From contig NZ_KN050846.1 of assembly GCF_000746845.1 (NCBI RefSeq), positions 2,558,963-2,622,962 on the forward strand: a stretch of DNA of 64,000 nucleotides, given 5' to 3'. The translations under genes were made by a program, and so were the position numbers. Of this stretch, positions 1 through 64,000 are shown piece by piece. A model generated the notes under the pieces. It worked only from the letters and a program-made list of their open reading frames with translations. It had not been told where the DNA came from and did no database searches. Origin of the DNA: Altibacter lentus (GTDB taxonomy: Bacteria; Bacteroidota; Bacteroidia; Flavobacteriales; Flavobacteriaceae). Every line of letters begins with the position of its first letter. Position 1 is the first letter of the stretch.

Positions 1-360
1 CGCGGGCAGGTAATGGGAGTCAAAGAAATGCAGTATGTTACGGCAGCCAGAGCACTGGGGTATGACCATTTCAGGATCATCACAAAGCACATTTTGCCAA
101 ATGCCATGGCCCCTGTGATTATTATTTCGGCGGCGAACTTTGCCGGTGCGATCCTAATAGAAAGCGGGTTGAGCTTTTTGGGAATAGGGGCGCAGCCTCC
201 TATGCCCAGTTGGGGCGGGATCATTAAAGATCATTATGCCTATATTATTTTAGGGAAGCCGTATCTTGCCATCATTCCCGGGGTGGCCATCATGAGTTTG
301 GTGACAGCTTTTATGCTCATAGGAAATGCGATGAGAGATGCGCTGGATGTAAAGAATTAA
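1..360 (+). CDS. ABC transporter permease, DppC/OppC type (3' part only)
   Basis: The reading frame is open from the window edge (codons before the first internal ATG read R-G-Q-V), so this is the C-terminal part of a longer permease. The visible ~119 residues hold the EAA loop (around AARALGYDHFRIITKHILPN), which docks on the ATPase in binding-protein-dependent importers, followed by two or three hydrophobic segments with the GLSFLGIGAQPP-SWG signature of the dipeptide/oligopeptide/nickel (DppC/OppC) family. Substrate cannot be decided from this fragment. It ends 7 bp before the nuclease gene, so the two may be co-transcribed. Confidence 0.85.
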   Translation, partial: RGQVMGVKEMQYVTAARALGYDHFRIITKHILPNAMAPVIIISAANFAGAILIESGLSFLGIGAQPPMPSWGGIIKDHYAYIILGKPYLAIIPGVAIMSLVTAFMLIGNAMRDALDVKN

Positions 361-367
361 TCACTTC

Positions 368-1186
368 ATGAAACGAAAATACCTCTATCCACTACTTACA
401 GTGCTCATTATTATTGGGTTGTATTATGCCGAAATCTATGTAGACAGGAAGAACGAAATGTATCCGGAAACGACACTTCCGGACAGAGACGTTTCAACAG
501 CTGAGTTTGATGACCGCTTTCTTCCCGCTTCCACTACGGGTGTTGTAATAGAACACAATCATTTTACTTTGTCCTATGCCGAAGAACATGAACAGGCAGA
601 GTGGGTCGCCTACGAACTTGCAAAGTCACATCTTTCTAAGAACGAGTATGAACGGCCTGATTTTGTTGAAGACAGGAAGATAGCATCTAAATCGGCACAT
701 TGGAGCAGCTATAAGAATTCAGGATATGATCGAGGTCATTTATGTCCGGCAGGGGACAGACGTTTTTCTTTTAACGCCTATTTAGAAACCTTTCTCACCA
801 GCAATATTAGTCCCCAAAACAATGAGTTCAACGGTGGCATATGGAATAAACTGGAGCAACAAGTTCGGTATTGGGCTAAAAAATACGATGGTGTCTATGT
901 CGTTACCGGAGGAGTCCTCAAGGAGGGTCTTCCGGTCATAGGCGTTGAAAAAGTATCGGTGCCGGGTGCCTTTTATAAGATCGTTGTGGATGCTTCGGAA
1001 AAAGATCTAAAGGCCATTGCATTTCTCATCCCCAATGCGCCCACGAACAAATCATTTTACGATTATGTGGTATCCATCGATGAAATAGAAACGATCACCC
1101 ATATTGATTTCTTTTCAAACCTGCCCGATTCCGAAGAAATTAAACTCGAAAAGATGATCGATCCCAAGGCTTGGGGGAAACGCTAA
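368..1186 (+). CDS. DNA/RNA non-specific endonuclease (NucA/EndoG family), membrane-anchored or secreted
   Basis: 272 residues. The N-terminus has a short hydrophobic segment (about residues 5-22) that looks like a signal anchor. The catalytic signature of the beta-beta-alpha metal nucleases is present as DRGHLCPAGDRR near residue 120, with the general-base His, followed by TSNISPQNNEFNGGIWNKLE containing the Mg-binding Asn. Members of this family cut DNA and RNA without sequence preference; here it probably acts outside the cytoplasm. The gene follows the permease by 7 bp. A 356-bp gene-free region with a tandem repeat lies downstream. Confidence 0.9.
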   Translation: MKRKYLYPLLTVLIIIGLYYAEIYVDRKNEMYPETTLPDRDVSTAEFDDRFLPASTTGVVIEHNHFTLSYAEEHEQAEWVAYELAKSHLSKNEYERPDFVEDRKIASKSAHWSSYKNSGYDRGHLCPAGDRRFSFNAYLETFLTSNISPQNNEFNGGIWNKLEQQVRYWAKKYDGVYVVTGGVLKEGLPVIGVEKVSVPGAFYKIVVDASEKDLKAIAFLIPNAPTNKSFYDYVVSIDEIETITHIDFFSNLPDSEEIKLEKMIDPKAWGKR

Positions 1187-1542
1187 TATCAAGGCCTGCC
1201 ACACACCGTTTTCCATATACATAGGTTTTAGGAGAATTTGATCCTAAGTCTTACAAAAATAAACAGTGGTTTTCTTGGAAACGGCTGCGCATTATTTTTT
1301 GTGTTCAATAAATTACAAAAAAGTAATGCTTGCCACCCCGATCATTATTCAAACAGATATAATATTATTTGACTTTAGGGTCACGAATAATAGTAATTAG
1401 AAGCATCTAGTCTTACAAAAATAAACAGTGGTTTTCTTTGATACGGCTGCGCATTATTTTTTGTGTTCAATAAATTACAAAAAAGTAATGCTTGCCACCC
1501 CGATCATTATTCTAACAGATATAGTATTATTTGACTTTAGTA
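1187..1542. other. Intergenic region between convergent genes, mostly tandem repeat
   Basis: No credible ORF. The first ~60 bp after the nuclease show nothing notable. From 1247 onward the stretch is two copies of a 162-bp unit that includes the last codons of rodA (see the repeat entry). Confidence 0.8.
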
Positions 1543-1587
1543 TCACGAATAATAGTAATTAGAAGCATCCAGTCTTACAAAAATAAA
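1247..1587. repeat. 162-bp tandem duplication including the 3' end of rodA
   Basis: A unit beginning AGTCTTACAAAAATAAACAG occurs at 1247 and at 1409, and its first ~17 bp occur again at 1571 inside rodA. The spacing is exactly 162 bp both times. The two full copies differ at only a handful of positions (for example TTCTTGGAAACGG versus TTCTTTGATACGG). Each copy ends in the sequence that encodes the last ~9 residues and stop of rodA (GAATAATAGTAATTAGAAGC), so the region looks like repeated slippage or unequal exchange at the end of the gene. Confidence 0.9.
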
Positions 1588-2799
1588 CAGTAGTATGGTG
1601 AAGCCCCATAAGCCGGAACCTCCGTAGCTAAAGAATGGTAAGGGGATCCCTACTGTAGGAAATAGTCCGGTGACCATCCCTACGTTTACAAAAAAGTGAA
1701 GAAATAGGATTGAGGCAACGCTATACCCATAAACACGACTAAACTGATTCTTCTGTTTTTCGGCTAAAAAAAGGATTCTTAGAATAAGTGCCACAAAAAG
1801 AAGAACCACTAAAATACTTCCCAGAAAACCCCATTCTTCACCCACGGTACTAAAAATATAATCGGTTTGTTGTTCAGGTACAAAATTGCCTTTGGTCTGC
1901 GTTCCTTGCGTCCATCCCTTTCCGGTCCAACCGCCGCTCCCAATGGCGATCTCACTCTGATTGGTGTTATAACCAATTCCTTTGGAATCTACCTCCTTTC
2001 CCAAGACAATATTGAAACGATCCCGGTGTCGCTGTTCAAAGACATTGTTAAAGATATAGTTCACCGAAAAGGCGAAGCCAATACACGCACCTGTTATGAC
2101 TAGATATTTAAAGAGTTTGGGCCGCTTTTTCCTGTTTCGAAGAAATAGAATACCGGCGATCAAGACCACTCCCAGGATCACCCAAATCACCCCGAACAAA
2201 AGAGTACCGACAAACAGTCCGGCCCCAAAAAATACCAAAAGCAAATACACAAAATGGAGTCCTTCCCGGTACAAGGGAAAAACAAAGGCAGCATAGATAA
2301 GGGCACTTCCAGGGTCGGGTTGAGGTACGATAAGTATCGCAGGTAAGGCGATGATAATGAAGGTTCGCAGTTGGTGTTTGAATTCCTTAATATTGGTTTG
2401 AATGTCACTTACATATTTCGCTAACGCTAAGGCAGTGGCAGCTTTGGCAAATTCACTGGGCTGTAAGCTGAAATTACCGAATCCGTACCATGACGTAGCA
2501 CCATTTACGTTCTTTCCAAAAATAAAGAGCCCGATGAGTGATAGAAGGGCGACAATATAGATCACACTGGAGAAACGCTCGTAGAACTTGGCTTCAATCG
2601 CTAAAATAAAGACGATAAGCAAGATGCTCATTACGATAAAGAACAACTGCTTGTTGTAGATCTGACTGAAATCAAAGAATGAACTGGCAGTATCACTCAA
2701 CGATGCCGAATAGATATTCATCCAGCCGATTCCCACTAACACGCCATAGAGCAGAATGATGCTCCAATCGAATTTTAGGATCCCTCTTCCGCCGGCCAT
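1543..2799 (-). CDS. rodA: Rod shape-determining peptidoglycan polymerase RodA (SEDS family)
   Basis: 418 residues, about ten membrane segments, SEDS (FtsW/RodA/SpoVE) family. It polymerises lipid II into glycan strands in the elongasome together with PBP2. The family signature is seen in the long periplasmic loop (GGWTGKGWTQGTQTKGNFVPEQQTD region, GEEWGFLGS) and in the C-terminal PTVGIPLPFFSYGGSG motif. It overlaps the end of mrdA by one base (TAATG), indicating translational coupling. The C-terminal coding sequence is copied into the downstream tandem repeat, so the present stop codon lies at the end of a repeat unit. Confidence 0.95.
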   Translation of the reverse strand: MAGGRGILKFDWSIILLYGVLVGIGWMNIYSASLSDTASSFFDFSQIYNKQLFFIVMSILLIVFILAIEAKFYERFSSVIYIVALLSLIGLFIFGKNVNGATSWYGFGNFSLQPSEFAKAATALALAKYVSDIQTNIKEFKHQLRTFIIIALPAILIVPQPDPGSALIYAAFVFPLYREGLHFVYLLLVFFGAGLFVGTLLFGVIWVILGVVLIAGILFLRNRKKRPKLFKYLVITGACIGFAFSVNYIFNNVFEQRHRDRFNIVLGKEVDSKGIGYNTNQSEIAIGSGGWTGKGWTQGTQTKGNFVPEQQTDYIFSTVGEEWGFLGSILVVLLFVALILRILFLAEKQKNQFSRVYGYSVASILFLHFFVNVGMVTGLFPTVGIPLPFFSYGGSGLWGFTILLFIFVRLDASNYYYS

Positions 2800-4667
2800 T
2801 ATTGGTTGATTTTAAACGGCTCCCCGCTATAGGGTTTGGCGTATTCGGCTTCCAGACTACCGTTTAGTACAAAATTCTCCATGTCGGTGCGAGTGATCTC
2901 TCCTTTAATGTATTTTTCGATCATAAGTCCGGCAATGCGTCCTGCCCACCTGGAGCCCCAGTATCCGTTTTCTACGAATACTGCAATGGCGATCTTAGGA
3001 TCATCCTTCGGTGCGAAGGCGACAAAAATTGAATGGTCGGTAAGCTGCATGCGTTTTCCGTTTACACGTATAAAATTTTCCGCAGTACCCGTTTTTCCGC
3101 AGATCTCAATACCCGGAATTTGAATATGTGAAGCCGTTCCTTTATTGTACACATCGAACATTCCTTCAACTACAGGCTCAAAGAAACGCGGTTCTATGGT
3201 AGTATGGTACTTTTCGGTGTATACTGAGGGAATAGTATCCACGCCGCCAATGTTCTTGATGACATGCGGCTTGTAGTACCAGCCCCGATTCGCAATGGTG
3301 GCTGCGAAATTAGCCATTTGCATAGGGGTAAGGGATACCTCACCTTGTCCAATAGCATTCGAGATGGTTGCCGTAGCATACCATTTGTAAGTAGGATAGT
3401 TGTAGCTTCGGTTGTAGTACTTTGCATCAGGGATGTATCCGGGTCTGCCACTGGGAAGATCATATCCCATAAACTGGTCCAAACCAAAACTGGCTAAATG
3501 ATCGTGCCAGTTGTCGATCCCTTCCTGCGGTGAGGGATACTTCTCGATGGCCCGACGGTATACAGTACAGAAATAAGCATTACAGGAATTCGCGATTCCT
3601 GCAACCATAGCCAGTGGACTGTAATGATGGTGACACCCTAATTTCCGGCCACGGCCATATATATAGCCGCCATGACACGAAATAGTTTCCTTGGTATCGA
3701 TCACACCTTCCTGCAGACCAATAAGCGCTGTGAGCGTCTTAAAGGGCGAGCCGGGAGGGTATTCTCCTTGGAGTCCGCGATCGAACAGTGGTTTCGCAAT
3801 AGTGTCGTAATACAGTTTCGTAAAGTTTCGGGAGCGTTCTCTGCCCACCAAGAGACTTGGATCGTAATTGGGGGCTGTGACCAAGGTAAGGATCTCACCT
3901 GTAGCGGGCTCTATCGCCACGATCCCACCTCGTTTGTTTACCATGAGGGCTTCCCCGTATTCCTGAAGCACAGCGTCTATTGTCAAGGTGATATCTTTCC
4001 CGCGTTCCGGTAATGTATCGAAAATACCATCTTTATAAGGTCCAATATCCCTATTGAAGCGATCTTTCTGAATATATTTTACTCCTTTTATACCGCGTAA
4101 CACCTCTTCGTACTGGCTCTCCACTCCTTGCATCCCAATGAGATCTCCCATTTGATAATATGGATTCTTTTCAATAATACGGTTATTTACTTCAGCAATA
4201 TATCCCAGCACGTTGGCAGAATGATCCACTTGATAATCACGCAAGGATCGTTTTTGAATATAGAACCCTTCATATTTATGCATTTTTTCAGAGAGATATG
4301 CATATTCTTCTTTTGTGAGCTGAGGAATTACCACCGAAGGCAATCGGGGGGAATAAATAGTGGCTTTTTTTAATATTGATTTAAAATCTTCTTTGGTAAT
4401 ACGTAAGATATCACAGAACTCAAGGGTGTCCAAAGGTTTTACATTTCGCGGGACCACCATGACATCGTAAGACGGCTGATTGGACACCAGAAGCTTACCG
4501 TTGCGATCAAATATATACCCGCGTGGGGGATAATCGTAGATAATATTTATGGCATTGTTCTCAGATAACTTCTGAAAGGACGTATCGTAAATTTGTAAAT
4601 AGAAAAGTCGCCCGGCAAACACCACGCCGGTGAGAAGTACAAGTGAAAAAAGAAGTAGTTTTCTCAT
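2799..4667 (-). CDS. mrdA: Penicillin-binding protein 2 (elongasome transpeptidase)
   Basis: 622 residues. One N-terminal membrane anchor, then a PBP dimerisation domain, then the transpeptidase domain. Active-site motifs are intact: SxxK in PPGSPFKTL, SxN in IANSCNAYF, and KTG in ICGKTGTAEN. It cross-links peptidoglycan during cylindrical growth as the partner of RodA, whose gene follows with a 1-bp overlap. It overlaps mreD by 4 bp upstream (ATGA). Typical length and position for the Bacteroidota mre operon. Confidence 0.96.
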   Translation of the reverse strand: MRKLLLFSLVLLTGVVFAGRLFYLQIYDTSFQKLSENNAINIIYDYPPRGYIFDRNGKLLVSNQPSYDVMVVPRNVKPLDTLEFCDILRITKEDFKSILKKATIYSPRLPSVVIPQLTKEEYAYLSEKMHKYEGFYIQKRSLRDYQVDHSANVLGYIAEVNNRIIEKNPYYQMGDLIGMQGVESQYEEVLRGIKGVKYIQKDRFNRDIGPYKDGIFDTLPERGKDITLTIDAVLQEYGEALMVNKRGGIVAIEPATGEILTLVTAPNYDPSLLVGRERSRNFTKLYYDTIAKPLFDRGLQGEYPPGSPFKTLTALIGLQEGVIDTKETISCHGGYIYGRGRKLGCHHHYSPLAMVAGIANSCNAYFCTVYRRAIEKYPSPQEGIDNWHDHLASFGLDQFMGYDLPSGRPGYIPDAKYYNRSYNYPTYKWYATATISNAIGQGEVSLTPMQMANFAATIANRGWYYKPHVIKNIGGVDTIPSVYTEKYHTTIEPRFFEPVVEGMFDVYNKGTASHIQIPGIEICGKTGTAENFIRVNGKRMQLTDHSIFVAFAPKDDPKIAIAVFVENGYWGSRWAGRIAGLMIEKYIKGEITRTDMENFVLNGSLEAEYAKPYSGEPFKINQ

Positions 4668-5173
4668 GATGACTTTCGACTAAAAAGTAACAGCAGGCAT
4701 AATATGACCACGGTGCTAAAGATCCCTGAAAATAACGTAGATTTTAGGATCAATAATATATGCGAAAGGCTAAAAATTTCCAAAGAAAAGAGTAAAAAAT
4801 GATGCACCAATACTAAGACTACTATATAGGTCATCCGTTCGGTAAATGGCACCTTGTTCAATTTCACCATATTGTACTCATAGCTCACGCCAAATGCGAA
4901 TTTGAGGATATACGGACGAATGAATGCGATAAATACTGAAGCTGCCGCATGCACCCCGCCGGAATCGCTAAAAATATCAATGGTGATGCCTAAGAGGAAA
5001 CTTAAGAATATCAACAACGATTTGTTGCCGTTAAGCGGAAATATGAGAATGAATAACACATACACATAGGGATTAACAAACCCCATGAAATTGATGTGGT
5101 TAAGGATCAATACCTGAAGCAAGACCAAGGTAATAAACCGAAGAATGGTAATAAGAATATCACTGTTCTGCAT
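4664..5173 (-). CDS. mreD: Rod shape-determining protein MreD
   Basis: 169 residues, almost entirely hydrophobic with about five membrane segments. Sequence identity of MreD is weak in this phylum, but a small membrane protein between mreC and mrdA, with 14-bp and 4-bp overlaps, is diagnostic. It contains the family-like segment LLGITIDIFSDSGGVHAAASV. It acts in the inner membrane as part of the elongasome, linking MreC and the PBP2/RodA pair. Confidence 0.9.
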   Translation of the reverse strand: MQNSDILITILRFITLVLLQVLILNHINFMGFVNPYVYVLFILIFPLNGNKSLLIFLSFLLGITIDIFSDSGGVHAAASVFIAFIRPYILKFAFGVSYEYNMVKLNKVPFTERMTYIVVLVLVHHFLLFSLEIFSLSHILLILKSTLFSGIFSTVVILCLLLLFSRKSS

Positions 5174-5990
5174 CTTCGATCTGCTTTTCCAAAGTAATTA
5201 TTTCTTCTGCACGGTTGTTCTTGATCATGTATACATGTTTCAAGTTGGTCATGTCATTGAACAATTGAATGTTCAGGTCGTAGTAATTGGCATCGGCTTC
5301 TATGGAGAAATCCTTGATAGTTCCTATAAGGATCCCTTTGGGAAAAATGGTGGATTTTCCGCCAGTTACAATGGTGTCGCCCACCACTACCGGGGCCAAT
5401 CGTGGTACATCGATCAATTGGACCACATTAGGATCTTTGGTATCCCATACCAAACTCCCAAAGTGTTCAGAATTTTTAAGTTTCGCATTGATCTGGCTTT
5501 TGGTATTTAGGATCGATTGGACCGTAGCGTAATTTTGAGACACGCTATTAATAATACCCACCAGACCTTTTGAAGAGATCACGCCCATGTCGATCGCAAT
5601 GCTATCACCGGCTCCCTTATTTATCGTAATATTGTTCTTTGTTTTTGAATAGTTATTGTTGATCACCCGTGCCGAATAGAAAACAAAGGAAGAAGGAATC
5701 GCAACACTGTCCAAAGGAGGGATAGGGGTGAGCTCCTTATAGCTCTCTACCAGTTTTCGCAGGCGTATATTTTCGTTGAGTAGTTTTTCGTTTTCTTTCT
5801 GAAGTCCGAAATAATCGGTGATCTCACTCTTAACAGCATAGATGTTTCCGCTTATCATATTTGCAGAACTCACGAACTTGCTTTTATGAAAGGAATGTGT
5901 TCGTACCGTAAGCCCAATTGAGAACACAAACAACACCCCGAACAACAGAAAATTTTTATTCCGTATAAAGAAAAAGAGAATCTGTTGCAC
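5160..5990 (-). CDS. mreC: Rod shape-determining protein MreC
   Basis: 276 residues. A short cytoplasmic N-terminus and one membrane anchor (LLFGVLFVFSIGLTV), a coiled-coil stretch (ENEKLLNENIRLRKLVESYKE), then the beta-barrel periplasmic domain with the family motif INKGAGDSIAIDMGVIS-KGLVG. It organises the elongasome in the periplasm and stimulates PBP2. It lies 100 bp downstream of mreB and overlaps mreD by 14 bp. Confidence 0.94.
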   Translation of the reverse strand: MQQILFFFIRNKNFLLFGVLFVFSIGLTVRTHSFHKSKFVSSANMISGNIYAVKSEITDYFGLQKENEKLLNENIRLRKLVESYKELTPIPPLDSVAIPSSFVFYSARVINNNYSKTKNNITINKGAGDSIAIDMGVISSKGLVGIINSVSQNYATVQSILNTKSQINAKLKNSEHFGSLVWDTKDPNVVQLIDVPRLAPVVVGDTIVTGGKSTIFPKGILIGTIKDFSIEADANYYDLNIQLFNDMTNLKHVYMIKNNRAEEIITLEKQIEDAEQ

Positions 5991-6090
5991 TGTGTTATTG
6001 TTTAGCTATTAAATTACTGAGAGACCGAGAATAAGTAACTTTTATACCTTCTAAAGATACATTCAGAGAATAACGAAAAGCGTCCCGAAC

Positions 6091-7119
6091 TTATTTTATC
6101 AATACACTTTTGTATTTATTGATGTTCTTCAAGCAGATTCCCGTCCCGCGCACTACTGCGCGCAGTGGGTCTTCGGCGATGTATACCGGCAGGTCGGTCT
6201 TTTGCGATAACCGTTTATCCAAACCGCGTAGCATAGAACCACCACCGGCCAAGTAGATACCCGTATTATAGATATCTGCTGCCAGTTCCGGAGGGGTTTG
6301 TGATAAGGTTTCCATAACAGCATCTTCAATTCGAAGAATGGACTTATCCAAGGCTTTGGCAATTTCGCGATAGGAAGCTTGCACTTGTTTTGGTTTCCCG
6401 GTGAGCAGGTCACGACCTTGTACTGCCATATCTTCCGGAGGGAGTTCAAGATCTTCGGTGGCGGCACCAATTTGAATCTTTATTTTTTCGGCAGTGCGTT
6501 CTCCCACATAAAGGTTGTGTTGTGTACGCATGTAATAAACTATATCGTTGGTAAAGACATCCCCTGCGATCTTGACAGATTTATCACAGACAATTCCTCC
6601 CAGAGCGATCACCGCGATCTCTGTGGTTCCGCCTCCAATATCCACCACCATATTACCTTTGGGTTGCATGATATCGACTCCAATACCAATGGCAGCGGCC
6701 ATAGGTTCGTGGATGAGGTAGACTTCTTTCCCGTTCACACGTTCAGCACTTTCTTTTACGGCACGCATTTCTACCTCTGTGATCCCGCTGGGGATACAAA
6801 TCACCATACGCAAGGAAGGCGTAAGCCATTTCTTTTTCAGGGCGGGAATGTCCTTGATGAACATATTGATCATTTTCTCACTGGCATCGAAATCAGCGAT
6901 GACCCCATCCTTTAAAGGACGAATGGTTTTAATGTTTTCGTGCGTTTTACCTTGCATCATTGCGGCTTCGCGTCCCACAGCTATAATTTTACCTGTGGTG
7001 CGGTCTCTTGCTACAATGGAAGGTGCGTCCACCACCACCTTATCATTGTGAATGATAAGCGTATTGGCAGTACCTAAATCGATGGCTATTTCTTCTGTCA
7101 GGAAGTCAAAAAATCCCAT
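6091..7119 (-). CDS. mreB: Rod shape-determining actin homologue MreB
   Basis: 342 residues, the usual MreB length. Actin-fold ATP-binding motifs are clear: phosphate-1 IDLGTANTLI, connect-1, phosphate-2 MVVDIGGGTTEIAV, and the adenosine motif YLAGGGSMLRGLD. It forms membrane-bound filaments that direct lateral wall synthesis. It is the first gene of the leftward mreB-mreC-mreD-mrdA-rodA operon. A TAnnTTTG promoter element lies ~50 bp upstream, in the short gap to purH. Confidence 0.97.
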   Translation of the reverse strand: MGFFDFLTEEIAIDLGTANTLIIHNDKVVVDAPSIVARDRTTGKIIAVGREAAMMQGKTHENIKTIRPLKDGVIADFDASEKMINMFIKDIPALKKKWLTPSLRMVICIPSGITEVEMRAVKESAERVNGKEVYLIHEPMAAAIGIGVDIMQPKGNMVVDIGGGTTEIAVIALGGIVCDKSVKIAGDVFTNDIVYYMRTQHNLYVGERTAEKIKIQIGAATEDLELPPEDMAVQGRDLLTGKPKQVQASYREIAKALDKSILRIEDAVMETLSQTPPELAADIYNTGIYLAGGGSMLRGLDKRLSQKTDLPVYIAEDPLRAVVRGTGICLKNINKYKSVLIK

Positions 7120-7169
7120 AAGCTGTTTTGGCGGTATTGAAATTAAACGTGTTGAGTCTCAACTCCTCA

Positions 7170-7177
7170 CAAATGTA
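7170..7177 (-). promoter_or_regulatory. Candidate -7 element for the mreB operon
   Basis: Reading leftwards this is TACATTTG, matching the Bacteroidota -7 consensus TAnnTTTG. It lies ~50 bp before the mreB start codon. No good -33 TTG at 19 bp was seen, so this is moderate evidence only. Confidence 0.45.
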
Positions 7178-7184
7178 CTAAAAT

Positions 7185-8717
7185 TTAGTGCTTAAAATGA
7201 CGTGTACCTGTAAATACCATAGCCATTTTGTGCGCATTGCAATAATCGATACTCAATTCGTCTTTAATAGAGCCTCCGGGCTGTATCACCGCAGTTATTC
7301 CTGCGTCATCAGCGATCTCAACACAATCGGGAAACGGAAAGAACGCATCACTGGCCATCACTGCGCCTTGCAGGTCAAAATTAAAAGCACGGGCTTTATC
7401 AATGGCTTGACGTAACGCATCTACTCGTGAGGTTTGTCCCGTTCCGCTGGCACACAATTGCTTTCCTTTTACCAGTACAATGGTGTTCGATTTTGTGTGT
7501 TTGCAGATCTTGGAAGCAAATAACAAATCATCTAACTCGGTGTTGGAAGGTTTAGTATTTGTAGCCTGTGTTAAATTTTCGGCAGCGTCAGTCAGGTTGT
7601 CTTTATCCTGAACAAGTACGCCGTTCAAACAGGTGCGAAGCGTTGTTTCGGGAAGTCGATTTTCTTTCTGAACCAGAAGAATACGATTTTTCTTTCCTTT
7701 CAATATTTTTTCTGCTTCGGAAGTGAACGAAGGAGCGATCACCACTTCACAAAATAAAGTATGTATCTCTTCTGCCGTTGGCTCGTCAATTTCAGTATTG
7801 GAAATTAAAATGCCTCCAAAGGCCGAAACAGGATCCCCTGCCAATGCATCAGTATAAGCCTGAAGCACGGTTTCTCGTTGCGCGATCCCACATGCGTTGT
7901 TATGCTTCAGAATAGCAAACGTGGGAGCTTCGGTATTAAATTCCGACATGAGATTTACGGCGGCATCTACATCCAGCAAATTATTGTAGCTCAATTCCTT
8001 TCCGTGGAGTTTGGTAAACATGGCATCAAAATCCCCAAAGAAGAAACCACGTTGATGCGGATTCTCACCGTAGCGCAGGACTTGTGCATTGGTCTCACTG
8101 ATCTTTAACGCCGGAATGCTGTGATCACTGTTGAAATAGTTGAAGATAGCAGTATCGTAATGCGAGGAAACATTAAATGCCTTTGCGGCAAAGCGTTTTC
8201 GATCCTGCAATGAAATGCTGCCGTTTTCTTCTGAAAGCAACTGTAATAACTCATCGTAATCTTCCATGGTGGACACACAAAGTGTATCCTTGAAGTTCTT
8301 GGCAGCGGCACGTATCAAGGAGATGCCCCCTATATCTATCTTTTCAATGATGTCTTGTTCTGAAGCACCCGAAGCAACTGTCTTTTCAAAAGGGTAGAGG
8401 TCGACAATCACAAGGTCCAGTTGAGGAATGTTATACTGTCCCATTTCTCGTACATCGCTGTCGTTATCTTGTCTGTTTAAAATACCACCAAATACTTTGG
8501 GATGCAGCGTTTTAACTCTTCCCCCTAAAATGGACGGGTAATCGGTTACATCCTCTACTGCGATCACATCGATCCCAAGATCGTTTATAAATTTTTGTGT
8601 TCCTCCTGTGGAGTAGATCATCACACCTTGTTCGTTGAGTTTTTGAACAATGGGGGCAAGGCCGTCCTTGTGAAATACTGAAATTAATGCAGAAGTGATC
8701 TTTTTTGAATCAGTCAT
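7185..8717 (-). CDS. purH: Bifunctional AICAR transformylase / IMP cyclohydrolase PurH
   Basis: 510 residues, full length. N-terminal MGS-like IMP cyclohydrolase domain (ISVFHKDGLAPI, GGRVKTLHPKVFGGIL), C-terminal AICAR formyltransferase domain with LRYGENPHQ, KHNNACG and SDAFFPFPD motifs. It catalyses the last two steps of de novo purine synthesis, AICAR to FAICAR to IMP, using 10-formyl-THF, in the cytoplasm. It is transcribed divergently from the permease at 8846. A TAnnTTTG element is found ~40 bp upstream. Confidence 0.97.
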   Translation of the reverse strand: MTDSKKITSALISVFHKDGLAPIVQKLNEQGVMIYSTGGTQKFINDLGIDVIAVEDVTDYPSILGGRVKTLHPKVFGGILNRQDNDSDVREMGQYNIPQLDLVIVDLYPFEKTVASGASEQDIIEKIDIGGISLIRAAAKNFKDTLCVSTMEDYDELLQLLSEENGSISLQDRKRFAAKAFNVSSHYDTAIFNYFNSDHSIPALKISETNAQVLRYGENPHQRGFFFGDFDAMFTKLHGKELSYNNLLDVDAAVNLMSEFNTEAPTFAILKHNNACGIAQRETVLQAYTDALAGDPVSAFGGILISNTEIDEPTAEEIHTLFCEVVIAPSFTSEAEKILKGKKNRILLVQKENRLPETTLRTCLNGVLVQDKDNLTDAAENLTQATNTKPSNTELDDLLFASKICKHTKSNTIVLVKGKQLCASGTGQTSRVDALRQAIDKARAFNFDLQGAVMASDAFFPFPDCVEIADDAGITAVIQPGGSIKDELSIDYCNAHKMAMVFTGTRHFKH

Positions 8718-8753
8718 GATAGAATTTTAATGAATTGCTCGTAAAGGAAGGTG

Positions 8754-8761
8754 CAAAAGTA
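8754..8761 (-). promoter_or_regulatory. Candidate -7 element for purH
   Basis: Reads TACTTTTG leftwards (CAAAAGTA on the + strand), matching TAnnTTTG, ~37 bp before the purH start codon in the divergent intergenic region. Confidence 0.45.
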
Positions 8762-8845
8762 CATAATTACCAAGTAATTTTGTAACATTACCCTAGAGAA
8801 AACGTCTTATCTTTATTCTGAATTTCAACCGAGAAATATCAAGCT

Positions 8846-10102
8846 ATGTTAATCTACCTTCGCGTACTTAAAGAGAGTTTTAACTTTGCGATCAACGCGC
8901 TTAAGAACAATAAATTACGTACGTTTTTGTCTCTCGTAGGAGTCACCATTGGTATCTTTTCGATCATTGCAGTCCTCGCTGCGGTCGATAGCTTAAAAAA
9001 GGAAATTGAAGGGAGTATTTCTTCATTGGATAACAGCACTATTTACTTAGGTCGTTTTTCTTTTGGACCCACCGATGTTCCTAATTGGAAACGGGAACAA
9101 TTTCCCGATGTAACCTATGAAGAATACCAGTACCTGAAGCGCACGGTTCCGGATCTTTATGCAGCTTCCTACACACTCAATGTGCAGAGTGAGATCGTTA
9201 AGTACGAAGACAAGTCGGTGAGTAATGTAGAGATCGGTGCGGTCACCGATGAGTATTATGATATTGAAGCCTTACAACTTTCTGAAGGGCGGTTCTTCAA
9301 TGAAGCCGAATCTGCCAGTGGTTCGCCGGTACTTGTTGCCGGAGATGAGATCGCTGTTTCTCTATTCGGTTCTGCCGAAGCAGCTATCGGTAAAAAAGTA
9401 CGTCTGTACGGTCAAAAATTTACTGTGATCGGTGTTTTGAAGAAGGAAGGGAGTGGCTTATTTGGAGGCTCTAAGGATACCTCTGTCTTTCTTCCGGTGA
9501 ATATGGTTCGCCGAATCTTTGGGGATAACAACAAGAATTTATTTCCTTTTATCATTATCAAACCCGAAAAAGGGATCGACCAGGCAGAATTTGTTGCTTT
9601 ACTCACTCAAAAACTTCGTATGGCACGCGGGTTGAAACCCGATGAGATCGATAACTTCTTTGTGAATGAATTGCAGGGGTTTGCCGATTTTATTGACAAT
9701 ATTACCGGTCAGATGAATATCATCGGACTCATTATTAGTGGTTTTTCTCTTTTGGTTGGTGGCTTTGGAATTGCCAATATCATGTTCGTGAGTGTGAAGG
9801 AGCGTACCAGCCTCATCGGGATACAAAAGTCTTTGGGAGCCAAGAACCGTTTTATACTTCTGCAATTCCTCTTTGAAGCGGTAATTCTTGCGGTTATTGG
9901 AGGATTGATCGGGTTGGTGCTTGTGTTCTTTGTGTCACTTATCGCTTCTCAATTCACGGGGGATTTTGAATTTATACTCTCACCCTGGAACATGTTCTTA
10001 GGGACCGCTATTTCTGCAGGTATCGGGTTGATATCGGGTATATTGCCGGCAATTTCCGCATCACGCTTGGATCCGGTGGAAGCCATTCGAACAGGAATGT
10101 AA
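8846..10102 (+). CDS. MacB-like ABC transporter permease (FtsX/MacB_PCD)
   Basis: 418 residues. One membrane segment near the N-terminus after the typical NALKNNKLRTFLSLVGVTIGIFSI leader, a large periplasmic MacB_PCD domain (about residues 45-270), then three C-terminal membrane segments with the FtsX signature (VSVKERTSLIGIQKSLGAKN; DPVEAIRTG at the end). Such type VII mechanotransmission permeases work with a separate ATPase and often a periplasmic adaptor; none is adjacent here. Substrate unknown. It converges on the reductase gene at 10147 with a shared hairpin between. Confidence 0.9.
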   Translation: MLIYLRVLKESFNFAINALKNNKLRTFLSLVGVTIGIFSIIAVLAAVDSLKKEIEGSISSLDNSTIYLGRFSFGPTDVPNWKREQFPDVTYEEYQYLKRTVPDLYAASYTLNVQSEIVKYEDKSVSNVEIGAVTDEYYDIEALQLSEGRFFNEAESASGSPVLVAGDEIAVSLFGSAEAAIGKKVRLYGQKFTVIGVLKKEGSGLFGGSKDTSVFLPVNMVRRIFGDNNKNLFPFIIIKPEKGIDQAEFVALLTQKLRMARGLKPDEIDNFFVNELQGFADFIDNITGQMNIIGLIISGFSLLVGGFGIANIMFVSVKERTSLIGIQKSLGAKNRFILLQFLFEAVILAVIGGLIGLVLVFFVSLIASQFTGDFEFILSPWNMFLGTAISAGIGLISGILPAISASRLDPVEAIRTGM

Positions 10103-10113
10103 TTTTTGAAAGT

Positions 10114-10143
10114 ATAAGGTTCTATTATGTTATAAAACCTTAT
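10114..10143. terminator. Bidirectional hairpin between convergent genes
   Basis: Inverted repeat ATAAGGTT (10114-10121) / AACCTTAT (10136-10143) between the 3' ends of the permease and the msrC-like gene. There are no strong T-runs on either side, so its function as a terminator is inferred from position. Confidence 0.5.
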
Positions 10144-10146
10144 CCT

Positions 10147-10602
10147 TTAAAGGATCTCAGCAACCTGTTCATTCACCCACTCCAGGAATCGTTCGTCCTC
10201 AGGAGAAAAGGGATCGGCCATGTGCGAATCAATATCGATCTGCCCCACGTTCTTCCCGTCTTTGAACAACGGAATTACGATCTCGGCCTTGACATACATG
10301 CTGCATGCGATATAATTATTCTGGGCCTTGACATCGGAAACCACAAAATTTTGATTCGATTCGGCTACTTGTCCGCAAATGCCTTTACCAAATGGAATGA
10401 CCGTATGGTCTGTGGGTTCACCCGCAAAAGCTCTTAGATGCAAAGTGCGTTCGGCTTCATTGGCAAAATAGAATCCAACCCAGTCGTAGTAACCGATCGT
10501 AGCTTGTAGGAGTTCACATACTTCAGTAAGTCGCTGCTCGACACTTTCAGAGTCATTGGCGAGTATTGTAGTTACTTTAGGGCGCAGGGCATCAAAAGGC
10601 AT
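10147..10602 (-). CDS. msrC: Free methionine-(R)-sulfoxide reductase (GAF-domain fRMsr)
   Basis: A 151-residue GAF domain when started at the internal Met (MPFDALRPKV). The frame extends upstream to 10698, but that would overlap the divergent exosortase gene and add 32 unlike residues. Family features: GKGICGQVAE and NNYIACSMYVKAEIVIPLF carry the conserved cysteines, and VGQIDIDSHMADPFSPED closes the domain. fRMsr enzymes reduce free Met-R-sulfoxide in the cytoplasm using thioredoxin. The third Cys known from E. coli is not evident, so the recycling chemistry may differ. Confidence 0.85.
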   Translation of the reverse strand: MPFDALRPKVTTILANDSESVEQRLTEVCELLQATIGYYDWVGFYFANEAERTLHLRAFAGEPTDHTVIPFGKGICGQVAESNQNFVVSDVKAQNNYIACSMYVKAEIVIPLFKDGKNVGQIDIDSHMADPFSPEDERFLEWVNEQVAEIL

Positions 10603-10661
10603 ATCTTTATTTTTCAGTAAAAGTATTTCAAAACAGGCATATACACCAAGTACAAATGCTG

Positions 10662-10669
10662 TATTTTTG
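10662..10669 (+). promoter_or_regulatory. Candidate -7 element for the xrtF pair
   Basis: TATTTTTG matches TAnnTTTG and lies 19 bp before the xrtF start codon. It lies in the short divergent gap that appears once the reductase is given its internal start. Confidence 0.45.
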
Positions 10670-10688
10670 TTAAAAATAGCCACAGTCC

Positions 10689-11237
10689 TTGCGAACACTT
10701 TTCAGAAAATATAAAAAAGTTCTTCAATTTATAGTGCTTTTCTTAGGTTCTTACGTGGTTTTAAGTATGCTCTATTGGGGCTACCTTAACATCTACATGG
10801 AAACCGAAATTACCACAGATCCTGCTACCCGATTGGTGGCCAAGCAAAGCAGCGCAGTGATCCGCGGATTTGGATATGAGGCCGAAGTGATCCCAAATTC
10901 ATCTGAACCTACTATGCGTCTTATGGTGGAAAAGAACTATGTAGCACGCATTGTTGAAGGTTGTAACGCAATTAGTATCATCATTCTGTTTATGGCCTTT
11001 GTGATCGCTTTTTCTGAATCATGGAAAAAAACGCTCTTATTTCTTTTTGCCGGTGCTGTACTTATCTACGGGGTGAACGTGGTTCGAATTGTGATCTTGG
11101 CCATTGCATTATATGAATATCCGGAACAGAAGGAACTCTTGCACGGGGTGGTCTTTCCGGGCCTTATTTATGGCATGGTGTTTCTTTTATGGATGGTGTG
11201 GGTGCGAATGCTTTCAGTAAAAAGGCGCCATGAGTAA
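10689..11237 (+). CDS. xrtF: Exosortase family protein XrtF
   Basis: 182 residues, several membrane segments. The exosortase catalytic triad is visible in order: Cys in IVEGCNAISIIILF, Arg in VNVVRIVIL, His in ELLHGVVFPGLIYG. Exosortases are membrane transpeptidase-like enzymes that process C-terminal sorting tails of exported proteins; XrtF is the form restricted to Flavobacteria and relatives. The partner gene overlaps it by 8 bp. No obvious target with a matching C-terminal tail is in this window, so targets must be elsewhere. Confidence 0.9.
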   Translation: MRTLFRKYKKVLQFIVLFLGSYVVLSMLYWGYLNIYMETEITTDPATRLVAKQSSAVIRGFGYEAEVIPNSSEPTMRLMVEKNYVARIVEGCNAISIIILFMAFVIAFSESWKKTLLFLFAGAVLIYGVNVVRIVILAIALYEYPEQKELLHGVVFPGLIYGMVFLLWMVWVRMLSVKRRHE

Positions 11238-11655
11238 GCCCGTAAAAATAATACTGCTTGTGTTGCTGGTAGGACTGCTGGTACTTATACGAATGTTTGA
11301 GGATCAATTGTTCTACGGAGTGCTGATGGATTTTTTTAAGACCACGCATAGCACCGATCCGTTGCCGTCTTACGATCTAGGTAAACTGCTGGGGAGTATT
11401 TCGCTTCGGTTTGGGATGAACACAGTACTATCGTTGGGGATTCTTTGGGTATTATTCCGGGAGCTTGCTATTGTGAGGCTTTCTGTCATCTTGTATGCGA
11501 TACTATACGTGGTTGCCATGACATTATTCCTACTGTTAATTTCTTCGGAAACTTCCGGGGGGCACCTCATGCTGTTCTACGTAAGGAGATTCTTGATTCA
11601 GCCCTTATTTCTACTTATTTTAGTTCCTGCATTCTACTTTCAGAACCGTAAATAA
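11230..11655 (+). CDS. Exosortase F system-associated protein
   Basis: 141 residues, about four membrane segments, basic start (MSKPVKIILLVLLVGLLVLI). It overlaps xrtF by 8 bp. The pairing of XrtF with a small membrane protein of this size is the standard arrangement, and the sequence FYVRRFLIQPLFLLILVPAFYFQNR at the C-terminus agrees with that family. Molecular role unknown; presumably it forms or supports the exosortase complex in the inner membrane. Confidence 0.85.
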   Translation: MSKPVKIILLVLLVGLLVLIRMFEDQLFYGVLMDFFKTTHSTDPLPSYDLGKLLGSISLRFGMNTVLSLGILWVLFRELAIVRLSVILYAILYVVAMTLFLLLISSETSGGHLMLFYVRRFLIQPLFLLILVPAFYFQNRK

Positions 11656-11667
11656 GGTCAAATTTGG

Positions 11668-11675
11668 TATCTTTG
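11668..11675 (+). promoter_or_regulatory. Candidate -7 element for the DUF3347 lipoprotein
   Basis: TATCTTTG, a perfect TAnnTTTG match, 21 bp before the chosen ATG at 11697. Confidence 0.5.
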
Positions 11676-11696
11676 CACAACTCTAAAATCAAAATC

Positions 11697-12242
11697 ATGA
11701 AAAAATATATTGCCCTGCCTATTTTAATCATTACCATTGTCGCTTCCGGTTGTAAGAATGAAACAAAGAATCCTGAACCGGAAGTCGTAACCGTGGATAC
11801 CACCCAAGACAATAAACAATACGAAGCTTCTGCTACCGAAGCAGAATTCAATGATCCAAAGATCGCTGAAGTGTTCAATCAATACATCAACGTTAAGACT
11901 GCTTTGGTAAATACCGATGCAAAAGCTGCTTCTGTAGCCGCGTCTCAACTTATGACCGCCTTTGCTAATGTGGGTGTGGAAGAGGTTGCCTTGAAGGCAG
12001 CACAAAATATTGTAGAGAGCGATGATGTGGAAGCGCAACGCACTGCTTTTGTTGCCGTAACGACCAGTGTAGAGCAAATGCTTACAGATAACCTAAAATC
12101 GGGAACGATCTACAAGCAATACTGTCCTATGGCTTTTGATAATACCGGAGCTGCTTGGTTAAGCAACAGTAAGGATATTTACAACCCTTATTTTGGAGAC
12201 AAGATGCTTAAATGTGGCCGAATAGAAGCAGAGATCAAGTAA
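11697..12242 (+). CDS. DUF3347 domain lipoprotein
   Basis: 181 residues from the ATG at 11697; an upstream in-frame ATG at 11664 is rejected because the signal sequence starts at MKKYIALPILII and the promoter element at 11668 would fall inside the longer frame. Lipobox IVASGC. The mature part is a DUF3347 domain (helical, VFNQYINVKTALVNTDAKAA), ending in YKQYCPMAFDNTGAAWLSNS and DKMLKCGRIEAEI. This domain is commonly found fused to or beside heavy-metal binding domains and CusB-like efflux adaptors. With a copper region just downstream, a periplasmic metal-binding role is plausible but not shown. Confidence 0.8.
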   Translation: MKKYIALPILIITIVASGCKNETKNPEPEVVTVDTTQDNKQYEASATEAEFNDPKIAEVFNQYINVKTALVNTDAKAASVAASQLMTAFANVGVEEVALKAAQNIVESDDVEAQRTAFVAVTTSVEQMLTDNLKSGTIYKQYCPMAFDNTGAAWLSNSKDIYNPYFGDKMLKCGRIEAEIK

Positions 12243-12320
12243 TCCAAAAGGCACCTGCTTCGGCTTTACTTCCCGAACAAGCGCTTTTTCAACTATTATA
12301 TCGTTGTAATTTAAATAATC

Positions 12321-13052
12321 GTGAATCGTATCCTTTCTCTTGCGCTTACACTCTGCCTGTTGCAGAGCTGTGATAATAAAACAGCCTCACAAAAGGATGA
12401 AAGTATCGACACATCGGTACAGTATTCAGGTGCTCTTCAGCAGGTAATGCATGGCAGGATGGAAGGAACAATCGCTCTAAAAGAGCTCGAAAACAAACCA
12501 CATTTGTATGCATTGGGAGCAGTTGAGAACCTGCAGGGGGAAATACAGGTCTTTGATGGAAAGCCCTTGCTGAGCAAACGAACGGACGAGATGGTAACTC
12601 TTACTGAATCGTTCGACACGTCGGCAGCATTACTCGTCTACACACAAGTGCCGGAGTGGCAATCCGTCGCCGTCGCTTCTATGATTAGAAGTCAGGGGCA
12701 ATTTGAGATGTTCTTGATACAGGAAGCCAAAAAAGCAGGTATCGATGTTTCGAAACCTTTTCCTTTTTTACTCACGGGAACCGTGGCACGCTTGGACTGG
12801 CATATTGTAAACTGGGATATCAACAATACGCAGCACACGGAGGAAAATCACCTGCGGTACGGACTTAATGGCGTGCTAAGCAATGGTGATGTAGAGATCA
12901 TAGGATTCTATTCTAAAGATCATCAAGGGGTCTTTACACACATGAAAGAGAACACACACATGCATTTTAAGACCGACAATGTTAGTTTGGCAGGGCATGT
13001 GGATCGTATTTTTTTAGGGAATAATATGATATTGAAGTTGCCTAAGCAGTAA
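12321..13052 (+). CDS. Acetolactate decarboxylase-like lipoprotein
   Basis: 243 residues, GTG start followed directly by a signal peptide with lipobox (LLQSCDNK). After ~40 residues the protein follows the alpha-acetolactate decarboxylase (BudA) family: GRMEGTIALKELENKPHLYALGAVENLQGEI-VFDGKP in the N-terminal part and HMHF...AGHVDRI near the C-terminus, with the three His zinc ligands preserved. BudA makes acetoin from acetolactate and is normally cytosolic or secreted; a lipidated version placed beside metal genes is odd. It could be an active enzyme or a repurposed Zn/Cu-binding fold. Confidence 0.8.
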   Translation: MNRILSLALTLCLLQSCDNKTASQKDESIDTSVQYSGALQQVMHGRMEGTIALKELENKPHLYALGAVENLQGEIQVFDGKPLLSKRTDEMVTLTESFDTSAALLVYTQVPEWQSVAVASMIRSQGQFEMFLIQEAKKAGIDVSKPFPFLLTGTVARLDWHIVNWDINNTQHTEENHLRYGLNGVLSNGDVEIIGFYSKDHQGVFTHMKENTHMHFKTDNVSLAGHVDRIFLGNNMILKLPKQ

Positions 13053-13137
13053 TGTCATCGTGAATTGTAAAGATGTGTAACTGTTGCGGATAGGCCAATT
13101 TTAGTATTTTTTTGAAATATTGTTATGATATTTCAAT

Positions 13138-13145
13138 TATCTTTG
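13138..13145 (+). promoter_or_regulatory. -7 element immediately before the HYC_CC_PP gene
   Basis: TATCTTTG, a perfect TAnnTTTG match, only 5 bp before the GTG at 13151. Transcription would begin at or next to the start codon, so the message may be leaderless. Confidence 0.55.
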
Positions 13146-13150
13146 TAGCC

Positions 13151-13564
13151 GTGAAAAAAGGCATTTCCATAATACTTTCATTATTGTTGTTGCTAAGCAG
13201 CAGCGGGATCGCCTATTCACAACATTTTTGCAGCGGTTATGAAGTGATGGCTAAGTTCACGCTGGGTGAAATGTTCCTTTCCTGCGGAATGGAAATGAGC
13301 TCAGATTCTTGTGATTCTTCCACAGAGACACAATCCGAAAAGCACTGCTGCGATAATGAGTACACTTCGGTTGAAACCGATGATACTTTTTCGAAAACTT
13401 CTTTTGAAGTTGCTTTTACTTCCCCTGCATTCATTACTCCCGATGCTGTTTTTGCATTTCAGCAAGCAGGCATAGACGCAGATAATGTAGATTTCTTTGC
13501 GGATTACAGTCCGCCACCCCTCGGTAAGGACATTCCTGTACTTTACCAGATTTTCTTGATTTAG
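13151..13564 (+). CDS. HYC_CC_PP family exported protein
   Basis: 137 residues from the GTG at 13151. I prefer this to the ATG at 13112 because the signal peptide (VKKGISIILSLLLLLSSSGIAYS) starts exactly here and the promoter element at 13138 lies in the longer version. The mature protein has the family landmarks: QHFCSGYEV (the H-x-C motif), a CC pair in EKHCCDNEY, and PPP near the end. The family is small, Cys-rich and widespread in Bacteroidota next to metal-transport genes; function unknown. Here it directly precedes a Cu-type P-ATPase, suggesting periplasmic metal binding. Confidence 0.8.
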   Translation: MKKGISIILSLLLLLSSSGIAYSQHFCSGYEVMAKFTLGEMFLSCGMEMSSDSCDSSTETQSEKHCCDNEYTSVETDDTFSKTSFEVAFTSPAFITPDAVFAFQQAGIDADNVDFFADYSPPPLGKDIPVLYQIFLI

Positions 13565-13661
13565 ACCTTGTAAGTTTCCATGGTCCAGCCCTTGTTGGAT
13601 TACGGTCCTTTATTCTGAAGTTTTCAGAAATGCATTTTTGTAACACTGTTTAAATTAAACT

Positions 13662-16163
13662 ATGACTCATACCTATACCATTCACGGAATGACCTGCAAC
13701 GGCTGCCGAAGCCATGTAGAACAAGCACTGTCTAAAGTAGACGGTGTCGTCAAGGCGTTTGTTGATCTCGAAAAGGCAGAAGCCACCATCGAGATGGAAA
13801 CACACATTCCTATAGAAAAATTTCAGGCAGCATTAGAAAAAGATGGCGGTACTTATAGTATTCACCCTCATGGGGAGGCGCCTTCCCTTGCCAAAACATC
13901 GAAGCAGCAGCCCAAGGGCGAGGGCACGGGAACTTTTTACTGTCCCATGCATTGTGAAGGTGACAAAACCTACGATGCCCCGGGCGATTGCCCTGTGTGC
14001 GGAATGGATCTGGTGGAAGAAGTGAATCTAACAACAGGATCTTCAACTCAATATACCTGCCCGATGCATCCCGAGGTTGTTCGAAATGAACCGGGCGACT
14101 GTCCTATCTGTGGAATGGACCTGGTGTCTGTGCAGGGAAATGTTTCGGCGGAAGAGAAGAAATATAAAGGATTGCTTCGAAAGTTATGGCTAGCAGTTGC
14201 TTTCACTCTTCCTATTTTTCTCATCGCCATGTCTGAAATGCTTTCGGAAAATCCGTTGTATGATCTCTTGGCACTACGCTACTGGAACTGGATTCAGTTT
14301 GGGCTTTCTATTCCTGTGGTGTTTTATGCCACTTGGATGTTCTTTGAGCGGGCGTATCGCTCTGTCAAAACATGGAACCTTAATATGTTCACGCTTATTG
14401 GGATTGGTGCCGGAGTAGCATGGTTGTTTAGTTTGTTTGGGATGTTATTCCCGGATGTTTTTCCCGGTCAGTTCAAGACCGAAGCGGGTACGGTGCACGT
14501 ATATTTTGAAACGGCCACCGTAATACTCACTTTAGTTCTGCTGGGACAGGTGTTGGAAGCCCGGGCACACAGTCGGACCAACAGTGCGATCAAAGAGTTA
14601 CTGAAACTCGCTCCTAATAAGGCGACCCGAATTGTAGACGGGAAGGAAGAAAGCATTTCGATCGAGCAAATTCAATTGGGAGATCTGCTTCGTGTGAAAC
14701 CCGGAGATAAGATCCCCGTAGATGGCGTGATCACCGAAGGCGAAAGTTCTGTAGACGAATCTATGATCACCGGAGAGCCTATTCCGGTTTCGAAAGGGGA
14801 AGGAGACAGGGTGAGTTCGGGAACGATCAATGGCAAGCAATCTTTTATCGTAAAAGCTGAAAAAGTAGGGAATGATACCTTGCTCTCGCAGATCATCGAT
14901 ATGGTGAACAAGGCCAGCAGAAGCCAGGCTCCTATTCAAAAACTTGCCGATAAGATCTCCGGGTATTTCGTGCCAATCGTGGTGCTAGTCTCGGTGACCA
15001 CTTTTATTGTCTGGGCGATCTACGGTCCGGAACCTGCCTATGTCTATGCGCTGGTGAACGCCATCGCGGTTCTTATCATCGCTTGTCCGTGTGCGTTGGG
15101 ACTGGCTACGCCCATGTCTGTGATGGTAGGTGTGGGGAAGGGCGCACAGAACGGCGTATTGATAAAGAATGCAGAGGCCCTTGAAAAAATGGACACCATC
15201 GACACACTTATCATCGATAAGACAGGAACCATAACCGAAGGAAAACCCTCTGTGGAACGAATAGGAATTTCAGAGAACGCTTCAAAAGAAGAAGTTTTGG
15301 AATATATAGTCGCTGTGAACCAATTAAGTGAGCATCCCTTGGCCGAGGCCACGGTTCGCTTCGGAAAGGAGAACAATGTAAAAATTTTGAAAGCTACCAA
15401 TTTCCATTCGGTGACAGGAAAAGGTGTTACCGGGACGGTACATGGTAAGAAGATCGCACTTGGAAACGAAAAGCTGATGGAAGAAGTAGAGGCTTCTGTT
15501 TCCGAAGCCCTTCAGAAAGAAATCACCGAAGCACAACAAAAAGGAAAGACCGTTCCCTATCTGTCGGTAGATGGAATAGCCATAGGTTATGTAGTTATTG
15601 GTGATAAGATAAAAGAAACGAGCAAGAAAGCCATTGAAGAGTTGCAGAAGAGCGGCGTGGAAGTAATCATGCTTACCGGTGACAATCATGATACGGCTCA
15701 GGCAGTGGCTCTTGAACTGGACTTAACAGAATTCAAAGCCGAAATGCTGCCACAGGACAAACTTGACGAAGTAGCGCGGCTTCAAAATGAAGGACGCAAA
15801 GTAGCCATGGCAGGAGACGGCATCAACGATGCGCCGGCACTCGCCAAGAGCGATGTAGGGATCGCTATGGGAACCGGCACCGATGTTGCCATAGAAAGCG
15901 CTGCGATCACACTGGTGAAGGGCGATCTGCATGGTATAGTGAAAGCCCGAAACCTTAGTATCAAGGTAATGCGAAACATTAAGCAGAACCTATTTTTCGC
16001 ACTTATTTATAATACTCTTGGCGTGCCCATTGCAGCGGGCGTACTTTTTCCGTTCTTCGGAATTTTGCTCTCTCCTATGATAGCGGCCCTGGCAATGAGC
16101 TTCAGCTCGGTGTCGGTGATCGCAAATGCGTTGCGATTACGTTCAACAAATATTGATTTATAA
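13662..16163 (+). CDS. copA: Copper-type P1B ATPase with HMA and two heavy-metal-binding domains
   Basis: 833 residues. N-terminal HMA domain with [10 protein letters not shown] (about residues 8-17), then two copies of a short heavy-metal-binding domain with CPMHxE and CPVCGMD / CPICGMD (about residues 88-115 and 126-153), then the P-type ATPase core: [13 protein letters not shown], the transmembrane metal site CPC in [12 protein letters not shown], phosphorylation site [17 protein letters not shown] nucleotide-site HP, and [14 protein letters not shown] plus HMA indicates Cu(I)/Ag(I) export across the inner membrane. It ends 9 bp before the TonB receptor gene. Confidence 0.93.
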
Positions 16164-16172
16164 AAAACATAC

Positions 16173-18440
16173 ATGAAACAATTAGCATATATACTTTTCT
16201 TACTTCCTACATTGATCTTAGCGCAGGATTCCTTGGAAGGAACCATTCTCACGGAAACGGAAGACAATAAGACCATGGGACTTCCCGGAGCCAATGTGTA
16301 TTGGTTGGATACTTCCGAAGGGACTATCACAGACTTAGATGGTACTTTCAGCCTTCCTTATAAAACCGAATATACACGTTTGGTGGTGAGTTATGTAGGA
16401 TACGAGACCGATACGTTAACGGTCAACAGCCCGAGGAACATTCGGCATACACTGCGGGCGTCCAATAATTTGGGAGAAGTAACCGTGAGCACGCGCAAAA
16501 GATCAAGTTCGGTGTCTTATATTTCAGCAGAAAATATTACCAATATAAGCAGCGATGAGCTTTTAAAAGCGGCGTGTTGTAATCTTTCTGAAAGCTTTGA
16601 GACCAATCCTTCCATTGATGTGAATTTTGCCGATGCCGTTTCGGGAGCACGCCAGATTAGAATGCTGGGGCTTACGAGTCCATACATTTTGATCACTACC
16701 GAAAACATTCCCGCAATTCGCGGAGCCTCCCAAACGTATGGTTTGAGTTTTATTCCCGGAACCTGGGTGGAAAGCATCCAGATCACCAAAGGGGCGGGGA
16801 GTGTGACGAACGGATTCGAGAGTATCGCCGGACAGATCAACACCGAGTTGCGAAAACCATCAACCGATGATAGATTGTTCGTAAATCTGTATGGTGCTAC
16901 CAATGAACGCTTCGAACTCAACACACACCTTAATACGCAGGTGAGCGATCGCTGGAGTACAGGACTGTACCTGCATGGTAATGTTAGAAATAAGGAACAC
17001 GACGAGAACAACGATACGTTCTTAGATATGCCAACCGGAGAACAGCTAAATGTGATGAACCGCTGGCAGTATACCAATACCGAAAAGGGTATTGTGAGTT
17101 TTCTGAACTTTCGGTATCTGGACGATATAAAACAGGCCGGGCAACTGGATTCTGAGCATGGCACGACAGATGGTGGTGGCGGACACGGGATCACTCGGCA
17201 AAACAGCACGGAGCTGTGGCGCAGTGAGATCGATACCCGAAGATACGATCTATCGGCAAAACTTGGGTATGTCAATCCGAAAATTCCGTATCAAACGGCA
17301 GGACTTCAGTTTGCTTTCAGCGAACATGAACAAGCTTCTTTTTTTGGTCTCAATACCTACGACATTTCGCACCGCAGTATCTATTCTAATTTTGTGTATA
17401 ATTCCATTATTAGCGACTCACGCCATAAGGTTAAGACGGGTGTAAGTTATACACACGACGATTATGAAGAATTAGTGAACAGTGATGTTTACAGTCGCAC
17501 AGAAAATTCGGTGGGGGGATTTTTTGAGTATGCGTATGACAATCTTGGCAGTCTCAATCTTACGGCAGGGATACGTTTAGATCATCATAATTTATTGGGA
17601 ACCTTTTTAACGCCGCGATTGCATGTTCGTTACACCCCTTGGGGAAAATCGGCCTTTCGAGCATCGGTGGGGCGCGGAAAGCGAAGTGCAAACATCTTTG
17701 CTGAGAATCAGTCATTATTCGCCACAGCACGGACCATCAATATTTTGGACAGCGGTGGGGAGATTTATGGGTTAGACCCTGAGATCGCTTGGAACTACGG
17801 GGTTTCTTACTTACAGGGATTTAATCTCTTCGGAAGAAAAGCCGATGTCACCTTAGACTTTTATCGTACCGATTTTCAAGATCAGGTGGTCGTGGACTGG
17901 GAGAACCGAAAAGAGATCCGTTTTTACAATTTGAAGGGTGAGAGCTTCGCCAACAGTTTTCAGGTAGAATTTCATATTAATTTGCTGGAGCGGCTCGATC
18001 TAAGAAGTGCCTATAAGTATTATGATATTCAAACCGATTATATTTCAGGAAGGCTGGAAAAACCTCTCACGGCCCAACACCGTTTATTTGGGAACATTGC
18101 TTACGAAACCGAGATCCAGCCCAACGGCTCTCAATGGAAGTTCGACGCTACCTACAATTGGTTAGGAGAACAACGTTTCTCAAAAACAAGTGACAATCCG
18201 TTGCCTTATCAATTGCCGGAGTATTCACCAACAGTTGGAACGCTCAACGCACAGGTCACCAATGTGCTGACCCCTAATTTTGAGATCTATTTTGGCGGAG
18301 AGAACATACTGGATGTTACACAGGAAAACCCAATTATCGCAAGTCAGGATCCCTTTGGACCAAATTTTGATACTACCTTTGTATATGGCCCTATTTTTGG
18401 GAGTATGTATTACGCCGGCTTGCGCTACAAGTTGAATTAA
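16173..18440 (+). CDS. TonB-dependent receptor in copper locus
   Basis: 755 residues. Signal peptide, an N-terminal carboxypeptidase-like beta domain (LPGANVYWLDTSEGTITDLDGTFSL), a plug with an unusual vicinal AACCNLSESFETNPSIDV and RQIRMLGL, then a 22-strand outer-membrane barrel ending in YAGLRYKLN. Directly downstream of the P-ATPase (9 bp). A His-rich loop (TTDGGGGHGITRQ) faces outward or into the lumen. Receptors of this class next to CopA are thought to move copper or a copper chelate through the outer membrane; direction and ligand are inference. Confidence 0.88.
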   Translation: MKQLAYILFLLPTLILAQDSLEGTILTETEDNKTMGLPGANVYWLDTSEGTITDLDGTFSLPYKTEYTRLVVSYVGYETDTLTVNSPRNIRHTLRASNNLGEVTVSTRKRSSSVSYISAENITNISSDELLKAACCNLSESFETNPSIDVNFADAVSGARQIRMLGLTSPYILITTENIPAIRGASQTYGLSFIPGTWVESIQITKGAGSVTNGFESIAGQINTELRKPSTDDRLFVNLYGATNERFELNTHLNTQVSDRWSTGLYLHGNVRNKEHDENNDTFLDMPTGEQLNVMNRWQYTNTEKGIVSFLNFRYLDDIKQAGQLDSEHGTTDGGGGHGITRQNSTELWRSEIDTRRYDLSAKLGYVNPKIPYQTAGLQFAFSEHEQASFFGLNTYDISHRSIYSNFVYNSIISDSRHKVKTGVSYTHDDYEELVNSDVYSRTENSVGGFFEYAYDNLGSLNLTAGIRLDHHNLLGTFLTPRLHVRYTPWGKSAFRASVGRGKRSANIFAENQSLFATARTINILDSGGEIYGLDPEIAWNYGVSYLQGFNLFGRKADVTLDFYRTDFQDQVVVDWENRKEIRFYNLKGESFANSFQVEFHINLLERLDLRSAYKYYDIQTDYISGRLEKPLTAQHRLFGNIAYETEIQPNGSQWKFDATYNWLGEQRFSKTSDNPLPYQLPEYSPTVGTLNAQVTNVLTPNFEIYFGGENILDVTQENPIIASQDPFGPNFDTTFVYGPIFGSMYYAGLRYKLN

Positions 18441-18443
18441 TTA

Positions 18444-18505
18444 GTTGCTGTCACCCCGCAACTTTAATAATAATATAAAGGAAGGTGGTTCGGGTGTACA
18501 CCTTC
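18444..18505 (+). promoter_or_regulatory. Two hairpins between the receptor and HMA genes
   Basis: GTTGC/GCAAC (18444-18462) followed by T-rich sequence could end the receptor message. A second perfect 7-bp stem GAAGGTG/CACCTTC (18481-18505) sits ~20 bp before the HMA gene and could be part of its leader. Function not established. Confidence 0.35.
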
Positions 18506-18525
18506 AGAAAAAATAAAAAGAAAAA

Positions 18526-18894
18526 ATGAAAAAAGTACTTTTATTGGTAACGGTCTTCTTTATGACCACCGCAGTCTTTGCACAAGATAAGAACGCCAGA
18601 GCCACGATCGAGGTGGATGGTATCTGTGGTATGTGTAAACAGCGAATAGAACGCGCGTCCTTAAATACCAAAGGAGTGAAATCGGCTGTATGGAGTGTTG
18701 AAACACATCAGTTAAGCCTTATCTTTGATGAGCGTAAAACCGATCTTGCCACGATCCAGCAAAACATTGCGAATGTGGGTCATGATACGCATGAGATCAA
18801 AGCAACTGAAGAGGCCTACAACAGTGTTCACGATTGTTGTAAGTATCGAAGCGAAGAAATTAAGGACGCCCACGGCAAGAAGGACAATAATTAA
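18526..18894 (+). CDS. Exported HMA-domain heavy-metal binding protein
   Basis: 122 residues. Signal peptide (MKKVLLLVTVFFMTTAVFA), then one HMA ferredoxin-like domain with a GICGMCKQRIE metal loop (CxxC), then a C-terminal tail with HDCCKYRSEE and DAHGKK. It differs from CopZ in being exported. It is probably a periplasmic copper carrier serving the neighbouring receptor and ATPase. The spacing of 85 bp and intervening hairpins leave open whether it is in the same transcript. Confidence 0.88.
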   Translation: MKKVLLLVTVFFMTTAVFAQDKNARATIEVDGICGMCKQRIERASLNTKGVKSAVWSVETHQLSLIFDERKTDLATIQQNIANVGHDTHEIKATEEAYNSVHDCCKYRSEEIKDAHGKKDNN

Positions 18895-19025
18895 AAGTTT
18901 GAGGGAAAGGGTTGACAGGAATATTAAGTAAACTTTAATATTTCGGCAGCAAATCTTATCATTCCTTTAAAATGAAGTAAAGTGGTCATTGTGTATCTTG
19001 AAGTGGAACCTTAAAACCACGAACA

Positions 19026-19346
19026 ATGAGACACGAAAAATTAATTCACGCCTTAGGTAACTGCATCAATCATTGTAACTATTGTGCCGATGCCTGTTTA
19101 AATGAGCCTAATGTAAAGGAAATGGTCAACTGTATTCGCACAGACCGTGTTTGTGCCGAAGTGTGTAGCACATTAAATCAGCTTTTGGCCATGGATTACA
19201 AAGATGTTGATGATCTGGTGCGCTACTGCATTAAAGTGTGTAAGGCCTGCGCCGAAGAATGTGGTCAACACGATCACGATCATTGTAAGCAATGTGCTGA
19301 AGCCTGCAACAATTGCGTTGCCCAGTGTGAAGCTTTTCTGGCATAG
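19026..19346 (+). CDS. Four-helix-bundle copper storage-like protein (DUF326/Csp)
   Basis: 106 residues with 16 or more cysteines arranged along helices: NHCNYCADACL, NCIRTDRVCAEVCS, YCIKVCKACAEECGQ, HCKQCAEACNNCVAQCEAF. This is the DUF326/Csp pattern in which Cys-lined four-helix bundles hold many Cu(I) ions. No signal peptide, so a cytosolic (Csp3-like) store is implied. It follows the copper-transport genes and is ended by a strong terminator, making it the last member of the metal region. Confidence 0.9.
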   Translation: MRHEKLIHALGNCINHCNYCADACLNEPNVKEMVNCIRTDRVCAEVCSTLNQLLAMDYKDVDDLVRYCIKVCKACAEECGQHDHDHCKQCAEACNNCVAQCEAFLA

Positions 19347-19399
19347 AACCAAATGCGGTTGTGTTCAGCAATATATCTTTCACTTAAAATTTTTAAACG

Positions 19400-19430
19400 A
19401 AAAAGGAGTTGTTTTACAGCTCCTTTTTTT
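19400..19430 (+). terminator. Rho-independent terminator after the Csp-like gene
   Basis: Stem GGAGTTG / CAGCTCC (one G-U pair) preceded by A's and followed by a run of seven T's. Confidence 0.75.
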
Positions 19431-19533
19431 GCGAAAAAAAATGTGAAACTTTTAGTTAAATTTTAGCCAACAAAAAAATCATCGTATTAAAAAACAATGT
19501 ACATTTACTTAGTCATTTAAATCAATATTCATT

Positions 19534-19629
19534 ATGGCAACACCTAAGTCAAACAGCAAGCCTTCTGCAAAGAAAGCACCAGCGAAAGCTCCTGCTAAGA
19601 AGGCTCCGACTGCTTCTAAGAAGAAGTAA
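19534..19629 (+). CDS. 31-residue Lys/Ala/Pro-rich histone H1-like peptide
   Basis: A short ORF starting ATGGCAACACCTAAG and ending AAGAAGAAGTAA. The peptide is built of alternating K, A and P with short repeats (KKAPAKAPAKKAPT), strongly basic, with no hydrophobic residues. This composition matches the C-terminal domain of histone H1 and the H1-like DNA-compacting proteins of several bacteria. A terminator follows ~50 bp downstream and a poly-A/T-rich leader precedes. It may bind DNA or RNA non-specifically; real translation is inferred from codon use and the flanking signals. Confidence 0.6.
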   Translation: MATPKSNSKPSAKKAPAKAPAKKAPTASKKK

Positions 19630-19680
19630 TTCGAAGGGGGTTTATTCCGATAAACCTTTTAGTCAGAAAATACCTAGTGG

Positions 19681-19705
19681 CCACCCTTAAACAAGGTGGT
19701 TTTTG
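19681..19705 (+). terminator. Terminator after the H1-like peptide gene
   Basis: Stem CCACCcTT / AAGGTGG with loop AAAC, followed by TTTTTG. Confidence 0.65.
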
Positions 19706-19717
19706 TATTTTTACTGC

Positions 19718-19930
19718 ATGCTTTTAAAACCCAAAATACTGTTATATATTATTACGGTGGCCGTACTCATCGCGGCTGTGGTATGGGAATACTATATGCA
19801 GCAATGGCTGTCTTACCAGCCTAATGGCGGCGCCAACGTAATGCGCGTTGATCTTTTTGTGATCTGGCCGGTGGTCATCACTCTGGTGGCGATCTCTCTT
19901 TTTAAAATCTTTAGAAAAGAGGACGCTTAA
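19718..19930 (+). CDS. Small two-segment membrane protein, unknown
   Basis: 70 residues from the ATG at 19718; the in-frame ATG at 19703 lies within the T-run of the preceding terminator and is less likely. Two hydrophobic segments (PKILLYIITVAVLIAAVVW and LFVIWPVVITLVAISLF) joined by a polar stretch, basic C-terminus. Not recognised. It stands alone between the H1-like peptide and the convergent groEL. Confidence 0.6.
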   Translation: MLLKPKILLYIITVAVLIAAVVWEYYMQQWLSYQPNGGANVMRVDLFVIWPVVITLVAISLFKIFRKEDA

Positions 19931-20016
19931 AAATCCTATACACAAATTGTTGTTATTCGTCGGCTCCAGCCCTGTATCAAAATGATTTCAGCATAAAAAA
20001 CAAGCCTTTTACAAAT

Positions 20017-20049
20017 GAAAAAAGGCCTTCGTTTTTCAACAAAGACCTT
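20017..20049 (-). terminator. groEL terminator
   Basis: Read leftwards, AAGGTCTTTG pairs over ten positions (two G-U) with CGAAGGCCTT and is followed by a run of T's. It sits ~45 bp beyond the groEL stop. Confidence 0.7.
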
Positions 20050-20091
20050 CTTTTAACAATTAACTTTTCTACTGTCTATGGCGACTGGCCA

Positions 20092-21732
<1,641 letters not shown>

Positions 21733-21852
21733 TTATGCTTCAAGCGGTCTGCCTTCAGCCGAATTAAACTATATTTTAGATGAAATGTTGATTTATTTAG
21801 AAACTTTAGTAATCGATACACTACAATGCAGATTACTTTTCGTTCGACACAA

Positions 21853-22128
21853 TTAGATAATTGCCAGAATATCGTCCTCTCTCATGATGAGATAGTCCTT
21901 GCCGTCAAATTTTAACTCACTACCGGAGTACTTTCCGTAGAGGACAACGTCACCAACCTTAACGGTCATTTTATGATCTTCTTTGCCTTTTCCTACGGCT
22001 ACTACTTTTCCTTTTTGCGGTTTTTCTTTAGCAGAGTCCGGAATATAGATACCGGATGCGGTCTTGGTTTCAGCTTCTTGTGGTTGCACCAAAACTCTGT
22101 CTGAAAGGGGTTGAATTTTTAACGCCAT
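21853..22128 (-). CDS. groS: Co-chaperonin GroES
   Basis: 91 residues, normal GroES length, with [25 protein letters not shown] and the C-terminal [26 protein letters not shown]. Caps GroEL. First gene of the groESL operon. The 130 bp upstream hold several palindromes (see regulatory entry) that may carry heat-shock control. Confidence 0.98.
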
Positions 22129-22169
22129 TTTTCGTATAATTTTTAGTTGTTAATTCATCTGTTTGTTGT

Positions 22170-22242
22170 CCTGTTAACAGGCAGAAACTATGCCATGGCA
22201 AAAAACTGACAGCTTTGCGACCGCAAAATGTCAGCTTGTCAG
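22170..22242 (-). promoter_or_regulatory. Stack of palindromes upstream of groES
   Basis: Three separate dyads lie between groES and the next gene: the perfect 12-mer CCTGTTAACAGG (22170-22181), the perfect 10-mer TGCCATGGCA (22191-22200), and an imperfect long dyad with arms CTGACAGCTTTGCG / CGCAAAATGTCAG (22206-22234), with one more TGTCAG at 22237. No CIRCE element is present. Position suggests operator or activator sites of a heat-shock promoter; the binding protein is unknown. Confidence 0.5.
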
Positions 22243-22260
22243 CAGTAAGATAAAAAACAC

Positions 22261-22620
22261 TTAATTAGGAAAGGCGGGACTGATAGAAAACTCTGGTCCA
22301 TCCCAGGTGAAGATGCCAATGATGGCTATGGTGACCAGACTTATACTCAATATTGATACAATAGTGTTGAAATAGGAGAATTTCCTGCTCTTTATTTCAA
22401 CTATGTCGGAAAGTGGTACGGAGAAACTACGACCGTTCTTTTTTAAAAGAATATTCGTCTCACCAATGGATAATAAGCGGGCTCTTTTCTTTCCCGTCTC
22501 TTTAAGGACAAATTCATATTTCTCATTCACTTCTATGTTCGATGTCTCAATGGTGGTCTTGTAGGTATAACAGCCTGAACATAGAAAAATTAGAACAAAA
22601 CTCAACGCAATATTTCTCAT
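22261..22620 (-). CDS. Small lipoprotein with C-terminal membrane segment, unknown
   Basis: 119 residues. Signal peptide with lipobox (LIFLCSGCYTYK). The middle (ARLLSIGETNILLKKNGRSFSVPLSDIVEIKSRKFSYF) resembles small beta-barrel protein folds that describe how a setting is stored, but I do not recognise a named family. A hydrophobic segment (IVSILSISLVTIAIIGIF) follows. It stands alone between groES and secG, with no operon partners. Confidence 0.65.
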   Translation of the reverse strand: MRNIALSFVLIFLCSGCYTYKTTIETSNIEVNEKYEFVLKETGKKRARLLSIGETNILLKKNGRSFSVPLSDIVEIKSRKFSYFNTIVSILSISLVTIAIIGIFTWDGPEFSISPAFPN

Positions 22621-22699
22621 ATCAAACTGCTTTTAAGAATAATAATGCCGGGGAGCTGTACAAAAACAAACTTAAATATAAGAAATTCAGTAAAATAAA

Positions 22700-22728
22700 A
22701 AAGCCTGCTCGTTTCTAAGCAGGCTTTT
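22700..22728. terminator. Terminator after secG
   Basis: Stem AAGCCTGCT / AGCAGGCTT, flanked by A's on the left and T's on the right, so usable in both directions. It sits ~20 bp beyond the secG stop. Confidence 0.8.
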
Positions 22729-22747
22729 ATAATAGTTTTTTTCGCTG

Positions 22748-23083
22748 TTAGTCGGCAGGATCTTCTGTCGTGTTACCGGCATTTGGATCGACCGGAATAG
22801 TGTTCTCAATAGCACCTTCATCAAAAACATCGGTTGCAGGAGCGGTATCGCTCATGATGGGAATGTTCGACAAGAGGATAAGGGCCAGTAACAAGGTGGC
22901 CAGGGTCCAGGTACTCTTGTCCAGGAAGTCTGTGGTCTTTTTTACACCGCCTAATTGCTGTGTGCCGCCACCTCCAAAAGATGAAGACAATCCGCCGCCT
23001 TTTGGGTTCTGTACCATGATCACTACTACGAGTAAAAAGGCTACGAAAATTATTAAGATCAAAAATATGGTAAACGTACTCAT
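22748..23083 (-). CDS. secG: Preprotein translocase subunit SecG
   Basis: 111 residues. Two membrane segments with the family core VVIMVQNPKGGGLSSSFGGGGTQQLGG between them and an acidic C-terminal tail typical of Bacteroidota. Accessory subunit of the SecYEG channel. It overlaps the end of the upstream gene by 4 bp (ATGA), so it is translated as part of the lptE-TPR-secG set. Confidence 0.94.
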   Translation of the reverse strand: MSTFTIFLILIIFVAFLLVVVIMVQNPKGGGLSSSFGGGGTQQLGGVKKTTDFLDKSTWTLATLLLALILLSNIPIMSDTAPATDVFDEGAIENTIPVDPNAGNTTEDPAD

Positions 23084-23955
23084 TGTTCTTCAGTATTTAT
23101 CAATTTTTTAATTGCCCGAATTTGGTCTGCAAAGAAACCACTTTTTTCGGGATATTTCAAAATTAAAATTTTATATGCTTGTATGGCTTTTAAATAGTTC
23201 TTTTGTTGCATGTACACCTTGGCCAATGTCTCTGTCATAAGTGCATCTGCGGGCTGTGTGAAGGGTTCTGCAAGATCTTTTCGGGGAGCAGCTTCAGAAG
23301 CAGGTTGCAGTTTCGGATTTTGCTGAATGAATTTCTCGATGAGTTCGAATTTCCGCTCTTTGTCCGAGGTATTTTCTTTTGCCGTTTTTTCTTCCGAAGA
23401 ACGATCAATAGGCTGCGCTTTGGTTAATTTCAACCATTCGGAGAACGAATGCGTATCCTCTTTTTTAAACTCTAAGGGTGCGTCAGGCTGAACAGTAGCT
23501 TCCTTTTTTTCTGCAGGTGTTTCCACGATTTCCTTTATGGATTCCAGCTTGCGCTGAAAGAGATTGGGATTTAAAATGGCTTCTGCTTTTTTTAGCTCCT
23601 CCTTCATCTGCCGGTCCAGGGCCAAACTCACCTCTTCGGAAACATCTTCACTTTTCACATCCAGGGTAAGCACATGTTCGTCGTGTTGCTGTATGGCTTC
23701 CGATATCTCATTCTGGATAAAATTTTGCGATGTGATATATTCGAAAAGAATGTCTCGGTCTGTGGTATAAGCAGCCGTGACCTTAAGCGCTTCGTTGTAT
23801 AAGAAGCTATTATTGTTCTTTAATCCTTTTAACCGGAGCGCACGTGCACTTTGAAAATAGGGATAGCGTTGGATCACGGTTTCCAATTCCTTGAGATCCT
23901 CTTTTTTGATTTCTTGAGGATGCGCCAACAGATATGTGTATTTTTTCGTGTTCAA
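23080..23955 (-). CDS. TPR-like protein between lptE and secG
   Basis: 291 residues, no signal peptide, charged and low-complexity in the middle (Lys/Glu-rich, residues ~130-215). The C-terminal ~50 residues (LAKVYMQQKNYLKAIQAYKILILKYPEKSGFFADQI) form one clear TPR unit, and the N-terminus (KEDLKELETVIQRYPYFQSARALRLKGLK) resembles another helical repeat. Conserved in place in Flavobacteria between lptE and secG; function unknown. Start is 4 bp from the lptE stop, and the end overlaps secG by 4 bp. Confidence 0.8.
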   Translation of the reverse strand: MNTKKYTYLLAHPQEIKKEDLKELETVIQRYPYFQSARALRLKGLKNNNSFLYNEALKVTAAYTTDRDILFEYITSQNFIQNEISEAIQQHDEHVLTLDVKSEDVSEEVSLALDRQMKEELKKAEAILNPNLFQRKLESIKEIVETPAEKKEATVQPDAPLEFKKEDTHSFSEWLKLTKAQPIDRSSEEKTAKENTSDKERKFELIEKFIQQNPKLQPASEAAPRKDLAEPFTQPADALMTETLAKVYMQQKNYLKAIQAYKILILKYPEKSGFFADQIRAIKKLINTEEQ

Positions 23956-23959
23956 AGGC

Positions 23960-24472
23960 TTACCAATTGGCTAAGGATTTATTGAAAATATCTTGTGTGA
24001 TGCGTTCAAAAATTTCTGCAATGGCATCATCGAGACGGGCTCCCGTGAGCAATGCCCCACCCGGATAATCAAAGTAAAAAGAGAAACGTTGCTCGAAATC
24101 CTTCTCAACGTCATTTGTATTATAGAAGCGAACATTCACGGCTATGGTAAGCCGGTTCTGTGCCGCAGTACTCTGCGAGGTAGCGGTAATAGGGGCAATA
24201 TAATACTCTACGATCTCGCCTTCGTACACCAGGTCGCCGTTAGAGGTTACCAGGTCTAAACTTGTCTGGTTCAACAAAAGGTCCTGAAGGTTTTGCGTGA
24301 AATCCCTCGCGATACCCGGTTCTACCTGTGCGGCCGTATTCTGAAAATAATTTACCTGAAAGGTCTTGGTCTTCGAGTAGTCGATATCGGCACCGGTAAG
24401 GGAATAGTATTTGCAACTTTGAAGCGGCAGCACAAAGAGGAATAACATAAAAATGAATTGCAACAGCTTCAT
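23960..24472 (-). CDS. lptE: LPS assembly lipoprotein LptE, Bacteroidota type
   Basis: 170 residues, lipobox LPLQSCKYYSLTGADI, followed by the LptE fold segments TKTFQVNYFQNTAAQVEPGIARDFTQNLQDLLLNQTSL and YPGGALLTG. It acts in the outer membrane with LptD in lipopolysaccharide insertion. It overlaps the sigma-54 activator stop by one base and precedes the TPR gene by 4 bp. Confidence 0.88.
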   Translation of the reverse strand: MKLLQFIFMLFLFVLPLQSCKYYSLTGADIDYSKTKTFQVNYFQNTAAQVEPGIARDFTQNLQDLLLNQTSLDLVTSNGDLVYEGEIVEYYIAPITATSQSTAAQNRLTIAVNVRFYNTNDVEKDFEQRFSFYFDYPGGALLTGARLDDAIAEIFERITQDIFNKSLANW

Positions 24473-25770
24473 TATAGATTGTATTGTTTTATTTTTCGGT
24501 AGAGGGTGCGTTCGGAGATCCCAAGTTCGTCGGCTGCATCCTTCCGTTTACCGCCGTATTTCTCTAAGGACTTTTTAATGAGTTCTAATTCTTTTTCCTG
24601 AAGGGACAGATTTTCTTCTTCTTCGATCTCTTCGGCAAAATCATAATTTCCTTTTTTGGTTCGGTTTTGCGAGGCATCGAATGCTTCAGAACCCGAAGAG
24701 GGGATGCTAAGAACTTCTACGTCCTGCGAGGCCGCTTCTTCCTCATCGACAATAGCGGCGAGTTGTTCCTCGTTATTGGTGTCTTCAGAATAGATCTTAT
24801 TGATAAGCGAAGATTGTTCTTCTTTTACTTTGGAAACATTGCCACTCTTCATCAACTCTAGGGTTAATTTCTTTAGATCGTTCACATCACGCTGCATATC
24901 GAACAAGACCTTGTAAAGAATTTCCCGCTCACTGCTAAAATCACTTTGTTCTTTTTTGGAATTGATCACCGCAGGCAGGTTGCTCCCTACATCCGGAAGA
25001 TAATGCTTTAACGTAGCATAGGATATATCTCTTTCCTGCTCCAACACCGATATCTGTTCGGCGACATTACGCAACTGACGGATGTTCCCGCCCCAGCGAT
25101 ATTGTAACAGCAGATCCACCGCATCGTCCTCAAGGCGAATGGTAGGCATTTTGTATTTTTGGGCAAAGTCTGAAGCAAATTTTCGGAACAATAAATGAAT
25201 GTCCTCACTTCGCTTTCGCAAGGGCGGGAGGCTGATCTCCACCGTGCTTAAACGGTAATAAAGATCTTCCCGAAATTTTCCCTTATCGATCGCTTCGTTC
25301 ATATTTACATTGGTCGCTGCCACGATACGTACATCGGTCTTTTGGGATTTGGAAGACCCAACTTTTAAAAATTCTCCGTTTTCCAGCACACGCAACAAGC
25401 GCACCTGGGTGGGCAAGGGAAGTTCGCCTACTTCATCCAAAAAGATCGTTCCTCCGTCGGCTACTTCAAAATACCCGCTTCGTGTGGCAGTAGCTCCTGT
25501 AAAAGCACCTTTTTCATGACCAAACAACTCACTGTCGATGGTTCCTTCGGGGATCGCACCACAGTTCACGGCAATGTATTTACCGTGTTTGCGGTGGGAC
25601 AAGGAATGGATGATCTTGGGGATGCTTTCTTTCCCCACGCCGCTCTCGCCGGTTACCAGCACCGAAATATCTGTAGGAGCCACCTGAATGGCCTTTTCTA
25701 CCGCGCGATTTAGCTTAGGGTCATTCCCTATAATACCAAATCGTTGTTTTACTGCCTGTACACTTTCCAT
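24472..25770 (-). CDS. Sigma-54-dependent transcriptional activator without receiver domain
   Basis: 432 residues from the internal Met (MESVQAVKQRFGIIGNDPKL); a longer frame to 25827 would overlap miaB and is rejected. AAA+ domain from the start: Walker A GESGVGKE, GAFTGA sigma-54 contact loop, Walker B GGTIFLDEVGEL, and arginine-finger region. A ~130-residue acidic linker is followed by a Fis-type helix-turn-helix (KDAADELGISERTLYRKIKQY). No input domain, so activity must be controlled by expression, the linker or a partner. It starts 3 bp after the miaB stop. Confidence 0.9.
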   Translation of the reverse strand: MESVQAVKQRFGIIGNDPKLNRAVEKAIQVAPTDISVLVTGESGVGKESIPKIIHSLSHRKHGKYIAVNCGAIPEGTIDSELFGHEKGAFTGATATRSGYFEVADGGTIFLDEVGELPLPTQVRLLRVLENGEFLKVGSSKSQKTDVRIVAATNVNMNEAIDKGKFREDLYYRLSTVEISLPPLRKRSEDIHLLFRKFASDFAQKYKMPTIRLEDDAVDLLLQYRWGGNIRQLRNVAEQISVLEQERDISYATLKHYLPDVGSNLPAVINSKKEQSDFSSEREILYKVLFDMQRDVNDLKKLTLELMKSGNVSKVKEEQSSLINKIYSEDTNNEEQLAAIVDEEEAASQDVEVLSIPSSGSEAFDASQNRTKKGNYDFAEEIEEEENLSLQEKELELIKKSLEKYGGKRKDAADELGISERTLYRKIKQYNL

Positions 25771-25772
25771 AC

Positions 25773-27221
25773 TTATCTTTTTTCTGAATAGCCTACAGCG
25801 GTTCCTATCAAGGTCGCCGTGGTACAATCTTCAATATGCACATTTACGAAATCGCCAACTTTGTAGTGTTCCTTCGGAAAAACAGCTACCGTATTTTGTG
25901 GGGTCCTTCCGCTCCATTGAAGGTCACTTTTTTTTGATTCTTTTTCTATCAATACCTCTACAGTCTTACCTAAAAATTGTTGTGTACGGTAGGCTGAATG
26001 TTGCTGCTGAAGCGCTACGATCTCGGTAAGCCGACGTTTTTTTGTTTCTAAAGGAACATCGTCTTCCAGTTTACGTGCGGCTAAGGTTCCCGGTCTTTCA
26101 GAATACATGAACATGAAACCAAAATCGTATTTTACATACTCCATAAGCGATAAGGTGGCTTTGTGGTCTTCTTCGGTTTCGGTAGGGAAACCGGTGATCA
26201 TGTCTTGGGAGATCGCACAGTCCGGAAGGATCTCCCGAATACGGTCGATAAGGTGCATATATTCCTCACGAGTGTGCTGACGATTCATTTCTTTTAAGAT
26301 ACGGGTGCTTCCGCTTTGTACGGGGAGGTGTATATAATTACAAATATTTCGGTATTTTGACATGCTGTGAAGGACGTCTTCGGTCATATCCTGGGGATTA
26401 CTTGTTGAAAACCGAATACGCATGTGCGGTTGGGCTTCAGCAACCATTTCAAGCAATTGTGCAAATCCGGTTGCCGTGGCTCTTTGCATTTCGGTCGCAT
26501 GCTTGTAATCTTTTTTGAGTCCGCCACCATACCACAGATAACTGTCCACATTTTGTCCCAGCAGCGTGATCTCCTGGTATCCTTTTTCGGCTAGATCATT
26601 CACTTCGGCAATAATACTTTGCGGATCACGGCTTCGTTCGCGCCCTCTGGTAAAGGGAACTACACAAAATGTACACATATTGTCGCAGCCACGGGTAATA
26701 CTCACAAAAGCCGTAACACCATTTCCTCCCAGACGCACCGGTGCGATATCACCGTAGGTCTCGTCCTTGGATAAGATGACATTTACGGCATCACGACCTT
26801 CTTCTACCTCCTGCAACAAATTGGGAAGGTCCTTATACGCATCAGGACCCACGACCATGTCCACGATCTTTTCTTCGTCAAGGAACTTTTCTTTCAGTCT
26901 TTCGGCCATACAGCCTAAAACACCTACTTTCATTTTTGGATTGATGCGTTTAACCGCATTGTATTTTTCCAGACGCTTGCGTACCGTTTGTTCGGCTTTA
27001 TCCCGTATCGAGCAGGTATTTACCAAGACCAGATCTGCATCCTCCAGACGATTGGTCGTATTAAAACCTTCATTTGCCAGAATAGAGGCCACGATCTCAC
27101 TGTCGCTAAAGTTCATTTGACAGCCGTAGCTCTCAATGAATAACTTACGACGATTTTCGGGTCGCTGCTCTAAAACCAGCGATTGGCCTTGCTGGGATTC
27201 ATCAATGATTTTCTCTTCCAT
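25773..27221 (-). CDS. miaB: tRNA-2-methylthio-N6-isopentenyladenosine synthase MiaB
   Basis: 482 residues. N-terminal UPF0004 domain with cluster-binding Cys in [22 protein letters not shown] and [10 protein letters not shown]; radical-SAM motif [23 protein letters not shown]-terminal TRAM domain. Adds the methylthio group to i6A37 of tRNAs reading UNN codons. Leftward transcription continues into the activator gene, lptE and secG. A TAnnTTTG element lies ~70 bp upstream. Confidence 0.96.
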
Positions 27222-27289
27222 AGGTCACTTCAAATACAATAGGTTCTTAGGATCGACAATTATAACGCCACCTTTTCAATTTGCACTGG

Positions 27290-27321
27290 CAAAGATACAA
27301 TTAAAATGATGTTTGTGACAA
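27290..27321 (-). promoter_or_regulatory. Candidate promoter for miaB
   Basis: Leftwards: TTG (27319-27321), 21 bp, then TATCTTTG (27290-27297). Close to the TTG-N19-TAnnTTTG consensus. Confidence 0.5.
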
Positions 27322-27374
27322 ATTGGCAGATTTCTTTTTTGTAAATTTAAGGCATCATTTTTAGCCAACCGACC

Positions 27375-28166
27375 ATGGAACATCCTATTTTTTCAAAAAT
27401 TGAAAATGCCAACAAACCCGATTTTGGGGACATCCTATCAAAGAGCTTCGAACTTTTTAAGAAGGTTTGGGAGCAAGCGTTGTATCATGCGCTTATGAGC
27501 ATGGTAGTGGTCATTCCAATGATCCTTCTTATCTATATTCCTTATATAGCTTTTATCTTTTACATGGGAGGGTTCGATGGTTATAATTCTTACGATACCT
27601 ATGGCTATTACAATGAACCCGATCTAACACCTTATATTCCTGTACTTATACTTTATCTAATAGCAGTTTTTATTCTCATCTTTTTGGTGCAAGCTGTGGT
27701 CTACGGAATCACAGCCCATTTTATACGTGTTTTAAAAAAGGTAGATATGGGAACTACAGAGGACGTGGGAGGTTATTTCGATCTTATTAAAGGGAATTTT
27801 AAGAAATTGTTTATGCTTTCCCTCGCCACTTTCGGAATAGCAATTGCAGCAACCCTGGCTTGCTATCTGCCCATCTTTTATGTAATGGTCCCGCTGCAAC
27901 TGGTTGTTGTGTTCTTTGCATTTCATCCCGAATTGTCCGTTTCAGAGATCATTAAAGCGAGTTTTAAACTGGGTAACAAATACTGGTTAACGATCTTTGG
28001 ATTGATCATAGTAGCCGGATTGATCGCGCAGTTAGGGCTCCTGCTGTGTTTGGTAGGTGTTTTTGTCACTGCTTTTTTTGTTCATATTCCTATGTACTTT
28101 ATATATAAAGATACGGTAGGTATGGGTCTCGTGACCGACAGGAATACGACCCCAACCGGACTCTAA
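27375..28166 (+). CDS. Multi-pass membrane protein, unknown
   Basis: 263 residues with a soluble start (SKIENANKPDFGDILSKSFELFKKVWEQAL) and about five hydrophobic segments. A Tyr/Asp-rich loop (GGFDGYNSYDTYGYYNEPDLTPY) lies between the first two. Similar proteins are common in Flavobacteria and are often mislabelled as carotenoid monooxygenase; I see no catalytic motif for that. Alone on its strand between divergent miaB and topA. Confidence 0.75.
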   Translation: MEHPIFSKIENANKPDFGDILSKSFELFKKVWEQALYHALMSMVVVIPMILLIYIPYIAFIFYMGGFDGYNSYDTYGYYNEPDLTPYIPVLILYLIAVFILIFLVQAVVYGITAHFIRVLKKVDMGTTEDVGGYFDLIKGNFKKLFMLSLATFGIAIAATLACYLPIFYVMVPLQLVVVFFAFHPELSVSEIIKASFKLGNKYWLTIFGLIIVAGLIAQLGLLLCLVGVFVTAFFVHIPMYFIYKDTVGMGLVTDRNTTPTGL

Positions 28167-28236
28167 GCCTGCATGATTAAGGTCCTCTCAAACCCCTTAT
28201 TTTTAGGGGTGCTTCCGTTGTATTAAAAAAAATAGA

Positions 28237-28244
28237 TACTTTTG
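28237..28244 (+). promoter_or_regulatory. Candidate -7 element for topA
   Basis: TACTTTTG matches TAnnTTTG, 19 bp before the ATG at 28264. Confidence 0.45.
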
Positions 28245-28263
28245 TACCCCAAACAACGTGAAT

Positions 28264-30762
28264 ATGGCAAAGAATTTAGTGATTGTTGAGTCGCCTGCAA
28301 AAGCAAAAACCATTGAAAAATTTTTAGGAAAGGATTTCAAGGTTACATCCAGTTTTGGACATATTGCCGATCTGCCCTCAAAAGAACTCGGTGTAGATGT
28401 GGATGGCGATTTTACACCTAAATATATAGTCTCCAGTGATAAGAAAAGCCTGGTGAAGGAATTGAAGGCCTTAGCCAAGAAAGCCGACATGGTTTGGCTG
28501 GCGAGTGATGAGGACCGGGAAGGGGAAGCGATCGCATGGCACTTAGCAGAAACCTTAGACCTAAAGGATGATAAAACAAGACGTATCGTCTTTCATGAGA
28601 TCACAAAATCGGCTATTCTAAAAGCCATTGAGAATCCGCGCCAGATCGATTATAACTTAGTGAATGCACAACAGGCGAGACGTATTCTGGATCGTCTGGT
28701 AGGGTATGAGCTCTCTCCGGTATTGTGGCGTAAGGTAAAAGGTGGGCTCTCGGCCGGACGTGTGCAATCGGTAGCCGTGCGACTCATTGTAGAGCGCGAA
28801 CGGGAGATCGAGGCCTTTACACCTGTAGCTTCCTATCGTGTAGATGCAGAGTTCATTACTGGTGAAGGAGTGAGCTTCAAGGCAAAGCTTCCTAAGAATT
28901 TCGACACCGAAGCGGAAGCACGCGAATTCCTTCGGAAGAATTTGGGGGCTTCGTATCAAATTTCAGAATTGGTCAAAAAGCCCGCGAAGAAATCTCCGGC
29001 GCCACCATTTACTACATCAACTCTTCAGCAAGAAGCAGCCCGAAAATTATATTTTTCAGTAGGAAAGACCATGACCATTGCCCAACGGCTCTACGAGGCC
29101 GGGTTGATCACGTACATGCGTACCGATAGCGTGAACTTGTCCAATGAGGCGAAGAATGCCGCACAAAAGGAAATTGAAACGTCGTACGGAAGTAAATACA
29201 GTCATCCTCGCAGCTTTAAAGGAAAATCCAAAGGCGCTCAAGAAGCACACGAAGCGATCCGGCCTACCGATATGTCACAACATGCCATACAAGGGGATTA
29301 CGATCAAGCGCGCTTGTACGACCTTATCTGGAAACGCACCTTGGCTTCACAAATGAGCGATGCGCAACTGGAGCGTACCAATGTGAAGATCGCTATTACC
29401 GGCACAGAAAAGGTCACCGAGCATTTTGCCGCTAATGGGGAGATGATCAAGTTTGACGGTTTCCTGAAAGTTTATTTGGAAGGCACCGATTTTGAAGAAG
29501 AAGAGCAAGAAGGGATGTTGCCTAATCTTAGCAAAGGTGAGACGCTAGGGAATGAGTTCATTACCGCTACCCAGCGCTTTACAAGGCCACCGTATCGCTA
29601 TACCGAAGCTTCTTTGGTTAAACAATTAGAGGAACTTGGCATTGGTCGTCCTTCAACCTACGCACCTACAATATCAACCATCATCAACCGGAATTATGTA
29701 GAAAAAGGAACGGTGGAGGGTACAGAGCGTAAGTACGTACAGCTTACCCTTCAAAAGGATGTGGTTAAAGATAAGACCCTCACCGAGACTGTGGGGAGTG
29801 ATAAAGGAAAATTGGTTCCTACCGATATTGGATTGATCGTAAATGATTTTTTGGTGGATCATTTTAAAAACATACTGGATTACAACTTTACGGCTAAGGT
29901 AGAACAGGATTTTGACGATATAGCCGAAGGAAAAGAGGAATGGAAGCAAATGCTGAAGGAATTCTACGGAAAGTTCCATCCCAAGGTGGAAGATGTGCAG
30001 GAGAACGCCGATCGCGAAAGCGGAGAGCGTATCCTGGGAGAAGATCCCGAGTCGGGTCGTCCGGTGCTGGTGCGTCTGGGTAAGTTTGGACCTATGGCCC
30101 AGATTGGTGCGCCTGATGATGACGAGAAGAAATTTGCAAGTTTGCGTCCCGACCAGCAGTTACACCTTGTGACTTTCGAAGAGGTAATGGACCTGTTCAA
30201 GTTACCGAAGACCCTGGGGGTATATGAAGGAGAAGAAGTTGAGGTGAACAACGGTCGTTTTGGACCTTATGTGCGCTTCGGAAAGAAATTCATTTCCCTG
30301 CCTAAGGATATAGATCCGCTGGATGTGGATATGGCCTTGGCCAAAGAGCTTATCGAAGAGAAGAAAAAAGCAGATGCACCTATATATATGTATGAAGGAT
30401 TGCCGGTTCAAAAAGGTACCGGTCGCTTTGGACCCTTTATCAAGTGGAACAATATGTTCATTAATGTGAATAAGAAGTACGACTTCGACAATCTTTCCGA
30501 AGCAGACATCGAACAGCTTATTGAAGATAAGAAGCAAAAGGAGATCGATAAACTTGTTCAGGAGTGGCCCGCTGAAGGAATTCGCCTTGAGAAGGCCCGT
30601 TGGGGTCGCTTTAACTTGATCAAGGGCAAAACAAAGGTAGAATTGCCAAAATCAACCAAGGCTGAAGCAATGTCGTTGGAAGAGGCTCAGGCACTGTTGG
30701 AAAAGAAAGCACCTAAAAAGAAAACAAGCCGTAAAAAGAAAACGACCACCAAGAAAAACTAA
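28264..30762 (+). CDS. topA: DNA topoisomerase I
   Basis: 832 residues from the ATG at 28264 (MAKNLVIVESPAKAKTIEKF); an in-frame GTG two codons earlier is possible. Toprim domain at the N-terminus (DEDREGEAIAWHLAE), active-site Tyr in LITYMRTDSVNLS, and GRPSTYAPTISTI. C-terminal region has short topo-C repeats (GRFGPYVRFGKKF, GRFGPFIKWNNMF, ARWGRFNLIKGKT) instead of zinc ribbons and ends in a Lys-rich tail. Relaxes negative supercoils. The stop overlaps the next start by one base (TAATG). Confidence 0.96.
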   Translation: MAKNLVIVESPAKAKTIEKFLGKDFKVTSSFGHIADLPSKELGVDVDGDFTPKYIVSSDKKSLVKELKALAKKADMVWLASDEDREGEAIAWHLAETLDLKDDKTRRIVFHEITKSAILKAIENPRQIDYNLVNAQQARRILDRLVGYELSPVLWRKVKGGLSAGRVQSVAVRLIVEREREIEAFTPVASYRVDAEFITGEGVSFKAKLPKNFDTEAEAREFLRKNLGASYQISELVKKPAKKSPAPPFTTSTLQQEAARKLYFSVGKTMTIAQRLYEAGLITYMRTDSVNLSNEAKNAAQKEIETSYGSKYSHPRSFKGKSKGAQEAHEAIRPTDMSQHAIQGDYDQARLYDLIWKRTLASQMSDAQLERTNVKIAITGTEKVTEHFAANGEMIKFDGFLKVYLEGTDFEEEEQEGMLPNLSKGETLGNEFITATQRFTRPPYRYTEASLVKQLEELGIGRPSTYAPTISTIINRNYVEKGTVEGTERKYVQLTLQKDVVKDKTLTETVGSDKGKLVPTDIGLIVNDFLVDHFKNILDYNFTAKVEQDFDDIAEGKEEWKQMLKEFYGKFHPKVEDVQENADRESGERILGEDPESGRPVLVRLGKFGPMAQIGAPDDDEKKFASLRPDQQLHLVTFEEVMDLFKLPKTLGVYEGEEVEVNNGRFGPYVRFGKKFISLPKDIDPLDVDMALAKELIEEKKKADAPIYMYEGLPVQKGTGRFGPFIKWNNMFINVNKKYDFDNLSEADIEQLIEDKKQKEIDKLVQEWPAEGIRLEKARWGRFNLIKGKTKVELPKSTKAEAMSLEEAQALLEKKAPKKKTSRKKKTTTKKN

Positions 30763-31925
30763 TGATAGAATTTTTGACCCCCGTGTCTAAGTCGGTACTC
30801 GCTCACAGAGAAGTTTTACCAGCCGGCGTTTTAGGAAAACAAATTGAAGTCTATGCGGAGCAGGGAACACTTCCTTCGCTCTCCCAGGTGAAGTTTGCGA
30901 TATTGGGCGTTAAAGAGAACCGTAACGACATCAATTTTCTGGGAGGCGAACCAACTTTCGACGCTTTTCGGAAGGCGTTCTATGCTTTATACCCGGGCAA
31001 CTGGAACCATAAGATTATTGATATAGGTGATATTGAAATGGGGGAAACAGTAAAGGACACCTATTTTGCCATGCGAACGGTCATTGAAGCCTTGCTTCGC
31101 AAGAAGGTCATTCCTCTTATTCTAGGAGGCAGTCAGGATCTGGTCTATGCGCAATACCGCGCGTATGATGATGGGGGCACCATGGTAAATCTGGTCAATG
31201 TAGATTGTAACTTCGATCTGGGAGATGCCGAAAAGCCAATTTCAAATATTTCGTACGTTGGAAAGATCATTGTAGACAAACCCTACAATCTATTTAATTA
31301 TAGTGTCCTGGGATATCAATCGTATTTCAATCCGCCGGGAGAGATCGCACTTATGGAGAAGTTGTATTTTGATGCGTACCGGTTGGGAGAAGTAACAGCC
31401 GATATAACGCTGGTGGAGCCTATCATGCGAAATACCAATATTGTGGCTTTGGACGTGGCTGCAATAAAAAGTGCGGAATTGAGTTATAAGAATAACGCAA
31501 GCCCCAATGGATTTGACGGGCGTGAGATCTGTGCGATCGCTCGGTATGCAGGAATAAGCAATAAAGTAAGCTCTTTTGGAGTTTATGAATTGACCGACTA
31601 TAAGAATGCCGAAAGTGCGGCGATGTTGATCGCCCAAATATTTTGGTATTTTATAGAAGGAGTCAATTTTAGAGTGGCTGATGAGGACTTCAGTAAGAAC
31701 GAATTATTTACAACATATAAGGTGCCTGTGGACGACGAAGTGCTGGTCTTTAAGAAAAGCAATAAGACGGGCCGGTGGTGGATTGAATTACCTTTTATTT
31801 CAAATGTTAATAATAAATTAAAAAGTAGAACGTTATTACCTTGCACTTATGGCGAATATTTGGGTGCAACAAATCAGGAGATTCCTGAAAGGTGGTTGAA
31901 AGCCCGCCGAAAGAATGAAGTATAA
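30762..31925 (+). CDS. Arginase/formimidoylglutamase-fold protein with degenerate metal site
   Basis: 387 residues, ureohydrolase (arginase/agmatinase/HutG) fold. The six metal ligands of the family are only half kept: the GGxH motif reads GGSQDL near residue 122 (His to Gln), the DAHxD motif reads DCNFD (His to Asn), and the SxDxD motif reads ALDVAA (second Asp to Ala). Hydrolase activity is therefore unlikely as judged by eye. It is coupled to topA by a 1-bp overlap and followed after 115 bp by gldK, a neighbourhood kept in Flavobacteria. It may be a structural or regulatory protein. Confidence 0.8.
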   Translation: MIEFLTPVSKSVLAHREVLPAGVLGKQIEVYAEQGTLPSLSQVKFAILGVKENRNDINFLGGEPTFDAFRKAFYALYPGNWNHKIIDIGDIEMGETVKDTYFAMRTVIEALLRKKVIPLILGGSQDLVYAQYRAYDDGGTMVNLVNVDCNFDLGDAEKPISNISYVGKIIVDKPYNLFNYSVLGYQSYFNPPGEIALMEKLYFDAYRLGEVTADITLVEPIMRNTNIVALDVAAIKSAELSYKNNASPNGFDGREICAIARYAGISNKVSSFGVYELTDYKNAESAAMLIAQIFWYFIEGVNFRVADEDFSKNELFTTYKVPVDDEVLVFKKSNKTGRWWIELPFISNVNNKLKSRTLLPCTYGEYLGATNQEIPERWLKARRKNEV

Positions 31926-31974
31926 CCAAACGAACTAAGTAAAAAAGAGCTTTAAGGGATTTTTAAGAAAATTG

Positions 31975-32005
31975 TTGTTTTTTTAAAATTTTATAAATAG
32001 GTTTA
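31975..32005 (+). promoter_or_regulatory. Candidate promoter of the gldKLMN operon
   Basis: TTG at 31975-31977, 20 bp, then TAGGTTTA at 31998-32005, one mismatch from TAnnTTTG. It lies 35 bp before the gldK ATG. Confidence 0.5.
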
Positions 32006-32040
32006 CGCCCTTGAATCTCGAAAATTTAACCTAAACACCT

Positions 32041-33414
32041 ATGAAGAAGTTTATTGCATTAACTGCGATTGTAGCCTTTTTGTTTAGTTGTAACTCTGGC
32101 GACAGAGGAGAACTTGTTGGAGCAAAAGGTAAAAAATGGTATCCCGAAAAGCCGTACGGAATGACACTTATCCCTGGTGGGTCTTTCATCATGGGTAAAT
32201 CTGACGATGACTTTGTGGCGGTGAATGATGCCCCTACAAAGACCGTGACGGTTCGTTCCTTCTACATGGATGAAACCGAGATTACCAATGCCGAGTACCG
32301 TCAGTTTGTAAATTGGGTACGGGATTCCACAGTAAGACTGCGTTTAGCTATCCTTGCCGATGAGGTAGGAGCTACTCCCGGAGACGGGGGAATTGGAGAA
32401 TTTGCCTTTGTCGATCAAGAGAACGAAGAAATGACTCCTTATGACCAATACATGTACGACAATTACTATGGTATGGGAGAGGATTTCTATGCCGGCAGAA
32501 AGATCAATAACGATGTAGATCTTATCTGGGACACAGCAGAGTATCCGGATGAGTACTACAGCGAAGTGATGGATACTATGTATATTCCTGCAGAAGAAGC
32601 CTATAACGGACAGCGAACCATTGACGTGGATAAACTGAAGTTCCAGTATACTTATATGGACATTCAAGCGGCAGCTAGAGATAAAAGCAAGCGAAGAAAA
32701 GATTTTATTAAGAAAGAAGAGATTCAGATCTACCCGGATACCACTGTTTGGATCAAGGATTTCAATTATTCTTATAATGAGCCTATGCATAATGATTACT
32801 TTTGGCATGAGGCGTATGGTGACTATCCTGTTGTGGGTGTGAACTGGAAACAGGCCAAGGCATTTTGTGCATGGAGAACCTTATATAAGAATGCATACCA
32901 GAAATCAAGAGACAGAAACCATGTGAATTCCTTCCGTCTTCCAGGAGAGGCCGAGTGGGAATACGCAGCGCGTGGCGGTCTGGAATCGGCTACCTTCCCA
33001 TGGGGAGGACCGTATGCTAAGAACGATAGAGGTTGCTTCCTGGCGAACTTTAAGCCGCTGCGAGGAGACTATGCGGCAGATCAGGCCTTGTATACGGTGG
33101 AAGCAGACGCTTATGAGCCTAATGATTATAACCTTTACAACATGGCAGGAAACGTAAGCGAATGGGTAGCCTCTTCATACGACCCGGCTTCTTACGAATA
33201 TACTTCAACTATGAACCCGAACGTTAATGACGAAGATAACATGCGTAAGGTAGTTCGTGGTGGATCATGGAAGGATGTTGCTTATTTCCTACAGGTGAGC
33301 ACCCGTGATTATGAATATGCAGATTCTGCCCGAAGCTATATTGGCTTTAGAACCGTTCAGGATTATATGGGAACAGATGTTACTTTAAACGAAAATTTAG
33401 GAGACGCTAGATAA
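32041..33414 (+). CDS. gldK: Gliding motility/T9SS lipoprotein GldK
   Basis: 457 residues. Lipobox (AFLFSCNSGD), then a formylglycine-generating-enzyme/sulfatase-modifying fold: MTLIPGGSFIMGKSDDD, YMDETEITNAEYRQFVNW, FRLPGEAEWEYAARGG, YNMAGNVSEWVASSYD, VVRGGSWKD and YIGFRTVQ. GldK forms periplasmic/outer-membrane rings with GldN in the type IX secretion machine. First of four consecutive gld genes. Confidence 0.96.
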   Translation: MKKFIALTAIVAFLFSCNSGDRGELVGAKGKKWYPEKPYGMTLIPGGSFIMGKSDDDFVAVNDAPTKTVTVRSFYMDETEITNAEYRQFVNWVRDSTVRLRLAILADEVGATPGDGGIGEFAFVDQENEEMTPYDQYMYDNYYGMGEDFYAGRKINNDVDLIWDTAEYPDEYYSEVMDTMYIPAEEAYNGQRTIDVDKLKFQYTYMDIQAAARDKSKRRKDFIKKEEIQIYPDTTVWIKDFNYSYNEPMHNDYFWHEAYGDYPVVGVNWKQAKAFCAWRTLYKNAYQKSRDRNHVNSFRLPGEAEWEYAARGGLESATFPWGGPYAKNDRGCFLANFKPLRGDYAADQALYTVEADAYEPNDYNLYNMAGNVSEWVASSYDPASYEYTSTMNPNVNDEDNMRKVVRGGSWKDVAYFLQVSTRDYEYADSARSYIGFRTVQDYMGTDVTLNENLGDAR

Positions 33415-33481
33415 GCCCCCCTCCATTATACACTAAACAACTAAATCTTAACTACACTTAACTTAACTAAACTATTGTATT

Positions 33482-34129
33482 ATGGCACAATCAAGATCAT
33501 CTAAGAAATTATTTAATATGGCCTACGGCCTTGGAGCGTCTATTGTAATCTTAGGAGCGCTCTTTAAGATCCTTCACTGGGAATTAGGTCCTTTGAACGG
33601 AGGATTGTTATTGGCGATCGGTTTGATCACAGAGGCGATCATCTTCGCTATCTCTGCATTCGAACCCGTTGAAGACGATTTAGACTGGTCGTTGGTATAC
33701 CCCGAATTAGCAGGAGGTATGGCTTCAGACAAGAAAAAGCAGCAACCGCAAGATGCAGATGGATTGCTTTCTAAGAAATTAGATGAAATGCTGAAAGAAG
33801 CACGTATCGATTCAGAATTAATGAATAGCTTGAGCGATAGTATTCGTTCTTTCGAAGGAGCTGCAAAAGGAATGGCACCTACTGCCGAAGCAATGAGCTC
33901 TACCAAGAAATACAGCGAAGAAATGGCGTTAGCCGCTGCTCAAATGGAATCATTGAACAGTTTGTATAAGGTACAGGTAGAATCTACCAGCCGTCAAACT
34001 GAAGTTAACGAGCGTGTTGCTGAAAATGCAGAACAACTTAAACAACAAATGGAACATCTTGCTACTAACCTTTCATCGTTGAACGGTGTTTACGGAGGTA
34101 TGCTTTCTGCAATGACCAATAGAAACTAA
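33482..34129 (+). CDS. gldL: Gliding motility/T9SS motor protein GldL
   Basis: 215 residues. Two membrane helices near the N-terminus (AYGLGASIVILGALFKILHW and LLLAIGLITEAIIFAISAF) followed by a long cytoplasmic helical region ending in GVYGGMLSAM. GldL and GldM form the proton-driven inner-membrane motor that powers secretion and gliding. The Glu in the second helix (LITEAII) is the expected proton-coupling residue. Confidence 0.96.
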   Translation: MAQSRSSKKLFNMAYGLGASIVILGALFKILHWELGPLNGGLLLAIGLITEAIIFAISAFEPVEDDLDWSLVYPELAGGMASDKKKQQPQDADGLLSKKLDEMLKEARIDSELMNSLSDSIRSFEGAAKGMAPTAEAMSSTKKYSEEMALAAAQMESLNSLYKVQVESTSRQTEVNERVAENAEQLKQQMEHLATNLSSLNGVYGGMLSAMTNRN

Positions 34130-34171
34130 GCATAGTTTTTCACTAACTATTAATCTTTAAAAAGAAGTAAA

Positions 34172-35734
34172 ATGGCAGGAGGAAAACTATCCCCAAGACA
34201 GAAGATGATTAACCTGATGTATCTGGTTTTCATCGCTATGTTGGCATTGAACATGTCCAAAGAAGTATTATCGGCATTCGGATTGTTGAACGAGCGTTTA
34301 ACAGAGTCCAATGTCGCTACCGACGCACGTAATACTGCATTTATGGAAAGTCTGGCCACAAAGGCGTCAGAGCAACCGGATCAGTACGGAGCGGTAAAAG
34401 AAAAGGCAGATCGTATTAACGAGCTATCCAACGAGTTCTACGGTTATATCGGCACCATTAAGGATGATATGTTGAAGACCGTAAAGCCGGAAGAATTAGA
34501 AGATTACGAAGTTCAGGACAAACCTGATCATTTGGATCAAAAATTCTTTCAAGGTGATAAGTTATCACCTGCAGGTCAAGAATTCGTTGCTAAGATCGAC
34601 GCGTACCGTGAAGGTGTCTTAAGCATAATTGGTAACGAGCCCCGTTTCCAGAGCATTGCAAGTGATGTGAAGTCTAAATTTGAAACGCAACCGGAAACCC
34701 GTAGAGACGGTGTGGAAGTGCCATGGTTGAACTATCATTTTGAAGGTTTCCCGCTGGTAGCATCACGTACCAAACTTACACAGATGCAGAACGATGTTCA
34801 AACAGTTGAGAGTGAGATACTATCTACCATGTTGGCAGGTCAGCAAGCTGCGGCACTGTCCTTTACACAGTACAATACCCTTTTGGAAACATCTAAAACT
34901 GCATACTATGCAGGTGAAGAGTTTGACGGAGGTATTGTGTTGGGACGTAAAGACCCTAACACAAAGCCAAACCGTGTAGAACTTACACTGGACGGAAGAC
35001 CGCTAACCGAGTCACAGTATACTATTCAGAATGGTAAAGTGATGTTGAACATCAGCGCCGGAAGCCCCGGTGATCACAAGATCGAAGGAAACTTGATCTT
35101 TACCGAAGATGGTAAGGATACACCAATTCCGGTAAACCTAGGATTCTCAACGATCTCGAAACCAAATTCAGCGGTGATTTCAGCCGATAAGATGAATGTG
35201 GTATATCGTGGTGTGGACAATCCAATGACGGTTTCCATCCCTGGAATTCCGGATAACAAAGTAAATGCATCGGCTCCGGGTCTTAGTAAAGTGTCCGGTA
35301 GTAAGTATGTAATGCGTCCGGGAGCCGGTAGAACGGTAACCATTAGTGCAAGCGGTACACTACCCGACGGACAAAAGATCAATACACCGGCCGAATTCCG
35401 TATCAAGGATATTCCCGCACCTGTAGGAGCGATCCGTGGTGAAACTGGAATTGTTCGTATGCAACGTCAAGGTCTTGAGATCTCTACTATTTCAGCAGTG
35501 CTGGAAGACTTCGATTTCGATGTGAACTTGAATGTTACCGGATTTAGCTTTAAGGTGTCCGGACAACCTACCGTTCGTGTGAACGGAACCAAATTAGATG
35601 CTGCTGCAAAAGGTGCCCTGCGTAGAGCAGGACGTGGCGACGCAGTTCAAATATTTGATATTAATGCGAAAGTGCAGGGTAGTAACGTGGTGTTAAAGAA
35701 AACATCCCCTGTAATTATCGAATTGACAAACTAG
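34172..35734 (+). CDS. gldM: Gliding motility/T9SS motor protein GldM
   Basis: 520 residues. Short cytoplasmic start (MAGGKLSPRQKM), one membrane helix (NLMYLVFIAMLALNMSKE), then a helical D1 domain and Ig-like D2-D4 domains in the periplasm. Works as the rotor shaft running through the GldL pentamer and contacting the GldK/GldN ring. It follows gldL by 42 bp. Confidence 0.96.
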   Translation: MAGGKLSPRQKMINLMYLVFIAMLALNMSKEVLSAFGLLNERLTESNVATDARNTAFMESLATKASEQPDQYGAVKEKADRINELSNEFYGYIGTIKDDMLKTVKPEELEDYEVQDKPDHLDQKFFQGDKLSPAGQEFVAKIDAYREGVLSIIGNEPRFQSIASDVKSKFETQPETRRDGVEVPWLNYHFEGFPLVASRTKLTQMQNDVQTVESEILSTMLAGQQAAALSFTQYNTLLETSKTAYYAGEEFDGGIVLGRKDPNTKPNRVELTLDGRPLTESQYTIQNGKVMLNISAGSPGDHKIEGNLIFTEDGKDTPIPVNLGFSTISKPNSAVISADKMNVVYRGVDNPMTVSIPGIPDNKVNASAPGLSKVSGSKYVMRPGAGRTVTISASGTLPDGQKINTPAEFRIKDIPAPVGAIRGETGIVRMQRQGLEISTISAVLEDFDFDVNLNVTGFSFKVSGQPTVRVNGTKLDAAAKGALRRAGRGDAVQIFDINAKVQGSNVVLKKTSPVIIELTN

Positions 35735-35752
35735 AATTAAAACCTAAGTTGT

Positions 35753-36652
35753 ATGAATTTTAAAAATGTTGTTTTATGTGTTTTTGTACTGTTGTTGAGC
35801 TTCTCTGCTACGGCACAGCTTAACATCTTAAATGCAAAGACTCCTGAAGAAATAGGCAAAAAGACCGAAGCACAAATTGCCTATGATAATGATGAACCGT
35901 TACCTTACGGGTACACGGATGAGCGTGATGTGTTATGGTCTAGAACAACATGGGAGATCATCGATCTTGATGAAAGAGTGAACTTTCCCTTGTATTATCC
36001 TATTGATACCAACAACATTGGTTCCGAAAGAAGATCGTTATACGATGTGTTGGTGAAAGCCATTAAAGATGGAGAGATCGAACATGTTTATGCAGATTCT
36101 TATTTTACTGAAAAACGTACCTTAAAAGATATTGAAGCTTCATTGGTCTACAGTGATACTACAGATCTTGGTATTGAGCAGTTAAACGCCGAAGGTACCG
36201 TGGACGAACAATATGTTAGAAAGTTCAATCTGGACGCAGGCGATATCGAAGAATGGCGTGTACGCGGTTACTGGTACCTTGACAAGCGTCAGGGAGAATT
36301 GAAATACCGTTTGTTGGGTATTTGTCCGGTAGCGAACGAAGCTCGTTCTAAAGCGTTCCCCGATGATAACATCGACAGTAAAGTGGAATTGTTCTGGGTA
36401 TGGTTTCCGGGAGCACGTGACGTGCTTCATGAAGCGAAAGCCTTCAACCGCAAGAATACATCTCAACCAATTTCCTACGACCATTTGCTTAACTCACGTC
36501 GTTTCCACGGTGTGATCTATAAGGAAGACAACGTTCAGGGTGACCGAAGCGTGTCCGATTATATAAGCGATAATGCGTTGATGCAATTATTGGAATCAGA
36601 TCGAATCAAAGAGCAGATCCGAAACCTTGAAATGGATATGTGGAACTACTAA
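35753..36652 (+). CDS. gldN: Gliding motility/T9SS protein GldN
   Basis: 299 residues. Signal peptide (LCVFVLLLSFSATAQ), then the GldN/PorN fold with ERDVLWSRTTWEIIDLDERVNFPLYYP, EWRVRGYWYLDKRQGELKYRLLGICPV and LFWVWFP. Pairs with GldK in the periplasmic ring. Followed by a strong terminator, which closes the operon. Confidence 0.96.
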   Translation: MNFKNVVLCVFVLLLSFSATAQLNILNAKTPEEIGKKTEAQIAYDNDEPLPYGYTDERDVLWSRTTWEIIDLDERVNFPLYYPIDTNNIGSERRSLYDVLVKAIKDGEIEHVYADSYFTEKRTLKDIEASLVYSDTTDLGIEQLNAEGTVDEQYVRKFNLDAGDIEEWRVRGYWYLDKRQGELKYRLLGICPVANEARSKAFPDDNIDSKVELFWVWFPGARDVLHEAKAFNRKNTSQPISYDHLLNSRRFHGVIYKEDNVQGDRSVSDYISDNALMQLLESDRIKEQIRNLEMDMWNY

Positions 36653-36675
36653 AGTTCATTGAAACATACATAAAG

Positions 36676-36712
36676 AACCCTTCCTTTCTACCGACTGTGA
36701 AGGGTTTTTTTA
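36676..36712 (+). terminator. Terminator of the gldKLMN operon
   Basis: Stem AACCCTTC / GAAGGGTT with a 15-nt loop followed by seven T's. Confidence 0.85.
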
Positions 36713-36726
36713 TGCACTAAAGGTAG

Positions 36727-36734
36727 TATCTTTG
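36727..36734 (+). promoter_or_regulatory. -7 element just before the broken FAD oxidoreductase gene
   Basis: TATCTTTG, perfect TAnnTTTG, 13 bp before the ATG at 36748. The untranslated leader would be only about 7 nt. Confidence 0.5.
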
Positions 36735-36747
36735 CCTTGTGAAACAA

Positions 36748-37778
36748 ATGGAATATATAGTGGTAGGTCTCGGTATAGCCGGGATCTCGTTCTGTGAACA
36801 ATTGCGGAAGCATAATCGTTCCTTTGTGGTGTTCGATGCGGGAGAGCGGGCATCTACCACGGTTTCCGGAGGTGTTTTCAATCCTGTCGTGCTTAAACGT
36901 TTTACCGCTGCTTGGGATGCAAAGGCACATCTCGAGTATGCGATTCCCTTCTATAATGCTTTGGGTACATTATTAGACCTCCAGGTCATGGATTCAGTAC
37001 CGGTATATCGTATTCTCAAGGATGCGGAAGAGCAGAATAATTGGTCGGTTGCGAGCGACAAAAGAGAGTTGTCTCCTTTTTTATCTTCGGAACTGGAGCC
37101 CAATACAAACCCCTCGATCAATGCGCCTTATGGCTTCGGAAAGGTAACCGCTTCCGGAAGGATCTATCCTTCTCAATTGCTTCAAAAATACGCCGAATAC
37201 CTTGCACAGCTTGATCAGTACCACGCTGAAGCTTTTGACTATGCAGCGCTTACTACACAAGAAACCTCTGTTCAGTATAAGGGCTACAATGCAAAATGGC
37301 TCGTCTTTGCCGAAGGCGCTGCAGCACGCCACAACCCCTTCTTTCCGAAGGATCTGTTACGTCCCAACAAAGGAGAATATCTGGTGGTGCGGGCACCGCA
37401 ATTACAGCTTACCACGCTGCTTAAAGGCGGTATGTTCGTGATCCCCTTGGGGAATGATCTTTATAAGGTAGGTGCCACCTACGACCGAGTGGATACGAGC
37501 CTGCAACCCACCGAGCACGCCAGACAAGAGATAATAAGCTAAAAGGAATGATTCACTGCGAGTTCGAGATCGTCGATCAAATTGCAGGGCTGCGCCCAAC
37601 AACGCCGGACAGACGGCCTTTGTTGGGAACACATCATCAACATGCAAGGATCGCTTTTTTAAATGGACTTGGTACCAGAGGAATTCTTATGGCGCCTAAA
37701 TTAGCATCATTCTTATTCGATCATCTGGAGCATCAACAGGAACTTCCCAAAGAGGTGCACATCGACCGATTTAAGTGA
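36748..37778 (+). pseudogene. FAD-dependent oxidoreductase (DAO family) interrupted by a frameshift
   Basis: The first frame gives an N-terminal FAD-binding DAO-type domain (IVVGLGIAGISFCEQLRKH, GERASTTVSGGVFNPVVLKR) and stops at 37540-37542 after HARQEIIS. The second frame resumes at once with KLKGMIHCEFEIVDQIAGLRPTTPDRRPLLG and FLNGLGTRGILMAPKLA, the normal DAO C-terminus. Restoring one base in ATAATAAGCTAAAAGG joins the halves as EIIKLKGMIHC. Both halves otherwise look well conserved, so this is either a very recent mutation or a sequencing error in an A-rich run. The intact protein would be ~344 residues. Confidence 0.85.
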
Positions 37779-37824
37779 TCGGTTACGGCAATAGAAGAAA
37801 GTAGATCGTTTTTGCTAAAGGGTT

Positions 37825-38196
37825 TTACACTTTTTGCCGATCGAACTTAAAAAAGAAGTTGATCCAAATGTTGCGTGATAACCTAAGGATAACAGGTAAT
37901 AAAACGATCAACGATCCTACGATCACCAAGAAGGTTGTGAAACGGTCCAGTCCGATGAAAAAATAAGCAACAATAAAGACCGCGACTGCAATAGCCACTC
38001 CCACTGCGTAACTCACATACATAGCACCGTAAAAAAAGGAAGGTTCTATCTTGAATTTGGTCGAACAATGCGGACATCTTTCGTGCATTTTTAAAGTGTC
38101 GGAAAGAACGTATGTATTGCTGTTCACATACATTTTCCCGGTATGACATACCGGACAGGTTCCTGTAAAGATGCTGTAGAGTTTGGTGCCTTTCAT
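37825..38196 (-). CDS. DUF983 family membrane protein
   Basis: 123 residues from the internal Met (MKGTKLYSIFTGTCPVCHTG); an upstream Met at 38250 adds 18 unlike residues. A zinc-ribbon-like start with two CxxC pairs (CPVC and CPHC, ~30 residues apart) is followed by two membrane segments. DUF983 proteins are widespread and small; function unknown, though some sit near cytochrome oxidase genes. Converges with the oxidoreductase and is divergent from the ABC-F gene. Confidence 0.85.
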   Translation of the reverse strand: MKGTKLYSIFTGTCPVCHTGKMYVNSNTYVLSDTLKMHERCPHCSTKFKIEPSFFYGAMYVSYAVGVAIAVAVFIVAYFFIGLDRFTTFLVIVGSLIVLLPVILRLSRNIWINFFFKFDRQKV

Positions 38197-38285
38197 AATA
38201 TTTCGCCAAGAAGACGGGAACGGTTTTTTTTGCAGTACAAAAATAAGCATCTTTGCAAAAATTTTAGGTTACAATTGTTACATAA

Positions 38286-40220
38286 ATGTTGAACGTTCAC
38301 AATCTATCCGTTTCCTTTCAGGGAGACTATCTCTTCGAAAAGATCACTTTTCAGCTAACACCGGGCGATCGCGTAGGGTTGGTGGGTAAAAATGGTGCAG
38401 GTAAGTCTACCTTGCTCAAGATCATTGCCAATGAGCAAGAATACGACAGTGGCTCTATTGCGACCGATAAAGAGATCTCTATAGGCTTCCTAAAACAGGA
38501 TATCGATTTTACTGTGGGTAGAACGGTGCTGGAGGAATCTTATCAGGCATTCACAGAGATCAAGCGACTCGAGAGTCAATTGGAAGATATAAATACGCAA
38601 TTAGCGGAGCGCACCGATTATGAAAGTGATGGCTACCATCAATTAATGGTGGATCTCAACGATGTGCAACATCAATACGAAATCCACGGCGGGTATAACT
38701 ATCAGGGTGAGACAGAACGAATCCTTCAGGGTCTTGGGTTTCAGCGAAAGGATTTCAACAAACGCACCGAAACCTTTTCCGGAGGATGGCGCATGCGTAT
38801 AGAACTGGCAAAACTATTACTTCAAAACAACGATATCTTGCTTTTGGATGAACCTACCAATCACTTGGATATCGAGTCCATATTGTGGCTGGAAGATTTT
38901 TTGAAGGGATATCCCGGCGTCGTGGTGGTGGTTTCTCACGATAAGATGTTCCTGGACAACGTGACCAATCGCACCATTGAGATCTCGTTAGGGAAGATCT
39001 ACGATTATAATAAGGCGTATTCCAAATATCTGGTGCAAAGAGCCGAACTTCGGGAGCAACAATTAGCATCTCAGAAGAACCAGCAAAAGCAGATCGAACA
39101 AACCGAAAAACTTATCGAGAAATTTCGTGCGAAGGCGAGCAAAGCCACTATGGCGCAATCGCTTATCAAGAAGTTGGATAAGATAGATCGAATTGAAGTG
39201 GATGAGGACGACAATAGCGTAATGTCGCTGCATTTTCCTGTGTCTGTGACACCGGGTAAAGTAGTGATCGACGCCGAGGACATTTCAAAGAAATACGGGG
39301 ATAAAGAAGTACTTCGCCATATCGATCTCATGGTAGAACGCGACAGTAAGATCGCTTTTGTCGGGCAGAACGGTCAGGGGAAATCTACACTGGCTAAGAT
39401 CATTGTAGGTGAGATCGAGCACGGCGGACATTTAAAACTGGGACACAATGTACAGATCGCCTATTTTGCCCAAAATCAAGCCGAATACCTCGACGGAAGC
39501 AAGACGGTCCTGGATACCATGATCGATGCCGCCAATGAAAAGAACCGAAGTAAGGTCCGGGATATCTTGGGAGCCTTTCTTTTTCGCGGGGATGAAGTCG
39601 ATAAATATGTACGGGTGTTAAGCGGAGGGGAGCGAAACAGACTGGCACTGGCGAAGCTCCTTCTGCAACCGTTCAATGTGCTGGTAATGGATGAGCCTAC
39701 CAACCATTTGGATATCAAATCCAAGAATGTTCTAAAAGAAGCACTCAATAAATTTGAAGGGACGTTACTTTTGGTCTCACACGACCGGGATTTCTTGCAA
39801 GGTCTAAGCAACAAGGTCTATGAATTTAAGGATCACAAGATCAAGGAGTATCTTGGCGACATCGACTTCTTCTTAGAGCAACGCAACCTTCAAAACCTGC
39901 GCGAAGCGGAAAAACGCACCGTTGTAAAAAAAGAACGTGCGGTCAATACAAGCACTGCTACCGCTGAAACATCGGGAAAGCAATCCTACGAGGACCAGAA
40001 GAAACAAAAATCTTTGACCAACAAACTAAGCAAGATAGAGGCAAATATCAGCAGGTTGGAAAAGGAGATCAAAGCTATTGACCTTGAGTTGTCGATCAAT
40101 TACGACGCTACGATCGCTAAACCTAATTTCTTTGACGAATACCAGAAGAAGAAAAAACAGTTGAGTGAACTTATGAACGACTGGGAGAAAGTGACGGTAA
40201 AGCTTGAAGCCTTGGCATAA
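38286..40220 (+). CDS. ABC-F family ATPase
   Basis: 644 residues with two ABC domains and no membrane segments: Walker A GKNGAGKSTLL and GQNGQGKSTLA, signatures FSGGWRMRIELA and LSGGERNRLALA, Walker B with DEPTNHLD in both halves. A ~80-residue linker between domains and a C-terminal coiled coil (about residues 565-640) match the Uup/YheS-like branch. ABC-F proteins act on ribosomes or, for Uup, in DNA-related processes. No evidence for antibiotic resistance specifically. Confidence 0.93.
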   Translation: MLNVHNLSVSFQGDYLFEKITFQLTPGDRVGLVGKNGAGKSTLLKIIANEQEYDSGSIATDKEISIGFLKQDIDFTVGRTVLEESYQAFTEIKRLESQLEDINTQLAERTDYESDGYHQLMVDLNDVQHQYEIHGGYNYQGETERILQGLGFQRKDFNKRTETFSGGWRMRIELAKLLLQNNDILLLDEPTNHLDIESILWLEDFLKGYPGVVVVVSHDKMFLDNVTNRTIEISLGKIYDYNKAYSKYLVQRAELREQQLASQKNQQKQIEQTEKLIEKFRAKASKATMAQSLIKKLDKIDRIEVDEDDNSVMSLHFPVSVTPGKVVIDAEDISKKYGDKEVLRHIDLMVERDSKIAFVGQNGQGKSTLAKIIVGEIEHGGHLKLGHNVQIAYFAQNQAEYLDGSKTVLDTMIDAANEKNRSKVRDILGAFLFRGDEVDKYVRVLSGGERNRLALAKLLLQPFNVLVMDEPTNHLDIKSKNVLKEALNKFEGTLLLVSHDRDFLQGLSNKVYEFKDHKIKEYLGDIDFFLEQRNLQNLREAEKRTVVKKERAVNTSTATAETSGKQSYEDQKKQKSLTNKLSKIEANISRLEKEIKAIDLELSINYDATIAKPNFFDEYQKKKKQLSELMNDWEKVTVKLEALA

Positions 40221-40303
40221 ATCCCTATTTATTTAAGATAGTTTTAACGCTAACTGAAACAAGGCGTGTTATTTTTGAAAGATGCAATATTTAATCCTTC
40301 AGC

Positions 40304-41455
40304 GTGCGTAAAATCATACTTTTTATCATTGGAATTGTGGTGATCCTTGGGGCTGTTCTTGTCGCCAAATGGATCATCGATAGTAACGTTAAAGAACAAC
40401 CCAGAGCAGAGAAGATCGTTAAAACGGTATTCACCGAGACCGTGAACAATCAATCGGTGCCTGTGGTCATTCCCACGAACGGTGTCCTTACCGCAAAGAA
40501 CCGACTTGAGTTATTCGCTGAGGTTCAAGGGGTCTTTAACAGCAGCGCGCACCCTTTTAAGACGGGTCAGGAATACAAACGAGGTCAAACACTTATTCGT
40601 ATCGATGCCGCCGAGTTCTATGCCTCGTTACAAGCTTCCAAAAGTGACTTTTATAATCTTATCACCTCCCTAATGCCGGATCTTAGATTAGATTATCCTG
40701 AGGCTTTTCCGAAGTGGGAACAGTACCTGAATGCATTCGACCTCAACAAATCCACACCTCCGCTCCCTGACACTTCTTCAGAGAACGTGAAATATTTTAT
40801 TACCGGACGGGGTGTATACACAGCGTATTACAATCTAAAGAACTTAGAACAAAGACTTGGCAAATACACTATCACCGCACCCTTCAACGGGGTATTGACC
40901 GAAGCGCTGGTCACCGAAGGTACCTTGGTGCGCCCCGGACAGCAATTAGGGGAGTATATCGATACTTCTGTTTTTGAGGTGGAACTGGCCATACAAAAGA
41001 ATTTCAGCGACTTGCTTGCGGTGGGAGAAAACGTAACCCTTTCTACGCCCGATGGGACAGAAACCTTTCCCGGGAAAGTCACCCGTATCAATGGCAAGAT
41101 CGATCAGGCGACCCAAACCATAAAAGTATTTGTGGAAGTGAGAGAAGAAGGTCTTAAGGAGGGCATGTATCTTGAAGCACAATTGGAAGCCCAAGAGGTT
41201 GCAAATGCCTATGAGATCTCCAGAAAGTTACTGGTAGACGAATCGAATGTGTATTATGTTCGGGACAGTATTCTAGACATCATGCAGGTAGAACCGGTAT
41301 ATTTTTCGCCAAAGCAGGTGATCGTTAAAGGCATTCCGGATGGAACAGAGATCTTGTCACGCCCTATCCCGGGGGCCTATGTCGGTATGCTGGTAAAGAG
41401 AGGAGAGAACACCACCGCCGATCTTCCGGAACAAACAGATAAAACACAGAACTAG
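40304..41455 (+). CDS. RND efflux periplasmic adaptor (HlyD/AcrA family)
   Basis: 383 residues, GTG start, one N-terminal membrane anchor. It has the AcrA-type order: lipoyl-like half-motifs (LTAKNRLELFAEVQGVF and ITAPFNGVLTEALVTEGTLVRPGQQLGEYI), a short helical hairpin and beta-barrel domain (TQTIKVFVEVREEGLKEGMYLEAQL). First gene of an efflux operon; ends directly at the RND pump start (no gap). Confidence 0.92.
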   Translation: MRKIILFIIGIVVILGAVLVAKWIIDSNVKEQPRAEKIVKTVFTETVNNQSVPVVIPTNGVLTAKNRLELFAEVQGVFNSSAHPFKTGQEYKRGQTLIRIDAAEFYASLQASKSDFYNLITSLMPDLRLDYPEAFPKWEQYLNAFDLNKSTPPLPDTSSENVKYFITGRGVYTAYYNLKNLEQRLGKYTITAPFNGVLTEALVTEGTLVRPGQQLGEYIDTSVFEVELAIQKNFSDLLAVGENVTLSTPDGTETFPGKVTRINGKIDQATQTIKVFVEVREEGLKEGMYLEAQLEAQEVANAYEISRKLLVDESNVYYVRDSILDIMQVEPVYFSPKQVIVKGIPDGTEILSRPIPGAYVGMLVKRGENTTADLPEQTDKTQN

Positions 41456-44400
41456 ATGCGAAAGCTCATTAGTTATTTTATTCGCTATGAGGTTGCTGTC
41501 AATGTAGTGATCTTCGCCTTCTTGATCTTCGGGGTGATCGGTATTCTTAGATTACAATCTTCCTTTTTTCCCTTACAGGAAGCCGAGATCATTTCCATAA
41601 ACATCACGTATCCGGGAGCGGCCCCGCAGGAGATCGAGGAAGGTGTGGTCTTGAAGATTGAGGACAACCTGAAAGGACTTATTGGTGTGGAACGGGTGAC
41701 TTCGGTGTCACGGGAAAATGGCGGAAGCATCACCGTTGAGATCGATAGCGATGAGGATATTGATGCCATGCTGTCTGAGGTGAAGAATGCGGTGGACCGT
41801 GTTCCCAACTTCCCTACGGGAATGGAACCTTTGGTGGTGGCAAAACAGGAGCAGATCAGGCAGACCATAGATTTTGCAATTAGTGGGGACAATATTCAAC
41901 TGGACGCCCTCAAGGAAATAGGGCGTATGGTGGAGAACGACCTGCGGGTCATGGATGGCATATCACAGATCAATGTTTCTGGCTATCCCGAAGAGGAGAT
42001 CGAGATCGCAGTACGGGAGAACGACCTGTTGGCCTACAACCTTACTTTTGCTGAAGTGGCCGATGCTGTTGCACAAGCCAATATTCTTACTACCGGAGGA
42101 AATATTAAAACGGAGGCCGAGGACTACCTCATACGTGCCAACAATCGTTCCTATTACGGGACAGAGCTGAACAATCTTGTGGTGCGTTCACGTGATGACG
42201 GGACAGTAGTGCGACTTCAGGATGTTGCTACCGTAAAGGACCGGTTTTCTGAAACGCCTAATGCTTCCTATTTCAACGGGAATGTCGCGGTCAATATTGA
42301 GATCACCAACACCAACAACGAAGATCTTATCTCTACGGCCGAAAAGGTGAACGCCTATATTGATGCCTTCAACCAAAAGTACTCCGGGGTTCAAATCGAT
42401 GTGGTAAGTGATTCTTCCATACGACTGCAACAACGTACCAACCTACTGCTTGAGAATGGCGCTATAGGGATCTTTTTGGTATTGTTATTCCTTTCCTTTT
42501 TTCTGAATACCCGGCTGGCGTTTTGGGTCGCCTTCGGATTGCCTATTGCCTTTTTGGGGATGTTCATCTTCGCCGCTCAGTTTGGTGTGACCATTAATGT
42601 TCTTTCCCTTTTCGGAATGATCATCGTTATCGGTATTCTGGTCGATGACGGTATTGTGATCGCCGAGAATATCTATCAGCATTACGAAGGGGGTAAATCC
42701 CGGGTGCAAGCTGCCATCGATGGTACTATGGAAGTAGTGCCTCCCATTATGGCGGCGATCATTACAACGGTACTGGCCTTTTCCACCTTTTTATTTCTAG
42801 AAGGCCGCATCGGGGAGTTCTTCAGTGAGGTTTCCGTGATCGTAATCTTAACGCTGCTCGTGTCACTCATTGAGGCATTTATCATTCTTCCGTCTCACAT
42901 TGCTCATTCCAAGGCATTAGTGGCTATTTCCGCTTCCGAGGAGAAGAAAACCAAGGGGATTGAAAAGATCTTTCTTCAGCTGCGAAGATTCAATGAACTG
43001 GGAGACAAGATCATGCGGTATATGCGGGATAATTTGTACAGTCCGGTGTTGCGGTTTGCCCTTCGGCAACGCTTTATCACGTTTTCGATCCTACTTGCTT
43101 TAATGATCCTTACCGTGGGCAGTATGATGGGGGGTATCATTCGAACGGCCTTTTTCCCGAACATTGCCAGCGACCGGGTAAGTATCGATCTTCTTATGCC
43201 CGAGGGGACCAACCCTAAGATCACCGATTCGATCATTAGCCTGGTGGAAGCGGCAGCCTGGCGTGTCAATGAAGATTATACGGCACGACAAACGGGGAAC
43301 AAACAGGTGGTGGAGAATATCATTAAACGTGTAGGACCGGGGAACAACAAAGCATCGTTACAGGTAAACCTATTGCCGGGAGAAGAGCGTGATTTCTCCT
43401 CACCGGACATTACCGGTTCTATTCGTGAAGAAGTGGGTCCGGTGTATGGGGTGGAGCGTCTTACCTTCGGGTCGGGGGGGAATTTTGGTGGGAATCCTGT
43501 ATCCATTTCGCTACTGGGGAACAATACACAGGAACTAAAGGCAGCCAAGACCGAGTTACGACAGGCCTTAGAAAACATATCACAGCTGGCGGATGTGACC
43601 GATACCGATCCCGAAGGGATCAAAGAGATCAACATCCGGTTGAATGAAACTGCCTATGCCTTGGGTCTCAACCTCCGCGAAGTGATGAGTCAGGTGCGGG
43701 CGGCCTTTTTCGGGTTACAAGCGCAGCGTTTCCAGCGCGGTCAGGATGAGATACAGGTGTGGGTGCGCTACAGCAGGACGGACCGTGAGTCGATCAATGA
43801 TCTGGATGATATGCGTATTGTAACCCCTTCGGGACAACGCGTGCCTTTTTCAGAGATCGCCAGTTATGAGATTAGACGTGGTGAAGAATCCATTAGTCAC
43901 TTGAACGGGAAACGGGAGATACAGGTAAACGCCGACCTAAAAGATGAAAAGGACAGTCCGACGGAGATCTTACTGAATATAGAGAACAACATCATGCCGG
44001 ACATACTTTCCAAGTATCCTACGGTAAGCGTGTTGTATGAAGGGCAGAACCGGGAGGCGAACAAGCTTACGGAGTCGGCATGGACAACCGTGCCTATCGT
44101 TATTTTCCTGATCTATGTGGTGATCGCCTTTACCTTCCGAAGCTATAGCCAACCGCTGTTGTTATTGCTAATGATCCCCTTCAGCTTCATTGCAGTAGGC
44201 TGGGGGCACTGGTTCCACGATTTCCCGATCAATATTCTATCGGCCTTAGGGATCATTGCACTCATCGGGATCATGGTGAACGACGGACTGGTGCTTATTG
44301 GGAAGTTCAATACCTTCCTGAAGCAAGGCATGAGTTTTGACGACGCGCTCTATGAGGCAGGACGGGTGCGCTTTAGGGCGATCTTCCTTACCTCATTGAC

Positions 44401-44644
44401 CACCATTGCAGGAATTGCACCGCTGTTGCTAGAGAAGAGCCGACAAGCCCAGTTCCTGATACCCATGGCCATTTCCATTGCCTACGGAATTGCCATCGCC
44501 ACCGTCCTTACCCTGGTGATCCTACCGCTATTGCTGTCGTTCACCAACAGTGTAAAAACCGGAACCTTATGGCTTAAAACAGGAAAGAAAGTTACCAAAG
44601 AAGAAGTAGAACGCGCTATAAAAGAAGACAATGAAGTACATTAA
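41456..44644 (+). CDS. RND efflux transporter (AcrB family)
   Basis: 1062 residues with 12 membrane segments and two large periplasmic loops. Family motifs: INITYPGAAPQEIEEGVVLKIED, GMIIVIGILVDDGIVIAENI (the DD proton relay in TM4) and GIIALIGIMVNDGLVLIGKFN in the second half. Exports hydrophobic compounds by proton antiport. Belongs to the broad HAE-like group; substrate unknown. Overlaps the outer-membrane factor by 14 bp. Confidence 0.94.
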   Translation: MRKLISYFIRYEVAVNVVIFAFLIFGVIGILRLQSSFFPLQEAEIISINITYPGAAPQEIEEGVVLKIEDNLKGLIGVERVTSVSRENGGSITVEIDSDEDIDAMLSEVKNAVDRVPNFPTGMEPLVVAKQEQIRQTIDFAISGDNIQLDALKEIGRMVENDLRVMDGISQINVSGYPEEEIEIAVRENDLLAYNLTFAEVADAVAQANILTTGGNIKTEAEDYLIRANNRSYYGTELNNLVVRSRDDGTVVRLQDVATVKDRFSETPNASYFNGNVAVNIEITNTNNEDLISTAEKVNAYIDAFNQKYSGVQIDVVSDSSIRLQQRTNLLLENGAIGIFLVLLFLSFFLNTRLAFWVAFGLPIAFLGMFIFAAQFGVTINVLSLFGMIIVIGILVDDGIVIAENIYQHYEGGKSRVQAAIDGTMEVVPPIMAAIITTVLAFSTFLFLEGRIGEFFSEVSVIVILTLLVSLIEAFIILPSHIAHSKALVAISASEEKKTKGIEKIFLQLRRFNELGDKIMRYMRDNLYSPVLRFALRQRFITFSILLALMILTVGSMMGGIIRTAFFPNIASDRVSIDLLMPEGTNPKITDSIISLVEAAAWRVNEDYTARQTGNKQVVENIIKRVGPGNNKASLQVNLLPGEERDFSSPDITGSIREEVGPVYGVERLTFGSGGNFGGNPVSISLLGNNTQELKAAKTELRQALENISQLADVTDTDPEGIKEINIRLNETAYALGLNLREVMSQVRAAFFGLQAQRFQRGQDEIQVWVRYSRTDRESINDLDDMRIVTPSGQRVPFSEIASYEIRRGEESISHLNGKREIQVNADLKDEKDSPTEILLNIENNIMPDILSKYPTVSVLYEGQNREANKLTESAWTTVPIVIFLIYVVIAFTFRSYSQPLLLLLMIPFSFIAVGWGHWFHDFPINILSALGIIALIGIMVNDGLVLIGKFNTFLKQGMSFDDALYEAGRVRFRAIFLTSLTTIAGIAPLLLEKSRQAQFLIPMAISIAYGIAIATVLTLVILPLLLSFTNSVKTGTLWLKTGKKVTKEEVERAIKEDNEVH

Positions 44645-45947
44645 ACTGGGCATCTTTTTGGTATGCTTCGGAAGCATGGTTGCACAAGAGGTACCCTTGC
44701 TAAGCAAGCAGGAGGCCGTAGCCGATATGCTGGAAGGTAATTTTGGTATCGCGGTCGCAAGAAACAATGTAACCATTTCAGAAAACAATAAAAATGTCCT
44801 CAATTCGGGGTTTCTTCCATCGCTAACCGGGAATGCAGGTGCCAATTACAATCTGGAGGACCAAACGGCTACCTTTCAGGATGGAACAACAAGAGAAGTG
44901 GTAGATGCGGAGACAACGCGTTATAACGCTTCTCTTAACCTTAATTATACCTTGTTCGACGGGCTGGGGCGCTGGTACGATTACAAGCGCTTAAAAGAAG
45001 AATACGATCTTAGTGAATTACAGGCACGGCAGACCATAGAAACGACCATGCTTCAGTTGTTCACGGTGTATTTTGAAGTGGCCCGTCTTACCGAAAATGT
45101 AGCGGTACTCGAGGAAACTTTTCAGAATACAAAACGACGCCTTACCCGCGCCGGATACGCCTTTGAATACGGACAGGTAAACAAACTGGAGGTGTTAAAT
45201 GCCGAAGTGGACATAGTAACAGACAGCATTAACCTCATGAATGCCCGCCAGCAACTCACCAATGCGAAACGGGATCTCAATGTAGTGACCAATAGCGCGC
45301 TGGACCGACGCTTTACCGTAGATACAACCATTGTATTCACAAATCCGCTGGTGCTGGAGACCTTTCTTCAAACCGCAGATACGAACAACGTACGCTTGCT
45401 TCAGGCGCGTCAAAACATAACCATTAGCGATTATAATTACAAAGCGAGTAAGTCGATATTCCTTCCTTCGGTGGGGCTTACCGGATCCTATGGATGGAAC
45501 GAAGGAAACTTTCCGGCGACCAATTTTCTGGCATCGAGTACGTCTACCGGGTTTTCGGCGGGGGTTAGTTTGAGCTGGAATCTCTTTGATGGGGGTGGCG
45601 GTATCACTGCGGTGAAGAATGCGAAGATACAGATCAGCAACCGGGAGCTGGAACAACGGCGTCTGGTACTGGAAGTAAAAAGAGATATCGCGAATGCGCA
45701 AGGCAATTACGAGAACAGGCTGGCGATCTACCGCCTTCAGGAGCAGAATGTGGTGACCGCACGAAATAACTTTGAGCGATCCAACGAACGTTATAAACTG
45801 GGACAGATCACCTCGCTGGAATTGCGGCAATCGCAGATCAATCTGTTGAATGCCCAAACCAACAAGAATCTGGCGAAATACGAGGCAAAACTAGCCGAAC
45901 TGGAACTGCTGCAACTCACGGGACAACTGCTCAATATTGAATTGTAA
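44631..45947 (+). CDS. TolC-family outer-membrane efflux protein
   Basis: 438 residues with signal peptide (MKYIKLGIFLVCFGSMVAQ). Two repeats of the OEP domain, visible as LTENVAVLEETFQNTKRRLTRAGYAFEYGQVNKLEVLNAEVD and NVVTARNNFERSNERYKLGQITSLELRQSQINLLNAQTNKN. It provides the outer-membrane duct for the RND pump. Shares one base with the next small gene. Confidence 0.93.
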   Translation: MKYIKLGIFLVCFGSMVAQEVPLLSKQEAVADMLEGNFGIAVARNNVTISENNKNVLNSGFLPSLTGNAGANYNLEDQTATFQDGTTREVVDAETTRYNASLNLNYTLFDGLGRWYDYKRLKEEYDLSELQARQTIETTMLQLFTVYFEVARLTENVAVLEETFQNTKRRLTRAGYAFEYGQVNKLEVLNAEVDIVTDSINLMNARQQLTNAKRDLNVVTNSALDRRFTVDTTIVFTNPLVLETFLQTADTNNVRLLQARQNITISDYNYKASKSIFLPSVGLTGSYGWNEGNFPATNFLASSTSTGFSAGVSLSWNLFDGGGGITAVKNAKIQISNRELEQRRLVLEVKRDIANAQGNYENRLAIYRLQEQNVVTARNNFERSNERYKLGQITSLELRQSQINLLNAQTNKNLAKYEAKLAELELLQLTGQLLNIEL

Positions 45948-46129
45948 TGGACGAGCATTTCTTTCAATGTCCTTATTGCTGGGAGGAGATCTCCATGCTG
46001 CTAGACAGCTCTGTACGGGAACAGACCTATATTGAGGATTGCGAGATATGTTGTAATCCCATTGAGATACACGCTGTCTTTGAAGCGGGTGCGCTTCAAT
46101 CTTTCGACGCCGGCAGTATCGAGCAATAA
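45947..46129 (+). CDS. CPXCG-motif cysteine-rich small protein
   Basis: 60 residues with two Cys pairs forming a likely zinc ribbon: FQCPYCWEEI and EDCEICCNPI. Matches the short CPXCG-motif family found widely in bacteria; function unknown. Starts on the last base of the TolC stop, so it is coupled to the efflux operon. Confidence 0.8.
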   Translation: MDEHFFQCPYCWEEISMLLDSSVREQTYIEDCEICCNPIEIHAVFEAGALQSFDAGSIEQ

Positions 46130-46173
46130 CTTTTTTCCGTATCTTTATAGAACTCCCTCTAAATGATACAGCT

Positions 46174-46530
46174 ATGCTATCCAGTTTCAGTTTTTCTGAA
46201 GATACGGTCGGCTTTTTATTGGAAGGAACTTTCGGTGAAGAGACGGTGCAGCAATTGCATGCCCGGATACTCGAGAAATTTGAAGACTTCGATACGATCA
46301 ATCTTTATCTGGAAGATAGTGGGATCGAGACCTTTTCCCTGACCGCAGTGTTAGAGAACCTCTTCTTCAAATTAGAACATAACGGGAAGTTCAATAAAGT
46401 AGCTTTGGTAAGTGACCGGAAATGGATCCACCTGTGTGGTAAGTTAGAAAAGATGCTAGGTGATATCGATATCAGGAGTTTTGTTAGTGAGGACAGGATG
46501 GAAGCGATAACCTGGATCGCGGAACGTTGA
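46174..46530 (+). CDS. SpoIIAA/STAS-like protein
   Basis: 118 residues. The order of strands and helices (VGFLLEGTFGEETVQQLHARILEKFEDFDTINLYLEDSG, KVALVSDRKWIHLCGKLEKMLGDIDIRSFVSEDRMEAITWI) fits the SpoIIAA-like (STAS) fold of stand-alone bacterial proteins that bind lipids or act in stress responses. No conserved phospho-Ser site is obvious. A TATCTTTA element (46140-46147) lies 26 bp upstream. Confidence 0.65.
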   Translation: MLSSFSFSEDTVGFLLEGTFGEETVQQLHARILEKFEDFDTINLYLEDSGIETFSLTAVLENLFFKLEHNGKFNKVALVSDRKWIHLCGKLEKMLGDIDIRSFVSEDRMEAITWIAER

Positions 46531-46537
46531 TCTTAGC

Positions 46538-48091
46538 CTATCCGCCCGTTACACAACTCTTTAACCCTTTTTCCACATTGAGCCATAGATAGTTGAAAAA
46601 GGATTTATGCTTCACACGGGTCACTTCGCCATTCCCTTCTCTAAAGTCAACCCCTTCCTGATCGCTGTTCTTCTTGATAAACAGATTTGCTACTGCCGAT
46701 TTCAGCCATTTCTTATCCTTGCCGTTGTCATTAAGGAATTTGATCTTGAACTCGTCGTACTTCATACGCATATCGATCTGTGAATAGGTATCATCTCCCG
46801 AAACGGTAAAATACGTTTGTTGTATGGTTCCTTCCAGGTTTGCCCGCAGGTTCTCACGGGTAAACTGATTGAGTTGCGCAGCGGCCAGTTTCCCTACATC
46901 GGCTTTGAATACAAAACGGTTTTCGGGGTCGCGAACATCGAAGGACCAGTCGACATGAAAGGGGGCATCCTTCATAAAGACCGCATTGATATCGAGCTTT
47001 GTTTTGGTTCCTTCGGAATAGGTGTTCCCAAGGTTCGCGATGGTCGCATCCAGTGATGTGAATTCAATAGTACCGCCGTTGGTTCCTTCGGTGACCTTTT
47101 CAGTATAGCGGATGCTTCCGTTCTTCACAGCGGCTGTATCGATGCTGAGCTGAAAGGGCAGTTTCCGAAGCATTTCGCTGTATAAAGGCTTTCTGCTAAA
47201 GTCATCGGCGACGAGCTTGTTACGGTAGATGTCCAGCTTTGGTTGTGCCAACAGTAAGCGGTTGCTGTTCACAAAGAGTTCGCGTTCCGTAAACCCGAAA
47301 TCGATCGCATCGATCTCCAAGGAGTCTATGGTGAGGTCAAAATGGTCTCGTTCTTTGTCCAGTAGCTGCGCATGTTGTTGACGGGAATACTTGGTAGCGA
47401 GTTTCAGGTTGGTAAAGACCGCCCGTTTCTTTTTTAGCTTGAAGTTTCGGGTGGTAACATTCTCATACGGACCCACCTTTGCAAAGATAGAATCGGCTTT
47501 TGCAATGTAGTCCCCAAACTCCAGAGGCAGACGTTTGCGAAGCGTGTTTTGGTCGATCAAGATATCATCGATCTCCACCGTGAGGTTCTCGGCATAGAGC
47601 AAGGTGTTCTCCTCACTGTCGTCAAAGAGCGTAAGCCGGGTATGGTCGATGCTCAGTTCGTCGATACGAATGGGTTTGTTGAGGTTGAGTGCGGAGCCGC
47701 GGGCACTGTCCTTGGGCGTGCGGTACAAATGCGTGTAGTAGGTGACCTCAGGATAGAAGATCTTGATGTCCTCAATATGGATCTCATTATGGAAGAGGTA
47801 CTTCCAGTAACTGATATCTTCTATGATAAGTTCCTTCACCGTTACGGTAGAATGCACCGAGGCGGTATCGGCATTTTGGATTTGAAGGGATACATCCTTA
47901 AAGGTGATGGTGCCGTCGAAAAGGTCAAGGGACAGCTTGTCGAAATCTGATTGGTAGTTCGGAGGGAGGTTTTGTGTGACGAAGGTTTCCACCTTGTTCT
48001 TGAGGAAGGTGTTGATGGCTATTTTCCCAAGGACGATAAGGATCCCTGCGGAAACGAGGACAATAAGAAAGATACGTACTGATTTCGACAT
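46538..48091 (-). CDS. AsmA/DUF748-like membrane-anchored protein
   Basis: 517 residues. One N-terminal membrane segment (IFLIVLVSAGILIVLGKI), then a long beta-rich periplasmic region with segments such as DKLSLDLFDGTITFKDVSLQIQNADTA and RIDELSIDHTRLTLFDDS. This matches the AsmA/YhdP/DUF748 group of bridge-like proteins that move phospholipid between membranes. Function here is inferred from fold only. It is the last ordinary chromosomal gene before the tRNA and island. Confidence 0.75.
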   Translation of the reverse strand: MSKSVRIFLIVLVSAGILIVLGKIAINTFLKNKVETFVTQNLPPNYQSDFDKLSLDLFDGTITFKDVSLQIQNADTASVHSTVTVKELIIEDISYWKYLFHNEIHIEDIKIFYPEVTYYTHLYRTPKDSARGSALNLNKPIRIDELSIDHTRLTLFDDSEENTLLYAENLTVEIDDILIDQNTLRKRLPLEFGDYIAKADSIFAKVGPYENVTTRNFKLKKKRAVFTNLKLATKYSRQQHAQLLDKERDHFDLTIDSLEIDAIDFGFTERELFVNSNRLLLAQPKLDIYRNKLVADDFSRKPLYSEMLRKLPFQLSIDTAAVKNGSIRYTEKVTEGTNGGTIEFTSLDATIANLGNTYSEGTKTKLDINAVFMKDAPFHVDWSFDVRDPENRFVFKADVGKLAAAQLNQFTRENLRANLEGTIQQTYFTVSGDDTYSQIDMRMKYDEFKIKFLNDNGKDKKWLKSAVANLFIKKNSDQEGVDFREGNGEVTRVKHKSFFNYLWLNVEKGLKSCVTGG

Positions 48092-48164
48092 ATTTAAAAA
48101 TAAGAAAGTGATAGCGGGTACCGAAAACTTTATGAGTTTCTGTTAAATTTTCCAAGCAGTTCCC

Positions 48165-48194
48165 TTGCGGTCTCTAAAATGTGTTGTATCTTTG
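48165..48194 (+). promoter_or_regulatory. Consensus Bacteroidota promoter upstream of tRNA-fMet
   Basis: TTG at 48165-48167, exactly 19 bp, then TATCTTTG at 48187-48194: a perfect match to TTG-N19-TAnnTTTG. Expected start is near 48201, precisely where the truncated tRNA copy begins. Confidence 0.75.
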
Positions 48195-48200
48195 CCATCC

Positions 48201-48313
48201 ATATCGCGGGATAGAGCAGTATCCTTCGACAGGCTCAGGACAGGGTACCTACCGGTTCTGAAAAGAAATAGAAAACAGGAACTAAAACAATGTTTTTAGT
48301 TTAAAAGATATAT

Positions 48314-48330
<17 letters not shown>
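48201..48330 (+). repeat. 21-bp duplication of the tRNA 5' end flanking an 88-bp insert
   Basis: ATATCGCGGGATAGAGCAGT plus A occurs at 48201-48221 and again at 48310-48330, where it leads into the intact tRNA. Between them (48222-48309) lies an insert beginning TCCTTCGACAGGCTCAGGAC, a sequence that resembles ends of interspersed repeats in many genomes, and ending in a hairpin AACTAAAA/TTTTAGTT (48280-48301). The layout looks like a small element that duplicated its target. Confidence 0.75.
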
Positions 48331-48386
<56 letters not shown>

Positions 48387-48399
48387 CTAGTAAATTCAA

Positions 48400-48428
48400 G
48401 GCTTCACAGAAATGTGAGGCCTTTTTTT
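48400..48428 (+). terminator. Terminator downstream of tRNA-fMet
   Basis: Stem GGCTTCACA / TGTGAGGCC (one G-U) with loop GAAA and seven T's. Confidence 0.8.
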
Positions 48429-48805
48429 ATGTGCTGGGTACAACATAGGTACAACATTTTACTATTTTTCGTTAAGCCATTTAAAATTCTATTGTTTGAT
48501 ATGTTTTAGAAGTAAATTCTATTAAACAAAGCTGTAACAGCTATATAACAGCTTCTGATGTCTCATAAAACGTTCCTTTTATGAGACTTTAGAAGGTTTT
48601 GGTATAGAGCTTGAACAATAGGACTATGTGCCGTTTTATGACATATACAGCCTGTCACCTACTTTTTTTAATTTCTTTAAAACAAATTAGAAATATTACA
48701 TATCCATTTATAAAAGTAACAAGAAATAGTCAAATTAAATTTATTCCTCATAATATCAAGAATAATATTTTTTTAGTAAATTGTCATCTTTATAAGACTT
48801 TTTAA
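48429..48805. other. Gene-free left end of the island
   Basis: Besides the GGTACAACAT pair it holds an 11-bp perfect hairpin, GTCTCATAAAA (48560-48570) / TTTTATGAGAC (48577-48587), loop CGTTCC. A 64-codon frame at 48611-48805 ends at the transporter start but has no coding character. Confidence 0.6.
48437..48457. repeat. Two direct repeats GGTACAACAT, possible integrase arm sites
   Basis: GGTACAACAT at 48437-48446 and 48448-48457, 11 bp apart (one helical turn), ~50 bp past the tRNA end. Position and spacing fit arm-type sites bound by a tyrosine recombinase. Confidence 0.45.
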
Positions 48806-49513
48806 ATGACATTAACCATTCCTCTACTTGCCGGAACACTTGCGTCAATGCTTCATGTTATTTCTGGACCCGATCACCTGGCAGCAGTTACCCCTTTAGT
48901 CATTGAAACTAAACGAAAAGCATGGAAAATAGGTTTGTTTTGGGGTTTAGGACACTTAGTAGGAATGCTTTTAATTGGTGTTTTGTTCTTATTATTCAAG
49001 GAATATATTCCAGTCGAGAGTATTTCAAAATATAGTGAGCAGTTAGTAGCTATTGTCTTGATTGGAGTTGGGTTTTGGGCATTCTATCGTATTTTTAATG
49101 AGCAAAAAAAACATCAACATCCTCATGTTCATAATGAAGGCGAAAACTATGTTCATATACATGCGCATGAGCATAGTCATAATGAGGGTCATAAACATGT
49201 GCACGATAAAATTGTAAAACAAAATGTTCTTTCCTCTTTTGGAATTGGCTTTTTACATGGATTAGCGGGCGTTGCGCATTTCCTGTTGTTGTTACCCGTA
49301 TTAGGTTTTGAAAATAATTTAGAAGGATTACAATACATTATCGGCTTTGCAATAGGTACTGTTTTAGCAATGTCTGTATATGCATTGATTTTAGGGAAGT
49401 TAACATCGCATTCAAAGCATCAACACAATGATAATTTTTTTAAAGGAATTCGTTTTGCTGGAGGGCTATTTGCAATAGTTATTGGCTTCTATTGGTTGTA
49501 TCTAACCTTTTAG
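48806..49513 (+). CDS. Nickel transporter, UreH/NicO-like, with His-rich loop
   Basis: 235 residues, about six membrane segments. The family signature is HVISGPDHLAAVTPLVIE in the first helix (HxxxxD-type metal site) and the repeat-like GIGFLHGLAGVAHFLL in the second half. A cytoplasmic or periplasmic loop (about residues 103-133) has a dozen or more His (HQHPHVHNEGE, HIHAHEHSHNEGHKHVHD). Such proteins bring Ni(II) into the cell. It is read toward the hydrogenase operon and overlaps the last gene's 3' end by 12 bp. Its role is inferred to be nickel supply for hydrogenase assembly. Confidence 0.88.
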   Translation: MTLTIPLLAGTLASMLHVISGPDHLAAVTPLVIETKRKAWKIGLFWGLGHLVGMLLIGVLFLLFKEYIPVESISKYSEQLVAIVLIGVGFWAFYRIFNEQKKHQHPHVHNEGENYVHIHAHEHSHNEGHKHVHDKIVKQNVLSSFGIGFLHGLAGVAHFLLLLPVLGFENNLEGLQYIIGFAIGTVLAMSVYALILGKLTSHSKHQHNDNFFKGIRFAGGLFAIVIGFYWLYLTF

Positions 49514-50596
49514 TTCACAGATTACAAGTCTGTGATTTCCGGTGTCCGCTATGAACAATGTATCACCGGCAGTGGTAATTGAAAATGGCCAATAAATAGC
49601 ACTTTTAGTACCGTGCATATTCCCATTAAAATCGCTGCTCGTTTTAAAATCTTCTCTGCCTATTACTGCTTTCGCAAAAGGATTATTGGTATTAGGAATT
49701 TCATCAAATTTTAAAATTCTACTATTTCCTGTATCGTTTACTAAAATACCATCTCTATAAAAGCAAGCATCGTAGGTCCAATTTAAAGTATTCGCTTCTG
49801 GTGCTAAACTAAATTGATTTTGACCACAAGCATCAAAATTATCTTGACCGATGATTATATTGGCAGGTTTTGAAAAAGCATCTTCTTTATTGTTCCAAAC
49901 CAAAACACGATAGAATTGGGTGTCCGCAACTGCCATTTGACCCTTGCTATTTATTTTAACTGAATACGGCCAGATAGGTTCATCATTATTGTAATCTCTT
50001 GTTTTGAAGCTAGGTTTTCCAATGACCTTATCGGCAGCTACATAGTTTTCGGTAGGGATGTTATCGAAAAATAAGATGCGTCTATTTCCAGTATCGGCAA
50101 TCCAAAGGCTTTTGCCGTCTGAAAACAATCCATATGGCCAATTAAGTGTTTGAGCACTTGGGTCGTTTCCTATGCCTTTTACATTGGGTAAATTAGTTTC
50201 AAAATTGGGTTGTCCAAGTACAACATCTGCAGGCTGTGCATTTGTAGTTGGTATAGAATGCCAGATAAGTACTCTATGATTCCAAGCATCTGCAACAATT
50301 AATTTCTCACCATCGCTCCACAACCCAGATGGGTATTGCAATGTTGTAGCTGTTACATCACCTCCAGAATTGCGTCCGCTATCTTCAACTTCTAACTGTC
50401 CTAAAATAACGTCGGGTTCTTGAAATTTTGTCGTTGGGATTGTATTCCAAATAAAGACACGATTCTGTCCTGTGTCAGATACAAAGAGTTTGTTTTTTGC
50501 AACAAAAACACCTCTAGGTGCTAAAAATGGCTTCTGCTCTGAACCTTTAAATAATCGACCGTTCTCAACTTGATTTCCTAATGTTTTAAAATCCAT
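49502..50596 (-). CDS. NHL-repeat beta-propeller protein, last gene of the hydrogenase operon
   Basis: 364 residues, no signal peptide. Six repeats of the NHL type, each with a core like VSDTGQNRVFIWN, VADAWNHRVLIW, IADTGNRRILFFD, VADTQFYRVLVWN, VNDTGNSRILKFD and IADTGNHRLVICE, predicting a six-bladed propeller that fills the whole protein. NHL proteins accompany some group 1h/2a hydrogenase loci in Actinobacteria, but their role is not known. It starts 3 bp after the hypE stop. A scaffolding or docking function for the enzyme is my inference. Confidence 0.85.
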   Translation of the reverse strand: MDFKTLGNQVENGRLFKGSEQKPFLAPRGVFVAKNKLFVSDTGQNRVFIWNTIPTTKFQEPDVILGQLEVEDSGRNSGGDVTATTLQYPSGLWSDGEKLIVADAWNHRVLIWHSIPTTNAQPADVVLGQPNFETNLPNVKGIGNDPSAQTLNWPYGLFSDGKSLWIADTGNRRILFFDNIPTENYVAADKVIGKPSFKTRDYNNDEPIWPYSVKINSKGQMAVADTQFYRVLVWNNKEDAFSKPANIIIGQDNFDACGQNQFSLAPEANTLNWTYDACFYRDGILVNDTGNSRILKFDEIPNTNNPFAKAVIGREDFKTSSDFNGNMHGTKSAIYWPFSITTAGDTLFIADTGNHRLVICELKG

Positions 50597-50599
50597 AGG

Positions 50600-51658
50600 T
50601 TAACAGATTCGAGGTAATTGCTCTCCTGGCAACATACTAACCACACGTTTACCACCTATGGCACTTTCCATAATAACTTGTCTAGGATGCTCTTCGGTTA
50701 CAGTTCCTATGATTTTTGCATTCGTTCCGTTTTCATCTTTTTGAAGTGTTTCTAAAAAATCATCAGCAATAGATGCATCTACAAACGCAATGAAGAGTCC
50801 TTCATTTGCAACGTAAATTGGGTCTAAACCAAGTAACTCGCAAGCACTAGCCACTTGATTGTCTATTGGTAAATTTCTTTGAGCCATATCTATTCCTAAG
50901 TTGATGGATTGGGCTGTTTCTTTTAAAACTGTTGCTATACCGCCTCGCGTTGGGTCTGTTAATAGGTGAATATGCTCTCCAAACGTATCTAGTAATCCAC
51001 TAATAGTATGATTCAGATGTATGGTGTCACTTAGAATTTCGGAATCAAATTCAAGCCCTTCTCTAACAGACATTATTGCCATCCCGTGAGATGCTATATT
51101 CCCACTAACAATAATTTTATCGCCTGCCTTTATATTTTTTGCTGCAATATTAGCTTTAGAATGTATACTCCCAACACCAGAGGTATTGATAAAAATTTTA
51201 TCACCCTTTCCTTTTTCTACAACCTTGGTATCTCCTGTTACCACGTGAACCCCTGCTTCCTCACAGGCTAATTTTATAGACACAAGAATATCCCAAAATT
51301 CAGACATTTTTAATCCTTCTTCTATAATAAAACTTAGGGATATATATTTAGGAATAGCACCACACATAGCTAGGTCATTCACCGTTCCATTTACTGCCAA
51401 TTCGCCTATGTTGCCACCAGGAAAGAAGATGGGAGACACTAAAAAACTATCGGTTGAGAAGGCCATCTTGCCTTCCATTTTAAAAATGGCTCCATCGTGA
51501 CGTTCATCAAGGATTGGGTTACTTAATAAGTCAAAAACACCACTGTCTAATAATTTATTGGTAAGCACACCACCGCTACCGTGACCTAAGGTAATGACAT
51601 CAAAATCCAATTTAGGCATTGGACATTGTAGTTGCATTTTTATTGTTTTTTTATTCAT
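50600..51658 (-). CDS. hypE: Hydrogenase maturation factor HypE
   Basis: 352 residues. AIR-synthase-like ATPase fold with GHGSGGVLTNKLLDSG at the start, FSTDSFLVSPIFFPGGNIGELAVNGTVNDLAM and GDTKVVEKG. It ends in LPRIC, the C-terminal Cys that receives the carbamoyl group from HypF and is dehydrated to a thiocyanate for the CN ligands. A 118-bp gap with a hairpin separates it from hypD, the only sizeable gap within the hyp block. Confidence 0.96.
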   Translation of the reverse strand: MNKKTIKMQLQCPMPKLDFDVITLGHGSGGVLTNKLLDSGVFDLLSNPILDERHDGAIFKMEGKMAFSTDSFLVSPIFFPGGNIGELAVNGTVNDLAMCGAIPKYISLSFIIEEGLKMSEFWDILVSIKLACEEAGVHVVTGDTKVVEKGKGDKIFINTSGVGSIHSKANIAAKNIKAGDKIIVSGNIASHGMAIMSVREGLEFDSEILSDTIHLNHTISGLLDTFGEHIHLLTDPTRGGIATVLKETAQSINLGIDMAQRNLPIDNQVASACELLGLDPIYVANEGLFIAFVDASIADDFLETLQKDENGTNAKIIGTVTEEHPRQVIMESAIGGKRVVSMLPGEQLPRIC

Positions 51659-51709
51659 TAACTCTTTTAAATTTTATGAGATTTTGCGTTAGGGACTGAA
51701 GTAGCATCC

Positions 51710-51738
51710 TTTTTTTGCTGCCATATATGGCAAAAAAA
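51710..51738 (-). promoter_or_regulatory. Hairpin in the hypD-hypE gap
   Basis: T7-G (51710-51717) pairs with C-A7 (51731-51738) around the perfect CCATATATGG (51721-51730), with CTG bulged on one side. It could attenuate transcription or set the hypE level relative to upstream genes, or be a remnant of a small insertion. Confidence 0.4.
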
Positions 51739-51776
51739 GATACAACGTAAAGTCCGACCCTTGTGGTAACGCTCAA

Positions 51777-52871
51777 CTACGCCTCTACTAGTCCAGAAAA
51801 ATGATAGTAGGCTGCACAAGCGCCTTCACTACTAACCATAGGTGCACCTAAAGGATTCGTCGGCTTACATTTTTTTCCAAATTGTGAACATTCAAAAGGT
51901 TTTTTTAACCCTTTCATTATTTGTCCTGAAATACAATCTGGATTTTCTGGTGCTTCTTCAATCTGTATACTGAATTTACGGTTAGCATCAAAAGCTGCGT
52001 ATTCTGGTCGCACTTGATACCCACTATCTGGTATTTCTCCAATACCTCTCCATATTTGATTTTTTATTTCAAACACGGTGTGAATCATTTTTTGAGCATC
52101 AGGATTACCTTCTTCCTTTACGATACGTGCATATTGATTTTCAACTTGCGATTTACTTTCTTCTAATTGGCGTAATACCATTAATATGCCTTGTAAAACA
52201 TCGAGTGGCTCAAAACCTGTTACTACGATAGGCACTTTATATTTTGCAGATAATGGGTGATATTCTGCATTACCCATTATAGTGCATACGTGACCAGCAG
52301 CCAGAAAACCATCTATCTTGCTTTCTTCATCATCAATAACCGCTTTTATTGCGGGTGGCACCAAAACGTGAGATGCTAATATGGAATAGTTTTTAAGCTC
52401 TTTTCTATGGGCGTGAATAACAGATAACGCATTTGCTGGGGCGGTTGTTTCAAAACCTACTGCAAAAAACACCACTTCTTTATCAGGATTATCCTCTGCA
52501 ATTCTAACCGCTTCTAGAGGTGAGTAGAGAATGCGTACATCTGCACCTTCTGCTTTTGCTTCTAAAAGATTTTTACCGGAGCCAGGTACACGAAGCATAT
52601 CACCAAAAGAACATAAAATGACATTCTCGTTTAACGCTAAATGAATGGCTTTATCAATAATATTTAAAGGTGTGACACATACAGGACAGCCTGGACCGTG
52701 AATCATCGTGACCTCTTTGGGTAACATATCGATAATCCCATTTTTAACCAGACTATGTGTTTGTCCGCCGCAAACCTCCATAATAGACCAAGGTTGCGAA
52801 ACCGTTTTCTTTATTTCTTCGAGATATTTTTTTGCGAGTTCTGGGTCTCGGTATTCTGACATATACTTCAT
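51777..52871 (-). CDS. hypD: Hydrogenase maturation factor HypD
   Basis: 364 residues. Conserved Cys motifs: [27 protein letters not shown] (active pair), and a C-terminal iron-sulfur set ([46 protein letters not shown]). With HypC it assembles the Fe(CN)2CO unit in the cytoplasm. It starts 2 bp after the hypC stop. Confidence 0.97.
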   Translation of the reverse strand: [364 protein letters not shown]

Positions 52872-52873
52872 AA

Positions 52874-53149
52874 CTACTCCGATTTAGGTAAATATTCATC
52901 TACATCTGTGAGTTCCCCAATCTCACCTAATTCTTCGAGGTATTGAAAAGTTTTTTGGGCTTCTTCTTCATCTACCTTACTAATTGCAACGCCTACGTGA
53001 ACTAAAACATAGTCTCCAACATATGCATCAGGTAACATTTCTAAACTGGCTTCTTTTGAAATACCGCCAAAAGACACGGTCGCCATTCGTACTGCTCCGC
53101 CATATTGCAGTTCAATACTTTTTATTTTTCCCGGAATTGCTAAACACAT
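52874..53149 (-). CDS. hypC: Hydrogenase maturation chaperone HypC
   Basis: 91 residues with the diagnostic start MCLAIPGKI, whose Cys2 holds the iron centre, and GDYVLVHVGVAISKVDEEEA. It escorts the Fe(CN)2CO unit to the large subunit. It lies between hypF (12 bp) and hypD (2 bp). Confidence 0.97.
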   Translation of the reverse strand: MCLAIPGKIKSIELQYGGAVRMATVSFGGISKEASLEMLPDAYVGDYVLVHVGVAISKVDEEEAQKTFQYLEELGEIGELTDVDEYLPKSE

Positions 53150-53161
53150 AATCTTTAAGAT

Positions 53162-55426
53162 TTAATTATTTATGATATGCTGAAAATACATCAACTGCCC
53201 AAAAGAGATGTTCTCATCGTTAGCAGACAATTTACGATTTATTTTTAACACTATTTTGTGATTTTTACAAAGCTTTGATAGTACAGAAACCAACAAGGTA
53301 TTTTGAAAAACACCTCCGCTACAGGCTATTATTGTTACTTGGTGCTTTCGCGAAAGTGTAACAATACTTTTTGCCAGTGTATAGATAAAACTGAATGCTA
53401 ATCTTTCTTTACAAAACCCTTCTCTATAAGCTTTTAAAACAGCCTCAACAATCTTCTTACTTGGAATAGTATCATAGGATATATTATGCAAAAAATCTAT
53501 GTAATAACTTTTTGAATAAGTGGAAGCACAATCTTCCAATAACATTGCTGCTTCCGCTTCAAATGTATTACTGTCACAAAGCCCTAGAGCCGAAGCTACA
53601 GCGTCGAATAGTCTACCAACTGATGATGTTTTTAAATTGTTTGATAAAAGCATTTTATTGTAAATAGTCCACTCTGTTGACGTGAATTTGTCTTTTATCT
53701 GTTCCTTGTTTTCGTCGCAAAGTAAACTTAATAGTGAGATGCGAGGCTCACGAGCCATTTTATCGTTTGCCAGCCAATCATAATATTCAAAATGAGAGAC
53801 TCTTTCTATGGTACTGTTTTCAAACACAAAAAACTCGCCTCCCCAAATAGCATCGTCATCACCATAACCTGTTCCGTCCCATACAACTCCTAATATTTTT
53901 TCTTCGGAATCGAACAATTTATGCTCGCCTAAAACACTTGCAAAATGTGCTTTATGGTGCTGAATTTTATGTGTTTCTGTCTTGTGTTGTTGGGTGATTT
54001 CTGCACCTAAAAGACTGCTTTGATATGCAGGGTGTGTATCTACAAGAATAGTCTCAGGTCGGCAATCAAAGACTTGTAATTGTTGGTCTAACATTTTTTT
54101 GTAGCGTGTTACTACATCATAATTATCAAGGTTTCCAAAATATTGACTCACATAAATGTGTGCATTTGGAACAAGAGTAAATGTGCTTTTTAAATGTGCT
54201 CCCATCGCTAATGTACCAGATTCCATTAGAGTATTGTTTTCCATATAATTAGGCGCAAAACCTCTAGAACGTCTTAAAATATGTTGTGTGTTCTCGTGAA
54301 ACTTGACAACAGAGTCATCTTGAGGAAATTGAATATCTAAATTATGGTGAACAAAATAATCGGCAATAGTGTGAAGCGATTTTTGAGCAGTTTCATTATC
54401 AGAAATGATAGGTGAACCGTGTAGATTCCCGCTAGTACAAACCATAGGGCGGCCTACGTTTTTGCTCAATAAAAATAGTAGTGATGACGAAGGTAGCATT
54501 ACACCTGTTTGATTCATCTTTGGTGCAATAGTGTGAGTTGCTATGGCAGTTGTATCTGTATTTTTAAGAATGACAATAGGTGCTATGGTATTTGTAAGAA
54601 CTTCGGTCTCTTTAACACTAGGTTGATATTCTTCTCTAATTTTTTCAATGCTGGAATACAAAACTGCAAATGGTTTGTTAGGACGCTTTTTATTTGCGCG
54701 TAAGCGAGTGATTACATTTTCATTTGTAGCGTCACAGCATAGCACATATCCATTTGTGTTTTTAACAGCAACAATGCTTCCTTCTAAAATTAAAGTTGCT
54801 GTTTTTTCAATAATTTGATTTTGATGAACAGTAACCGTTTTTCCTTTACTATCAATTAGTTGCAATTGTATCCCACAGTCTGCACAACTATTGGTTTGCG
54901 AATGGAATCTTCTGTCATTTGGGTCTTTATATTCCTTTTCACAAGTTGCACACATTGTAAATGATGTGAGCGAAGTATTGGCTCGTTCAAAAGGAAATTG
55001 TGTTGTAATAGCATATCGTGGTCCGCAATGCACACAGGTTGTAAACGGGTAGTTATAACGTCTATTATTAGAATCAGAAATTTCAGTTTTACATTGTTTA
55101 CAAAACGCAAAATCTGGTGTAAGCGGGATATTAATTGTTTTAGAAACGGTTGACGGCTTGATTTTAAAATCCGTAAATAACTCTTGAGGAATTTCTTCTA
55201 TCGAATGCCCCTTAATTTCTGAGACAGGCGGAGAATCTTTTAATATACTTTTTAAAAACTGGTTCGCAATTTCTTCAGAAGTAGTCGCGCAAATTTCTAC
55301 ACCATTTTTAGTATTGGTTACATATCCATCTATAGCAAATTGCTTTGCTAGATTGTAGACAAAAGGACGAAATCCGACTCCTTGAACGCGTCCTTTGATT
55401 TGTATGTGATATGTTTTTTTATGCAA
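53162..55426 (-). CDS. hypF: Carbamoyltransferase HypF
   Basis: 754 residues, full length. Acylphosphatase domain (GRVQGVGFRPFVYNLA), double zinc-finger region with CxxC pairs (CKQC, CVHC, CATC, CADC, about residues 107-184), YrdC-like domain (IVAVKNTNGYVLCCDATNENVITRLRANKKRPNKPFAV), and Kae1-like C-terminal domain (HHKAHFASVLGEH, GVVWDGTGYGDDDAIWGGEFF). Converts carbamoyl phosphate into carbamoyl-AMP and passes it to HypE, providing the CN ligands. Confidence 0.97.
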   Translation of the reverse strand: MHKKTYHIQIKGRVQGVGFRPFVYNLAKQFAIDGYVTNTKNGVEICATTSEEIANQFLKSILKDSPPVSEIKGHSIEEIPQELFTDFKIKPSTVSKTINIPLTPDFAFCKQCKTEISDSNNRRYNYPFTTCVHCGPRYAITTQFPFERANTSLTSFTMCATCEKEYKDPNDRRFHSQTNSCADCGIQLQLIDSKGKTVTVHQNQIIEKTATLILEGSIVAVKNTNGYVLCCDATNENVITRLRANKKRPNKPFAVLYSSIEKIREEYQPSVKETEVLTNTIAPIVILKNTDTTAIATHTIAPKMNQTGVMLPSSSLLFLLSKNVGRPMVCTSGNLHGSPIISDNETAQKSLHTIADYFVHHNLDIQFPQDDSVVKFHENTQHILRRSRGFAPNYMENNTLMESGTLAMGAHLKSTFTLVPNAHIYVSQYFGNLDNYDVVTRYKKMLDQQLQVFDCRPETILVDTHPAYQSSLLGAEITQQHKTETHKIQHHKAHFASVLGEHKLFDSEEKILGVVWDGTGYGDDDAIWGGEFFVFENSTIERVSHFEYYDWLANDKMAREPRISLLSLLCDENKEQIKDKFTSTEWTIYNKMLLSNNLKTSSVGRLFDAVASALGLCDSNTFEAEAAMLLEDCASTYSKSYYIDFLHNISYDTIPSKKIVEAVLKAYREGFCKERLAFSFIYTLAKSIVTLSRKHQVTIIACSGGVFQNTLLVSVLSKLCKNHKIVLKINRKLSANDENISFGQLMYFQHIINN

Positions 55427-55429
55427 TGT

Positions 55430-56131
55430 TTATGCTTCCTTTTTTGCTTTTACTTTTTCTAATAACCAGTCACACCAAGTGTCTATTCCTTCTCCACTTG
55501 TTGAAGATATCTGTAAGACTTCTATTTCATGATTTACCTCACGAGCATCTTTGATTACCGCTTCTACGGAAAAAGGAACATAAGGCAACAGGTCTGACTT
55601 TGAAACAAGCATCATGTCGCTTGTCAAAAACATTCTTGGGTATTTTTTTGGCTTGTCATCTCCTTCGGTGGTTGCCATAAGCGTAACACGATAGTCTTCT
55701 CCTAAGTCAAAAGAAGCTGGACATACAAGATTGCCTACGTTTTCAATAAATAATAAATCAATATCATCTAGTTTGTATTCTGGCAATACTTGATGAATCA
55801 TTTGAGCTTCTAGATGGCAAATGCCGCCTGTAACGATTTGAAGTGCTTGTATACCAGTTTCTCGAATGCGCTCTGCATCTCTTTCAGTTTCTAAATCACC
55901 CACCATTACTGCCATCTTGATTTTGTCTTTTAAACGACTTGCAGTTTCTTGCATCAAAGTAGTTTTACCACTTCCCGCGGACGATGTAATGTTGACCAAA
56001 AGCGTTTTGCTTTTTGCCATCTCTTTTTTAATAATGTCCGCAACAAAGTCATTTGCTTTTAATAAATTGATATTTGTGTTCTCACACTGTACTGTACCGC
56101 GAGCGGCTTTTGTTGATTTTTCTATACTCAT
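55430..56131 (-). CDS. hypB: Nickel-insertion GTPase HypB
   Basis: 233 residues. SIMIBI GTPase with Walker A SSAGSGKTTLM, the nickel/zinc site ITGGICHLEA and IENVGNLVCPASFDLGE, and the base motif VSKSDLLPYV. It lacks both the N-terminal CxxCGC and the His-rich stretch seen in many HypB proteins, so nickel storage may rest on the transporter's His-rich loop. It delivers nickel to the large subunit with HypA. It starts 2 bp after the membrane protein stop. Confidence 0.96.
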   Translation of the reverse strand: MSIEKSTKAARGTVQCENTNINLLKANDFVADIIKKEMAKSKTLLVNITSSAGSGKTTLMQETASRLKDKIKMAVMVGDLETERDAERIRETGIQALQIVTGGICHLEAQMIHQVLPEYKLDDIDLLFIENVGNLVCPASFDLGEDYRVTLMATTEGDDKPKKYPRMFLTSDMMLVSKSDLLPYVPFSVEAVIKDAREVNHEIEVLQISSTSGEGIDTWCDWLLEKVKAKKEA

Positions 56132-56133
56132 AG

Positions 56134-57000
56134 TTATATTAATTTTTTTTCTGGAATGTCTTTTAAAAAATAGTTGTAAGCAGCAGTTAGTGTAAGCACA
56201 AATAAAGAGGCTGTCACGCCAATAATTACATTATAATACGTATCAGCAGATAGCGAAACACGAATTAAAATTGTGGCTAGTACAAATGCTGAGTACCTGA
56301 AAATACGGTAATAGTTGAGTGTATATCTTAACGCTATCAAAACAATAATGATGTCACTAAAAATAAGCACCGTGTAAAATGTTTGGAAAGAATGTAAATA
56401 GCTTCCTGTTGTGAACAAAATTTTTAAATCGTTAAAACCTACCACGGCAAATGCCACCAATAATAACAAAGCTAATAACTTCTTGAGTCTGATAAACTGT
56501 TCTTGGTCGTCTTCGGTAGCTGTTAATTTAATACGCTTTTGCAACTTGGCAGTTATACTAATTATTGAAAAAATGGCAATGGCGCCAAAACCGTAAACTA
56601 CCATAGGAATAATTGAGTCTTGCATATGTTCCCAACTAAAATCTGTTCCTATATGGCTAAACTCCTTAAAACCATCTCTCAAAAAAATAAGAGACAGTAA
56701 TTCAAATTGTTTTCCTACCGATTTTGCGACCGATTGTGGAAGCACAAAAATGAGTCCAAATAACTCAATGATTAAAAGCAGTGTGAATACTATTTCTATT
56801 GAAAAAAAGGGGTTTTCAAACTTATTTTGATAATGCCCTAGGTTAACATATTCTGATACAACCAGCGCGCTTAAAAAAGAACAAACAATAAATACCAAAA
56901 CTAAAACAACACTAGTAGCATACAAGCTTTGTTTACTTTCATAAAACTGTTTGCACGTATCGAAGATTCGTTCTGTATATGTTAACGTTCTTTTTAGCAT
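56134..57000 (-). CDS. Unknown 6-7 helix membrane protein inside the hyp operon
   Basis: 288 residues, no match I recognise. Hydrophobic segments at about residues 28-50, 72-92, 130-152, 168-187, 200-224, 232-255 and 258-278, with charged N- and C-terminal tails. Polar signals: GHYQNKFENPFF after helix 1, DGFKEFSHIGTDFSWEHMQD before helix 3, and RYTLNYYRIFRYS with spaced Arg/Tyr before helix 6. No CxxCH, no pair of His spaced for a b-type cytochrome. Position between hypA and hypB is unusual and implies a dedicated role with the hydrogenase, for example membrane docking or quinone coupling (inference). Confidence 0.8.
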   Translation of the reverse strand: MLKRTLTYTERIFDTCKQFYESKQSLYATSVVLVLVFIVCSFLSALVVSEYVNLGHYQNKFENPFFSIEIVFTLLLIIELFGLIFVLPQSVAKSVGKQFELLSLIFLRDGFKEFSHIGTDFSWEHMQDSIIPMVVYGFGAIAIFSIISITAKLQKRIKLTATEDDQEQFIRLKKLLALLLLVAFAVVGFNDLKILFTTGSYLHSFQTFYTVLIFSDIIIVLIALRYTLNYYRIFRYSAFVLATILIRVSLSADTYYNVIIGVTASLFVLTLTAAYNYFLKDIPEKKLI

Positions 57001-57006
57001 TATTCT

Positions 57007-57354
57007 TTAGTCATCAAATTCTACTTTATGGATTAACATTTCTTCTCCTTGTATGACATTCTTGCTTGGCTTTTGACAATTATCGCATAAAAAACGATAA
57101 TTCTTTACCTCTGTGATGTGGTCACAACTTTCACATTGTATCTTAAGTTCCACCATTTCTATGTTGAATTTCACATTTTGATAAAACGGATTAGTCATAT
57201 GAGACGCCTCATAAGCATTCATTAAAAGACGTGGTTCTATGTTTGAAAGTATTCCTACTTTCACATAGATAGCTTTCATTTTATTACGTTTCTCTACTTC
57301 AAACTCTTGCTCAAGAGTTCTGTATATTCCGTTTACTATGGATGTCTCGTGCAT
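57007..57354 (-). CDS. hypA: Hydrogenase nickel-insertion accessory protein HypA
   Basis: 115 residues, start MHETSIVNGIYRTL with the Ni-binding MHE motif, and a zinc site with two CxxC pairs (CESC and CDNC, ~17 residues apart). Works with HypB to insert nickel into apo-HupL. Two bp after the TPR gene's stop. Confidence 0.96.
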   Translation of the reverse strand: MHETSIVNGIYRTLEQEFEVEKRNKMKAIYVKVGILSNIEPRLLMNAYEASHMTNPFYQNVKFNIEMVELKIQCESCDHITEVKNYRFLCDNCQKPSKNVIQGEEMLIHKVEFDD

Positions 57355-57356
57355 TG

Positions 57357-58889
57357 TTAGTTTAATATTGTTTTCAAATTCTTAAGTTGATTCAAATGTT
57401 GATTTGCTTGTTCTATAATATTTTCATCTTCCACTATTGTGGTTATAGAAGTTGCCTTTTCAAGCATTTGATGGTACTTTTCTTTTTCTGCTTTTTCATC
57501 TTCATTATGCATTAACCAATACAATTCTAATTGATTCAATAGGGTTAAAGCACGCTCAAAAGGATATTCCTTTTCTGAACGTACAGAAAGTGCATCCTCA
57601 AACAAACCAAATGCTTTATCTAAATTGTTGTGCAATTTTGCCTCTGGAAAATTCATAAGTGCTGTAGCGTAGTTATGACTCGCCATAGCATATTCATAAG
57701 GGTATTCTTCTTTAGTATAAAATGCCAATACTTCCTTAAATGATGAAGCACAAAATGCTGTCCAAATTGGTTTTTCTTCTGGTGAAACAGGAATTTCAGA
57801 ATATATAAGCGCTAAATTGTGATGTATGTCTGCAAACTTTTGAGGATGCGTATCACGTTTGAAAACTTTTAAAGTGTCTTGAAAGGCGTTAATCGCTGGC
57901 TTGTAATACTGCGGGCTTCCATTTTTGGACCAGGTGTATAATAAAGTAGCCTTGCGCAATCCTGCTTCGCCTAAAAATTCAGGAATATCTGCTTCTTTGA
58001 AATAGAGAATGGCTTTCGTAATATAGTTTTTTGAAGTAATAAAATCTTCCTGATAATTGGCGATTTCAGAAGCATCAACATACACTAAACCTGCATTCAC
58101 TTTTAACTCTTTGTCTTCATAAAATGCAATACTAGCTAGTTGTAATTCTTGTATTTCATTTAAAACTGATGTATCATACGGAAGTTTTAGTTGTGCCATT
58201 AATACTGTTGCTAACTGCGTAGTCATAGCATTTTTCGCTTCCTCAGATATAGCCTTGGGGGAAGAAATACGCAGTATCTTTTCAGCTTCTGACAGCATAT
58301 TGTTATCTATCAAAAGATTTACGAAGTGCTTGATGGTGAACAAACGATGTTCATCATTGGTAGCACTCGCAATTGCTTCAGCATATAGACCTTTTAGCGC
58401 ATTTACGTCTTGAGGGGTTGTACTATTTCTGTATTGTAAAATGATACAGTGGTTGTGAGAAGATTCCGCTTTAACGCTGCGCTCTCCCTTTGGTCGTGAA
58501 TCTCCAAGGTTCGATTTCGCGAAAGCGCACATATCCTCACTAATCTCGTAACCAAATTGTAGATGTGTAGCAATTAATAAATGATTGTACAGTTCGTTTT
58601 CTTCAGAAATAAATTCGAATGCCTTTTGATGATTTCCCAATTTGTAAAAAACCATTGCTAGTAAATTCATTTCGGAAAAAGGAATCCTAGGAATGATATA
58701 AGGCGGTTCGGTATCGTGCCAATCTAGAGAGGAAGTTATGATATCTCCTGAAACATATAGTATTTTATTAGAAATGCTGATTGCGTTTTCATCGCTTTGA
58801 ATTTCAACAAGTTCATCTAATCGCTCTACAGAAGCTATAGCTGATTTTATGGTTTCCTGAACATTAGTTTTTGTCAAAATTGTAAGCAT
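57357..58889 (-). CDS. TPR-repeat protein within the hydrogenase operon
   Basis: 510 residues, soluble, no signal peptide. Helical repeats run through the whole protein, with recognisable TPR-like units (FKEVLAFYTKEEYPYEYAMASHNYATALMNF, LFEDALSVRSEKEYPFERALTLLNQLELYWL). Overlaps the upstream 89-aa gene by 26 bp and precedes hypA by 2 bp. TPR proteins accompany related hydrogenase loci in other phyla, but function is unknown; an assembly platform for the enzyme or its maturation partners is plausible. Confidence 0.85.
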   Translation of the reverse strand: MLTILTKTNVQETIKSAIASVERLDELVEIQSDENAISISNKILYVSGDIITSSLDWHDTEPPYIIPRIPFSEMNLLAMVFYKLGNHQKAFEFISEENELYNHLLIATHLQFGYEISEDMCAFAKSNLGDSRPKGERSVKAESSHNHCIILQYRNSTTPQDVNALKGLYAEAIASATNDEHRLFTIKHFVNLLIDNNMLSEAEKILRISSPKAISEEAKNAMTTQLATVLMAQLKLPYDTSVLNEIQELQLASIAFYEDKELKVNAGLVYVDASEIANYQEDFITSKNYITKAILYFKEADIPEFLGEAGLRKATLLYTWSKNGSPQYYKPAINAFQDTLKVFKRDTHPQKFADIHHNLALIYSEIPVSPEEKPIWTAFCASSFKEVLAFYTKEEYPYEYAMASHNYATALMNFPEAKLHNNLDKAFGLFEDALSVRSEKEYPFERALTLLNQLELYWLMHNEDEKAEKEKYHQMLEKATSITTIVEDENIIEQANQHLNQLKNLKTILN

Positions 58890-59133
58890 CTTTATCTACT
58901 TTTTGTGTTCCTCTAATATCTTTAGCAGCTGTTTGTTGCATATGTGACGCATATATCTCCGCTAGTCTTTTTGTTCTGTAATCTCCTATTTTTCTAATCA
59001 ATAATTGATTAGGGTCCGCTGTATTTACAAATACTAATGAAACTTCCCAACGCCCCTTTATATGGTCAATTTTAGTGCCTACTTCTGCATCTAGTAACCA
59101 GGCGTCCTTTGGGTCATTCCGTTTTGCCATCAC
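58864..59133 (-). CDS. Small unknown protein, hydrogenase operon
   Basis: 89 residues, hydrophilic, start MMAKRNDPKDAWLLDAEVGTKI. It ends in a charged tail (GTQKVDKDAYNFDKN). No family recognised, no Cys, no signal. Overlaps the 105-aa gene by 4 bp (ATGA) and the TPR gene by 26 bp, so it is translated in step with both and likely works with the enzyme or its assembly. Confidence 0.8.
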   Translation of the reverse strand: MMAKRNDPKDAWLLDAEVGTKIDHIKGRWEVSLVFVNTADPNQLLIRKIGDYRTKRLAEIYASHMQQTAAKDIRGTQKVDKDAYNFDKN

Positions 59134-59447
59134 ATATCAATTTTAATAAGGTTTGTCTTCTCTACAACTTCATAGTGTAATACTCTGTCACTCATATCTA
59201 AGTCATTATCTATTAAAATTTCTCTAATAGCCAATGTCCTGTCTCCTTTCAAATTTCTAGATTTTAAAAGAAACTGGGTAGGCTCGTGCATTTTAACAAA
59301 CCACTGGCTACTTACTGGCGTAATCAACATTTTGCCTTGCGCAACCACATAAGTAACATACGCATAGTGGATGTTATCAAATACCTTGTCAACCAAAGAG
59401 GCATCGAGATAGACGTGTGATGATTTTAAAGTAACAAGTTCTTTCAC
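59130..59447 (-). CDS. Small unknown protein, hydrogenase operon
   Basis: 105 residues, mixed alpha/beta, with HVYLDASLVDKVFDNIHYAYVTYVVAQGKMLITPVSSQWFVKMHEPTQ at the start. No Cys, so it does not carry iron-sulfur. Start overlaps the endopeptidase stop by 1 bp, end overlaps the 89-aa gene by 4 bp. The tight coupling implies a function specific to this hydrogenase; nature unknown. Confidence 0.8.
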   Translation of the reverse strand: MKELVTLKSSHVYLDASLVDKVFDNIHYAYVTYVVAQGKMLITPVSSQWFVKMHEPTQFLLKSRNLKGDRTLAIREILIDNDLDMSDRVLHYEVVEKTNLIKIDM

Positions 59448-59923
59448 TATGCACTGGCTAGTTTTATATCTTCTAAAATATGTTGCACTACTTTATCTCC
59501 CGCTGTTTGTACTTCTTTACTTAATACGGTATCTAACTTTGTGTTTTCTACGGCAATTAAATAGACTTGTATATCTTTTGGATATTCATCACCAAGTATT
59601 TTTTTAGAATACGATAGTGCTTGATCCCATTTCATACCATGTAAAAATACCATAGGGTCATCTTGTGGCGCTCTTAACACTTCTTCTGCAGGCACTTTAA
59701 ATAAAGTACCAATAGGTTCATTGGAATTTACTACTGCATCTACCATCAAAATTTTAGTATGCCCTTTAAGACCAAAAAGTACTTCAAAGGCGGCCGTACC
59801 CATATCAAAGATATTTATCGTATCATTATCTCCGATAATTTTTTGCAACTCTTCAATCACGTACATTCCTATACCATCATCACTTCTAACTGGGTTTCCG
59901 AAACCCATTATTGCTGTCTTCAT
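59447..59923 (-). CDS. hupW: Hydrogenase large-subunit maturation endopeptidase
   Basis: 158 residues, HybD/HupD fold with GFGNPVRSDDGIG (the Asp that senses nickel) and DMGTAAFEVLFGLKG. It removes the C-terminal tail of HupL after nickel insertion. The gene lies 81 bp downstream of hupL and before the two small unknowns. The symbol follows the cyanobacterial group 2a partner by analogy. Confidence 0.92.
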   Translation of the reverse strand: MKTAIMGFGNPVRSDDGIGMYVIEELQKIIGDNDTINIFDMGTAAFEVLFGLKGHTKILMVDAVVNSNEPIGTLFKVPAEEVLRAPQDDPMVFLHGMKWDQALSYSKKILGDEYPKDIQVYLIAVENTKLDTVLSKEVQTAGDKVVQHILEDIKLASA

Positions 59924-60004
59924 TCTTATTCTTTATATTAAACTAAAAAACTTTCCCGAAGACACCCTCGGGAAAGCTTATATAAATAATTGATTTATAT
60001 CTAT

Positions 60005-61597
60005 TTATAATTTGAATCGAGATAGTTCAACTCCAGATTTTTGATCGTGCGCATGCACAGTACAAACCAAACAGGAATCAAATGATCTTGCAACAATACC
60101 AACTTCTACAGGATCACTAGGATCTTCGATATCGATACCTGTAAGTGCACTTTCAATTGGTCCTGGGTTTCCTTGACCATCATTAGGCCCAACGTTCCAT
60201 GTAGTTGGAGCCATTACTTGATAGTTTTTAATAACACCATCTTTAATTTCTATCCAGTGAGCTAATGCACCACGAGCTGCTTCTGTTGCTCCGAATCCTT
60301 TTCCGTCCTTTTCAACTGGCTTGATATAGAATTCTCCATCGAGGTCAATTTCTGAAAGCCATTGCTCTATAAACTTATATATTCTTGGAGCTTCATGAAC
60401 TCTCGCTAAAACACGTGTAAATACACTAGGTCCTAGTTTTTTCATGATATCTCCAAATAAAGGATCTCTAATTTGATGTTCCTTATTATTAGGGTTTGCA
60501 TTCATTATAACACGGGCCAAAGGGCCTGTTTCTGCAGCATGTCCATCATACCTTGGTGACTTTGACCAACTATATTGTCCATCAAAATCTGTATGGTGTA
60601 ATGGTTGTGATTTAGCAGGAGTGGGTAATGGTTCTTCCCAAGGGTGTAATCCATCTTCTTGATTATCATACCAAGAATGTGAAACATCTTCTTTTACTTT
60701 AAGATGATCAAACTCATGATAATTTTCTCCATCGAAAAATCCACTAGAACTAATCAAGGCATCATTTCTACCTTCAATAGTTGGATTATTATATCGGTCT
60801 TTATGTAAGTATGTTCCTGTTGCCAAAAATTTACCTACTCCTTGACCAAATTTATCTAAGCCAAATTCGATTCCTGCTCTAATAAGCAATCCTAAATCAC
60901 TATTTTTATGAGACTCATTTTCATCAACCCATGCTAACATATCGTCCCATGATTTGATTTCCATATAGCGCTCGATCGAACAACCTAACCATACTGGCTC
61001 TAGCCAATCATTTTTAAATTGTGCCAAAATAGCATGTGCTCGTGTAATATCTTTTAAGGTCGGCGCACACATAACTCCACCTGGAACCATATAGCTCGAG
61101 TGTGGCCACTGCCCACCAAATAAAGCATAGATTTGAACAGGCAATCCACTTGCCGTTAACCCTATTTGAAATGTTTCGCCGACATAAGCCGACCATCTTT
61201 TAACCACTTCTTTATACAAAGGCTGATTAGCATATTTCTTATTCGCCAAATCTGTTGCGAAAATGGCATAAAACCAACGTGGAATACTCTGTAATGTTTC
61301 AGAGGCTTGTCCAATAGCTCTCAATAATAGGGCATTTGGAGATAATTTTGTTCCCCAAGCGGTATCTAAAGCAGATGATGCACAATACAAATGTGACCCT
61401 CCACATATTCCGCAAATACGCGGTGTTACTATAAGACCAGATTGTGGATCTTTACCTTCCATTATTTTCTCAAAACCTCTAAACATTGCTGCCTGGGTAT
61501 GAGCACGAGTTACTTTTCCGTTATCGATATAAACTTTAACATCTAAATCTCCTTCAACACGTCCTACGGGTGATATATTTAATTCTTTTACTGACAT
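60005..61597 (-). CDS. hupL: [NiFe]-hydrogenase large subunit, group 2a type
   Basis: 530 residues. Nickel ligands: L1 motif RICGICGGSH (about residue 60) and L2 motif DSCLVCTVH near the end. The expected cleavage after this His leaves a 15-residue tail (AHDQKSGVELSRFKL), matching the presence of a dedicated protease. DSC instead of DPC and the sequence around GPIESALTGIDIEDPSDPVE agree with the group 2a uptake enzymes of cyanobacteria and mycobacteria. Oxidises H2 at the Ni-Fe(CN)2CO centre and passes electrons to HupS. It starts 20 bp after the hupS stop. Confidence 0.95.
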   Translation of the reverse strand: MSVKELNISPVGRVEGDLDVKVYIDNGKVTRAHTQAAMFRGFEKIMEGKDPQSGLIVTPRICGICGGSHLYCASSALDTAWGTKLSPNALLLRAIGQASETLQSIPRWFYAIFATDLANKKYANQPLYKEVVKRWSAYVGETFQIGLTASGLPVQIYALFGGQWPHSSYMVPGGVMCAPTLKDITRAHAILAQFKNDWLEPVWLGCSIERYMEIKSWDDMLAWVDENESHKNSDLGLLIRAGIEFGLDKFGQGVGKFLATGTYLHKDRYNNPTIEGRNDALISSSGFFDGENYHEFDHLKVKEDVSHSWYDNQEDGLHPWEEPLPTPAKSQPLHHTDFDGQYSWSKSPRYDGHAAETGPLARVIMNANPNNKEHQIRDPLFGDIMKKLGPSVFTRVLARVHEAPRIYKFIEQWLSEIDLDGEFYIKPVEKDGKGFGATEAARGALAHWIEIKDGVIKNYQVMAPTTWNVGPNDGQGNPGPIESALTGIDIEDPSDPVEVGIVARSFDSCLVCTVHAHDQKSGVELSRFKL

Positions 61598-61617
61598 TTT
61601 GTAGTTAGTTTAATTAC

Positions 61618-62577
61618 TTATTTAGAAGTTTCAGTTACACGTTTATTTGTAGGCATAACCTTCTGGAAACCTGCTTCCATATAATACGCCAATTTTGTTC
61701 TTCCTGTTGGAACTTCTTTAGGAAAAACTCCTAAATGCTTCATCGTTTTGAACACACTTCCTTTCATTAAATCATTATGTGGAAATCCTGGTTCTGTGCA
61801 TCCTAAGCAAGGATGATTAGAACGTGTTTTACTCGACTGACGATTCCAAAGTATATTATTACAACTTGCTCTAGTCATTGGTCCACGACATCCTACTTCG
61901 TAGAATAGACATCCACCACGTTTTCCAAAGTTTCCATCGACCTTCTGAGCGAAATTAGTCACGTTAGTACATCCGTCTTGAACGAAATCTGTAAAAAATG
62001 TTTTTGGTCTGTGAAATTCATCTATTAAAACATCACCTATTCTTCCAACAGATATTGCTACGAGTATTTGAGTTATCCAATCAGGATGCGCTGGGCATCC
62101 AGGGATATTTATAACAGGTAAGCCTCCTTTTGAAACGTAGTCGTGACCTAAGAAGCCTCCTTTATTTTTCTTATGAAATTGTAAACCAGTTGATTCACTA
62201 GGGTTTGGCGCTACAGCGGGAATTCCTCCCCAAGTTGCACAATCTCCAATTGCAACTACATAGCCTGCAACCTTTGATAATTCTTTAATCCAATCCATCA
62301 TTGGTCTATCGGCAAAATAATTCATTGTCCCAGTATTATTAGGACCTTTTATTAAGGAACCTTCATATACCAGAATATCCATTTGAACTTTTCCTGCTAA
62401 GATATCTTTTAAAAGATCTTGTACTTGATCTCCAATTTGTAATCCTGTAGTTGGATGCCAAAGAATATTAAGCCCGAAATCTGTAATAAGTTCTACCACA
62501 GTTGGTTCTTCAGCGTTCAAAAAGGACATTGTGTTTCCACTACATGCACCTCCTTGTAACCATAAAACGTTTGCCAT
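61618..62577 (-). CDS. hupS: [NiFe]-hydrogenase small subunit, group 2a type
   Basis: 319 residues from MANVLWLQGGACSGNT. An in-frame ATG 75 bp upstream adds 25 residues (MIIRILKIEIFLLF...) with no Arg-Arg motif and is rejected. No Tat signal and no C-terminal anchor, so it stays cytosolic or on the inner face of the membrane. Cluster ligands: GACSG, GDCATWGG, NIPGCPAHPDW, DGCTNVTNF, CLFYEVGCRGP, and HPCLGCTEPGFP. The N-terminus and long stretches (FADRPM-DW, KVAGYVVAIGDCATWGGIPA-PNPSES-GLQF) closely follow cyanobacterial HupS. First gene of the operon. Confidence 0.95.
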   Translation of the reverse strand: MANVLWLQGGACSGNTMSFLNAEEPTVVELITDFGLNILWHPTTGLQIGDQVQDLLKDILAGKVQMDILVYEGSLIKGPNNTGTMNYFADRPMMDWIKELSKVAGYVVAIGDCATWGGIPAVAPNPSESTGLQFHKKNKGGFLGHDYVSKGGLPVINIPGCPAHPDWITQILVAISVGRIGDVLIDEFHRPKTFFTDFVQDGCTNVTNFAQKVDGNFGKRGGCLFYEVGCRGPMTRASCNNILWNRQSSKTRSNHPCLGCTEPGFPHNDLMKGSVFKTMKHLGVFPKEVPTGRTKLAYYMEAGFQKVMPTNKRVTETSK

Positions 62578-62604
62578 AAAATGTTGGGTTTTGATTAGAT
62601 TAAG

Positions 62605-62646
62605 ATTCGAAAATAACAAAAATATTTCTATTTTCAAAATTCGAAT
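62605..62646 (-). promoter_or_regulatory. Candidate hupS promoter with inverted repeat
   Basis: Leftwards a TATTTTTG (62617-62624) matches TAnnTTTG, placing a start ~33 bp before the hupS ATG. It lies inside an inverted repeat GAAAATA / TATTTTC (62609-62615 and 62629-62635) framed by ATTCGAA and TTCGAAT. No proper -33 TTG at 19 bp and no sigma-54 GG/GC box was found. Confidence 0.4.
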
Positions 62647-62663
62647 AATCAATTTGATAAATT

Positions 62664-62733
62664 AATTGCCAATATTTTATAAAAAAAAAATATATAACGG
62701 TAATAATTTCAAAAAACTAAATTTTTGGCAATT
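62664..62733. promoter_or_regulatory. 9-bp inverted repeat 61 bp apart upstream of hupS
   Basis: AATTGCCAA (62664-62672) and TTGGCAATT (62725-62733) are perfect inverted copies with centres 61 bp apart, about six helical turns, in an otherwise very AT-rich stretch. This is a plausible paired operator for a regulator of the hydrogenase operon. Confidence 0.45.
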
Positions 62734-63240
62734 TATTAGAGAAGTTAGAATAGCTCCAAAAGCCCTAAAAATTAAATATCAGGTATTTTACACATAAATC
62801 GGTAAACTCTGAATAGTTCTATAAAATGGTCGTTTTATGCGACTATAGTAAACGAAAATAGGAGGTAAAGAAACTAAAGTCTCATTTTCCGTCTTTTTTA
62901 GTAGTATTGTTAATTGACCTTTTATGAGACAAAGTATAGTGGTTCTTAACTCTTTAATCAGCACATTCCCCAGCATTTCGCGAAAAGCTACATTCCGGAA
63001 AAAGAGCTTCACTACATAAGTCTTGGACACAATCCCCAATTTCAGCTTTCCATTCCGTTAACCCTTCCCGCTACGCTGGAACGGGACACTTCATTCCTGA
63101 GCCAAAATCGTGAATCAAGTCCGCTTTTCATTGGAAAGTCATCACTTCGATTTTCTTAACAGTATTTTCGGCGCGGTCTTCTTGAGCCCTTACTCGAAAA
63201 TCCTTAAAAACCGAACCGCTGCCTTACACATTTTAAGGGG
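62734..63240. other. Gene-free junction between hydrogenase operon and mobile-element backbone
   Basis: The 13-mer CCTTTTATGAGAC at 62918-62930 is shared with the left end of the cassette (48575-48587), and a variant TTTTATGCGAC lies at 62833-62843. An 83-codon leftward frame at 62788-63039 has no coding character. From ~63050 the base composition becomes more balanced again, and CCCGctacgctggaaCGGG forms a small inverted repeat near 63070. Confidence 0.55.
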
Positions 63241-63245
63241 TTTAT

Positions 63246-63536
63246 AATGGATAGAGCCTTCAATGTTTTTCGGGTCGTCGAAAAACAGGCACGACATAAC
63301 CAATTCTAAATTAAACACAGCTGCTTATATCGCTTAACTGCCGGTACGCTCAAACTCAACTGCGTTTAAAAGAATTGCTAATGCCCTTATGGAACTTGTC
63401 AAGACTATACAAGTTTTAGTGAAAAATAAGGTTTCTACTTCCTTGAAATTCCAAGGAATTTACTACGTCGCAAACACACCTGATTTTATCCCAAAAAGTC
63501 TGGACAAAACCCACTCTATCCATTGTGCGGTGCACA
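63246..63536. other. Structured non-coding segment bounded by an 11-bp inverted repeat
   Basis: AATGGATAGAG (63246-63256) and CTCTATCCATT (63514-63524) are perfect inverted copies 257 bp apart. Inside are strong hairpins: TGTTTTTCG/CGAAAAACA (63264-63287, 6-nt loop) and TTCCTTG/CAAGGAA (63439-63458). TGTGC/GCACA (63524-63536) follows immediately. The segment could be a structured RNA closed by a long-range stem, an invertible DNA segment, or a replication/transfer origin of the mobile element. Confidence 0.5.
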
Positions 63537-63635
63537 GAAGAAAAGAACAAACACCCCTTAAAATTTAATTCAGTTTAAATCAAATAGGGGAAATATAAAC
63601 CAGTCTGTAACAAAGCAGGCACAAATCTTTTTATT

Positions 63636-63980
63636 ATGAGTACTATTAAAAATCACGTACAGTTAATTGGAAACGTTGGACAAGAGCCAACCATTACGAA
63701 CCTTGAAAGCGGAAAGAAAGTAGCCCGTTTTTCATTAGCAACAAATGAGTATTACAAGGACAAAGAAGGCAACAAGCAAACGGACACGAATTGGCATACC
63801 GTAGTAGCTTGGGGCAAAACTGCCGAAATTGTAGAGAAGTATGTTGTTAAAGGCAAAGAAGTTGGAATATCGGGAAAGCTTAAAACCCGAAGTTATACAA
63901 ATGATGATAACGAACAACGCTATGTTACGGAAGTTGTAGCCGATGAAATTCTATTACTTGGAAGCAAAGACGACAAGTAA
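63636..63980 (+). CDS. ssb: Single-stranded DNA-binding protein (mobile-element type)
   Basis: 114 residues, one OB fold: MSTIKNHVQLIGNVGQEPTI, SLATNEYYKDKEGNKQTDTNWHTVVAWGKTAEI and KGKEVGISGKLKTRSYTNDD. It lacks the long acidic C-terminal tail (DDxPF) of the chromosomal SSB, as is common for copies on plasmids and integrative elements. Probably serves the island's own replication or transfer. The next gene starts at 63989 and is cut by the window edge. Confidence 0.92.
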   Translation: MSTIKNHVQLIGNVGQEPTITNLESGKKVARFSLATNEYYKDKEGNKQTDTNWHTVVAWGKTAEIVEKYVVKGKEVGISGKLKTRSYTNDDNEQRYVTEVVADEILLLGSKDDK

Positions 63981-63988
63981 ATCTTAAA

Positions 63989-64000
63989 ATGAAAGAGGGC
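63989..64000 (+). CDS. Start of a following gene (cut by the window edge)
   Basis: ATG eight bp after the ssb stop, four codons visible (M-K-E-G). Its identity cannot be read. Confidence 0.3.

Follow-up and report, generated by a model that had tools for sequence, protein, structure and literature searches.

HupGHIJK, HyaE and HybE are accessory chaperones of the group 1 uptake hydrogenases. Such operon-encoded, enzyme-specific helpers, for which an accessory role in maturation is described (PMC3126725), are a close precedent for the role proposed here for two small proteins of a group 2a locus. Group 2a (Huc) includes enzymes capable of oxidising atmospheric hydrogen in air; the assembly of Huc-type enzymes is hardly studied in the literature found. 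Huc purified from M. smegmatis is described as giving three bands, namely HucL, HucS and HucM (PMC10017518). In the group 2a region of Nostoc, the extended hyp operon harbors two small genes of unknown function, asr0689 and asr0690, whose products are described as containing two transmembrane regions each (PMC2408588). In Parageobacillus thermoglucosidasius a hypothetical protein encoded after the protease gene, IMI45_RS09615, is reported to be induced together with the huc genes (PMC12976888) and resembles the proteins described below in its position.

The window analysed here is a 64,000-nt stretch of Altibacter lentus contig NZ_KN050846.1, to which all coordinates refer. According to the ORF list its minus strand carries the gene order hupS-hupL-hupD-X-Y-TPR-hypA, followed by a gene for a 288-aa protein, hypB, hypF, hypC and hypD, where X and Y denote the two small proteins of interest. 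Locus families were assigned by Pfam/NCBIfam, with the exception of hypF and hypD, for which visual inspection and gene position served instead.

61618..62577, minus strand: hupS, hydrogenase small subunit (Pfam/NCBIfam)
60005..61597, minus strand: hupL, large subunit of group 2a (Huc type), its C-terminus extending 15 residues past the last residue of the solved Huc chain (PDB match)
59447..59923, minus strand: hupD, hydrogenase maturation endopeptidase, 158 aa (TIGR00072, PF01750)
59130..59447, minus strand: X, 105 aa, GTG start, 1-bp overlap with the hupD stop, predicted MraZ/AbrB-like fold (ORF and AF2 model)
59241..59267, minus strand: residues 61-69 of X, LKSRNLKGD, its best-conserved stretch (alignment of X sequences)
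58864..59133, minus strand: Y, 89 aa, GTG start, 4-bp overlap with X, alpha-beta-beta-beta-alpha, downstream clade (ORF, tree and model)
57357..58889, minus strand: TPR-repeat protein, 510 aa, 26-bp overlap with Y (homologues at other loci)
57007..57354, minus strand: hypA (Pfam/NCBIfam)

The 288-aa product encoded downstream of hypA is membrane-protein-like in appearance.

X and Y had been described in the original prediction as tightly coupled, free of cysteine and matching nothing known, and each of these points was reproduced. The overlaps of 1 bp (hupD/X), 4 bp (X/Y) and 26 bp (Y/TPR) follow from the ORF coordinates, neither sequence contains a cysteine, and no significant match was obtained for either protein in Pfam (none), in NCBIfam (best E 0.06-0.08, to unrelated models) or among PDB sequences (nothing better than E 0.12). 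No stretch in X or Y is hydrophobic enough for a membrane helix, the highest 19-residue Kyte-Doolittle means being 0.82 and 0.64, respectively. In Y the GTG start codon directly precedes an ATG (59130), so that an 88-aa protein is equally possible. Both frames are far beyond chance, each being conserved at the protein level across dozens of loci, and X and Y are real, conserved protein families.

An identity with Nostoc asr0689 and asr0690 was considered and rejected because of the two transmembrane regions that the description assigns to each of them (PMC2408588), whereas hydropathy indicates none in X and Y. Hypothetical or unknown proteins of group 2a regions are mentioned in PMC7784904, PMC12976888, PMC2408588, PMC3126725 and PMC6883350, and accessory proteins in a figure legend of PMC7248562, with X and Y uncharacterised in the parts of these sources drawn on here; the unknown gene in PMC2670836 is a different one, located upstream of hupW. 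No paper devoted to X or Y was found, judging by titles and the opening lines of abstracts.

The hydrogenase itself had been read as group 2a, in agreement with a PDB search in which 7uus_A and 7utd_A, both large subunits of Huc, come out on top at E 4e-203 to 5e-203, well ahead of every other solved hydrogenase, the next family following at 1e-62. HupL is thus far closer to M. smegmatis Huc than to other solved hydrogenases and is assigned to the Huc type, group 2a. Residues 5-515 of its 530 residues align up to the chain end of 7uus_A, and since the solved Huc chain stops at this position, the remaining 15-residue C-terminal tail is the expected product of HupD cleavage as far as the alignment indicates.

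By the original prediction, the two genes should accompany this HupSL at further loci too, their absence there counting as a refutation. Scanning of genome contigs with HupL yielded 73 loci, mostly labelled Bacteroidota, and X was found by profile in 68 of them, always after hupD, which upholds the expectation for this protein. Among the five loci without a match, three lie on contigs that stop 94-365 bp past hupL, and in a fourth (L061) a hupD-X-Y-TPR block is located elsewhere in the same genome, away from hupSL. At the fifth, the planctomycete locus L074, the Bacteroidota X profile gives no match, and the protein at the X position aligns with distant X sequences. If this combination of position and alignment is accepted as indicating X, the protein is absent from no testable locus. 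A search for further relatives of the L074 HupL among 246 genomes of Planctomycetota returned one, L074 itself.

For Y the expectation holds in part, as 59 of the 73 loci have it and a minority lack it. At L074 the Bacteroidota Y profile gives a weak match (E 0.018). Four further loci (L041, L057, L058 and L072) have no Y at the locus and carry it at a different genomic site or on a different contig, and the contigs of L005, L038, L039, L048, L049, L055 and L059, likewise without Y at the locus, are short on at least one side. At L026 and L030, which belong to MAGs of unstated completeness, no Y was found anywhere in either of the two Bacteroidota assemblies searched, and X is closely followed by the TPR gene. 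A homologue of the TPR protein is present in 68 of the 73 contig loci and in 11/11 plasmid loci fetched.

The link to the hydrogenase also appears at the level of whole genomes. Among 395 Bacteroidota genomes sampled evenly, HupL (cut-off E 1e-100 or better) occurs in five, which span five genera. All five match the X profile, compared with one of the 390 HupL-negative genomes, and all five match the Y profile, compared with none of the 390. X and Y are accordingly present with one hydrogenase type and absent without it in this sample, the single additional X match (genome G545, E 7e-4) having been rejected as a sixth X genome, as it concerns an ORF that we take to be OsmC-like on a 3.2-kb locus with no hydrogenase gene. 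A perfect overlap of five in 395 would arise by chance with a probability of 1.3e-11 if the genomes were independent, an assumption that is not strictly true. In an order-level sample 3/395 genomes have X, with hupD and hupL next to it in all three.

X is connected genetically to HupD, a known maturation enzyme, by a gene fusion and by the separate hupD-X-Y-TPR block of L061 described above. At 257 residues, the annotated maturation protease of M. intracellulare is longer than that of the window (158), and the additional C-terminal portion is X, being 52% identical over 91 aa to the free X of Thermus (E 4e-19); the stretch LKSRNLKGD forms the core of the match between X and this fusion. HupD-X is followed by an 85-aa Y (E 4e-8) and then by the TPR gene. 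This clean fusion was observed at one locus, on a mycobacterial plasmid. In Sulfobacillus a single 165-aa protein located between hupD and the TPR gene consists of X followed by Y, with the X half matching at E 6e-7 and the Y half being weak when taken alone (E 0.027 against the Y profile built from Bacteroidota and 0.04 against the mycobacterial Y). At the contig loci, matches to HupD and to X never fall in a single ORF. At L053, however, the open frame of X takes in the final residues of HupD, the remainder of which is in another frame; this may be a second HupD-X fusion broken by a frame change that is either real or an assembly error. Taken together, the HupD-X and X-Y fusions and the L061 block tie X, and through X also Y, to the HupD step.

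Outside the Bacteroidota, relatives were sought in plasmid records. At 1e-60, 36 records contain a HupL-like match, of which 17 share 53.8% identity or more with the HupL of the window and were treated as group 2a (11 of the 17 were fetched), while the other 19 are at most 36.8% identical. X is present in 17/17 of the former and was found by tblastn at E 0.1 in none of the latter. Thermus X alone retrieves 13 of the 17 records, with E values of just 1e-3 to 3e-3 for those from Alphaproteobacteria; X of the window adds the Runella and Hymenobacter records. In Sphingopyxis and Novosphingobium, X lies between hupD and the TPR gene according to a profile that contains the Sphingopyxis sequence itself; with the Bacteroidota-only profile the Sphingopyxis X is matched at E 0.03. 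The combined X and Y profiles include distant sequences that they recover and are circular in this respect, so that the independent evidence consists of the Bacteroidota-based profiles and tblastn. The Bacteroidota X profile gives E values of 4e-6 (L090), 0.002 (L083), 0.004 (L084), 0.005 (L089), 0.03 (L085) and 0.11 (L091), with no match for L086 and L074, and the Bacteroidota Y profile yields 4e-8 for L083 and 0.027 for L086 in addition to the L074 match given above. In single profile-profile comparisons, distant X and Bacteroidota X match at E 8e-11 and distant Y and Bacteroidota Y at E 8e-10. Y is present in Runella, M. intracellulare and Sulfobacillus and was not found in Thermus, in Hymenobacter (plasmid only) or in the six alphaproteobacterial loci fetched. 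As several lineages thus seem to do without it, Y is probably accessory and not generally essential.

Considering the co-occurrence with the hydrogenase, the fusions, the hupD-X-Y-TPR block and the composition of Huc, X and Y are most likely maturation factors rather than subunits or a counterpart of HucM, and on balance we favour the reading that they are dedicated to group 2a hydrogenases. X would be a partner domain of HupD, free in most loci and covalently joined to the protease in M. intracellulare, which would dock the nickel-loaded HupL precursor through its motif LK-x-RN-x-x-GD, whereupon HupD would remove the 15-residue tail of HupL. Y may be a small, partly dispensable helper working with X, and the TPR protein a third chaperone that would complete the assembly unit. 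The direct contacts of X and Y with HupD or HupL, like the step at which they would act, are deduced from gene arrangement and sequence. We know of no need for such a partner in the standard HupD/HybD proteases of other groups. X resembles HupD/HucD (PF01750, TIGR00072) insofar as it forms the C-terminal domain of the M. intracellulare protein, and differs from it in having no protease domain. Unlike the HupGHIJK/HyaE/HybE-type chaperones, X and Y have no Pfam or NCBIfam match to that group and X is predicted to be MraZ-like. While maturation helpers are an established class, the literature found offers no precedent for the X and Y families or for an MraZ-like fold in such a role. As yet unnamed, the two families track group 2a hydrogenases across phyla, with X tied to the protease by fusion, and they are candidates for co-expression when a Huc-type hydrogenase is to be made functional in a foreign host.

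Alternatively, X, Y and the TPR protein might serve the small subunit, in Fe-S insertion or in docking of HupS to HupL, instead of the cleavage of HupL. For Nostoc alr0691, a TPR protein of the group 2a region likened to the present one by description, a function in small-subunit maturation together with its neighbours has been proposed (PMC2408588), and in most of the plasmid loci fetched from outside the Bacteroidota the TPR gene is succeeded by NifU-like and NHL genes. The proposal is nevertheless itself presented as a hypothesis in that source, the fusion partner of X is HupD, the enzyme that processes HupL, and both X and Y are devoid of cysteine; we therefore regard this alternative as unlikely.

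The original prediction had offered subunits or specific chaperones as alternatives, with a counterpart of the actinobacterial scaffold as an example. The chaperone part is supported by the co-occurrence with HupL and by the HupD-X and X-Y fusions. The subunit part, in which X and/or Y would be extra structural subunits of the mature Bacteroidota enzyme and would replace HucM as scaffold, membrane adaptor or electron-transfer adaptor, seems quite improbable. In its favour, DUF1641, the family of HucM, has no match anywhere in the genome of the window, and a Y paralogue lies upstream of hupSL in 28 of the 73 loci, the side on which hucM is found in Mycobacterium. Against it, M. intracellulare possesses a HucM (DUF1641, E 3e-34 to 7uus_Q) upstream of hucS, with X and Y elsewhere in the same cluster, so that neither X nor Y is HucM; moreover, X there belongs to the same polypeptide as the protease. 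Huc is described as consisting of HucS, HucL and HucM (PMC10017518), in a comparison that spans species, the enzyme having been purified from M. smegmatis and the X and Y genes having been read in M. intracellulare. X and Y also contain neither cysteine nor a stretch resembling a membrane helix, and several lineages that retain HupSL yielded no Y. The scaffold counterpart is thus not supported: HucM is, like X and Y, a small protein of a group 2a cluster, but it belongs to a separate sequence family, and DUF1641 matches neither X nor Y, nor do PDB searches with X and Y return HucM.

The most conserved positions of X cluster in the hallmark motif LK-x-RN-x-x-GD, namely Leu61 (59/62 sequences), Lys62 (60/62), Asn65 (56/62), Gly68 (61/62) and Asp69 (57/62). 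An AlphaFold2 model of X calculated with 54 sequences (mean pLDDT 95.3, pTM 0.87) depicts the pattern beta-beta-alpha-beta-beta, helix, beta-beta-alpha-beta-beta, thus two beta-beta-alpha-beta-beta units per chain that are superposable on MraZ. Foldseek gave no significant match for this model (best E 0.91). With VIA-align, which covered Foldseek's first 1000 chains, five MraZ entries rank on top with Z 8.4-8.6 and rmsd 2.7-2.9 Å for 90 residues, covering the whole length at 13-14% identity (best entry Z 8.6, rmsd 2.7 Å), and B3 DNA-binding domains follow about 4 Z units lower (Z 3.6-4.2). Given this gap to the next fold and the full coverage, an MraZ/AbrB-like fold of X is credible, at a Z of 8-9 that is only moderate.

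The sequence of X differs from that of MraZ. Among the 54 X sequences none matches PF02381, the MraZ family, at E 0.1, and in hhalign profile comparison with 29 MraZ sequences the similarity is not significant (E 0.03-0.11), the local runs (E 0.03-0.09) landing three times on the first MraZ unit and the global run (E 0.11) elsewhere. D-x-x-G-R is the DNA-binding motif of MraZ. It is found in 1/54 X sequences and in 0/8 distant ones, while the 29 MraZ sequences were chosen for containing it; conversely, the best-conserved stretch of X occurs in none of these 29. Both X and MraZ are near neutral in net charge, which does not separate them. A more tentative extension of the favoured maturation role is that X is an MraZ/AbrB barrel of the DNA-binding type recruited as a protease cofactor, which would sense the nickel-loaded, folded HupL precursor and only then permit the HupD cut; the HupD-X fusion fits such regulation of cleavage as well as it fits substrate docking. 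If so, a checkpoint particular to group 2a would extend over Bacteroidota, Mycobacterium, Thermus, Sulfobacillus and Alphaproteobacteria, and X would give a first clue to a non-DNA role of the MraZ-like fold. That X is instead an AbrB/MraZ-type transcription factor of the hup operon is very unlikely, since the predicted fold with MraZ on top and B3 domains next, and the AbrB-like CalA of Nostoc, described as binding the hup/hyp promoter region (PMC3126725), are opposed by the near absence of D-x-x-G-R, by the lack of significant profile similarity to MraZ and of the conserved X stretch in the MraZ set, and by the oddity of an endopeptidase joined to a DNA-binding domain.

The model of Y (pLDDT 75) shows the order alpha-beta-beta-beta-alpha, which agrees with that of dsRBDs. 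Foldseek found no convincing relative of this model (best E 0.045), and with VIA-align the best row reaches Z 5.1 and the dsRBD rows only Z 4.3. A tree drawn from loci L004-L076 divides Y into an upstream clade (n=28, mostly about 119 aa) and a downstream clade (n=35) with a split support of 0.977. The window is represented in this tree by its near relative L004, whose HupL is 100% and whose Y is 84% identical to that of the window, and its Y is by this proxy of the downstream kind. Both kinds occur together in L050, L052 and L069 and in genomes G427 and G564. An apparent move of Y to the upstream side of hupS, the side of hucM, had suggested Y as HucM; it came from a scan that kept the best match per locus and was resolved into two paralogous clades by the full scan and the tree. 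By motif count, a TetR-like gene lies within 2 kb of at least 20 of the 28 upstream Y copies, compared with 0/30 loci that have room for it and no upstream Y. A TetR gene is also annotated in the Runella record.

In the hydrogenase loci L139, L140, L141, L142 and L087 (L087:5105-6789), the upstream paralogue of Y has one or two genes for TetR-type regulators as neighbours, which suggests a separate regulated unit. Among the 28 loci that possess an upstream Y, at least 20 carry such a regulator gene on the 5' side of hupS, and in Runella a gene of the bifunctional nuclease family is additionally found beside this paralogue. No TetR-type gene was found upstream of hupS in the ORF list of the window.

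In alphaproteobacterial group 2a loci, two small paralogous Cys-rich proteins with the motif C-x-x-C-M-Y-Y ... C ... C-R/K-L-W-R-I are encoded between hupL and hupD:

L085:11680-12389, Cys-rich paralogue pair
L089:11698-12349, Cys-rich paralogue pair
L090:11662-12373, Cys-rich paralogue pair
L091:11684-12360, Cys-rich paralogue pair

The pair resembles high-potential iron-sulfur proteins, and Y was not found in these alphaproteobacterial loci. The same position is occupied by two unnamed small genes in L136 and L137. Three of these alphaproteobacterial loci furthermore harbor one or two tiny proteins between the TPR gene and a NifU-like gene:

L089:14309-14518, tiny hydrophobic protein(s)
L085:14280-14725, tiny hydrophobic protein(s)
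L090:14286-14711, tiny hydrophobic protein(s)

The tiny proteins are hydrophobic as judged by eye and may be counterparts of Nostoc asr0689/asr0690, each of which possesses two transmembrane regions.

The block hupD-X-Y-TPR is separate from hupSL in a Chitinophagaceae MAG (L061 and L138). In L053:11578-12509 the C-terminal end of HupD shares the open frame of X and the remaining HupD lies in a different one, so that HupD and X may be fused at this locus, with a frame change that is either real or an assembly error.

In the window, a further protein is encoded between hypA and hypB:

56134-57000, minus strand, 288-aa protein, membrane-like by eye

It has no Pfam or NCBIfam match, and its profile matches only nine loci, the window and eight others. 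One of the nine is L036, in which the gene is on the opposite strand. The L036 contig is labelled 'Rickettsiales bacterium' but probably stems from a mislabelled or mixed bin, because its HupL is 80% identical to that of the window and its gene order is of the Bacteroidota type.
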